Positions 1 to 33,555 of a stretch of 33,555 nt of DNA are shown one piece after another. This DNA is from a virus, in IMG/VR virus record IMGVR_UViG_3300033141_004948, positions 1 through 33,555 of that record, one strand, 5' to 3'. A program made the position numbers and the translations under genes. Under the pieces are notes generated by a model. That model saw nothing but the letters and a program-made list of their open reading frames with translations, did not search any database and was not told where the DNA came from. Every line of letters begins with the position of its first letter. Position 1 is the first letter of the stretch.

Positions 1-108
1 GTCTTAGACACACCTGTTGATTTAAATGATCACTTAATGGATGCACTAAGATATGCTGTTGAAAGATTATCCAGGAATATAAAAAAGATTGGGGCTGGAA
101 AGATTTAA
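1..108 (+). CDS. terL: Terminase large subunit, 3' end (partial copy)
   Basis: Thirty-five codons plus TAA encode the C-terminus of the large terminase. They are the same bases as the end of the full-length gene at 32350-33549. The segment holds the DHLMDALRY motif, whose aspartates are a typical late metal-binding feature of the terminase nuclease domain. This is not a separate gene. It is the part of terL that crosses the linearisation point. Confidence 0.95.
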   Translation, partial: VLDTPVDLNDHLMDALRYAVERLSRNIKKIGAGKI

Positions 109-114
109 TTAAAT
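1..114. repeat. Terminal direct repeat, left copy
   Basis: The first 114 bases are identical to the last 114 (33442-33555). The simplest reading is that the sequence is a circular or terminally redundant genome opened inside the large terminase gene, giving a unit length of 33,441 bp. The repeat falls inside a coding region and ends within a promoter, which fits an assembly overlap of a circular or circularly permuted molecule better than a dedicated packaging repeat. Confidence 0.95.
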
Positions 115-123
115 ATATAAAAT
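106..123 (+). promoter_or_regulatory. Class 1 archaeal promoter (portal gene)
   Basis: The 18-mer TAATTAAATATATAAAAT starts with the terL stop codon and ends exactly 20 nt before the portal ATG. The TATA core is centred about 25 nt upstream of the ATG, so the transcript should start at or next to the start codon (leaderless). The same 18-mer or a close variant recurs before 7933, 9048, 9556, 11140, 14207 and 15796. Confidence 0.85.
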
Positions 124-142
124 AGAAAAAACTTGAAAAAAC

Positions 143-1633
143 ATGGAAAGAAAATCTGCTCAAATATTTGAAAATTGTAAATTTGAAGAAGTAAATAATA
201 TGGGAACAATAGGTCCTGGTCAAAAAAGAGTTCCTCCTGCTGTTGTTATGAGAGCTGATAAAAAACTTGATTCAAAAAAGGTTCCAACAAAAGAGGAACA
301 AGTGTTATCTGTTCAAGGTCAATTAGATAATTTAATTGCAGGGTTTCAATACTTTGGTATTCAATTCAAATATGCTCAAGACATTTATTCTGAAACAACT
401 TTAACAATCCATCAAGAAAAAGCTAAGTGTAAAAAAGCTTATAATGATAATACCTTTTTGCAAAAAGCAGTCAATGGATTCTTAAATATTATTATGGGTG
501 CAGATCCTCATATACAATCTAAGGATGAAACATTTACAGCTTATGCATCTAAGTGGCTTTTCTTTTCAAGTTATTTAAAAGAAATTCGAAGTGGAATTAA
601 ACAGGCCTTAATTGCAGGGGATGGTTATGTTAGAAAAATTAAGGGAGATAAAGGTTCTTTCAAATATATTAATATTGAAGATTCAGAAGATATGTATGTT
701 GATTGGAATTATCAAGAAAACAGGCCGGATAGATATATTAAGAGGGTCTATTATACTGAAGCTGCTTCAAAAAAGATAAGCAGTGAAATAAAAGTGTTTA
801 CATTACAGACCCCTCTTGGAACTGAAACAATTAATGGAATTGAATATCCTGCAAATGAAATAATCCATTTAAAATTCTTAGAAAATGTTTGGGGTGTCTA
901 TGGAAGAAGTCCTATTGCAAGTGCTCTTGATGATGTAGATATTTTAAATCAGATGGAAAGAAGTGCTGCAGTAATTGCAAGGTATAAAGCTGTTCCTAAA
1001 AAATTATTATTCCCAAAAACAAATAAGGAAGATGAAATAATGTCTGATAAAGAACTTGGGCCAATCAAAGAAGTTCTAAAACAAATGAAAGATTTTGAAA
1101 CTCCAATGGTGGGAACACAATTTGATTCATTAAATTTAACTGATGGTGGCCAAGCATTAGATCTAACTCCATATTTTGATTATTTCAAAAGAAAGATTTC
1201 AATTGTAATGAGCCCAGAATTTGTTGTGCATGGAGAATTAGTTAATAGATCTACAAGTGTTGAACAAAAACAAATGTTCTTCCTGGATGTGTGTTCTGTT
1301 AGATCTGAATTTGATGGGATTGTTCAAGCAACAACACAAGAAGGCCTTATTGCAAGTCTAAATGCTTTAGAAGATAAAGGTGTTAAAGTTCCAAAGGTAA
1401 GCTTTGAATTTGTATGGGGGGAATATGATGTTGAACTTAGGGAAGGAAAAACAATTAGGATCCAAAAAGAATGGAATGATGGAATGATAACTTTAAATGA
1501 ATATAGAGCACAAATGAAATATTCACTTGATGAAGATTTTGGGGAAGGATATAAATGGGAATTAACAAGTTCTCCTGAAGCAGAGTTAGGAGAAAAATTA
1601 AAACAAATTGCTAAAGATGAAAAATTACAATAA
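143..1633 (+). CDS. Portal protein
   Basis: This 496-residue protein is the likely dodecameric portal at the capsid vertex, through which DNA is packaged and to which the tail attaches. Support comes from position, directly after the large terminase and before a Mu F-like minor head protein, and from portal-like segments: IKQALIAGDGYVRK in the first half, HLKF followed by VYGRSPIASALDDVDI mid-protein, then a long helical stretch (ILNQMERSAAVIARYKA) like the portal stem/wing region. The length is normal for SPP1/HK97-type portals. The ATG was chosen because it lies 20 nt after a class 1 promoter box. There is no Shine-Dalgarno sequence, as expected for a leaderless mRNA. The C-terminal 100 residues are acidic and charged. 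Confidence 0.85.
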   Translation: MERKSAQIFENCKFEEVNNMGTIGPGQKRVPPAVVMRADKKLDSKKVPTKEEQVLSVQGQLDNLIAGFQYFGIQFKYAQDIYSETTLTIHQEKAKCKKAYNDNTFLQKAVNGFLNIIMGADPHIQSKDETFTAYASKWLFFSSYLKEIRSGIKQALIAGDGYVRKIKGDKGSFKYINIEDSEDMYVDWNYQENRPDRYIKRVYYTEAASKKISSEIKVFTLQTPLGTETINGIEYPANEIIHLKFLENVWGVYGRSPIASALDDVDILNQMERSAAVIARYKAVPKKLLFPKTNKEDEIMSDKELGPIKEVLKQMKDFETPMVGTQFDSLNLTDGGQALDLTPYFDYFKRKISIVMSPEFVVHGELVNRSTSVEQKQMFFLDVCSVRSEFDGIVQATTQEGLIASLNALEDKGVKVPKVSFEFVWGEYDVELREGKTIRIQKEWNDGMITLNEYRAQMKYSLDEDFGEGYKWELTSSPEAELGEKLKQIAKDEKLQ

Positions 1634-1635
1634 AG

Positions 1636-2430
1636 ATGATATGCAAAACAAAGAGGGAATTTATAACAAGGAAGTTTCCAAAGAGGATGGAAGCAAAGCC
1701 GAGAGCGAGGACAAAGATAAACAAGCGTAAATATTACGGTGTTAAAAAAAATATTAGGGAATATAAAAAAGTTATTTCTTCTCACTTCAATAATGTGCCT
1801 TTGCTTAAAAAGATTCTAAAGGGGCCTGAAACATTGATTGTAAAAATGAATGATTATTTCTTTAAGATAAGTTCAGACTATACAGAAATACTTACAGATG
1901 CTCGAGCTTTATTAGGGGATAGTTTTGAAAAAGGATCTAAAAGAGTTCTTGATAATTCAGGAGATACAATAAAACTTGATGAGCCAGTTGATCAAGCTGC
2001 AGTGGATGTATTGACAACCCAACAAACAGTTTATTATGATAATTTAACACAAGCAGAAAGTAAAAAGACAAATCAAATAATTGCAAAGGGCCTGGAAGAT
2101 GGAGAAACAGATGAAGTTATTTCTGAAGAGATTGAAAAATCAATTAAAAATATTTCAAATAAAAGAGCTCTTAGAATTGCCCGGACAGAGATTGTTAAAA
2201 GTCATACAATAGCTCAAACAGAAACAATGAGCCAGGCAGGAATTGAAACTTATAATTATATCACTTCGAATGATAAAAAGGTTTCAAATATTTGTCGAAA
2301 GAATCAAGGTCCTAAAGGCCGGGAAAAGATTTATAGAACAGATCAAGCAGGAACGGTTGAAAATCCTCTCCCCGTCGTGAACTCTCATCCTAATTGCAGA
2401 TGCACCACTGTTGCATATATTAAACCTTAA
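1636..2430 (+). CDS. Minor head protein, Mu F / SPP1 gp7-like
   Basis: A 264-residue head morphogenesis protein starting 2 nt after the portal stop. The C-terminal half has the family signature: ARTEIVKSHTIAQTE (helix with conserved R-T-E), then NICRKNQGPKG and finally NSHPNCRCTTVAYI, the Cys/His-rich end typical of Mu gpF-like proteins. In relatives a few copies bind the portal and enter the head with the DNA. The first 50 residues are very basic (many Lys/Arg), which would suit DNA contact; this is inferred. The gene has no promoter of its own and is probably co-transcribed with the portal. Confidence 0.85.
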   Translation: MICKTKREFITRKFPKRMEAKPRARTKINKRKYYGVKKNIREYKKVISSHFNNVPLLKKILKGPETLIVKMNDYFFKISSDYTEILTDARALLGDSFEKGSKRVLDNSGDTIKLDEPVDQAAVDVLTTQQTVYYDNLTQAESKKTNQIIAKGLEDGETDEVISEEIEKSIKNISNKRALRIARTEIVKSHTIAQTETMSQAGIETYNYITSNDKKVSNICRKNQGPKGREKIYRTDQAGTVENPLPVVNSHPNCRCTTVAYIKP

Positions 2431-2476
2431 GCTCGTCCTTTATATATTGGAGAATATTATTATTATTGTCTTGTTC

Positions 2477-2498
2477 CTGGCCTTCTTCAGAGGGCCAG
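2477..2498 (+). terminator. Stable hairpin after the portal/minor-head operon
   Basis: CTGGCCTTC and GAGGGCCAG can form a 9-bp stem (one G-U pair) around a TTCA tetraloop, in an otherwise unstructured 122-bp intergenic space. It lies between the minor head gene and the next promoter at 2517. No T-run follows, so it is not a classical intrinsic terminator. It may be an RNA 3'-end or processing signal. Confidence 0.45.
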
Positions 2499-2516
2499 AC
2501 ATATTTCTTAAACCAT

Positions 2517-2533
2517 AGAAAGTTTTATAAATA
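2517..2533 (+). promoter_or_regulatory. Class 2 archaeal promoter
   Basis: AGAAAGTTTTATAAATA starts 36 nt before the ATG at 2553, with the TATA core centred about 25 nt upstream of it. The start region reads ATATGTATG. Related boxes with nearly the same spacing precede 6028, 10519, 19533 and 26769, and one precedes the ncRNA candidate at 8883. Confidence 0.8.
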
Positions 2534-2552
2534 GCTATACATATAAATATGT

Positions 2553-3308
2553 ATGAGCGTTTATCCAAATTTTGAGGTTGGGCACATAGTTGTTAATTCT
2601 GATTCTTATGTTGGGAAGGTTGTTAAGGTTAATCAAAAGACTGTCAAAATAAAAATAATAAAAGCAGGAAAAATAAAAGAAGAAAATTGGGATAAAAATT
2701 GTGTAAGATTTGCTGAAGATTATGAAGAAAAAGATTATAATAATGATTTTGAAGAAGTGAATAAAGTTTATGGAACAAGCCCACTTGCAAGCTTTGAAGA
2801 AAACCCTTTAGGTTATGCATTGAGTGAACAGGTTAAATCAATTTTATTTCTAAAGTGCAAAAAGGAAGAACAAGCAATTATTAAATTTATTCAAAACAAT
2901 GTAATGATGCATAGAAAAGAAGGAGAAGATGGACCTCATTTTGAAGTAGAATATAATCATCCAAAAGGAACTTTTATGTGGGCCGTTGAACAAATGAAAC
3001 AAGGTAATAAAGTTAGTAGAAAATTATGGGAAGGTAATTATATTTGCAGGTCAAAAAAAACTATTAATTTGATAATCTATAAAGATAAAAATTTATTTAT
3101 GACTGGAATATGTGATATTGAAGCAACTGATTGGGAAATTTTTGAAGAGGATATTACATTTTTTAGAGGAGAACCTCAAGGAGATCCAATATTAGAATTA
3201 AGAAAAAATGGAACACTTTTTATTAAAGGAAAATTAGTGGATGTTGATAAAGATGTTGTTGAATATATGAGAAAAATATTATCAGAAACATTATACACCA
3301 ATAAATAG
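2553..3308 (+). CDS. Three-part protein with Tad2-like (DUF2829) domain
   Basis: A 251-residue protein made leaderless from a class 2 promoter. Residues about 1-45 (FEVGHIVVNSDSYVGKVVKV) look like a small SH3/KOW-type barrel. The middle, about residues 138-200, matches the DUF2829 pattern: GTFMWAVEQMKQGNKVSRKLW near its start and ATDWEIFEE at its end. The C-terminal segment (ILELRKNGTLFIKGKLVDVD) resembles a short domain common in phage accessory proteins. DUF2829 includes Tad2, which sequesters the gcADPR signal of Thoeris defence; anti-defence activity here is inferred. It sits between minor head and protease genes under its own promoter, an accessory insertion in the head module. Domain assignment is by eye. 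Confidence 0.6.
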   Translation: MSVYPNFEVGHIVVNSDSYVGKVVKVNQKTVKIKIIKAGKIKEENWDKNCVRFAEDYEEKDYNNDFEEVNKVYGTSPLASFEENPLGYALSEQVKSILFLKCKKEEQAIIKFIQNNVMMHRKEGEDGPHFEVEYNHPKGTFMWAVEQMKQGNKVSRKLWEGNYICRSKKTINLIIYKDKNLFMTGICDIEATDWEIFEEDITFFRGEPQGDPILELRKNGTLFIKGKLVDVDKDVVEYMRKILSETLYTNK

Positions 3309-3358
3309 GTTATAATTAATTCCGTTAAATCTAAAAACATATAATTACCTATTATCTT

Positions 3359-3562
3359 ATGTACTATGAATTATTAAAAGAGATGATTAGTGATATTTCT
3401 AAAAAGGATAAGATTGATGGTGTCACACTTAAAAATAATTACATTGAAAAGTATGGTGGGGGTTCAATTATAAACATGAACAAGGCCTTAGAAAAATTAA
3501 GAAAGAATAAAAAGGTTAATTTTGAAAGCTCAGGTGTGAAAATATTTTATTGGAAAAAATAA
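3359..3562 (+). CDS. Small winged-helix-like protein
   Basis: A 67-residue protein, charged and without Cys or membrane segments. The pattern of three helices (LLKEMISDI, VTLKNNYIEKYG, NMNKALEKLRKN) followed by a beta-hairpin-like end (KKVNFESSGVKIFYW) suggests a minimal winged helix, possibly a DNA-binding regulator. An AT-rich TATA-like stretch (ACATATAATTA, near 3338-3348) lies about 20 nt before the ATG. The stop codon runs straight into the promoter of the protease gene. Function is not recognised; the fold is a guess from the helix/strand pattern. Confidence 0.5.
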   Translation: MYYELLKEMISDISKKDKIDGVTLKNNYIEKYGGGSIINMNKALEKLRKNKKVNFESSGVKIFYWKK

Positions 3563-3577
3563 ATAAATATATAAAAC
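3560..3577 (+). promoter_or_regulatory. Class 1-type promoter (protease/scaffold)
   Basis: AAATATATAAAA at 3565-3576, directly after the preceding TAA, matches the core of the class 1 box and ends 22 nt before ATG 3598. It decides the start: an in-frame ATG at 3550 lies upstream of this TATA box and inside the previous gene. Confidence 0.8.
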
Positions 3578-3597
3578 ACTTTTATCCTAATTCTTTC

Positions 3598-4821
3598 ATG
3601 GTTAAGAATAAACAAGTTCTATTGAGGCATACAGAAGAATTTAAAATAGAAAAAATTGAAGGTGCTGATGGAAAACAAGAAGTTATTATTTCTGGAAATG
3701 CACAACCTCTTAATGTGATGTCAAGAAACAAAGTTTTTTACAGACCTGAATCTGTTAAAAAAGCTTATAAGAGTTTGCAAGGTGTTGCATTTTTGAATAA
3801 TCATGATACTAATAAACCTCTTGGCCATGTTCAAGAAGTTGGTTTAACTGATAGTCATGTTACTTACAAAGCAAATGTAGATCCTGAAGAAAAAGATTAT
3901 ATTAGAAAATCAGAGAGAGGAGATATAAGACATGTTTCTGTTGGCTGCATGGTTTCTAATTTTGAATATAGTGAAGAGGAAGGATATGTTACTGTCGATG
4001 TCGATGAATATGTTGAATTAAGTGCAGTTCCTGTTCCAGGATTTGTTGATACTTCTGCAGAAAGAGAAGGCTTGGGAGAAGTGATGTTTTTAGCTGAAGA
4101 GTTTGGAGATAAAGGAGCTCTTGAAAAAATCAAAGCAAAAACAGAAGAAGAAAAAGCTAAGACTGAAGAAGATAAGAAAAAAGAAAATCCAAAAGATGAT
4201 CCTGATTATGACGGAGATAAAGATGAAGATGAAACTGACGACGACGATAAAGATAAGGACAAGGAAGCTGATGATGATTCTGAAGATGATGACAAGGATA
4301 ATGATAAAGACAAAGAAGGGGATGATGAAGATGATGACAAAGACAAAGACAAAGATAAAGATAAAGAAAAAGATAAAGATCCTGATGAAGAAGAAACTGA
4401 TGACAGCGACGACAAAGATAAAGATGATAAAGATAAAGAAAATTTAAAAGAAGATGCAGGTGCAGGAGCAGGTGGAGAAGAAGAAACTGCAGAAGAAAAA
4501 TTATCAAAAGCTATGGTTCAAATTGAAGAATTATTTTCTGAAAGTGAAGAGATTAAAAATAGACTTGCAATTCTTGAATCTAAAGTTGATGCATTAAATG
4601 ATTCTGAAGATGAAGATGCTGATGCAGATACTGAAGAAGGAAAAGATATTGCTCCAAATAAAGATGAAAAGTTTAAGGATACTCATAAACATGTTGAGAG
4701 ATCTAAAGAAGAACAAGAAGCAAAAGAAAAAGCTTTAACTGGTAAAAAAACAAAAACTATTGAAGGCAATAAAGATGCTGTCGATCTCAATAAAACAAGA
4801 TTTAATAATAGTTCATATTAA
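3598..4821 (+). CDS. Prohead protease fused to acidic scaffold
   Basis: A 407-residue protein. Residues about 1-170 look like a HK97-type (U35) prohead protease: FLNNHDTNKPLGHV carries the probable catalytic His69, HVSVGCMVSNFEYSEEEG the probable Ser114, and YVELSAVPVPGFVDTSAE the usual end of the fold. Residues about 170-310 are an extreme Asp/Glu/Lys low-complexity region, followed by a coiled coil (KAMVQIEELFSESEEIKNRL) and another charged tail. In related viruses such a tail acts as internal scaffold and is cut away during maturation. The gene stands directly before the major capsid gene, the classical order. The ATG at 3598 is preferred to an in-frame ATG at 3550 because of promoter position. 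Confidence 0.8.
   Translation: MVKNKQVLLRHTEEFKIEKIEGADGKQEVIISGNAQPLNVMSRNKVFYRPESVKKAYKSLQGVAFLNNHDTNKPLGHVQEVGLTDSHVTYKANVDPEEKDYIRKSERGDIRHVSVGCMVSNFEYSEEEGYVTVDVDEYVELSAVPVPGFVDTSAEREGLGEVMFLAEEFGDKGALEKIKAKTEEEKAKTEEDKKKENPKDDPDYDGDKDEDETDDDDKDKDKEADDDSEDDDKDNDKDKEGDDEDDDKDKDKDKDKEKDKDPDEEETDDSDDKDKDDKDKENLKEDAGAGAGGEEETAEEKLSKAMVQIEELFSESEEIKNRLAILESKVDALNDSEDEDADADTEEGKDIAPNKDEKFKDTHKHVERSKEEQEAKEKALTGKKTKTIEGNKDAVDLNKTRFNNSSY
4135..4445 (+). repeat. Low-complexity GATAAA/GAAGAT-type tract
   Basis: Within the scaffold part of the protease gene the DNA is built of near-repeats of GATAAAGAC, GATGAT and GAAGAA triplet pairs, encoding Asp-Lys and Asp-Asp-Glu runs. Open frames on the other strand and in the +1 frame across this stretch are artefacts of the composition. 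Such tracts are prone to length change between related viruses. Confidence 0.85.
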
Positions 4822-4830
4822 TTAAATTGT

Positions 4831-4837
4831 AGGAGGT
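4831..4837 (+). promoter_or_regulatory. Strong Shine-Dalgarno before major capsid gene
   Basis: AGGAGGT is one of only two clear Shine-Dalgarno sequences seen in the window. Its core ends 17 nt before the ATG at 4854, which is too far for normal pairing. An in-frame ATA at 4842 is only 5 nt from it, so the real start may be non-AUG. Confidence 0.7.
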
Positions 4838-4853
4838 TAAAATACAAAAAAAA

Positions 4854-5945
4854 ATGATACAAAAGTGTGAATTTTTAAATAAAGAATTAAGAGTTAATGG
4901 GAATGAAGATTTTCAAAATATGCCATTTGCAGGAAATGGGTCTGAATTAGTTGAAAAACTTGGAAGACAACTTCTTGAATGTAATGTTGAATTGGCTAAA
5001 AATGAATCTTGGTTATCTCATGCTCATAAAAAGAAATCCCAAAACTTCTTTAAAAATACAATTGGTATGGAAATGCCAACTGCAGAAGAAATGGATTCTA
5101 TGAGTACAGAAGATCTAACCTTCCCTGCTAATCCAGCCCTTTATACTACTGTTGTTAGAAATATTGTTGAGAGAGCTTTCAGGCCAACTTTGGTTATGAA
5201 TGAAGTGATCAAAACAATTACTGTTAACGCAAAAGGTATGAAGACTTTACAATTTCCTATTTCAACTTTAAGAACTGCTGTCGCTTTGCCAGCTTCTGGT
5301 GTTCTGCCAGATCCTACAAATGACGATTATGAGGAAGCAGAAATTGATTTAGTATGGATATACGCTTATGAAGTTATAACAATTCAACTTATTCAACAAG
5401 GTATTATAGATATTGTTCAAGATCAGATGTTTGAACTTGGAGATGCTCTGGCAAGAAAAGTAGATAGTGATATTGTCACTGCTATTGAAACTGCTACACC
5501 AGATACAGATGCAAATTCAAATTATAATCTTCTTGCAGGTACCATGACTTATGATGGCCTGATAGATGGAATTATGGACTGTATTGCAAATAATGCCCTT
5601 CCAGATGCCGTTGTTACAAATCCTTTAACATGGGGTAATTTCTTAAAAGACAGTGATGTAGTTACTGCTTTAGGATATAATTCCGTCGATAAAGGAAGTG
5701 TATTCCCAAGAATCCAAGACTTTTTAGGATTGAAGATTACATTGACAACACAAGCAAGTGCAAACAATTTGTATATCATAGATACACAAAGATGTAAGTA
5801 CCTGGTAGAAGGATCTGCAATTCAAATGTTAGACGGAAGAAAATCCGGAACAGTGAATTGGGAGATTATTGGATTAAAGTTGTACGGTGTGAAGGTTATC
5901 CAATCTGAAGCCGTTTATAGAGTTGTTGAAACTCCAAGTTCTTAA
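4854..5945 (+). CDS. Major capsid protein, HK97 fold
   Basis: A 363-residue protein that by position and pattern is the shell subunit. The N-terminal 80 residues are helical and charged and could be a delta domain removed by the preceding protease. ALYTTVVRNIVERAFRPTLV and TLQFPISTLRTAV begin the N-arm/E-loop-like region, YAYEVITIQLIQQGIIDIVQ matches the long spine helix, and ALPDAVVTNPLTWGNFL with SANNLYIIDTQRCKYLV match the A/P-domain core. The gene follows a strong Shine-Dalgarno sequence and is followed by a long T-rich terminator, as expected for the most abundant virion protein. In-frame ATA 4842 is an alternative start adding four residues. Confidence 0.85.
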   Translation: MIQKCEFLNKELRVNGNEDFQNMPFAGNGSELVEKLGRQLLECNVELAKNESWLSHAHKKKSQNFFKNTIGMEMPTAEEMDSMSTEDLTFPANPALYTTVVRNIVERAFRPTLVMNEVIKTITVNAKGMKTLQFPISTLRTAVALPASGVLPDPTNDDYEEAEIDLVWIYAYEVITIQLIQQGIIDIVQDQMFELGDALARKVDSDIVTAIETATPDTDANSNYNLLAGTMTYDGLIDGIMDCIANNALPDAVVTNPLTWGNFLKDSDVVTALGYNSVDKGSVFPRIQDFLGLKITLTTQASANNLYIIDTQRCKYLVEGSAIQMLDGRKSGTVNWEIIGLKLYGVKVIQSEAVYRVVETPSS

Positions 5946-5953
5946 TTGTAATT

Positions 5954-5991
5954 TAATTTATTTTTATTTTTTTTATTTCTCTTTTTCTTTT
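5954..5991 (+). terminator. T-rich terminator after major capsid gene
   Basis: About 38 nt that are nearly all T on the + strand, including a run of eight T, lie directly after the capsid gene and before the next promoter. Oligo-T stretches without a needed hairpin terminate archaeal transcription. Confidence 0.75.
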
Positions 5992-6006
5992 AGAAAGTTT
6001 TAAATA
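5992..6006 (+). promoter_or_regulatory. Class 2 promoter (glycosyltransferase)
   Basis: AGAAAGTTTTAAATA begins 36 nt before ATG 6028, and the start reads ATATGTATG. Same box, spacing and start sequence as at 2517. Confidence 0.8.
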
Positions 6007-6027
6007 TAGTTTTACATAATTATATGT

Positions 6028-7902
6028 ATGAAGATTATTACTATGGCCACAGAATCTTATATCAATTGGCTTTATCATTTCTTATCGTCGGTAAAAGGAG
6101 ATGTTGTTGTTTATAGGATTAATTTTTCTGATAAAACTAAAAGAATAATTGAACAAGAATTTCCAAATGTGATTTTTAGAGATTATGAAACAGATCTTAA
6201 ATTACATGAAAAATGGAATCCACTTGGGAAAGTTTTCAAGGTCACATATCTTAAAGGCCTATTTTGTAAACATGCTTTTGAAGAGTTCCAGGAGAAAATA
6301 TTGTGGAGTGATTGTACTGAATTAATTTTAGGAGATCTAAATGATTTTGAAGATAAGTTTGGGCCCAATGGATTTAGAATAAATAGAGGGGGAACTCGAG
6401 ATAATAAAAAAACCTTTGCTGCATTATTTGGATTATATGGAAAAAGAGAAACTCAAAAGTTTTATGAATTATGCACAGAGAATAAAGATGAATGGTTTAG
6501 TGATCAAGTTGCTTTAGGAAAATTAGATTTAAAAGAGATCTCTCAAGGAGATTGGATAAGTTTTGATTATGATGAAAATGCAAAGTCCTGGTCTGATAGA
6601 GGAGAAACAGGGGGTGGTAAAATAACTGTTTCTGATTATGGATTTACCGAAGATAAATATATTGATAAGATTAATGGGATTAATATTATTAATAATATTC
6701 ATAATATAAATATTATTTCTTATCGAGAGAGATTTGAAAAGTTCATGCAGAAATTAAAGGTCCCAACAATTCTTGTGCATACTGATGATCCAAATTGGTG
6801 TTATGTAAATTCTACAAGGAAGGTTGCAGAGATGCTAAAAGATGATTTTGATTTTAAATTTATTTATGTTGCAGACAAACAGCGAGAAGAAATATTAAAT
6901 TCTAATCCTGATCTTGTTTGGGCCAGGTGTTCAAGTTTAAGAAATAAAAAGATATTAACTTCCAGGCCAGATCTTGCAAGAAAGAGTTTTACTTCAATTA
7001 CAACAGGGGGAGAATTACTTGATAATCGAGTTGGAAGAAATATAAATAATTTAACTGAAGCAGGATTAATTGTTCAAAATAAAGAAGCTGCAGTTTTATC
7101 AAAATATTACCTGGATAAAAGAGATGTTAAAAAACCTATATTTTTACTTCCAAATGGATGTGATACAGATTTATTTAAACCAGTAGAGAAAGATAAATTT
7201 ATTGTGGGATGGAATGGCCGGGCTGCAAGTGCTGAAGAAAGAAAAATTAAAGGATATGATTTTTATAAAAAGTCAATAGAAATCTTAAAATATAAAACTC
7301 TTGAATTAAATGGCAAGAGTAAAATTCCTTTTGAAGATCTTCCAAAATTTTATGATCAAATAAGTATTATGGTTTTGCCTTCAAATTGTGAGGGTTGTTC
7401 GAATACAATAAATGAGGCCCTTGCAAGTGGGGTTCCAGTGTTAGCATTTAAGTGTGGTTGGCATGGAGAAGTCTGTGAAGAATTTGATGATGGGATTCTT
7501 TGGATTGAACGTAATATAATGGATATAACAGCAAAATTGAAATACCTTAAAGAAAACCCCTATTATCTTAAAAAGATGGCTCAGAATGGACGTCTGTTTG
7601 CAGAGAAGCATTCCTGGCGTAATATGGCTGATAATTATAAGGAAACTTTCAATAAAATGATAGATTATATTAAAACTCTGCCAGAAGAAACAATAAAACC
7701 TTTTGTTGTTAAGCCAAAAATACCAAGAGAATATGTTAAAGTTAGGGCCTTACAAAAAGTTAATCTTGGAAAATTAGAAAAGAATGGAGCTGTTATTTGG
7801 TTTGAAAAAGGGATGGAGAGAACAGTGCCCTATCATGATGTATGTAAACAGGTGATTGATATTAATGTTAAACAAAGATTTCTCGAGATTGTTAATAATT
7901 AA
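6028..7902 (+). CDS. Two-domain glycosyltransferase
   Basis: A 624-residue protein with two apparent transferase units. Residues about 1-220 look like a GT-A-type nucleotide-sugar transferase: ILWSDCTELILGDLNDF (around residues 91-107) sits where the metal-binding D-x-D segment is found. Residues about 236-555 are a GT-B, GT4-like transferase: LLPNGCDTDLF, VGWNGRA, and EGCSNTINEALASGVPVLAF with the E-x7-E pair (E455, E463) that contacts the sugar nucleotide. The C-terminal 55 residues are extra and basic. It sits alone with its own promoter between capsid and connector genes, suggesting it glycosylates virion proteins. With the sulfotransferase, methyltransferase and UDP-glucose dehydrogenase at 27747-29882 it may build one glycan. 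Acceptor unknown. Confidence 0.8.
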   Translation: MKIITMATESYINWLYHFLSSVKGDVVVYRINFSDKTKRIIEQEFPNVIFRDYETDLKLHEKWNPLGKVFKVTYLKGLFCKHAFEEFQEKILWSDCTELILGDLNDFEDKFGPNGFRINRGGTRDNKKTFAALFGLYGKRETQKFYELCTENKDEWFSDQVALGKLDLKEISQGDWISFDYDENAKSWSDRGETGGGKITVSDYGFTEDKYIDKINGINIINNIHNINIISYRERFEKFMQKLKVPTILVHTDDPNWCYVNSTRKVAEMLKDDFDFKFIYVADKQREEILNSNPDLVWARCSSLRNKKILTSRPDLARKSFTSITTGGELLDNRVGRNINNLTEAGLIVQNKEAAVLSKYYLDKRDVKKPIFLLPNGCDTDLFKPVEKDKFIVGWNGRAASAEERKIKGYDFYKKSIEILKYKTLELNGKSKIPFEDLPKFYDQISIMVLPSNCEGCSNTINEALASGVPVLAFKCGWHGEVCEEFDDGILWIERNIMDITAKLKYLKENPYYLKKMAQNGRLFAEKHSWRNMADNYKETFNKMIDYIKTLPEETIKPFVVKPKIPREYVKVRALQKVNLGKLEKNGAVIWFEKGMERTVPYHDVCKQVIDINVKQRFLEIVNN

Positions 7903-7913
7903 ATATATAAAAT
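7896..7913 (+). promoter_or_regulatory. Class 1 promoter (adaptor gene)
   Basis: An exact copy of TAATTAAATATATAAAAT overlaps the glycosyltransferase stop codon and ends 20 nt before ATG 7933. A T-rich stretch (TCTCTTTATTTT) lies between box and ATG, also seen before 9048, 11140 and 15796. Confidence 0.85.
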
Positions 7914-7932
7914 AATTATTTCTCTTTATTTT

Positions 7933-8436
7933 ATGGCTTATAATACTATTGAAGAAATAAAGGATCTTTTGTTTTTGGAATCTGAAAATCAAACTATGTC
8001 TGATGAACAAATTCAAGCATATATTAATGATGCTTCTGAAGAAATGAATGATAAAATTAATAGAACATCAGAGAGAGATTCTTTTATTGCAGAAGAAGCA
8101 GGGTCTGTTACATTTTACCCTTATTTTAATGTCAAGTCAATTTCTTCTGTAAAAGTAAATGATACTATTATTGATACAACTGAATATGAAATTTCTCTTG
8201 ATGGGGATGGAATTACAATTGGAGATATTCAAATTGGAGATATTGTAAAAACAATTACAATCCCTTCAAATTATAAAAAATATGAAAGGGCAATCTGTAT
8301 TGTAAATATTAGAACTCGACTTAATCCTTTTAAGAATGATACTGTAGATCCAATTTATAATGAATGGATTCAGAAGAGAGATGATTTTAAAAGGGCCTTA
8401 AGATCTAAGTATGGGACAGGCCTCTATAATGGTTAG
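7933..8436 (+). CDS. Head-tail connector / adaptor protein
   Basis: A 167-residue protein placed where HK97 gp6 or SPP1 gp15-like adaptors lie. The N-terminal part is helical (MSDEQIQAYINDASEEMNDK), the middle is beta-rich (VTFYPYFNVKSISSVKVND), and the end is a long helix. This is the usual layout of adaptors that bind the portal, with residues near the termini forming the ring contacts. The next gene overlaps its stop codon. The assignment rests on gene order and secondary-structure pattern, not on a strong motif. Confidence 0.6.
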   Translation: MAYNTIEEIKDLLFLESENQTMSDEQIQAYINDASEEMNDKINRTSERDSFIAEEAGSVTFYPYFNVKSISSVKVNDTIIDTTEYEISLDGDGITIGDIQIGDIVKTITIPSNYKKYERAICIVNIRTRLNPFKNDTVDPIYNEWIQKRDDFKRALRSKYGTGLYNG

Positions 8437-8848
8437 TTTCAAACTTAATGAAAAGCAACTTAAAGAAGCTGCAGATAAAATTCTTGGCCAATTAGCATTT
8501 TTAGTTCAAAGAGAATTAATAGAAAGATTTCCTTCAAGTTTTGCAAATAGAATAATTGTGGCCAGAGAGGGTGCTGCATGGATTGTTGGATCTAATTTTA
8601 ATATTTTAAAATTCTATGATAAAGGAACAAGGCCACATGTTATTGAACCAAAAATTAAAGATGCTCTTTCTTTTGCATGGCCCAATGCACCAGGTATTCC
8701 AAAACAACCAGGAGCAAATGGGAAATTTATTTTTAAAAAAGTCTTTCATCCTGGAACAGAGGGAAAGCATATAATTGAGAATCTTGAAAAAGATACAAAC
8801 TTATTAAATAAATTATTAGAACAAGCAATTAAAAATGTTCTTAAATAA
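8429..8848 (+). CDS. HK97 gp10-like neck / tail-completion protein
   Basis: A 139-residue protein with the gp10-family pattern: an N-terminal amphipathic helix, then a beta core with KFYDKGTRPHVIEPK and KKVFHPGTEGKHIIE, matching the family's GT-x-PH-x-I and HPG motifs, then a C-terminal helix. Relatives bridge the connector and the tail terminator. The ATG at 8429 overlaps the adaptor stop (ATGGTTAG). An ATG at 8411 in the same frame would add six residues and overlap the adaptor gene more. It is the last gene before the ncRNA candidate. Confidence 0.75.
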   Translation: MVSFKLNEKQLKEAADKILGQLAFLVQRELIERFPSSFANRIIVAREGAAWIVGSNFNILKFYDKGTRPHVIEPKIKDALSFAWPNAPGIPKQPGANGKFIFKKVFHPGTEGKHIIENLEKDTNLLNKLLEQAIKNVLK

Positions 8849-8863
8849 GAAGTTTTATAAATA
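8848..8863 (+). promoter_or_regulatory. Class 2 promoter for the ncRNA candidate
   Basis: AGAAGTTTTATAAATA closely matches the box at 2517. Aligning the shared AGTTTTATAAATA core predicts a start at A8883. No ATG follows at the usual distance, unlike at the other class 2 boxes. Confidence 0.7.
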
Positions 8864-8882
8864 GATTTTAGTTAATAATTTT

Positions 8883-9006
8883 ACCTACTTCAGGCTCATC
8901 TTATAGATGTGATGTATCATAGCCTTAACCTGATAATGCTATGGGGAAGCGTAACCTTTGTAAAGGGCCAGGGCAAGGTCCAGCAGATCGCAATTGCCTA
9001 CCTTTT
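8883..9006 (+). ncRNA. Probable structured non-coding RNA, about 124 nt
   Basis: A 199-nt gap in a densely packed structural module has its own promoter, a locally higher GC content, several nested stems and an oligo-T end (CCTTTTTATTT at about 9000). Stems that can be drawn: AGGCT/AGCCT closing CATCT/AGATG; CCTTT/AAAGG; and GGCAA/TTGCC enclosing GGTC/GATC. There is no convincing reading frame. It does not match SRP RNA, RNase P RNA, tRNA or a full TPP riboswitch by eye. The position between neck and tail terminator genes recalls phage packaging or antisense RNAs, but the role is unknown. Confidence 0.6.
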
Positions 9007-9010
9007 TATT

Positions 9011-9028
9011 TAATTAAATATATAAAAT
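9011..9028 (+). promoter_or_regulatory. Class 1 promoter (tail terminator gene)
   Basis: Exact TAATTAAATATATAAAAT ending 20 nt before ATG 9048, placed right after the oligo-T end of the ncRNA. Confidence 0.85.
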
Positions 9029-9047
9029 CATATTCTCTTTTTATTTT

Positions 9048-9521
9048 ATGGGATTAAATATTAGTAGTGTTGCAGAAATTATTAAAGATTTTTTACAAAC
9101 AAATTTAGTTGATCCTGCAACTGGAAGATTTGCAGATTGGGTTTATGCTGATGGTGCAAGATTAGATTTAGATAAAAGTGCTTACCCAAAAATTCTTATT
9201 AAAAAGATTGAACAACCAAGTTTAAAAGAACAGCTTGCAATAGGAAATGTTTCAACAGAAAATAGGGATGAATTAATAATTCAGATTAAAGATTTATTCG
9301 GAGATAAATATACTTATCTTGGAGAGGAAAGAACTGCAAGTCAATTAGTTTCAGAAATAGCAAGGCAGTCTGCAGATCTTATACAAGAGAATCATGACTT
9401 TTTTGTTGCACAAGGTCTTTTAGATGTTACTATGAAAAAAGATGAGCCAACCGAAGATAAAGACAGGAACCCAATATTTAATCAAACAATTGAAGTCCAT
9501 TATATTTCTACACCTGATTAA
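9048..9521 (+). CDS. Tail terminator-like protein
   Basis: A 157-residue protein in the position of the tail terminator (lambda gpU / SPP1 gp17 type), between the gp10-like protein and the tail tube. The order is typical: an N-terminal helix (SSVAEIIKDFLQTNL), strands carrying YPKILIKKI and ELIIQIKDLFG, a central helix (TASQLVSEIARQSADLIQEN), and a final strand pair (NQTIEVHYIST). Such proteins cap the tail tube and join it to the head. No single diagnostic residue was seen, so the call depends on order and pattern. The stop codon is the first triplet of the next promoter. Confidence 0.6.
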   Translation: MGLNISSVAEIIKDFLQTNLVDPATGRFADWVYADGARLDLDKSAYPKILIKKIEQPSLKEQLAIGNVSTENRDELIIQIKDLFGDKYTYLGEERTASQLVSEIARQSADLIQENHDFFVAQGLLDVTMKKDEPTEDKDRNPIFNQTIEVHYISTPD

Positions 9522-9536
9522 TTAAATATATAAATA
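9519..9536 (+). promoter_or_regulatory. Class 1 promoter (tail tube gene)
   Basis: TAATTAAATATATAAATA (two differences from the exact box) begins with the previous stop codon and ends 20 nt before ATG 9556. Confidence 0.8.
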
Positions 9537-9555
9537 AGTTTATTTTATTTTTACC

Positions 9556-10479
9556 ATGACAGATGTAATAAGCAATGTTGGAAATAGATATATTATTGGA
9601 AAAGAAACAACTTATGGGATTGTGCCTGGAGTAATAACTGCTTTAGACTTTGGCCATATTCAAACAATTTCTGCTGATGAGGATGAATCTACTGAAGAAG
9701 TTTCATCTATGAACTCAGGACATACTACTTTTGATTTTTCAGATGATCTTTATAATTTAAGTGGCCAGATTGTAACAAAGATTACAAAAGCAAGTTTACC
9801 AGTAATTTTAGAAGCTTTATTTGGGGGTTATGCTTTAACTTCTGCAGATACTTATACTGTAACTTCTGATGTTGTGAGCTCTGATGATTTAAGTTATTAT
9901 ATGAAATTTAATACTTCTACAGGAAAAACTATGCACATGACTGGGATCTCTTTTACTGGGGGAGAAATTACAATTGAAAAAGATGGTTCAATAGAAATGA
10001 CTTTGAATTACCAGGCACAATTATTAGATCCACAAACAGAAGCTTTAAGTCCTTCAACAAATGTTGGAAATTTATTTCATGGTTTAGATGCAACAGTTAG
10101 TTATGATGGAAACACAACTATTTTAGATAATTTTACTATGACTGCTGATTGGAATTTAGAGATAGGAGATAGTAGAGGAATCGAAGCTGCGCATGCAAAT
10201 GGTCGAAGAGTAATTAAAAGAGTTGTTAGAAATAATTTAACATTGAATGGAAATTTTAGTTCTCACATGGATGCAAATATTGATACAGGATATGAAGATG
10301 AAAGATCAAGTGTTGAAATAATTTTAACATTGAATAGAGGATCTGATAACCAACATATTTGGACCATTCCAACTTCAAAAACAAATACTCGAAGTCGAGA
10401 ACTTAATAATGATAATACTTCTAAACAACTTCTTTGTGATTTTCTTGGAACAGATGTTTCTATTGTAGGCTATCTTTAA
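9556..10479 (+). CDS. Major tail tube protein
   Basis: A 307-residue protein, mostly beta-strand, at the tail-tube position just before the tail-assembly chaperone pair. It begins with the common tube-protein N-terminus (NRYIIGKETTYGIVPGVITA), has a Gly/Thr-rich middle with LSGQIVTKITKASLPVILEA and GISFTGGEITIEKDGSIEM, and ends with a strand-rich region. These features match the long-tail tube family that polymerises on the tape measure. At about 300 residues it is larger than the minimal 150-200, so it probably carries an extra surface domain. It has its own strong promoter, consistent with high copy number. Confidence 0.75.
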   Translation: MTDVISNVGNRYIIGKETTYGIVPGVITALDFGHIQTISADEDESTEEVSSMNSGHTTFDFSDDLYNLSGQIVTKITKASLPVILEALFGGYALTSADTYTVTSDVVSSDDLSYYMKFNTSTGKTMHMTGISFTGGEITIEKDGSIEMTLNYQAQLLDPQTEALSPSTNVGNLFHGLDATVSYDGNTTILDNFTMTADWNLEIGDSRGIEAAHANGRRVIKRVVRNNLTLNGNFSSHMDANIDTGYEDERSSVEIILTLNRGSDNQHIWTIPTSKTNTRSRELNNDNTSKQLLCDFLGTDVSIVGYL

Positions 10480-10481
10480 TT

Positions 10482-10496
10482 AGAAAGTTTTAAATA
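10482..10496 (+). promoter_or_regulatory. Class 2 promoter (tail chaperone gene)
   Basis: AGAAAGTTTTAAATA begins 37 nt before ATG 10519, and the start reads TTATGTATG. It directly follows the tail-tube stop codon. Confidence 0.8.
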
Positions 10497-10518
10497 ATCT
10501 AAATATGTTTTTTTATGT

Positions 10519-10836
10519 ATGGTTGAAAAAGAAACTGTTAAACTGAATGATGGAAAAGAAGTTGAGATTCAATGTAAAAGATTGAGTGGAAGACGAGCTT
10601 TTAAGTTATCTGGAAAGATTTTGAATATAACAGAGCTTAAGGGAACAGAAAAGGATCCTGTTTTTAGGGGAGAGATGAATATTTCTCAAGCACCAGATAT
10701 ATGTTGGGATTATATTGTTGTTGAATGTCCTCAAAGAGATCATGTCTGTGTTGAAGATATGCATAGAATTTATGACAAATATGCAAAGTCTGAAATTGAA
10801 GCTGCAATGAAGCCAACATTAAGCCCAAAATCTTAA
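10519..10836 (+). CDS. Tail assembly chaperone, short (G-like) form
   Basis: A 105-residue protein between tail tube and tape measure, the position of lambda gpG-like chaperones that coat the tape measure during tail assembly. It starts with TVKLNDGKEVEIQCKRLSGR, similar to short tail-chaperone N-termini in siphoviruses. Its last codons contain the slippery heptamer CCCAAAA at 10824-10830, only two codons before the TAA stop. The frame one base back is open straight through to 11102, giving the longer GT-like form. No homology was confirmed; position plus the frameshift signal carry the call. Confidence 0.75.
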   Translation: MVEKETVKLNDGKEVEIQCKRLSGRRAFKLSGKILNITELKGTEKDPVFRGEMNISQAPDICWDYIVVECPQRDHVCVEDMHRIYDKYAKSEIEAAMKPTLSPKS

Positions 10837-11102
10837 GGGAGATAGATAATATAATTGATTCTCCCAGATCTAAAATAGAAGTTAGTAGAGAAACTAATGA
10901 AATAATGCATTATATTTCTTTAATCAATGCAGGTTTTTATTTAGATTATAATGATTTTGGTTTGCTTGAACAGAAATATATCACGTATGGCCTTAATAAG
11001 ATGAAAGCAAAGAACAAAGAAAAGGAAACAGAACTCTGGGCTAAATTTTTTAAAAAAGGTTTTGAGGCAGTTTGTAAAACAATTGCTAAAAGAAAATTCT
11101 AA
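10519..11102 (+). CDS. Tail assembly chaperone, -1 frameshift (GT-like) form
   Basis: If ribosomes slip back one base on CCCAAAA (zero frame C-CCA-AAA, 10824-10830), translation continues at 10830 in a frame without stops to 11102, adding 90 residues to the first 104. The added part (residues about 105-194) is helical and charged, with TNEIMHYISLINAGFYLDY and a Lys-rich end. The TAA of the short form follows within two codons of the heptamer. The stretch from ATG 10905 might be expressed alone (65 residues), but the open frame upstream of that ATG argues for fusion by frameshift, as in many tailed phages. Confidence 0.75.
10824..10865 (+). promoter_or_regulatory. Programmed -1 frameshift signal
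   Basis: The perfect X-XXY-YYZ heptamer CCCAAAA (10824-10830) is followed after a 6-nt spacer by GGGAGA (10837-10842), which can pair with TCTCCC (10860-10865) across a 17-nt loop. Heptamer, spacer and stem match the usual layout of stimulated -1 frameshift sites. Confidence 0.75.
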
Positions 11103-11120
11103 AAATTAAATATATAAAAC
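11103..11120 (+). promoter_or_regulatory. Class 1 promoter (tape measure gene)
   Basis: AAATTAAATATATAAAAC (two differences from the exact box) lies directly after the chaperone stop and ends 20 nt before ATG 11140. Confidence 0.8.
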
Positions 11121-11139
11121 AATTAATTCTTTTTATTTT

Positions 11140-12282
11140 ATGGTTTTAGGAATTAAGCTCGAAATAGATAAAGGCAGTGTAAAATCTGCTTCTAAAGAAA
11201 TTAGAGATGCTGCTGAAAAGTCTATTGCAAAAAAAGAACAAAGTAAAAAGATAGCACTTGAAGAAAAAAGAATAAGAAAAGAAAAAGGTATTGAAGAACC
11301 AGGAGATAAGAAAAAAGGTGGTGTTGGTAGAGCTGCTGCAGTAGGGGGATTTCTTGGAGCTCTAATTGGATCTTTAAAACCAGTTCAAGAATTGTTAGGT
11401 GTTATTGCAGGAATAATGCAAATCTTTATGGTCCCTATTTTTATTTTATTAAAACCATTTATTCTTATGTTTTTAAAAGTGGGCCAAGCATTGTTAAAAT
11501 TTTTTGGACCGACTGAGGGAGAGGGGGGCACTACAGGAAAATTAAAAACAGGTGCAGGTATTCTTCTTGGAGTTTTCGCTGCAATTGCTGCTTTTCTTTT
11601 AGGAGCTTCGATTGGATGGATTGTTGCAATAGGATTAATTTTCTTTTTTCTTGGAAGAAAGTTATTTGAATTTGGGATGTGGCTTGGAGAAAAATTACTT
11701 CAATTTGTAAACTGGTTATGGAATAATATTTTATTACCTGCAGGACAATGGATTGGAGAAAAGTTAAGACAAATCGGGGAGTTCTTTTTAGCTGCATGGG
11801 ACTTTATTAAAGAAGTTGCTCAAACAATATGGGGCTGGATTAAATCAGGATTCATGGCAGTTGTAAATTTTGGAAAAAGAATTTGGGAATTATTTAAAAC
11901 AGGACTTATGGCTGTTGCTAATTTTGGAAATGATATATGGGAATTATTTAAATCAGGCCTTAGTGCTATTGCTAATTTAGGTTCTATGATTTGGAATTGG
12001 ATCACAAGTGCTTTAGGGGGATTATTTGGAAGTGGAAGAAGTGTTGATGATGCTTTAATTACAAGTCAAGGTCAGATAATAAATTTAAATCCAAAGGATA
12101 ATGTATTGGCTTTTCAAGATTTTAGCCAGGTTGAAAATATGACAAATCAGAATGGGGGTGCAAGAGGTGGAAATACTTATATAACTGTAGAGGGCTTTGT
12201 AGGAGATGAAGATACTCTTGCAGATAAAATATCAAAAGCATTAAGTGATTCTTCAAGGGGGGGCATAACAAACTTTAATTAA
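11140..12282 (+). CDS. Tape measure protein (short)
   Basis: A 380-residue protein placed after the chaperones, as in all known siphovirus tail modules. It has a charged N-terminal helix, several hydrophobic membrane-like segments (FLGALIGSLKPVQELLGVIA, IFMVPIFILLKPFILMFL, ILLGVFAAIAAFLLGASIGW), and then three 18-residue repeats starting at K235, K253 and K271 with the pattern K-[ST]-G-x-x-A-[IV]-x-N-[FL]-G. A Gly/Asn-rich C-terminus follows. Eighteen residues equal five alpha-helical turns, suiting a straight rod. At about 0.15 nm per residue the tail would be near 57 nm, short for a siphovirus; that figure is an inference from the family rule. Confidence 0.75.
   Translation: MVLGIKLEIDKGSVKSASKEIRDAAEKSIAKKEQSKKIALEEKRIRKEKGIEEPGDKKKGGVGRAAAVGGFLGALIGSLKPVQELLGVIAGIMQIFMVPIFILLKPFILMFLKVGQALLKFFGPTEGEGGTTGKLKTGAGILLGVFAAIAAFLLGASIGWIVAIGLIFFFLGRKLFEFGMWLGEKLLQFVNWLWNNILLPAGQWIGEKLRQIGEFFLAAWDFIKEVAQTIWGWIKSGFMAVVNFGKRIWELFKTGLMAVANFGNDIWELFKSGLSAIANLGSMIWNWITSALGGLFGSGRSVDDALITSQGQIINLNPKDNVLAFQDFSQVENMTNQNGGARGGNTYITVEGFVGDEDTLADKISKALSDSSRGGITNFN
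11842..12003 (+). repeat. Three tandem 54-bp (18-codon) repeats in tape measure
   Basis: Three imperfect 54-bp units encode 18-residue segments beginning KSGFMAVVNFG, KTGLMAVANFG and KSGLSAIANLG, each ending in I-W-[EN]-[LW]-[FI]. More diverged copies may precede them (from about residue 178). In-step tandem repeats in a tape measure are the expected route to changes in tail length. Confidence 0.8.
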
Positions 12283-12283
12283 A

Positions 12284-12742
12284 ATGGTTACAGAGATAAA
12301 AATAGTTAAATCAAAAGGTGGAGTTACAAGAAGCTTTATATTTGAAGAAGGAGAAGTAAAAACAGAAGGCCTTCCACAAGTTAGTCAAGCTGCAAGTATT
12401 AGTTTTCCAAAAGATAGTCCTGATGATACTACAGAAAGTTTTGTAATAGATTTAGGAATTTCAAAACAACTTACCCTTGAATGGAAATTATATAATCAAG
12501 ACAATGATAGATCTGAAGGAACAGCACCGGCAACAGTTTCAACTTATGAAGAGATGCTTAATTATTTAGAAGATGTTATTTGTTTTCCAGGTATAGGCCT
12601 TGTTGATTATACAATAACAATAACAAATAAGTTTAGAACAAGAGTCGCAATTTATTCTTTTGAAGATTTTAATATTGATGTAGATGCAACAATTAGACCT
12701 AAAGGTAATATGAAATTCAAGTGGAAAAGGCAGGTGTCCTAA
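12284..12742 (+). CDS. Tail/baseplate protein
   Basis: A 152-residue, strand-rich protein directly after the tape measure (1-nt gap) and overlapping the next gene by its stop codon. Segments FVIDLGISKQLTLEWKLYNQ and DYTITITNKFRTRVAIYSF alternate like a beta-sandwich. Small proteins here are usually distal tail or hub-accessory components (SPP1 Dit-like or Mu gp43-like). No motif was found that decides between these. No Cys, signal peptide or membrane segment was seen. Confidence 0.55.
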   Translation: MVTEIKIVKSKGGVTRSFIFEEGEVKTEGLPQVSQAASISFPKDSPDDTTESFVIDLGISKQLTLEWKLYNQDNDRSEGTAPATVSTYEEMLNYLEDVICFPGIGLVDYTITITNKFRTRVAIYSFEDFNIDVDATIRPKGNMKFKWKRQVS

Positions 12743-14172
12743 TGGTTGATTTTGTATTTCAAGAAGATGCAAGTATTGTTGATGCAATTAATATTTCTCA
12801 AAGTTCTTTAACAAAAAAACCAAATGCTTCTAAATCTGTTAAATTTAAAATTGGATATGAAGGAATTATTAATATAGATTCTACTGCAGAATATTATGAT
12901 TCAAATGATGTTCTTTTTCTTGATGGAAAAATAAAAGGGGCAAAAGAATTATCTAAAGATGTTAATTCAGAAAATAGAATTTATGAAATAACAATTTATG
13001 ATTATGGTTATAATTTGATTGATGGAAATTTGAATGATGTATTTAGATCTATTTCTCCTGAAGATTTAATTGAATCTGTTGTTCTTGAGAATGGTTTAAC
13101 TTTTAATAATTTAGTTCCTGCAAGTGGGATTGTTATTACAAAAAAAGTTTATAAGGATTTAGATCCAATTGAAGCTGTAAATGATATGTGTAATTTATTG
13201 GGGGCAAATTGGAGAGTTGAAGGAACACAACTTACATTATTCCGTCGTGGAGATTTTACAAGTGTTGGGGTTATTGATGGAAACCAAAATTGGAATTTAA
13301 ATAAAGATGGTTGGATTGATGATACAAGTAAACAAGCAAAAAAAGTAATTGTAAAAGGGGCTGCTATTTTACAAAGAACACCTGAACAGATTATTGATAC
13401 AAATACTGTATTTACTTTATCCAGGACACCAGAAGATATGGAAGTTGATGGTTTAGTTCAAACTACTGAATCTATTGATGGGGATTATACTGTAGATAAA
13501 GAAGCAAAGCAGGTAACTTTTGATATTGCTCAAACAGATCCTATTTTTTTATATTCTTATAATTCTCAAATAAGGGTAGAGGTTGGAGATGGAAGTCCTA
13601 TAAAAGTTTTAGAAAAAAAGTATATTGAAGAAATAGTTGAAGCAAGAAAACTTGGAAGAAAATATATTGAAATTTTTGGAGATGGGATTCAAAGTTCAAC
13701 ATGGCGTAATGTTGAAATGTTTACTTTAGATATAACTGATTATAATGTTGGAGATTTAATTCTTGTAAAAAATAAATTAAATATTAGTAGAGATGGAAAA
13801 TATGAAATGACTAAAATTGTTAGAAAATATCCTATAAAAACAGAGATCACAGTTGGAGAAGAAACATTAAGTATTTTTGATTGGCAAGGAGAAAATAAAG
13901 AAAGATTAAAACAACTCGAACAACAAGATCAAAATGATGATTTTACTCAAATTGATAAATTTACAATAGGAAAAATAAAAGTTAATATTTCTTCAGAAGT
14001 AACAAAGCTTTTAGCTGTAACAAATACTGGAGAGATTTTATGGGCCAGTAATACTTCTCTTCCAAATGATGCCGATTTAATTTCAGATACAGGGCCTGAT
14101 ATAGATTTTGCTTTAGCTTATGATGATGATGGACTTCCAATGGGTAGTTTTGTAGATTATTTGGCGCCTTAA
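12742..14172 (+). CDS. Baseplate hub / tail-associated protein
   Basis: A 476-residue protein. Its N-terminal 200 residues have the look of tail hub proteins of the T4 gp27 / Mu gp44 type: an opening beta-barrel region, then IYDYGYNLIDGNLNDVF and ISPEDLIESVVLENGLTFNN, a motif set found where the second barrel starts in hub proteins. The middle includes a Trp/Asn-rich linker and a strand-rich domain. The C-terminus (LLAVTNTGEILWASNTSLP, then an Asp-rich end) may dock fibres. The ATG at 12742 overlaps the previous stop (TAATG). An in-frame GTG at 12721 would add seven residues but lies inside the previous gene. No peptidase or lysozyme domain was seen. Confidence 0.65.
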   Translation: MVDFVFQEDASIVDAINISQSSLTKKPNASKSVKFKIGYEGIINIDSTAEYYDSNDVLFLDGKIKGAKELSKDVNSENRIYEITIYDYGYNLIDGNLNDVFRSISPEDLIESVVLENGLTFNNLVPASGIVITKKVYKDLDPIEAVNDMCNLLGANWRVEGTQLTLFRRGDFTSVGVIDGNQNWNLNKDGWIDDTSKQAKKVIVKGAAILQRTPEQIIDTNTVFTLSRTPEDMEVDGLVQTTESIDGDYTVDKEAKQVTFDIAQTDPIFLYSYNSQIRVEVGDGSPIKVLEKKYIEEIVEARKLGRKYIEIFGDGIQSSTWRNVEMFTLDITDYNVGDLILVKNKLNISRDGKYEMTKIVRKYPIKTEITVGEETLSIFDWQGENKERLKQLEQQDQNDDFTQIDKFTIGKIKVNISSEVTKLLAVTNTGEILWASNTSLPNDADLISDTGPDIDFALAYDDDGLPMGSFVDYLAP

Positions 14173-14187
14173 TTAAATATATAAAAT
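14170..14187 (+). promoter_or_regulatory. Class 1 promoter
   Basis: Exact TAATTAAATATATAAAAT, beginning with the hub gene stop codon and ending 20 nt before ATG 14207. Confidence 0.85.
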
Positions 14188-14206
14188 AAAAAAAATTAAC
14201 TAAAAT

Positions 14207-14581
14207 ATGGTTTTACATGAAGATATTGTTGCAAGTGTTGAGAGCTCAACATTAGATGAATTTGATATAATTAATGATATGGGATTTTCCGACGATGGAA
14301 CAGACGAATTACCTTCTGCAGATACTCTTACTGGAGAATTTTTAAGAAAAGCATTGACAGTGAAAGATAAAGATACAGGATTAATTACTTATGAATTTGA
14401 TGGTCTTATGGGATTAACAGAAGCCAATGGAGAAACATTACAAAAGCTTGGATTGTTTGAAGATATTGGTGGAAATACTTTAAAATTAAGTAAGGTTTTA
14501 GATGTTGCTATTGCAAAAACTGCTGATCTTGAAATTAATGTTGGTTATCAAATAAGTGTTGAAGTGGTGGATGAAACATGA
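14207..14581 (+). CDS. Small acidic tail protein, unknown
   Basis: A 124-residue acidic protein and the first gene of a five-gene operon. A central pattern, EANGETLQKLGLFEDIGGNT followed by LKLSKVLDVAIAKTADLEIN, resembles a short domain found in tail or baseplate accessory proteins of tailed viruses, where it ends in a strand used for trimer contacts; I cannot name it with certainty. It overlaps the next gene by ATGA, so the two are translationally coupled and probably assembled together. Confidence 0.5.
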   Translation: MVLHEDIVASVESSTLDEFDIINDMGFSDDGTDELPSADTLTGEFLRKALTVKDKDTGLITYEFDGLMGLTEANGETLQKLGLFEDIGGNTLKLSKVLDVAIAKTADLEINVGYQISVEVVDET

Positions 14582-15144
14582 CAATAAAAAATACAAAACT
14601 TGGTGGGACTGATTTTTCAACTCCTTCAGATAGAGTTAAGCCAACAGATCTAAATGATACTTTTGATGCTGTTGCAGATAAATTGAGATCTATTAGTCAA
14701 ATTTATACTGGATCTGGTTTTGATGTTTCACGAGGTCCGAGCGAGGCATCAGGCACCACATCAGCAGATCATGAATTAGATGCAATTGTAGCTGCAGATG
14801 TAGAGGATAAAAAATATGTTAGAATAACTCTTTTATTAAAGCCAGATGTTCAATGTTCTGGGGGCAATACTGGCAGTGTAAAACTGAAACTTCAATCAAA
14901 AGAAATAGCAGGTGCTTATGGGGATTTATTTGGTTACATGGATATAGTAAATCATCCTTCTGTGGGGACAGGTAATCATGACCATACTACTACATTTACT
15001 TGGATTCATACTTTAACAGCAGGAGAAATAGCTGCAGGAGTGCAATTTAAAGTTCTTACACAAGCAGCAATAAATAATAATGGTGTAAGTGATTGGGCAA
15101 TTCTTTCAAATGCTCAAACAGTAGTGGAGGTTATTGGAGAATAA
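14578..15144 (+). CDS. Putative virion surface or fibre protein
   Basis: A 188-residue protein with a Thr/Gly/Asn-rich, strand-dominated composition typical of tail fibre heads. After a short helical start (TDLNDTFDAVADKLRSISQI) the rest resembles a jelly-roll: KKYVRITLLLKPDVQCSG, SVKLKLQSKEIAGAYGDLFG and HDHTTTFTWIHTLTAGEIAA. The single His-Asp-His stretch might bind a metal, but one motif is weak evidence. It overlaps the preceding gene (ATGA) and the following membrane protein (TAATG). Confidence 0.5.
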   Translation: MTIKNTKLGGTDFSTPSDRVKPTDLNDTFDAVADKLRSISQIYTGSGFDVSRGPSEASGTTSADHELDAIVAADVEDKKYVRITLLLKPDVQCSGGNTGSVKLKLQSKEIAGAYGDLFGYMDIVNHPSVGTGNHDHTTTFTWIHTLTAGEIAAGVQFKVLTQAAINNNGVSDWAILSNAQTVVEVIGE

Positions 15145-15479
15145 TGGATTATATAAAAACAGAATTTAAAAGATTAGTACCAGTAAGTTTGTTTACTTTT
15201 TTAATTGGATTCACACATTCTTTTGGATTAGGTTTAAGTTTAGCAGGTTTATTTTTATTAGCAGAGCACATGTATTCTTATGGAAGATGGGACATAAAAG
15301 ATATTTTGGGTCATGAAAACTTTGGAATTGTTTTATTGTGTGCAGGTTTCTTAATTAATTCACATTTCATTTTAGCTTTAGGATCTTTAATTGTGTATTT
15401 AATATTTTCAAATTATAAATGGAAAGGAAAAACTTCTCCTGGAAGATATGCTTTAAATAAAATAAGAGGTATATTTTAA
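15144..15479 (+). CDS. Small membrane protein, possible holin component
   Basis: A 111-residue protein with two hydrophobic blocks, each long enough for one or two membrane spans (VPVSLFTFLIGFTHSFGLGL with its continuation, and FGIVLLCAGFLINSHFILAL with its continuation), joined by a charged loop and ending in a basic tail. Together with the next gene, also membrane-anchored, it may form the lysis or membrane-passage unit. The ATG at 15144 overlaps the previous stop; an in-frame TTG at 15093 lies within the preceding gene and is unlikely. No enzyme motif was seen and no endolysin is recognised nearby. Confidence 0.55.
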   Translation: MDYIKTEFKRLVPVSLFTFLIGFTHSFGLGLSLAGLFLLAEHMYSYGRWDIKDILGHENFGIVLLCAGFLINSHFILALGSLIVYLIFSNYKWKGKTSPGRYALNKIRGIF

Positions 15480-15757
15480 TGGACCTTAATTATACAGATG
15501 CAAAAGATTTTAAAGATATTAATTATAATTTAAAACTTTTAGTTCAAAAATATAATCATGAACATACTGCAATGGTTAAAGATATTGGAAAAATCAAGAA
15601 AGATAATTCTGCTACAAACAAGGATGTAGGTTTTCTTAAAACAAGTATTACTAAAATTGAAGGTTATGCAAAAGGCATGAAAACAATGTTGACAATTCTT
15701 TTATCGATTCTGGGTGCTATTGGGGCCCTTGTTGGATTAGGTGTTGCATTTTCTTAA
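15479..15757 (+). CDS. XhlA-like coiled-coil membrane protein, possible holin
   Basis: A 92-residue protein with a charged N-terminal helix or coiled coil (KDINYNLKLLVQKYNHEH onward) and a single C-terminal membrane helix, TILLSILGAIGALVGLGVAF. This is the arrangement of XhlA-type proteins, which work with a holin in bacterial phages. It overlaps the previous gene's stop (TAATGG). In an archaeal virus the envelope target differs, so a holin role is only suggested by architecture and by position beside another membrane protein at the end of the tail module. Confidence 0.5.
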   Translation: MDLNYTDAKDFKDINYNLKLLVQKYNHEHTAMVKDIGKIKKDNSATNKDVGFLKTSITKIEGYAKGMKTMLTILLSILGAIGALVGLGVAFS

Positions 15758-15758
15758 T

Positions 15759-15776
15759 TAATTAAATATATAAAAT
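15759..15776 (+). promoter_or_regulatory. Class 1 promoter (baseplate upper protein/fibre)
   Basis: Exact TAATTAAATATATAAAAT ending 20 nt before ATG 15796. Confidence 0.85.
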
Positions 15777-15795
15777 AATCATATTTCTTTATTTT

Positions 15796-16140
15796 ATGGT
15801 CTATATTAGAATAAAAAGAAATGATACATATATCCGTTCTGTTAAAACAAAAAGTAAATCCACAGGGGAATTAATAGATGCAACAGGTTGGACCATTTAT
15901 TTCACAGTCAGGGAAGAAATACCTGATACAGCCACAGAGGATGACACTGGAGCGATTATTTCAAAGACAATGGTTGGAAGTTCAACTGGGATTCATACTC
16001 TAACATTAACAGATGAAGATACAGATATTGATCCAAAAGAATATGTTTTTGATATGCAAATAATCAAAGCAGATAATTCTATTCATTCAACAGAAACAGG
16101 TAAATTTGTAATCCAAGCTGATATTACCAGGAGTTCATAA
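15796..16140 (+). CDS. BppU-like baseplate protein
   Basis: A 114-residue protein matching the N-terminal fold of baseplate upper proteins: a start of short strands (RIKRNDTYIRSVKTKSKSTG), then ATGWTIYFTVREEI, a THLTL-like segment (GIHTLTLTDEDTDIDPKEYV) and DMQIIKADNSIHSTETGKF. In relatives this domain anchors receptor-binding proteins to the baseplate. Here it stands alone, and the fibre gene starts at its last base (TAATG overlap), so it is the likely adaptor between fibre and tail tip. Confidence 0.7.
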   Translation: MVYIRIKRNDTYIRSVKTKSKSTGELIDATGWTIYFTVREEIPDTATEDDTGAIISKTMVGSSTGIHTLTLTDEDTDIDPKEYVFDMQIIKADNSIHSTETGKFVIQADITRSS

Positions 16141-19100
16141 TGACTGATGACATAAACCTTTATTTAGGGGGGGATGCAGATATAAATCTAAATGTTAGCG
16201 AGGGAGATAATGATATTATTCTTAGCATAGGGGATGACAATGAAGCAATTGTTCTTGCAATTGATGGAATGGACCCTACTGCTTTTATTGATGATACAGA
16301 TACACCTTCAAGTTATTCAGGGCAAGCAAATAAAGTATTAAGAGTAAATTCAACAGAAACAGGAATTGAATTTGTTTTAGATTCTGTACTTGTTCAATGG
16401 GGCGAAATAACAGGAACTTTAAGTGATCAAACAGATCTTCAAGCTGCTTTAGATTTGAAATATGATGCTGCAGATTTTAATACAGATTGGGATAATAGGT
16501 TGGCCACAAAAACAACAGATAATTTAACAGAAGGATCTTCAAACTTTTATGATAAGACTGTTGTTTTAACTGATGGAAATGGAATTGATATAACGGGCAT
16601 ATATCCCACTTTTACAATTACAGTTAATGAATCAGAAATTGATCATGTAAATATTTTAAGCATTGGAACAAATACACACGTGCAAATAGATTCTCATATA
16701 GCTGATGGTTCAATTCATTTTTCAGAAGCTTCGATTGATCACACTGCTATTCAAAATATAGGAACAAACACTCATGCACAAATTGATACCCATATTGCAA
16801 ATACTTCAAATCCTCATTCGGTAAGTTTAGAACAAGCAAGAGCACAAAATAATCAAGTAGATGGCCCAATTGATATGAACTCAAATTTAATTAATAATTT
16901 ATCAACTCCTATTTCTGGTGCTGATGCTGTTACAAAAGATTATGTGGATTCTTTAGTTAATGGTCTTGATTGGCAAGATAGTGTTTTAAGTTTTATTAAT
17001 TTAGTTACTTCTGAACCAGGAAGTCCAACTCTTGGAGATAGATATATTAATACAGCGACGGGAAATTCAAGTGTAACAACTCAAGCAGTTACAGCAGATT
17101 ATATTTATGAATGGAATGGATCTTCTTGGACTGAAAGTGTGACAAATGAAGGTTATGCAACTTGGGTTGAAGATGAAGATGTTGTTTATGTTTACAATTC
17201 TTCTTGGGTTAAATTTGGAACAACTGTTACACATAATAATTTAATTGGTTTGCAAGGGGGAACAGCAAATGAATTTTATCATTTAACTTCTGCAGAACAT
17301 GGGGATTTATCGGGGGGAGATCTTGGAAGTTTAACTGAAGGATCTGTTTTATTTATGGGTGCAAGTGGAATTGCTCAAGACAATACTAATTTCTTTTATG
17401 ATAATTTAAATGATAGATTAGGTCTTGGAACAACAAGTCCTGATAGATTATTGCATACACAGACTTCTGAATTTGCTTCAATTCCTTTATTTGAAAGAAG
17501 TGGTCAAACATCTGATGCTATTTTTGTAGGAGCTGGAACTTTAGCAACTAAAACATCTGATATGGGGGATGAGTTTGGTTCTTTATTCGGTTTTCATATT
17601 CAAGATGATGCAGATGTTATTAATCCAATAGGATATGTGGGGGCAGTTAGAGCAGGTGCAGATAATACAGGAGATTTAATTTTTAGTCCCATAACTGCTG
17701 GTGCTGTTAATGAAAGAATGAGAATAGAAGCAGGTGGAAATTTAGGAATTGGAACTTCAACACCAAGAAGTCTTTTAGATGTTGCAGGACAAGAGCCAGT
17801 GATAAATTTAACATGTACAGACACATCTATTACTTCTGCAAATATTCTTGGAAGAATTAAGTTTGGTGGTATTGACGACGGAAACTTTGAATATATTGGA
17901 GCAGAGATTAGAGCTAAATCTCAAGCTACATGGGGAACTACACAAATAAGTCCTGCTGAATTAGAATTTTACACAACAAGAAATGCAAGTAATCAAGTTC
18001 CTTTGCATAGATGGACTATAAAAGAAAATGCTGGGGGAGTTGGTGGAAATTTAGAAGGCCATGCAACAAGTAGAATAACAACAACTACAGGAGATTTATT
18101 ATTATTGCCAGATGGAAATGTTGGAATTAATAATACTAATCCATCTGTTGATTTAGATGTTGCAGGACAAGTCTATGCAGAAAGTTCTTCTTTTCCAGTA
18201 ATGGGTTTTAGAAGAATTTCAACAGTTAATGGAAATGGAACTTTTAGTGATTTAACAGGAATAGCGTCGGCAATGGCTTTATATACTGAAACAAATGTTT
18301 CTTCTTTAGATGGAACAGGGGGGGGAATTGTATTTTATCTTACTGATACTTCTGGAGGGGATGGTCCTTTGGCAAGAATATATGCAAGAAGAGATGGAGG
18401 GGATAATATCGGAGCATTACAAATTTGGACTGGTAATAATGGTCAAACACATCCATTCACTTTTAGAGCAGATGGGACTTTTGGAATTGGAACTACAAGT
18501 CCTTCTGAACTTTTAGAAGTAAGTGGAAATGTATTTCTAACTTCTGATAGTGATAAATTACTTTTAGGTGCTGCAAAAGATATGGAAATTTATTATAGTG
18601 GGCTTGTAGGAACTATTGATACAAGTTTAATTGCTCCTTCTGATTTATTAATTGATTGTGGAACAGACAAAACAATTGAACTTCAAGAAACAGTTTATTG
18701 TGATTATGTAACTCCTTTAGGCCCTAATAATTGGAATGGTGTTTCAAACAATCCTGTATTAACAAAGCTATTTGATGATGGTTCAGGAAGTCAAGGTGTT
18801 TATGCTTTTGTTTTCAGCGACGGAGATGAAGCACTAATCACAATTCAAATGCCTCATAGTTGGAAAGAAGGAACAACAATTCAACCACATATACATTTTA
18901 TGACAACTTCAGATGTAAGTCCTGCAGATAATTTTGGAATTGAATTTGAATATAGTTGGGTAGATATTGGAGAAGATTTTCCTGCTAATTCAACTCTTGA
19001 AACAAATGATATTTCTACAGGAATAAATTCAGACATCATGCATCAAGCTGCACATATTACTGCTACAGGAATTGATGGGACCGGTCATACTATAAGTTCA

Positions 19101-19229
19101 GTTCTATTATGTAGAATTAAAAGAGTTGCTGCAACAGGAGATAATTATGGGGATGGAGTTGCAATTTTAGATTTTGATATTCACTTCGAAATGGATACAA
19201 TAGGAAGTAGACAAGAATTTATTAAATAG
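16140..19229 (+). CDS. Tail fibre / receptor-binding protein
   Basis: A 1029-residue fibre, the largest gene. The N-terminal part carries short repeats (SIGTNTHVQIDSHIADGSIH and NIGTNTHAQIDTHIAN) as in trimeric fibre shafts, then PIDMNSNLINNLSTPISGAD-type 'layer' repeats and an EWNGSSW region. From about residue 427 there are four 'GIGT-x-x-P' units: GLGTTSPDRLLHT, GIGTSTPRSLLDVAG, GINNTNPSVDLDVAG and GIGTTSPSELLEVSG. The last 180 residues form a jelly-roll-like tip: ITIQMPHSWKEGTTIQPHIH has the PH...PHxH signature seen in many phage fibre ends. It should bind the host surface. The same fibre-type repeat also occurs at the end of the methyltransferase at 27747. There is no chaperone-type autocleavage domain. 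Confidence 0.85.
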   Translation: MTDDINLYLGGDADINLNVSEGDNDIILSIGDDNEAIVLAIDGMDPTAFIDDTDTPSSYSGQANKVLRVNSTETGIEFVLDSVLVQWGEITGTLSDQTDLQAALDLKYDAADFNTDWDNRLATKTTDNLTEGSSNFYDKTVVLTDGNGIDITGIYPTFTITVNESEIDHVNILSIGTNTHVQIDSHIADGSIHFSEASIDHTAIQNIGTNTHAQIDTHIANTSNPHSVSLEQARAQNNQVDGPIDMNSNLINNLSTPISGADAVTKDYVDSLVNGLDWQDSVLSFINLVTSEPGSPTLGDRYINTATGNSSVTTQAVTADYIYEWNGSSWTESVTNEGYATWVEDEDVVYVYNSSWVKFGTTVTHNNLIGLQGGTANEFYHLTSAEHGDLSGGDLGSLTEGSVLFMGASGIAQDNTNFFYDNLNDRLGLGTTSPDRLLHTQTSEFASIPLFERSGQTSDAIFVGAGTLATKTSDMGDEFGSLFGFHIQDDADVINPIGYVGAVRAGADNTGDLIFSPITAGAVNERMRIEAGGNLGIGTSTPRSLLDVAGQEPVINLTCTDTSITSANILGRIKFGGIDDGNFEYIGAEIRAKSQATWGTTQISPAELEFYTTRNASNQVPLHRWTIKENAGGVGGNLEGHATSRITTTTGDLLLLPDGNVGINNTNPSVDLDVAGQVYAESSSFPVMGFRRISTVNGNGTFSDLTGIASAMALYTETNVSSLDGTGGGIVFYLTDTSGGDGPLARIYARRDGGDNIGALQIWTGNNGQTHPFTFRADGTFGIGTTSPSELLEVSGNVFLTSDSDKLLLGAAKDMEIYYSGLVGTIDTSLIAPSDLLIDCGTDKTIELQETVYCDYVTPLGPNNWNGVSNNPVLTKLFDDGSGSQGVYAFVFSDGDEALITIQMPHSWKEGTTIQPHIHFMTTSDVSPADNFGIEFEYSWVDIGEDFPANSTLETNDISTGINSDIMHQAAHITATGIDGTGHTISSVLLCRIKRVAATGDNYGDGVAILDFDIHFEMDTIGSRQEFIK

Positions 19230-19241
19230 AGATTTCTTCGA

Positions 19242-19259
19242 ATATAAAAATATATAAAG
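19242..19259 (+). promoter_or_regulatory. TATA-box promoter
   Basis: ATATAAAAATATATAAAG, ending 21 nt before ATG 19280, is similar to class 1 boxes but lacks the TAATTA left part. It marks a new transcript after the fibre gene. Confidence 0.65.
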
Positions 19260-19279
19260 TATGTAGGTTTGCATTTAAT

Positions 19280-19495
19280 ATGGTACACACACATGACTTT
19301 GAAATTAAAATTGATGAGATGAATGTAGAAGGGGAAATGACTTTAAATGGAAAAACAGAAATAGATTTTTCACAGATACCTGATTTCATTGATGATGTAG
19401 GAATGCAATTGTTTACAGCTTTTTTAGATAGACTTAGAAAATTCTCTGACCATTGTGGAACTATTGATAAGATTGAAATTCTTAAAAAGGTTTAA
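19280..19495 (+). CDS. Small protein of unknown function
   Basis: A 71-residue acidic protein with two halves: a strand-rich start (DFEIKIDEMNVEGEMTLNGK) and a helical end with a long amphipathic helix around MQLFTAFLDRLRKF. No known motif, membrane segment or Cys pair was seen (one Cys only). It has its own TATA box and a leaderless start. It is the first gene after the tail fibre and could be a virion accessory or a fibre-assembly protein, but nothing shows this directly. Confidence 0.6.
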   Translation: MVHTHDFEIKIDEMNVEGEMTLNGKTEIDFSQIPDFIDDVGMQLFTAFLDRLRKFSDHCGTIDKIEILKKV

Positions 19496-19496
19496 T

Positions 19497-19510
19497 AGAA
19501 ACATTTAAAA
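19497..19510 (+). promoter_or_regulatory. Class 2-type promoter
   Basis: AGAAACATTTAAAA begins 36 nt before ATG 19533, and the start reads AATATGTATG as at the other class 2 promoters. The box itself is weaker than at 2517 or 5992. Confidence 0.65.
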
Positions 19511-19532
19511 AAGATATTACATATTAATATGT

Positions 19533-19919
19533 ATGAAAAAAATACTTCTTATAAAAGAAGAGAGTTCTATTAAGATTGGAGAAAAGGATGTTAAGAATAA
19601 AAGAGATGATGCTGAAACTTTATTTCTTGTATTGAAAACAACTGGAACAAAAGATACTTCTGATTTTAGATCTAAATTAAAATTAAAGAAAGTTATTGAA
19701 AAATTATTATGTGAGGATTGTCATGAAGATGGACACCATGATTTAGTTTTAGGTTTACCAGAATTTAAAACTCTTAATAAAATTTTAGATGAATATAAAG
19801 CCCAAGTATTAAAACAAGGAAATACAGTGGGAGATGATGTTATGCAAGTTATGGTTCAAATTGAAGATGCTGAACAATTAAAAGAAGAAGATCCAAATAA
19901 AATACCACCACCAAAATGA
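19533..19919 (+). CDS. Charged protein with Cys/His cluster, unknown
   Basis: A 128-residue, Lys/Glu/Asp-rich protein. The middle carries LLCEDCHEDGHHD, a C-x-x-C-H-x-x-x-H-H cluster that could bind zinc. The C-terminal third (MVQIEDAEQLKEEDPNKIPP) is acidic and Pro-ended. The short EF-hand gene overlaps its stop (ATGA at 19916), so the two are likely co-translated. Function is not recognised. It belongs to the accessory group between fibre and control region. Confidence 0.55.
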   Translation: MKKILLIKEESSIKIGEKDVKNKRDDAETLFLVLKTTGTKDTSDFRSKLKLKKVIEKLLCEDCHEDGHHDLVLGLPEFKTLNKILDEYKAQVLKQGNTVGDDVMQVMVQIEDAEQLKEEDPNKIPPPK

Positions 19920-20083
19920 ATATAATATTTTTCTCAATAGCTAAAAAACTTCTTTTATGGAGTGCAAATTATCTTTATGATTATGTAGACACAGATGCAG
20001 ATGGAACATTAAGTAAGAGAGAATTATCTGCTTTCCACAACCAATTAAAAGTGATACTAACAAAAGTTAGGAAACTTAAATAA
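19916..20083 (+). CDS. 55-residue EF-hand protein
   Basis: A short frame beginning in an ATGA overlap with the previous gene and ending at TAA 20081-20083. The N-terminal 20 residues are hydrophobic with Lys (FFSIAKKLLLWSANYL) and could lie on or in a membrane. Then comes a canonical 12-residue calcium-binding loop, DTDADGTLSKRE, with all ligand positions filled (D1, D3, D5, G6, S9, E12), flanked by helices (ANYLYDYV before and LSAFHNQLKVILTK after). A lone EF-hand usually dimerises; calcium binding here is predicted from the loop alone. Confidence 0.75.
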   Translation: MNIIFFSIAKKLLLWSANYLYDYVDTDADGTLSKRELSAFHNQLKVILTKVRKLK

Positions 20084-20116
20084 TTCTAAATAAAATAAAT
20101 TAATACTAATTAAATT

Positions 20117-20121
20117 AGGAG
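20117..20121 (+). promoter_or_regulatory. Shine-Dalgarno before secreted-protein gene
   Basis: AGGAG, 9 nt before ATG 20131, is well placed. Together with the capsid gene's AGGAGG this is the only other clear Shine-Dalgarno in the window, pointing to a high-expression, leadered mRNA. Confidence 0.75.
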
Positions 20122-20130
20122 TTCAAAAAA

Positions 20131-20592
20131 ATGGATATAAATGCAAATTGGCTATGGTTCGTTGTTTTAGCTTTGGTGTTAGGATTGTATGTGGGTGCAC
20201 AATCATTCCCAACAGAAGTTAAAGTTGATGTTCCAGGCGATTGTCCGGACGTGCCTGCATGTAATCCAGAAACTGAAACAGTTTATCAAAACGTTACACA
20301 AGAAGTTGAAGTCACTCCGGTTTCTTATAGAGATTTGGCCCTTGCAGATTTCTTAGAATACCTGGATGATGAAGAGCTTTTTGCTTGTGATGGAAATGAA
20401 TACAGCGAAAGTGAAACCTCTGTTGTAAGAACAGATGATGAATTTTCTGTTGGATTTGATGACGAAGATTACACTGTTGAGTTTTCTACAAGATTGAAAT
20501 ACAAAGAATCAGATCTTAGAAGTTGTAGAGAAAGCTATGATGTTTCTGCTTACTATGAAGAAGGCGAAGATCCTGAAATCACAATTCTTTAA
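20131..20592 (+). CDS. Membrane-anchored secreted protein
   Basis: A 153-residue protein with an N-terminal hydrophobic segment (WLWFVVLALVLGLYVGA, residues about 7-23), after which the chain is soluble, very acidic and outside the cell or on the virion. Four Cys residues follow in two pairs (CPDVPAC near 38-44, then one each near 105 and 133), suggesting disulfides. An N-glycosylation sequon (QNVTQ) is present. With its strong Shine-Dalgarno and T-rich terminator, expression should be high, like the capsid protein. It may be a virion surface protein, a superinfection-exclusion factor or a lysis regulator; the sequence does not decide between them. Confidence 0.65.
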   Translation: MDINANWLWFVVLALVLGLYVGAQSFPTEVKVDVPGDCPDVPACNPETETVYQNVTQEVEVTPVSYRDLALADFLEYLDDEELFACDGNEYSESETSVVRTDDEFSVGFDDEDYTVEFSTRLKYKESDLRSCRESYDVSAYYEEGEDPEITIL

Positions 20593-20636
20593 ATTCTCTT
20601 TTCTTTCTTTCTTTTTTATTTTTTATTTTTTCCCAT
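20593..20636 (+). terminator. T-rich terminator, end of the structural/accessory half
   Basis: A 40-nt pyrimidine-rich stretch, nearly all T with runs of four to six, follows the secreted-protein stop. As after the capsid gene, oligo-T should end transcription. It separates the late half from the control region. Confidence 0.75.
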
Positions 20637-20688
20637 AAGTTTATTAATCATTTTTCTCTTGTTTTATCGAGAGGTGGTGCTAATTTTG

Positions 20689-20702
20689 CGTGCTGTGGAT
20701 TT
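20689..20702. repeat. Inverted repeat arm A (CGTGCTGTGGATTT)
   Basis: The 14-mer is matched with one mismatch by the reverse complement of 20793-20806 (AAATTCACAGCACG). The arms lie 90 nt apart and flank the operator and TATA box at 20735-20764. The core CACAGCAC occurs once more at 21333-21340. Such placement suits a regulator or origin-binding protein. Confidence 0.65.
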
Positions 20703-20734
20703 AACATCACTTCTTTTTTTTATATAACTAAGCT

Positions 20735-20764
20735 AACCTAAGTGCACTGGGGAATATTTATAAA
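20735..20764 (+). promoter_or_regulatory. Operator/promoter unit 1
   Basis: AACCTAAGTGCAC (20735-20747), then GGGGAATATTTATAAA, with the TATA box at 20757-20764 and ATG at 20787. The 29 bases from 20736 agree with 21271-21299 at 24 positions, so the two are copies of one regulatory unit. The GTGCAC core lies just upstream of the TATA box, where a bound protein could block or help TBP/TFB. Confidence 0.7.
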
Positions 20765-20786
20765 ACAATTATGTCTTAATCTGTTC

Positions 20787-20939
20787 ATGAAAAAATTCAC
20801 AGCACGATTAAATGTAAATAAAATAGGGTGTTTTATCTCCCCGATTAGCAGGGGTTTTTGGAATATACATTTCCGTTCGACTGCCGGTTTAGATAGAAAG
20901 GATTGCTTTTTTTATACCAGGAGGGAACAAAGAGTGTAA
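20787..20939 (+). CDS. Possible 50-residue protein, unknown
   Basis: A short frame, basic and rich in Arg/Phe/Cys, with its own operator-TATA unit about 30 nt upstream and an ATG near the right distance for a leaderless start. The first codons (MKKFTARLNVNKI) resemble the start of the DUF2080 protein at 21325 (MKPTAQIKDGKI). After that the sequence is unrelated, with no known motif. Base composition is less AT-biased than in the neighbours and includes a CCCC/GGGG hairpin (about 20838-20855). The stretch may be an RNA-level regulatory element rather than a gene. Confidence 0.4.
   Translation: MKKFTARLNVNKIGCFISPISRGFWNIHFRSTAGLDRKDCFFYTRREQRV
20793..20806. repeat. Inverted repeat arm B (AAATTCACAGCACG)
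   Basis: Partner of 20689-20702, one mismatch in 14. It overlaps the first codons of the 50-residue frame. The CACAGCAC core returns in the first codons of the gene at 21325, so repressor binding there would cover both start regions. Confidence 0.6.
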
Positions 20940-20952
20940 TAACTCTTTTTTT
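20931..20952 (+). terminator. Hairpin plus T-run
   Basis: AGAGT (20931-20935) pairs with ACTCT (20942-20946) around a six-base loop and is followed by an eight-base T-run. It lies over the stop codon of the 50-residue frame. The T-run also leads into the TATA box (TTATAAAT) of the next gene. Confidence 0.6.
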
Positions 20953-20966
20953 ATAAATCTTGAAAA

Positions 20967-21221
20967 ATGGTAAACTTAGAATTAAATACTAAAAAATCTC
21001 AAAGAAAATCTAAAAGAAAATCTACAATTAAACCTTATCCTGTAAGACCTACAAGAGAGGTGGCCTGTTACCTAAAGGGTGTGTATAACAAATCCAAATT
21101 CATAAATAAAGCAATCAGCTTTTACATTTTATTGCTTACAAATCCAGAACCAATCTTAAAAGAATTAAAGAGAAGAGATCCTAAATTGTATAAATATATT
21201 GGAAGAAAGAAGTTTTTATAA
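20967..21221 (+). CDS. Ribbon-helix-helix candidate repressor
   Basis: An 84-residue, very basic protein. After a Lys/Arg/Ser-rich start, PVRPTREVACYLKGVYNKSK and FINKAISFYILLL fit the ribbon-helix-helix plan: a strand, helix A around REVACYLKGV, a turn with NKS, and helix B around KFINKAISFY. Dimers of this fold bind DNA by the strand. The gene is leaderless (TATAAAT 18-25 nt upstream) and is flanked on both sides by copies of the CCTTAGTG[AC]AC box (20735 and 21221). It is therefore the best candidate for the protein that binds them and for autoregulation. The fold is judged from pattern only. Confidence 0.55.
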   Translation: MVNLELNTKKSQRKSKRKSTIKPYPVRPTREVACYLKGVYNKSKFINKAISFYILLLTNPEPILKELKRRDPKLYKYIGRKKFL

Positions 21222-21238
21222 AGTGTTCACTAAGGTAA
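21221..21238 (-). promoter_or_regulatory. Operator copy, inverted (AAGTGTTCACTAAGGTAA)
   Basis: These 18 bases are the exact reverse complement of 31444-31461, 10 kb away, in front of the terminase-fusion gene. The site begins at the last base of the repressor candidate gene and faces the copy at 21271. An 18-bp exact match in an AT-rich genome is far above chance. Confidence 0.75.
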
Positions 21239-21270
21239 AAAGTATATTTTATAGACGATAAAATAAGTGA

Positions 21271-21299
21271 ACCTTAGTGCACAGGAGAAGTTTTATAAA
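21271..21299 (+). promoter_or_regulatory. Operator/promoter unit 2
   Basis: ACCTTAGTGCAC (21271-21282) followed by a class 2-like box AGAAGTTTTATAAA, with the TATA core ending 25 nt before ATG 21325. It agrees with 20736-20764 at 24 of 29 positions. With the inverted copy at 21221-21238 it makes a two-sided operator in front of the early operon. Confidence 0.75.
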
Positions 21300-21324
21300 G
21301 GGTTTATACTTATGTTTAAACATA

Positions 21325-21471
21325 ATGAAACCCACAGCACAAATAAAAGATGGAAAGATTATTGAATTTAATGCAATCAAACTTGTAAAACATTTAGGTA
21401 ATGGTGGCTATGTATTATTACCAAAAATATTAGTTGGAAAAAAAGTAAATATTTCTTTAAAGAAAAAATGA
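21325..21471 (+). CDS. DUF2080-like small protein
   Basis: A 48-residue protein matching the archaeal DUF2080 pattern, often listed as transposase-associated: IKLVKHLGNGGYVLLPKILV then GKKVNISLKKK, an AbrB/SpoVT-like half barrel with the G-N-x-G-x-V-x-L-P-K signature. Such proteins are thought to bind DNA. It heads the early operon under operator unit 2 and overlaps the next short frame by ATGA. An adjacent transposase is absent, so here it more likely acts as an independent viral DNA-binding factor. Confidence 0.65.
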   Translation: MKPTAQIKDGKIIEFNAIKLVKHLGNGGYVLLPKILVGKKVNISLKKK

Positions 21472-21545
21472 TTATCACAACAATTAAAAGAATTAAAGGG
21501 GTGTGGGAATCTTCTTATAAATTTATTCCCATGAAGAAAAAATGA
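21468..21545 (+). CDS. 25-residue coupled micro-ORF
   Basis: The frame starts in an ATGA overlap with the DUF2080 stop and ends in an ATGA overlap with the next gene. Both joins are of the type seen throughout this operon, which argues that the frame is translated. The peptide is basic (starts MIITTIKRIKGVW). It may only couple translation of the next gene. A TATA-like CTTATAAATTTA lies inside it, 20-30 nt before ATG 21542. Confidence 0.4.
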   Translation: MIITTIKRIKGVWESSYKFIPMKKK

Positions 21546-21796
21546 CTATTACAATAATTGAAATAGATTCAAATAAGACTTTTGAAGTTCAAGATGATGC
21601 AAGGGATTGGTTAAGAGATCTTGTAAATGTAGGAATATTATTTTTAGAATCCCATGTTGATGATTTTAATAAAGTTATTGTGAATGTGGATCAACAAGAT
21701 ACTTATCAAACAATTTCTGATGCAAAAAATGCATTAAAGAAATATGTTGATATAGGATTAGTTAGAATTAAAGTTTATTCAAAAAATAAAAAATGA
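21542..21796 (+). CDS. Small early protein, unknown
   Basis: An 84-residue protein with an alternating strand/helix pattern (TITIIEIDSNKTFEVQ, DDARDWLRDLVNVGILF, VIVNVDQQDTYQTIS, AKNALKKYVDIGLVRIKVYS). The two halves look alike, each a strand pair followed by a helix ending in [VD]xG[IL], so it may be an internal duplication. No Cys or catalytic motif. It overlaps the SWIM gene by ATGA. Function not recognised. Confidence 0.55.
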   Translation: MTITIIEIDSNKTFEVQDDARDWLRDLVNVGILFLESHVDDFNKVIVNVDQQDTYQTISDAKNALKKYVDIGLVRIKVYSKNKK

Positions 21797-22206
21797 TAAA
21801 AGAAATAGGGCCCCCAAAAATAAATTATAATCAAGCTTATGTTACAGAAAAAAAATGTAATTCTGTTGAAGAAGAACCCCCAAAACAAATTAATACTCAA
21901 ACAGTAATTTATTGGTCTGATGATATTAAAAGTTTAGTTGGATTTAAAAATTCAAAAACAAAGGCCCTAAAATTTGTAGATAACAAATGTATTGAAGAAA
22001 CAGACTTTGGATATATTTGCAAACCAATTGAAGGATATAATAAAACAACACATAAATTAACAGCTTCAGATAATGGACTTATTTGTTCCTGTCAAGGTTT
22101 CCAAACAAAGCTAAGGCAAGAAGGAAAAGGCCATGGTTATTGCTGTCATGTTTTTGCTGTGCTGTTTTATAAAAAAATAAATAAATGGAATTTGAAAGGG
22201 GGTTAA
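21793..22206 (+). CDS. SWIM zinc-finger protein 1
   Basis: A 137-residue protein whose C-terminal part, ICSCQGFQTKLRQEGKGHGY then CCHVFAVLFYK, is a SWIM finger (C-x-C-x(n)-C-x-H) that binds zinc and contacts DNA or protein partners. The first 60 residues are unstructured or strand-like. In cellular genes SWIM domains occur with recombination (Shu-type) factors and helicases. It directly precedes the single-strand-annealing-like gene, so a recombination role is reasonable. A second SWIM protein lies at 23549. Confidence 0.75.
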   Translation: MIKEIGPPKINYNQAYVTEKKCNSVEEEPPKQINTQTVIYWSDDIKSLVGFKNSKTKALKFVDNKCIEETDFGYICKPIEGYNKTTHKLTASDNGLICSCQGFQTKLRQEGKGHGYCCHVFAVLFYKKINKWNLKGG

Positions 22207-22208
22207 AA

Positions 22209-22772
22209 ATGCAAGTAGAAATAACAGAAATAGCTGATGATAGAATTACTTTTATGAATATCCATAGTCCATTTCCAAAAGAAGAAACTCATGTTTTAGA
22301 AGAACAAGTTAAGGGATTTGGAAAACTTGGAAAAGCAGAATTAAATGTAAATCCAACAACAGATAAAATATGTTTTATTAGAATGCAAACTGCAGGGAAA
22401 AAAGAAGATTCAGATAAAAAAGGCAAAGCAAGTTGGGCTGATGATCTGACTACATTCGAAGATCTCCTTGATGATGCACATAAGAAATTTAAAGATAGAA
22501 TTGAAATTAAAACAGAACTTCTTGAAGATAGAGAAGGAAGAATTTTATTGAATTACGAGGAGAAAAAAGCAGTATTTAAAGCAACAGTAATTATTAGAAA
22601 TAAAGAAGATAATCTGCTGCAACAGATCTTTGAAGCACATGGAGATTCTCAAGGAATTGATGATGAACATTTTATTAGGAAAGCAGAAACCAGAGCAATT
22701 GCAAGAGCTTTAAGATGGGCCACAAATAATGCAAAAGTTCCAAGTTTAGATAAACCTGCTAAGAAAAAATAA
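22209..22772 (+). CDS. Single-strand annealing-like (Rad52-superfamily) protein
   Basis: A 187-residue protein ending with IRKAETRAIARALRWATNNA, the AETRAI-x-RAL helix typical of phage and archaeal SSAP-like proteins (ERF/Sak/Rad52-type). Before it come a helix (DLTTFEDLLDDAHKKF) and strands (RIEIKTELLEDREGRILLN, KAVFKATVIIRN), the expected beta-beta-beta-alpha core, and a Lys-rich tail. It would anneal single strands during replication and recombination. Neighbours include a RusA-like resolvase at 25837 and a SWIM protein. The ATG at 22209 lies 3 nt after the previous stop; an in-frame ATG at 22185 overlaps that gene. Confidence 0.6.
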   Translation: MQVEITEIADDRITFMNIHSPFPKEETHVLEEQVKGFGKLGKAELNVNPTTDKICFIRMQTAGKKEDSDKKGKASWADDLTTFEDLLDDAHKKFKDRIEIKTELLEDREGRILLNYEEKKAVFKATVIIRNKEDNLLQQIFEAHGDSQGIDDEHFIRKAETRAIARALRWATNNAKVPSLDKPAKKK

Positions 22773-22773
22773 A

Positions 22774-22917
22774 ATGGAACAAGAATATATAAATCAAACA
22801 ATTGGAGAATTATTAACAAGAGAAAAATATAAATTTACTCCACAAGGATTAGTAGGAGAAATTTGTAGAGATTTTGTTGAAGAGTTTGAAAGAGTTGAAA
22901 AAGCAAATAACAAATAA
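22774..22917 (+). CDS. 47-residue acidic protein, unknown
   Basis: A short frame starting one base after the previous stop (TAAAATGG) and ending one base before the next ATG. It is mostly helical (TIGELLTREKYKF, VGEICRDFVEEFERVEK). No known motif. The join to the next gene (TAAAATGG again) repeats the same pattern, supporting translation. Partner or inhibitor roles are possible but not shown. Confidence 0.55.
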   Translation: MEQEYINQTIGELLTREKYKFTPQGLVGEICRDFVEEFERVEKANNK

Positions 22918-22918
22918 A

Positions 22919-23092
22919 ATGGAAGAACAAGTTGTCATCAATAAAACAGAGAAGCCCAATTCTTATGAATTTGGAAAAGCAGGAAATAGATTTAAATTGT
23001 ATTTCAATGATGCAATAGATTTACAATTGCTTATTAAAAGTTTGAAAGATACAGGGGTTTACAAAGAAGAACCAAAAGAACAAAAACCTTAA
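22919..23092 (+). CDS. 57-residue protein, unknown
   Basis: A short protein with a strand-rich start (VVINKTEKPNSYEFGKAGN, RFKLYFND) and an amphipathic helix (AIDLQLLIKSLKDTG). This pattern resembles small phage proteins that pair with the annealing protein, but the match is not diagnostic. The frame could be extended upstream to 22874 in the same frame, but ATG 22919 follows the previous stop by one base. A T9A9 palindrome follows the stop codon. Confidence 0.55.
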   Translation: MEEQVVINKTEKPNSYEFGKAGNRFKLYFNDAIDLQLLIKSLKDTGVYKEEPKEQKP

Positions 23093-23096
23093 TTAA

Positions 23097-23114
23097 TTTT
23101 TTTTTAAAAAAAAA
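23097..23114. terminator. T9A9 palindrome
   Basis: Nine T followed by nine A form a perfect 18-bp palindrome right after the gene at 22919. On the + strand the T-run can end transcription. About 10 nt further, CCAGA/TCTGG can form a short hairpin. The gap to the next gene is 56 nt, one of the few breaks in the early operon. Confidence 0.55.
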
Positions 23115-23148
23115 CAATCCAGATGAAAGCTCTGGAATCATAATCACA

Positions 23149-23331
23149 ATGAATAGACACAAATTAAAACCTTTTACAAAAGAGGAATTAAAAAATGCAC
23201 CAAAAAGGTATGGCCATAATTCAGGAATTAAAAGAGATATGAAAGGCCTTGCCGGAGAAGAAAAAAGAATTGCAGATAATTTAAAAAGAAAACCAAGAAA
23301 AAAACCATGGGGGGATGTAGGAAGAAAATGA
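23149..23331 (+). CDS. Small basic protein, unknown
   Basis: A 60-residue, strongly basic protein (KPFTKEELKNAPKRYGHN; RIADNLKRKPRKKPW) without Cys or membrane segment, suited to contact nucleic acid. It is linked by an ATGA overlap to the next gene. Nothing more specific was recognised. Confidence 0.5.
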   Translation: MNRHKLKPFTKEELKNAPKRYGHNSGIKRDMKGLAGEEKRIADNLKRKPRKKPWGDVGRK

Positions 23332-23552
23332 AAACATATATACAAAGAGCAGAAGAATTAAAAAATGAAGTTGATAACATGACTGCATTTATAGGAAATC
23401 AATTTTATAAAGATCTTAAAAAAGAAGTACAAGATCTCATCAAAGAAATGAAGGATAATTATAAAAAAACATTTGGGGAAGATATTCAAGATTATCGATT
23501 CTTTGAAAATGATAAAAAAGCAATTAAAATATGTAGGGAAATTTTGAAATGA
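23328..23552 (+). CDS. Small helical protein, unknown
   Basis: A 74-residue protein predicted to be almost wholly helical and charged (YIQRAEELKNEVDNM, YKDLKKEVQDLIKEM). ATG 23328 overlaps the previous stop (ATGA); an in-frame ATG at 23307 lies inside that gene. ATGA overlap also links it to the SWIM gene at 23549. The role is not recognised. Confidence 0.55.
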   Translation: MKTYIQRAEELKNEVDNMTAFIGNQFYKDLKKEVQDLIKEMKDNYKKTFGEDIQDYRFFENDKKAIKICREILK

Positions 23553-23818
23553 AATCAATATTTCAAAAAGCATATCAAATAATGAAAGATAAAAAGATAG
23601 AACTTTCTTTTGTAAAAGGCCATGATAAATATTATTTAATTAGAGATTATTCCTTTAAGATTTATCTAAAAGTTGCTGCATGGTTTAGCCAGTGTGGTTG
23701 TCACGTGGGGGTCTCAAATAGGCCCAGTGGCCTTTGTAAGCATCATATTGCAGGGATAGTTAAGCAATTCCTTAAAGAAAATAAATTAAAGCTTGTAAGT
23801 GTTAAAAATGCCAATTAG
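23549..23818 (+). CDS. SWIM zinc-finger protein 2
   Basis: An 89-residue protein with a C-terminal SWIM finger: QCGCHVGVSNRPSGLCKHHI shows C-x-C, then C-K-H, and the helix IAGIVKQFLKENK follows as in SWIM domains. The first half (LSFVKGHDKYYLIRDYSFKI) is strand-rich, the usual lead-in to the finger. It is the second SWIM protein here, 1.7 kb from the first. The two share little sequence outside the metal ligands, so they may have separate partners. Confidence 0.75.
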   Translation: MKSIFQKAYQIMKDKKIELSFVKGHDKYYLIRDYSFKIYLKVAAWFSQCGCHVGVSNRPSGLCKHHIAGIVKQFLKENKLKLVSVKNAN

Positions 23819-24038
23819 AATTTGTAAGAAATGTGGGAAAAGAGAGATGAAGAGAACATACAAATCTCCTTATTGTAGAGAATGTCAGGGCTATTTAGGA
23901 TCTAAAAAAGCTCAAGATAAAAAAAGGGAAAATAATTTATGTTTAGATTGTGGGAAACCTGCAAAAAAGAAGTTATGTCCTCATTGCAATAAAACAGTTA
24001 AATTTTATAGTAGATGTGAAAAGTGCTTAAAAAAATGA
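23808..24038 (+). CDS. Multi-zinc-ribbon protein
   Basis: A 76-residue protein with five C-x-x-C pairs: CKKC, CREC, CLDC, CPHC and CEKC, enough for two zinc ribbons and one further half-site, in a basic context (KKAQDKKRENN). Such compact ribbons bind DNA, RNA or RNA polymerase. ATG 23808 overlaps the previous gene by 11 nt; an in-frame GTG at 23799 is an alternative start. It directly precedes the TBP-like gene, so a transcription role would be coherent but is only an inference. Confidence 0.7.
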   Translation: MPIRICKKCGKREMKRTYKSPYCRECQGYLGSKKAQDKKRENNLCLDCGKPAKKKLCPHCNKTVKFYSRCEKCLKK

Positions 24039-24364
24039 AAAATAAATTAAGAATAACAAACATGATTTTTTCTGGGAGAATGCCTTTTAAGAGAAAATTA
24101 AAAACAGAAGAAGGAGATAAACTTGTTTTTAGATTTAACTGGCAGTGGATAAATGAAGAAATATCTCCAATTATTTCAAAAAGAATGAAGATAAGAAAAA
24201 TTAAAAAGTTGAATGTTCATGGAAAAATAAAACAACCTTATGTTTCAATTTGGTGTTCTGGGGCTATTAATATTGTTGGAGTTGTAAATAGGAAAGAAGC
24301 AAATCAAGTTTATGATTTAGTGATTAAAGATTTAAAGAAAATTAGTAGGACCTTATTAAAATGA
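24035..24364 (+). CDS. TBP-fold half-size protein (candidate)
   Basis: A 109-residue protein that looks like one TATA-binding-protein repeat. It starts with LRITNMIFSG (as in the I-x-N-I-V-A-S start of a TBP repeat), has a basic middle, and ends with YVSIWCSGAINIVGVVNRKE then a long helix (ANQVYDLVIKDLKKI), matching the TBP 'F-x-SG-x-[IM]-x-x-[TV]-G-x-x-[SN]-x-E-[ES]-A' signature. True TBP has two such repeats (180 residues); this has one and would need to dimerise. TBP-like folds also occur in RNase HIII N-termini, so function is open. It overlaps the zinc-ribbon gene by ATGA. Confidence 0.5.
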   Translation: MKNKLRITNMIFSGRMPFKRKLKTEEGDKLVFRFNWQWINEEISPIISKRMKIRKIKKLNVHGKIKQPYVSIWCSGAINIVGVVNRKEANQVYDLVIKDLKKISRTLLK

Positions 24365-24840
24365 AAGATAAATTTATACTTGATGCTTGTTGTGGTGGAA
24401 GGTGTTTCTGGTTTAATAAGAATCAAGAAAATACATTATATATTGATAAGAGGATAGTTGAGAAAGGATCCTTTGAACAACGCCCTAACTTTTGTGTTAA
24501 ACCAGATATTCAAATGGATTTCACAAAACTTAATTTTCCAGACAAATCATTTAAGATGGTTGTATGGGATCCTCCACATATTGTTAGATTTGGAAATAAA
24601 AGCTGGATGTCTCAAAGATATGGGATGCTTGGAAAAGATTGGGAAGTTATGTTAAAGAAAGGATTCAATGAAATTTGGAGAGTTCTTGAAGACCATGGTG
24701 TATTAATATTTAAATGGAGTGAGGCAGAGATCTCTGTAAAGAGATGTTTAGATCTATTCCACACAAAACCCTTATTTGGACATACTACTGGAAGGGCTGG
24801 AAAAACTAAATGGATGTGTTTTATGAAAATACCAAAATGA
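24361..24840 (+). CDS. Class I SAM methyltransferase (DPPH type)
   Basis: A 159-residue phage-type enzyme. FILDACCGGRCFWFN holds the glycine-rich AdoMet-binding motif (residues 5-19), VVWDPPHIVRFG holds the DPPH catalytic-type motif (D70-H73), and VLIFKWSEAEISVKRCLDLF with FGHTTGRAGKTKWMCFMK forms the end of the fold. Relatives are common in phages and prophages of many hosts; their target (DNA base or RNA) is not settled. The order of motifs I then IV fits DNA N6-adenine or similar enzymes. It lies between the TBP-like and cytosine methyltransferase genes, joined by ATGA overlaps. Confidence 0.75.
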   Translation: MKDKFILDACCGGRCFWFNKNQENTLYIDKRIVEKGSFEQRPNFCVKPDIQMDFTKLNFPDKSFKMVVWDPPHIVRFGNKSWMSQRYGMLGKDWEVMLKKGFNEIWRVLEDHGVLIFKWSEAEISVKRCLDLFHTKPLFGHTTGRAGKTKWMCFMKIPK

Positions 24841-25460
24841 AAATATTAAATTTATATTCTGGAATTGGTGGAAATAGAAAGCAATGGGGAGATGAGCATG
24901 AAATAACTGCTGTTGAAATTAATCCAAATATAGCAAAAGTATATCATGAATTTTTTCCAAAGGATAATGTAATTATTGCAGATGCACATGAATATCTATT
25001 AGAACACTTCCAAGAGTTTGATTTTATTTGGAGTAGCCCTCCTTGTCCAACACATTCAAGGATGAGAAAGTGTTTTGCTTTTGCTAAAGATGAAGGTAGG
25101 AGAAGAAAGGCAGAGTACCCAAACATGATGCTCTATCAGGAAATTCTTTTTTTGAAACATTTCTTTAAAGGAAAGTGGGTAGTTGAAAATGTTATTCCAT
25201 ATTATGAACCATTAATAAAACCATTTAGTTCAGGAAGACATTGTTTTTGGAGTAACTTTATAATTTCAATTAAGAAAGAGAAGGGAGAGAAATTAGAGAA
25301 ATCAAGTATAGAATTTAAACAAAATTTGAAGGGATTTGATTTGTCTAAAATTGATAAGGTTGGATTTAGAAAAGACCAAATATTAAATAATTGTGTTAAT
25401 CCTGAATTGGGACTTCATGTATTCAACATGGCTTTCAAAGAAAAGCAACACACATTATAA
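24837..25460 (+). CDS. DNA cytosine-5 methyltransferase, short
   Basis: A 207-residue enzyme with the C5 signatures: LNLYSGIGGNRKQWG (motif I, AdoMet), SSPPCPTHSRMR with the catalytic Cys70, and VVENVIPYYEP with the E-N-V motif (E117). It is much shorter than cellular enzymes (about 330-420 residues), with little room for a target-recognition domain, so it probably has narrow or partner-set specificity. The role is likely protection of viral DNA from restriction or marking of progeny. The ATG at 24837 overlaps the previous stop. An in-frame ATG at 24810 would overlap that gene by 31 nt. Confidence 0.8.
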   Translation: MKILNLYSGIGGNRKQWGDEHEITAVEINPNIAKVYHEFFPKDNVIIADAHEYLLEHFQEFDFIWSSPPCPTHSRMRKCFAFAKDEGRRRKAEYPNMMLYQEILFLKHFFKGKWVVENVIPYYEPLIKPFSSGRHCFWSNFIISIKKEKGEKLEKSSIEFKQNLKGFDLSKIDKVGFRKDQILNNCVNPELGLHVFNMAFKEKQHTL

Positions 25461-25461
25461 A

Positions 25462-25836
25462 ATGAATTGGAATTTAGTAAATAAATTAAGGCCCCATAAT
25501 AAGAATGAAACAACAAAACATTTTATGATTAAGTCAATGGTTTTTAAAATTCTTTTTAATAATGGATATTGGGTTTATTCTGAACATGATATAATAAGAA
25601 GAAAAGATGGAGCATGCACAGATAAAATAAGGATTGCAGATATTGCTGCTTATGAAAAACATAATAGTTCAACATTAAAGATTATTGTTGAAGTAGAAAC
25701 AAAGCCAACTAAAAAACACAACAAAGAACTTATGGAATTTTATGAAAATGAAACACTTTATATTATTGATGTTAGAGAAATTTCAGATAATCTAATTGAG
25801 ATGGAAAAACAAATTAAACATATCTTAGGAATGTAA
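25462..25836 (+). CDS. PD-(D/E)XK-like nuclease
   Basis: A 124-residue protein with a restriction-like catalytic pattern: RIADIAAY (D60), then KIIVEVETKP (E77, E79, K81), giving D-x(n)-E-x-K. A helix before it (KHFMIKSMVFKILFNNGYWV) and strands around match the small nuclease fold. It may cut branched or unmethylated DNA, or host DNA. It follows the cytosine methyltransferase by one base, so a restriction-modification-like pair is possible, but no specificity domain can be seen. ATG 25462 is chosen over the upstream in-frame ATG at 25393, which lies inside the methyltransferase gene. Confidence 0.6.
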   Translation: MNWNLVNKLRPHNKNETTKHFMIKSMVFKILFNNGYWVYSEHDIIRRKDGACTDKIRIADIAAYEKHNSSTLKIIVEVETKPTKKHNKELMEFYENETLYIIDVREISDNLIEMEKQIKHILGM

Positions 25837-26238
25837 ATGATAATAAAAATACCTTTTAAAACACCAACAATAAATCATCTCTATGGCCAGAGGGGATTTC
25901 ATAAATATCTTACAAAAGAGGCAACACAATTAAGAAAAGAAATTGAAGAGATAATTTATTCACATGAATCTCTGACATCATCTCTCATGATATTTGCAAT
26001 TAAAAAATTAAAAGTAATTGTAGAAATCCATGAAGATTGGCTTACAAAAAAGGGAGATGTGAAAAGAAAGGATGTTGCTAATAGAGAAAAGTTTTTGATA
26101 GATTCAGTTTTCAATGCACTTGGAATAGATGATAAATTTATTTATGAACACACAATGAAGAAGATCCAATCAGATGAAGAATTTGCAATTATAAAAATAG
26201 AGGAAATTAAAGAGGATGATAAAAAGAGAGAGTTATAG
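25837..26238 (+). CDS. RusA-like Holliday junction resolvase
   Basis: A 133-residue protein with the RusA plan: TPTINHLYGQRGFHKYLTKE at the start (the N-x-x-Y segment), then KGDVKRKDVANREKFLIDSV and FNALGIDDKFIYEH, matching the D-x-D-N...K-x-x-x-D-x-L...D-D motif with several acidic residues for metal binding, and a last strand (FAIIKIEEIKED). Such enzymes resolve four-way junctions in phage DNA before packaging. The gene begins directly after the stop codon of the nuclease gene and overlaps the HNH gene by 23 nt. Pairing with the annealing protein at 22209 is coherent. Confidence 0.75.
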   Translation: MIIKIPFKTPTINHLYGQRGFHKYLTKEATQLRKEIEEIIYSHESLTSSLMIFAIKKLKVIVEIHEDWLTKKGDVKRKDVANREKFLIDSVFNALGIDDKFIYEHTMKKIQSDEEFAIIKIEEIKEDDKKREL

Positions 26239-26692
26239 GTTGATTGTAGAAGAACCTGCTAAGAGCAGACTTCAAAGACATGAGTGTCCGTCGTGTGGCC
26301 TGCCTAAATCTAAATGGAAAAGAAGAAAAGATTGGAGATGTTGTTCAGTAAAATGCTCTACGGCCTGGTATAAATCACGTGTTTTATTTGGGTGGCCTGA
26401 TTTAAGGATGGCTGCATTTAAGAGAGATCATTTCAAGTGTGTAAAATGCGGAAAAATGCCGATGCAAGATTCAAATAGAAAAGGCCAAAGAAGAAAACCA
26501 AATACAAGTGCATTAATTGGAGATCATATAATTCCAATTTCTATTGGGGGCCCACAATGGGATATAAATAATGTTCAAACTCTTTGCATACCATGCAATA
26601 AAATTAAAACAGCTCAAGATTATAAAGATATTGCAAGGCAAAGAAGAAAAGAACAGCAGTGTGGGGTAAAGGTTCGCCCGTTGGCCCCATAA
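26216..26692 (+). CDS. HNH endonuclease with zinc finger
   Basis: A 158-residue protein. An N-terminal zinc-finger-like part (HECPSCGLPKSKWKRRKDW, then CCSVKC) is followed by an HNH domain with CVKCGK, GDHIIPISIGG (D103-H104) and NVQTLCIPCNK. The zinc Cys pairs and D-H give the metal site. Its last 13 codons lie inside the tRNA-Met, with the stop codon in the anticodon loop, an unusual overlap. It may be a homing-type nuclease linked to the tRNA, or a nuclease for packaging or host DNA. Being within the early operon rather than in an intron favours a replication or packaging role. Confidence 0.75.
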   Translation: MIKRESYRLIVEEPAKSRLQRHECPSCGLPKSKWKRRKDWRCCSVKCSTAWYKSRVLFGWPDLRMAAFKRDHFKCVKCGKMPMQDSNRKGQRRKPNTSALIGDHIIPISIGGPQWDINNVQTLCIPCNKIKTAQDYKDIARQRRKEQQCGVKVRPLAP

Positions 26693-26726
26693 GCCAGAGA
26701 TCCAGGTTCGATTCCTGGCATTGCTA
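26655..26726 (+). tRNA. tRNA-Met (CAT), initiator-like
   Basis: A 72-nt cloverleaf: acceptor AGCAGTG/CATTGCT (one G-U), T8, D-stem GGGT/GCCC, anticodon stem TTGGC/GCCAG with loop CCCATAA (anticodon CAT), a short variable region, T-arm CCAGG/CCTGG with TTCGATT, discriminator A, and no CCA encoded. The A1-U72 pair, the TGGGGTA D-arm start and CATAA resemble archaeal initiator tRNA. Odd points: C33 in place of U33, and only two of the three G-C pairs in the initiator's lower anticodon stem run the usual way. The 5' half overlaps the end of the HNH gene. Confidence 0.85.
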
Positions 26727-26731
26727 TTTTA

Positions 26732-26747
26732 AGAAAGATTTAAAAAA
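26732..26747 (+). promoter_or_regulatory. Class 2-type promoter
   Basis: AGAAAGATTTAAAAAA begins 37 nt before ATG 26769, and the start reads AATATGTATG. A new transcript therefore starts just after the tRNA. Confidence 0.7.
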
Positions 26748-26768
26748 GAAACATACATAAAAATATGT

Positions 26769-27428
26769 ATGGAAGATATTAAGATAAATGAAAAGGATGG
26801 AAAGATAACCCATTCTGTTACTTCTACACACAATGAAGATTCTTTAATTGAAAAATATAGAAGAGATTACATGGCCTATAAAATTCAAGAAGCTAAATTA
26901 CAAAAACTTCCTGATATGATTGAAGGAACAAAAATGTATATTAAAATTTCTGAAACAACAGTTGAGATAAATGATGCTAAGCAAGAAAGAATCAAAGAGA
27001 TCTTAGACAAATTAGATTTAGATATTAAAGCAAAAATTAAAGAGATCAAAGAAAAATATTCTGAAGAAGATTTATTGAAGCATGCAGAAAAAATAAATGC
27101 TGAAACTAATGTTAAAATTGTTAAAGAAGGATCTAATTATATTATGAAAACAGAATTAACTCAAACAGTTGAAGATCTATTAATTGAATTGATGAGCTTA
27201 CAAGATGAAAAGCCAAGACTTCTTGAAAGATTAGTTAAACAAAATCAAGTTCTCACAAAATATGAATCAAGCAAACCAGAGTTAGAAAGTAGCTTAGAAG
27301 AAATAAAACAAAGATTAACTAAAATTAAAATATTCTTTGCAGGCCAACATAAAAATATTGATAAGCTTTTAGATGTAAGAGCTCAAGCAAGAAAGAATAA
27401 AGATAAAATTGCAGAGAGTGGAAAATAA
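26769..27428 (+). CDS. Coiled-coil protein, unknown
   Basis: A 219-residue protein that is almost wholly helical and charged, with long heptad-like stretches (QERIKEILDKLDLDIKAKI, ELLIELMSLQDEKPRLLERL, LESSLEEIKQRLTKIKI). It has a disordered acidic start and a basic end, and no membrane segment or Cys. Similar coiled coils in phages are scaffolds or regulators. It is driven by its own class 2-type promoter and precedes an AbrB-like protein by two bases. Function not recognised. Confidence 0.6.
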   Translation: MEDIKINEKDGKITHSVTSTHNEDSLIEKYRRDYMAYKIQEAKLQKLPDMIEGTKMYIKISETTVEINDAKQERIKEILDKLDLDIKAKIKEIKEKYSEEDLLKHAEKINAETNVKIVKEGSNYIMKTELTQTVEDLLIELMSLQDEKPRLLERLVKQNQVLTKYESSKPELESSLEEIKQRLTKIKIFFAGQHKNIDKLLDVRAQARKNKDKIAESGK

Positions 27429-27430
27429 AA

Positions 27431-27562
27431 ATGAAAAAAGAATTTACTGCAACAGTGAGAAAGAACAAAGCAAATAATCATAAATATATTACAGTGCCAA
27501 GAGAGATCCCAATTGAAACAGGGGATGAAGTTGAAGTAAGAAAAAAGAGGAAAAGAAAGTGA
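27431..27562 (+). CDS. 43-residue AbrB/MazE-like DNA-binding protein
   Basis: A short, basic frame two bases after the previous stop. FTATVRKNKANNHKYITVPR followed by IPIETGDEVEVRKK fits the swapped-hairpin (AbrB/MazE) half barrel with its [IV]-T-[VI]-P-[KR]-x-[IL] and G-D-x-V-x-V segments. It would dimerise and bind DNA. It overlaps the next gene by GTGA. There is no toxin-like partner nearby, so a regulator is more likely than an antitoxin. Confidence 0.65.
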   Translation: MKKEFTATVRKNKANNHKYITVPREIPIETGDEVEVRKKRKRK

Positions 27563-27747
27563 GTGCTGAAAAGAAACTCCAAGATTCAATAAATTATGTA
27601 AATGGTTTAACTTGGAAAGATTATTTTAATAATTTTAAAAATAGAAATTGGAAAGAATTTTTAGGCATCTCAAGTTGGAAAGGATATTTGGGATGGATTG
27701 TTACACTTTTAATTATATTATATCTGATTGATAATGGTGGTTTCTAA
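27559..27747 (+). CDS. Small membrane-anchored protein, GTG start
   Basis: A 62-residue protein starting at GTG in a GTGA overlap with the AbrB-like gene. The first 40 residues are polar and aromatic (NGLTWKDYFNNFKNRNWKEF), followed by one membrane span (YLGWIVTLLIILYLIDNGGF) at the end. This tail-anchored plan fits a membrane recruiter. Its last base overlaps the ATG of the methyltransferase (TAATG), so it might localise the glycan enzymes; that is only inference from order. Confidence 0.55.
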   Translation: MSAEKKLQDSINYVNGLTWKDYFNNFKNRNWKEFLGISSWKGYLGWIVTLLIILYLIDNGGF

Positions 27748-28451
27748 TGATAATTATTCCTGAAGCTCTGCCTCTTGCAAAATTACAAAGAACAGCTATG
27801 AATCAAAAGCAGATGATTAATTCTTATGGGGCCGATTTTGATAATGTTATAGATAATGCTACTTGTGGAAAAGATTTTAAAATTTTAGATATTGGTTGTG
27901 GAATTGCAGGGTGGCAATGTTTTTTAGAAAAAGGAGAGAAGATCTATTTAATTGATAAAACAAAGGTAGATGAGAAAGTTTATTATGGTTATCAAAAAAA
28001 GACTGCCTTTTATAATTCTATGAAAATTGCTAAAAAGAATTTAATAGCAAATGGAATAAAAGCAGAAAAGATATTTATGCAAGAAGCAAATAATAAAATT
28101 CAATTTGGTGTAAAATTTGATTTAATTGTTAGCTTTATTTCTTGTGGTTTTCATTATCCTGTTAAAACTTATTTAAATCAAATTTATGAAAAGCTTGAAG
28201 AGGGGGGGACTTTGATGATTGATATAAGAAAGGGAACTGATGGTGCTTCAAAAATTAAAAATCTTTTTGGAAATATTTCTGTGATAAAACAAGAAAATAA
28301 ATATCTTAGAGTGAAGGCTGTAAAACAAGAAAAAAGGGTTGGGATGGGAGATGATACAAAAGACCCTTCTGAAAAATTAGAAATTTATAGCTCTGGAAAT
28401 GTAGGATTGAATAGTGTTAATCCTTCTGAAAAACTCAATATAATACAATGA
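27747..28451 (+). CDS. SAM methyltransferase with fibre-like tail
   Basis: A 234-residue protein. Residues about 30-200 are a class I methyltransferase: FKILDIGCGIAGWQCFLEKG binds AdoMet, FDLIVSFISCGFHYPV and LEEGGTLMIDIRKG follow in family order. Residues 206-234 are two copies of a fibre-type repeat, DPSEKLEIYSSGNVGLNSVN and PSEKLNIIQ, like the G-I-G-T-x-x-P-S-E-x-L repeats in the tail fibre at 16140. The next gene (sulfotransferase) starts in an ATGA overlap. By context it may methylate a sugar or hexuronic acid, as archaeal AglP does, but substrate is not shown by the sequence. Confidence 0.7.
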   Translation: MIIIPEALPLAKLQRTAMNQKQMINSYGADFDNVIDNATCGKDFKILDIGCGIAGWQCFLEKGEKIYLIDKTKVDEKVYYGYQKKTAFYNSMKIAKKNLIANGIKAEKIFMQEANNKIQFGVKFDLIVSFISCGFHYPVKTYLNQIYEKLEEGGTLMIDIRKGTDGASKIKNLFGNISVIKQENKYLRVKAVKQEKRVGMGDDTKDPSEKLEIYSSGNVGLNSVNPSEKLNIIQ

Positions 28452-29056
28452 TTCTTCCACAAGTTTTTGCTGCAGGATTTCCAAGATGTGGGACTACATG
28501 GATTGCAAGAATGTTAAATCAACATCCAGAGATTCATGCACCAATGAAGAAACATCCAAAATATCCTTACCTTGTAAAAAAAGAGATCCATTATTTTAAT
28601 AAATGCCCTTCAAATTTAAATGAACCGGACAGTGAGAATTTAGGGTTTAAAAGAAACATAACAGATTATACACATTTCTTTGCTTATGATAAAATAAATA
28701 TTGATTTTTCAATTTGCAGTGCTTATGATCCTGGTGCAGCAGAAAGAATAAAAGAGATCTTAGGGAATGTTAAAATATTATTTTTTATAAGAAATAAAAA
28801 AGACCACAAAGAATCATTAAAAGTTTTAATTAGAGAAGAACCAAAAGATTATCTTATAGAAATTGCACCTGTTCTTGAACATTATATGAAATGGTTTTCA
28901 GAAGTGAAAGTGATCAATCTTGAAGATACAAAAGAAAATCCAAGAGAGATTTTAAAGAAGATTTTAATGTTTATTGGGGTTAAGGATATTGATTTCAAAT
29001 TTGATTTATCAGGTTCAAAACATTCTAAAGAGGAGATCTTAAAATACAATGGATAA
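28448..29056 (+). CDS. Sulfotransferase
   Basis: A 202-residue protein with the PAPS-binding loop GFPRCGTTW (residues 10-18), KKEIHYFNKC, the 3'-phosphate motif VKILFFIRNKKDHKESLK, and a C-terminal part (NLEDTKENPREILKKILMFIG) typical of carbohydrate sulfotransferases. At 200 residues it is short (usual length 250-300), but the central motifs are complete. It would transfer sulfate from PAPS to a sugar. It is flanked by a methyltransferase and a UDP-glucose dehydrogenase-like gene with overlaps on both sides, so a joint glycan pathway is strongly suggested. Substrate is inferred. Confidence 0.85.
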   Translation: MILPQVFAAGFPRCGTTWIARMLNQHPEIHAPMKKHPKYPYLVKKEIHYFNKCPSNLNEPDSENLGFKRNITDYTHFFAYDKINIDFSICSAYDPGAAERIKEILGNVKILFFIRNKKDHKESLKVLIREEPKDYLIEIAPVLEHYMKWFSEVKVINLEDTKENPREILKKILMFIGVKDIDFKFDLSGSKHSKEEILKYNG

Positions 29057-29882
29057 AAAGATTGCAGTTATTGGATATGGATATGTTGGAAAAGCAATGA
29101 GTGAATTATTAACAAACAGATATGATATTGATGTTTATGATCCTGCATTAAATATTGGCCAAGTTACAAAAAGACTTCCTGATGAAAGAATGACTTCTAT
29201 TTCAAGGTTAGAACAAAAAGCAAAGAAATATGATTTAGCTGTAATTTGTACTCCAACACCAATGCAAGAATCTGGAGAATGTGATATAAGTTATGTTTTA
29301 GATGCAGTGAAAAATACACATTCAGATCTATATTTAATTAAATCAACAGTGGAACCAGGAACAACAGAAACTTTAAGTAAAATTACAGAGAAGCATATTG
29401 TTTTTAGTCCGGAATATGTTGGAGAATCTCAATATTATAATTCTTATTTTCCTGACAAAATGATTGAAACACCTTTTCATATTTTTGGTGGAGCTAAAGA
29501 AGACACAAGTCAAGTAATAGATTATTTACTTCCAATCTTGGGCCCAGATAAACAATATTTTCAAATGACTGCAAAAGAAGCAGAGATCGTGAAATATATG
29601 GAGAACACATTCTTTGCAACTAAAATAACTTTCTGTCAAGAGATGTATGATATATGTAATAAAGTTGGTGCTGATTGGAACAGTGTAAGAGAAGCATGGC
29701 TTGCAGATCCAAGAATAAATCCAATGCATACTGCAGTGTTCAAAGATGATAGAGGATTTGGTGGGAAGTGTTTACCTAAAGATACAAATGCTTTAGCTGA
29801 GTATGCAAGAAAAAATAATGTAGAACCAATATTGCTTGATGCAGTGTTAAAGAAAAATAAATCAATTAGGAAATCTGAATAA
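29049..29882 (+). CDS. UDP-glucose/nucleotide-sugar 6-dehydrogenase, short
   Basis: A 277-residue protein. KKIAVIGYGYVGKAMSELL is the NAD-binding Rossmann start, AVICTPTPMQESGECDISYV and LIKSTVEPGTTE follow as in UDP-glucose dehydrogenases, then ENTFFATKITFCQE with Lys192 and GFGGKCLPKDTNAL with the catalytic Cys241. It ends soon after, lacking most of the C-terminal UDP-binding domain found in full enzymes (390-450 residues); the same short form exists in other phages. It should make a UDP-uronic acid by two oxidation steps with NAD. It overlaps the sulfotransferase gene by 8 nt and fits archaeal N-glycan uronic acid synthesis (AglM type). Confidence 0.85.
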   Translation: MDKKIAVIGYGYVGKAMSELLTNRYDIDVYDPALNIGQVTKRLPDERMTSISRLEQKAKKYDLAVICTPTPMQESGECDISYVLDAVKNTHSDLYLIKSTVEPGTTETLSKITEKHIVFSPEYVGESQYYNSYFPDKMIETPFHIFGGAKEDTSQVIDYLLPILGPDKQYFQMTAKEAEIVKYMENTFFATKITFCQEMYDICNKVGADWNSVREAWLADPRINPMHTAVFKDDRGFGGKCLPKDTNALAEYARKNNVEPILLDAVLKKNKSIRKSE

Positions 29883-30163
29883 TGGGTGGAAGTGGAGAAT
29901 CAATTCATTTAACATTTAAGAAGTTGCCAAAAGAAAAAGGGCATAAGTTACATAAGTATAAAGTTCACAACATAAATTATAGAGCTGATATTGGTGTTAT
30001 TCATTGGAGAGGAAGTTGGAGACAATATGTTTTTCAAGCACACCCAGAAATAGACATGAGCAGAGGTTGCCATAAACAGATAGATAAATTCATTGATAAA
30101 TTAATGGATGGTTGGAAAAAAAGAAAGGCCCCCCTGCAACCCCCCAAAGAAAAGGGTGTATGA
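29882..30163 (+). CDS. Small conserved phage-type protein, unknown
   Basis: A 93-residue protein with YRADIGVIHWRGSWRQYVFQ and HPEIDMSRGCHKQIDKFIDK, a pattern common in small phage proteins of the form 'G-x-I-x-W-x-x-x-W-R-Q-Y-x-F-x...D-x-x-C-x-x-x-I-x-x-F-x-x-x-L', whose role is not known. It starts at the last base of the previous gene (TAATG overlap). The final 20 residues are Lys/Pro-rich. It is the last gene before the ParB-methyltransferase fusion, and may be a regulator or nucleotide-binding accessory. Confidence 0.6.
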   Translation: MGGSGESIHLTFKKLPKEKGHKLHKYKVHNINYRADIGVIHWRGSWRQYVFQAHPEIDMSRGCHKQIDKFIDKLMDGWKKRKAPLQPPKEKGV

Positions 30164-30184
30164 TCTCTCTGTATATATAACAAA

Positions 30185-31441
30185 ATGGAAAAAATAAAAA
30201 TAACTGAATTGAAACCATATAAGAAAAATCCAAGAAAGAATGATGGAGCTGTAAAAATGGTTAAGAAATCTATAAAGGAATTTGGTTTCAGAAATCCAAT
30301 ACTAATTGATAAAGATAATGTAATTATTGCAGGGCATACAAGATTGAGAGCTGTTAAAGAATTGAGAGAAAAATATGGAGATGAATTTAAAGAAAAAAGA
30401 AAAGATTTTGATGCAGAAGGAAAACCCTATGAATATGAATTTATTTTAAATTTAAAAGAAGTTCCATATATTAAAATTGAAGATCTAACTCCGGCACAAG
30501 TAAAAGCTTTTAGAATTATGGATAACAAGAGTGCTGAATTTGCAGAGTGGGACACAGACTTCTTAAAAACAGAATTTGAAGATTTGGACGGTGAGGGATT
30601 TAACTTAGAGATGACAGGATTTGATTCAAAAGAAATCGGAGAAATATGGGAAGATGGCCTGGAAGTAAAGGAAGATATTGTTGCAGTGGATGCTTATGAA
30701 AGAGCCAAGAAAAAAACAAAAATAAAACAAGGAGATATTTACCAGTTAGGAGATCATAAATTAATGTGTGGAGATTCAACAGAATCAAATAATGTAAATA
30801 GACTAATTGATAAAAATAAAGTAGAGTTACTTTTAACAGATCCCCCTTATGGAATTGATATTGTTGGAAAAGGCAAATCTGGATTTAAAGGTGGAAGAGA
30901 GATTGGAGTAAGCATGCTTGCAAAAGCAGGGAAATATCAACCAATGAAAGGAGATGATAAGCCCTTTGATCCAACATTTTTATTACAATATGGGAAGATA
31001 CAAATAATTTGGGGTGCAAATAATTTTGCCTCAAAACTTCCAGATAATTCTCACTGGTTAATATGGGATAAAAAATGTGAAAAGGGAGCAGACCACAATA
31101 ATTTTAGTGATTGTGAATTAGCCTGGACAAATGTAAAAAGAAAAGCTACAAGGATTTACAGATATTTATGGAGTGGATTATTAAGGGAAGGCAAGAGGGA
31201 AGAAGAATTAAAAAAGAGAGTGCATCCAACACAAAAACCAGTAGGCTTAATGGCAGAAATAATAAAAGATTATGCAAAGGAATCAGTTTTAGATTTATTT
31301 GGGGGCAGTGGAACTACTCTTATTGCATGCGAACAATTAAATAGAAAATGCTTTATGATGGAAATAGATCCTGTGTATTGTCAGGTTATAATTGACAGGT
31401 GGGAAAAATTTACAAAGAAGAAAGCTAACAAAAGTAATTAA
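30185..31441 (+). CDS. ParB-like nuclease domain fused to DNA methyltransferase
   Basis: A 418-residue protein. Residues about 1-110 are ParB/Srx-like: PYKKNPRKNDGAVKMVKKSI, PILIDKDNVIIAGHTRLRAV. Residues about 190-410 are a beta-class N6-adenine or N4-cytosine methyltransferase: LLLTDPPYGIDIV (D219-Y222, catalytic), WDKKCEKGADHNNFSDCELA, HPTQKPVGLMAEI, and VLDLFGGSGTTLIACEQL (AdoMet). Catalytic motif before the AdoMet motif is the beta order. Such ParB-Mtase fusions are common in tailed phages and give site recognition by the ParB part. Likely role: protection of viral DNA. It is followed by the operator at 31444. Confidence 0.85.
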   Translation: MEKIKITELKPYKKNPRKNDGAVKMVKKSIKEFGFRNPILIDKDNVIIAGHTRLRAVKELREKYGDEFKEKRKDFDAEGKPYEYEFILNLKEVPYIKIEDLTPAQVKAFRIMDNKSAEFAEWDTDFLKTEFEDLDGEGFNLEMTGFDSKEIGEIWEDGLEVKEDIVAVDAYERAKKKTKIKQGDIYQLGDHKLMCGDSTESNNVNRLIDKNKVELLLTDPPYGIDIVGKGKSGFKGGREIGVSMLAKAGKYQPMKGDDKPFDPTFLLQYGKIQIIWGANNFASKLPDNSHWLIWDKKCEKGADHNNFSDCELAWTNVKRKATRIYRYLWSGLLREGKREEELKKRVHPTQKPVGLMAEIIKDYAKESVLDLFGGSGTTLIACEQLNRKCFMMEIDPVYCQVIIDRWEKFTKKKANKSN

Positions 31442-31443
31442 GG

Positions 31444-31468
31444 TTACCTTAGTGAACACTTAAATAAT
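31444..31468 (+). promoter_or_regulatory. Operator and TATA box of the packaging operon
   Basis: TTACCTTAGTGAACACTT (31444-31461) is the exact reverse complement of 21221-21238. It overlaps ACTTAAATAATC (31458-31469), a TATA-like box about 25 nt before ATG 31488, so a bound protein would block the promoter. This links control of packaging genes to the early control region. Confidence 0.7.
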
Positions 31469-31487
31469 CAAGACCCCTTTATTTCCA

Positions 31488-32360
31488 ATGGAGAATAAAA
31501 TAAAAATTGCAATTGCAGGGATCCCTAAAGCAGGGAAAACAACTCTTTCTAAAGAAATTTCTAATGGAGAAGTATTTCATACAGATGATTTAATTAAAAC
31601 TAAAGAATGGTCTGCTGCATCTTTAGAAATATCAACCTGGTTTAACAAAGAAGGGCCTTTTATAATCGAGGGTGTTGCTGTACCAAGAGCATTAAGAAAA
31701 TGGCTTAGGGCCCATGAGAAGGGAAAACCTTGTGACAAATTAATATGGTTGAAGAACCCATATATAAAATTATCTCCAGGTCAAGAAACTATGGCTAAAG
31801 GATGCATCAAAGTTATGGATGAAATAAAAGAAGAATTGAGAGGAAGGGGTGTTGAAATTATGAATAAATGGGAAAATACAATGGTTGTTGATGAATATGT
31901 TGATAAGAAAATTGGAGCTCCAACACCTAAAGAGAAATTAAAAATTCGACACAATTCGACACTTTTAAACAAAAAAGAGATTAAGAATATAAAAAATTTA
32001 GTTGGGAAAAAGAAATTTATGATCAATGCTTTGATTTTAAATTTGGGAAATGTTTCTATGGCCTGTAAAAAAGTAGGGATTGATAGACAAACACATTATA
32101 ATTGGCTTAAATCAGATCTTGAATATGTTAAGAGAGTTCTTCATGTGCCTGAAATAACTTTAGACTTTGCTGAAAATGCTTTATTGAAAAATATAAAAAA
32201 GGGAAATGTTGCAGCACAAATATTCTATCTAAAGACAAAAGGAAAAAAGAGGGGTTACATTGAAAGGCAGGAAGTTGAACACATTGGAGATCATGTGCAG
32301 AAGTTTGAATTAGTTGATGTTGATAGTCCTGGAGATGTAAAAAAATTATATGTTAAGTAA
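31488..32360 (+). CDS. P-loop kinase domain fused to small terminase (TerS)
   Basis: A 290-residue protein. Residues about 1-150 look like a small P-loop kinase: IAIAGIPKAGKTTLSKEI is Walker A (G11-T18), followed by FHTDDLIKTKEW and GPFIIEGVAVPRALRKWL. Residues about 178-290 are small-terminase-like: NALILNLGNVSMACKKVGID with RQTHYNWLKSDLEYVKRV is the DNA-binding HTH, then TLDFAENALLKNIKKGNVAA and FYLKTKGKKRGYIERQE, the usual end of this TerS type. Small terminases normally lack the kinase part. It overlaps terL by 11 nt and starts under the operator at 31444. Confidence 0.75.
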   Translation: MENKIKIAIAGIPKAGKTTLSKEISNGEVFHTDDLIKTKEWSAASLEISTWFNKEGPFIIEGVAVPRALRKWLRAHEKGKPCDKLIWLKNPYIKLSPGQETMAKGCIKVMDEIKEELRGRGVEIMNKWENTMVVDEYVDKKIGAPTPKEKLKIRHNSTLLNKKEIKNIKNLVGKKKFMINALILNLGNVSMACKKVGIDRQTHYNWLKSDLEYVKRVLHVPEITLDFAENALLKNIKKGNVAAQIFYLKTKGKKRGYIERQEVEHIGDHVQKFELVDVDSPGDVKKLYVK

Positions 32361-33549
32361 AATTCCACAGACAAAGATAGTTCGAACATTAATTGAAAAT
32401 CAAAAACCAATAAAGATTTTACAGGGGGGCACTTCATCAGGGAAAACTTATTCTATATTATACAGAATTTTAATTGGTTGCATGAAGGAATGGAAAAATG
32501 AAACAATTGATGTAATAAGAGATACAATGCCAGCCCTAAGAATTTCTGCTATGAAAGACTGGGAAGATATTTTGAAATTACATGGAATTTATAATAAAGG
32601 CATGCATCAAAAATCCCATAATGAATATACTATTGGGAGCAATCTTGTAAGATTTTATTCTGCTGATAATGAAGAAAAGATGAGGGGGCCAAGAAGGGAC
32701 CGGGCTTATTTTAATGAAGTTTTAGAAATGCGAAGGATGGATGTTGAGCAAGTAGTGATGAGAACTAAAAAAGAAACTTGGATGGATTACAATCCTTCAG
32801 AAACATTTCACTGGGTTTATGATGATTATGTAGATGATGATGATAATTTTTTCCATAAATCAACTTACAAAGATAATCCTTTTTTAGAAGCAGAAGTTAT
32901 TAGAAGAATTTTAAAATTGAAACAAAGAGATCCTAATATGTGGAGAATTTATGGGCTTGGAGAAAGGGGTGTTCCACAATCTACAATTTATACAAATTGG
33001 CATTATGCTTTGAATAGATTAGGACGTGCAATTTCTTTTGAAGAGTTTGAAGGTCGAAGGTTGTTTGGTATGGACTTTGGATTTAATGATCCTACAACGC
33101 TTGTGAGGGTAAAATATCATAAGAAAGGTGGGATATATGGAGAAGAATTATTGTACAAGTCAGGTTTAACAAGTGAGCAAATTATCCTGGAGTTAGATAA
33201 ATTAAGAGAAGCAGGGAAGATAACTTATGATGATCCAATAGTTGCTGATGCTGCAAGGCCTGAAATCATTGAAGATATTAAACGTGCAGGGTATAATATT
33301 AGAAAAGCCAAGAAAGAAAAAGGATCTGTATTGAGGGGAATTAATTTTATCAAAATGCACATGTTATTTATTCCAAAAGAATCTGTAAATATGACAAAAG
33401 AAATTAGAGCTTACAAATGGCGAACAGATAGAAATGAAAAAGTCTTAGACACACCTGTTGATTTAAATGATCACTTAATGGATGCACTAAGATATGCTGT
33501 TGAAAGATTATCCAGGAATATAAAAAAGATTGGGGCTGGAAAGATTTAA
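32350..33549 (+). CDS. terL: Terminase large subunit
   Basis: A 399-residue packaging motor and nuclease. ILQGGTSSGKTYSILYRILI is Walker A (G27-T33), DRAYFNEVLEM is the Walker B region, and WMDYNPSET the coupling motif. The C-terminal nuclease has GMDFGFNDPTTLVRVKYHKK (first metal Asp), VADAARPEIIEDI and DHLMDALRYAV (last Asp). This arrangement is of the PBSX/T4-like RNase H nuclease type. It pairs with the upstream TerS-like fusion and the downstream portal. The last 114 bases of the window repeat the first 114, so the gene is split only by the linear display. Confidence 0.9.
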   Translation: MLSKIPQTKIVRTLIENQKPIKILQGGTSSGKTYSILYRILIGCMKEWKNETIDVIRDTMPALRISAMKDWEDILKLHGIYNKGMHQKSHNEYTIGSNLVRFYSADNEEKMRGPRRDRAYFNEVLEMRRMDVEQVVMRTKKETWMDYNPSETFHWVYDDYVDDDDNFFHKSTYKDNPFLEAEVIRRILKLKQRDPNMWRIYGLGERGVPQSTIYTNWHYALNRLGRAISFEEFEGRRLFGMDFGFNDPTTLVRVKYHKKGGIYGEELLYKSGLTSEQIILELDKLREAGKITYDDPIVADAARPEIIEDIKRAGYNIRKAKKEKGSVLRGINFIKMHMLFIPKESVNMTKEIRAYKWRTDRNEKVLDTPVDLNDHLMDALRYAVERLSRNIKKIGAGKI

Positions 33550-33555
33550 TTAAAT
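33442..33555. repeat. Terminal direct repeat, right copy
   Basis: Identical to 1-114. See the left copy: the unit genome runs from 1 to 33441. Confidence 0.95.

Follow-up and report, generated by a model that had tools for sequence, protein, structure and literature searches.

A candidate glycan-modifying gene module with a short nucleotide-sugar dehydrogenase in a small tailed virus with a probable archaeal host

The window, by which we mean the whole stretch of DNA analysed here, is a 33,555-bp virus record with identical 114-bp ends, and because of this direct terminal repeat it is probably a complete tailed-virus genome. Its tailed-virus genes encode a portal, a Mu F-like protein, an S78-type prohead protease, a capsid protein, tail proteins, a fibre and a terminase. 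The features that concern us are the following:

5993..6027, + strand: predicted class B promoter of the glycosyltransferase gene, BRE/TATA-like GAAAGTTTTAAATA, 35 nt upstream of the start codon (ATG)
6014-6027, + strand: palindrome ACATAATTATATGT, abutting the same ATG
6028..7902, + strand: two-domain glycosyltransferase (GT), directly downstream of the major capsid gene
26733..26768, + strand: predicted class B promoter serving the operon, with GAAAGATTTAAAA located 36 nt upstream of the 26769 start codon (ATG)
26755-26768, + strand: palindrome ACATAAAAATATGT, abutting that ATG
26769..27428, + strand: first gene of the operon, an ORF with no function assigned; 3 bp from its stop codon to the next ORF
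27431..27747, + strand: a pair of short ORFs, of 43 and 62 aa, that overlap one another as well as the methyltransferase gene
27747..28451, + strand: class I SAM methyltransferase (PF05175) of a viral GFHYP-motif family, the family being assigned by motif
28448..29056, + strand: short (202 aa) PAPS-type sulfotransferase, PF13469 and PF00685 over cut-off, match to 3rnl with E 5e-9
29049..29882, + strand: short nucleotide-sugar dehydrogenase of the UDP-glucose dehydrogenase (UGD) family, without the UDP-binding domain
29882..30163, + strand: small ORF with a 1-bp overlap with the UGD gene and no family match

The cassette of three genes, in which methyltransferase and sulfotransferase overlap by 4 bp and sulfotransferase and UGD by 8 bp, continues a series of ORFs that starts at 26769, with the small ORFs at 27431..27747 connecting the 26769 gene to it. 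An earlier note on this DNA had described these three overlapping genes and a two-domain GT beside the capsid gene, and both descriptions are borne out, the GT being confirmed as an ORF with a GT4 C-terminal half. As for the neighbouring genes, a tRNA-Met (CAT) gene at 26655-26726 overlaps the end of an HNH endonuclease ORF, 30185-31441 encodes a DNA methylase fused to a ParB-like domain, and 31488-32360 encodes a candidate terminase small subunit with an extra N-terminal P-loop (AAA_18-like) stretch.

The C-terminal half of the GT belongs to the GT4 family with a GT-B fold (PF00534, 49 bits against a cut-off of 26.4), with a conserved EGCSNTINEA stretch, and a profile search of structures likewise returns GT4 structures. 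No Pfam family scores above its cut-off in the N-terminal half (residues ~1-240), which is nevertheless conserved among the homologues. Both halves are homologous to the GTs of the viral loci L104, L120 and L122, with whole-protein E values of 1e-83 to 1e-85 and 34-35% identity to the L104 and L120/L122 homologues.

The methyltransferase is a class I SAM enzyme, as judged by PF05175 (25.9 bits, cut-off 23) and the motif ILDIGCG, which agrees with the earlier assignment; none of the profile libraries searched assigns it a substrate. Direct protein scans found no members of its family, which was recovered only by a degenerate DNA motif scan (GFHYPxxTY), with a motif-bearing protein in 79 of 80 loci and 14 invariant columns across 16 aligned sequences. 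The window's protein fits this viral family, defined here by SAM motif I plus SxxSxGFHYPxxTY. Its nearest relatives, in L131 (61% identity) and L132 (56%), are 192-201 aa long and stop where the window's protein runs into a tail-fibre-type motif of ~38 residues (~197-234) that is absent from the relatives. The 3' end of the gene (28330-28451) encodes two copies of this tail-fibre motif and matches the window's own fibre gene at 28 of 35 bases, which suggests that the tail is probably a piece of the fibre gene joined on. An AlphaFold model of the methyltransferase alone reached a pLDDT of 35.5 and was discarded.

The sulfotransferase scores 38.0 bits with PF13469 (cut-off 27) and 33.7 bits with PF00685 (cut-off 22), and its motifs are intact, comprising the 5'-PSB loop GFPRCGTTWI, KKEIHYF and a 3'-PB-like IRNKKDHKES. 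The protein thus carries the 5'-phosphosulfate loop, the 3'-phosphate motif and the Pfam score of the PAPS sulfotransferase superfamily, and the earlier reading of a sulfotransferase with intact PAPS motifs stands, with sugar sulfation as its predicted activity.

In the UGD, the NAD-binding N-terminal domain and the central domain are present (PF00984, 93 bits; PF03721, 51 bits), and the protein stops after the central domain, the UDP-binding C-terminal domain being absent; PF03720 matches the Rossmann part alone, and weakly (21.8 bits, cut-off 30). The same domain is missing across the aligned viral relatives. The active site GFGGKC and the catalytic residues K182, N186, C241 and D245 are kept, which presumably correspond to K204, N208, C260 and D264 of the S. 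pyogenes enzyme, and P121, E122, E126, K182, N186, C241 and D245 are invariant in 23 aligned viral sequences. An AlphaFold model made with the alignment of viral relatives has a pLDDT of 89, and its top PDB matches are UGDs, 3vtf being the first (TM-score 0.83 on the query). An alignment-derived motif scan returned at least 600 stretches, of which, among those listed, 597 encode relatives, and the best 80 were retained; in the 25 loci measured, three of them from bacterial genomes, the relatives are 245-334 aa long. Phage C48C1, Microbacterium phage Honeyfin and the IMG/VR loci L021-L100 all carry a short UGD without the UDP-binding domain, as the window does, with QSHC replacing the GGxC motif in Honeyfin. 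Short UGD relatives are also seen in bacterial MAGs (L018, L019, L020), possibly in proviruses, and there WDSHC or WESHC replaces GFGGxC. Judged by these alignments, the short UGD is a member of a large viral family that keeps the predicted catalytic residues and dispenses with the UDP-binding domain. The earlier designation as a short dehydrogenase is therefore correct; that as a UDP-glucose 6-dehydrogenase holds for the UGD family and the catalytic residues and does not extend to UDP-glucose as the substrate. With the UDP-binding domain missing, the name remains a putative one and the sugar substrate a prediction.

Two classes of promoter-like elements can be distinguished in the window. AATTAAATATATAA, here called class A, occurs in seven copies against 0.01 expected, each exactly 36 nt before an ATG (sites 107, 7897, 9012, 9520, 11104, 14171 and 15760), mostly before structural genes, and these sites are read, from motif and spacing, as archaeal TATA-type promoters with very short leaders. 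Class B is a BRE/TATA-like motif of the GAAAGTTTTA type, GAAA(G/C)(T/A)TTTA, located 35-36 nt before five starts (2553, 6028 for the GT, 10519, 19533 and 26769). Four of the five class B promoters, with 10519 as the exception, carry in addition the palindrome ACATA-N4-TATGT, of which the window holds four exact copies, all against start codons and with 0.04 expected (2539-2552, 6014-6027, 19519-19532 and 26755-26768, before the starts 2553, 6028, 19533 and 26769). The palindrome is likely to be a viral operator at the transcription start, and the GT gene and the operon are probably co-regulated through it; the tie of the cassette to the GT would presuppose read-through of the small intervening ORFs. 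It has to be noted that a Tad2-like gene and a gene without assigned function have the palindrome before them as well, which is thus not specific to glycan genes. Counts of loose TATA and SD patterns over the relatives proved too weak to use, and the promoter claim is based on the exact motifs in the window together with the upstream sequences of L104 and L122, in which archaeal TATA-like boxes were read.

These archaeal-type promoters lend support to an archaeal host, and the virus is probably a small tailed virus of an archaeon. The earlier note had placed it in a haloarchaeal setting. The GC content of ~30% is unlike that of most haloarchaeal viruses, the proteins are rich in lysine (by eye), and nothing was found in favour of a haloarchaeal host, a reading that we reject on these grounds. 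A search for viral relatives of the capsid protein found none, and the terminase gives distant matches to many bacteriophages that do not tell the host. A protein with a single TBP-like repeat is encoded at 24023-24364 (PF00352, 19.5 bits, under the cut-off of 22.9), and this weak match may point to a viral TATA-binding protein, which would fit an archaeal host. The gene at 2553-3308, with a class B promoter upstream, encodes a Tad2-like domain at residues 140-196 (PF11195, over cut-off), and its product is a possible candidate for an anti-Thoeris protein.

The linkage of these genes in other viruses was examined from the side of each enzyme. A GT homologue adjoins a methyltransferase homologue in L120/L122, L146 and L168 and lies one gene away from it in L104, both proteins being homologous to those of the window; this linkage is independent evidence, since the search had used the methyltransferase motif only. 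In L104 and L120/L122 the pair is found in the head-gene module, like the window's GT, and a presumed capsid gene (no Pfam match) either adjoins it or is separated from it by a single gene. In the window, by contrast, the GT and methyltransferase genes are 20 kb apart and are joined only by the shared promoter element. Neither a UGD nor a sulfotransferase was found in the L104, L120/L122, L146 and L168 records. In L131 and L132 the gene that follows the methyltransferase, directly or nearly so, encodes a terminase small subunit related to that of the window, and in the sequence fragments available no UGD, sulfotransferase or GT was found. L132 also holds a homologue of the ParB-like/DNA methylase gene upstream of this methyltransferase-terminase block. 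The slot upstream of the terminase thus holds a UGD in L002 (a contig that starts within the UGD gene), a methyltransferase in L131/L132 and the whole cassette in the window.

Seen from the UGD, 24 of 50 UGD-bearing records contain a GT4 gene that scores over cut-off, and 14 of the 24 have one no more than 6 kb from the UGD, compared with 8.8 for random positions and a maximum of 15 in 2000 trials. Two loci show the composition of such regions: between terminase and portal, L021 has a deacetylase, a GT, a methyltransferase, the UGD, GT4/GT2 and a further methyltransferase, and the terminase/head-gene region of L127/L184 has two PF03407 GTs, a GFHYP-family methyltransferase and a short UGD. Elsewhere, methyltransferase and UGD lie within 3.5 kb of each other in 3 of 6 records, a closeness that is not significant (P ~0.09) and is not counted. 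These gene neighbourhoods support an assignment of GT, methyltransferase and UGD to a single type of viral glycan module.

The sulfotransferase behaves differently. Of 50 UGD-bearing records, 2 contain a PF13469 protein, and no sulfotransferase exceeds the cut-off in 50 methyltransferase-bearing records, although such absences of partner genes are soft, as many records are fragments. Judged by these counts, the sulfotransferase is sporadic and not a regular partner of either enzyme, and the viral short-UGD loci, often near GTs, are mostly without it, unlike the window. The viral sulfotransferase loci L003-L006 (IMG/VR) lie amid GT-like and NodU-type carbamoyltransferase-like genes (by eye), in L006 near a fibre-like gene; their identity to the window's protein is ~50-54% over the P-loop only, and no UGD or GFHYP-family methyltransferase was noted in them, unlike the window. 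Consequently, the fixed set of four enzymes that the earlier note had implied finds no support in these records, and its expectation that relatives would keep the genes together holds for the GT/methyltransferase and GT/UGD linkages and fails for L131/L132, where UGD and sulfotransferase are missing from the sequence available.

Similar viral sugar sets already exist; what is unusual here is the enzyme for sulfate addition. A metagenome study reports sulfotransferases, glycosyltransferases and nucleotide-sugar dehydrogenases together among viral auxiliary genes (PMC10829341), viruses of methane-archaea with sugar genes have been reported (PMC9723712), and single glycosyltransferases are known from archaeal viruses (cited in PMC10384203). 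In the open-licence literature, no description of the combined set of GT, UGD, methyltransferase and sulfotransferase in an archaeal virus was found. The earlier note had pointed to AglM and AglP as counterparts. The viral UGD, without the C-terminal domain, scores 93 bits with the AglM equivalog model (NF041297), whose cut-off is 670, and no AglP-type family match for the methyltransferase was found in NCBIfam or Pfam; orthology with either finds no support in these profile searches. Haloferax volcanii has AglM as a UDP-glucose dehydrogenase and AglP for the methylation of a hexuronic acid. A likeness in chemistry is offered by the N-linked tetrasaccharide of Halobacterium salinarum, in which two hexuronic acids are sulfated and the terminal glucuronic acid is methylated (PMC11980604). 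Its pathway, with the sulfotransferases VNG1056C and VNG1057C (PMC11980604), is a cellular, haloarchaeal one that acts on a dolichol-phosphate-linked sugar, and the viral set would resemble it in its chemistry, in archaea.

The reading that we favour, and hold to be rather probable, is that the four genes form a virus-encoded and probably co-regulated glycan module, a variant of the known viral sugar sets. It is based on family-level identities, intact motifs, gene overlaps, the shared palindrome and the linkage of GT with methyltransferase and with UGD. In the order of reactions that we infer, the common promoter element would switch on the GT gene and the operon together, the two-domain GT would build or extend a sugar chain, the short UGD would oxidize an activated sugar at C6 to give a uronic-acid donor, and the methyltransferase (with SAM) and the sulfotransferase (with host PAPS, and presumably on the same glycan) would cap or charge the sugar. 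A virion surface protein would be the likeliest acceptor, because in the window, as in related viruses of archaeal type, the GT adjoins the capsid gene, with a host surface glycan as a close alternative; N-glycosylation sequons in the virion proteins do not exceed the shuffled expectation.

That alternative, which we regard as possible though tentative, has the same enzymes act on the host envelope (an S-layer or lipid-linked glycan), where they would block superinfection or keep progeny from re-adsorbing; its probability overlaps with that of the glycan module, since it posits the same module with another acceptor. GT, operon and the Tad2-like (anti-Thoeris-type) gene at 2553 have one promoter element in common that is lacking from the seven class A promoters, mostly of structural genes, and this suggests expression apart from the structural genes, and the sulfated and methylated uronic acids of H. 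salinarum are those of cell glycans (PMC11980604); what argues against it is the location of the GT, which adjoins the capsid gene in the window and falls among the head genes in L104, L120 and L122, together with the UGD/GT cassettes between terminase and portal or head genes. Rather unlikely, in our estimate, is a set of independent cargo genes sharing a hot spot upstream of the terminase and no common pathway. The changing content of that slot (a UGD in L002, and in L131 and L132 a methyltransferase with neither UGD nor sulfotransferase) and the sporadic sulfotransferase are what such a hot spot would produce, yet it would leave aside the methyltransferase-GT linkage in four other loci, the overlapping reading frames and the palindrome common to the operon and the distant GT.

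Modification of viral DNA, with hypermodified bases as the product, was also considered. The DNA of Bacillus phage SP-15 bears a sugar-type hypermodification, for which its UGD and GT may be used, and SP-15 has a UGD, a UTP-glucose-1-phosphate uridylyltransferase and a GT together. Nucleotide modification based on glycosyltransferases or sulfotransferases in phages is reported according to the metagenome study cited above (PMC10829341), and DNA methylase genes are present in the window. However, no base-hypermodification enzyme of the thymidylate-synthase-like or TET/JBP kind is among the 30 window proteins scanned, and the GTs to which the methyltransferase is linked lie in head-gene modules, with no such link to replication genes, which makes this explanation highly improbable. 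At the speculative end of the glycan-module reading, and doubtful in our own judgement, lies the idea of an archaeal tailed virus that decorates its virion or its host with a glycosaminoglycan-like glycan of its own making (uronic-acid, O-sulfated and O-methylated), controlled by a viral operator dedicated to this end. Its minimal dehydrogenase, having no UDP domain, would perhaps not use a free nucleotide sugar and may have as its substrate a sugar linked to a carrier or a protein.

The widespread family of short UGDs raises a question of enzymology, namely how a sugar dehydrogenase works without the UDP-binding domain. Glycans can govern the recognition between archaeal viruses and their hosts, and a compact, co-regulated set for donor synthesis, transfer, methylation and sulfation would let one test whether archaeal viruses write their own surface sugars.
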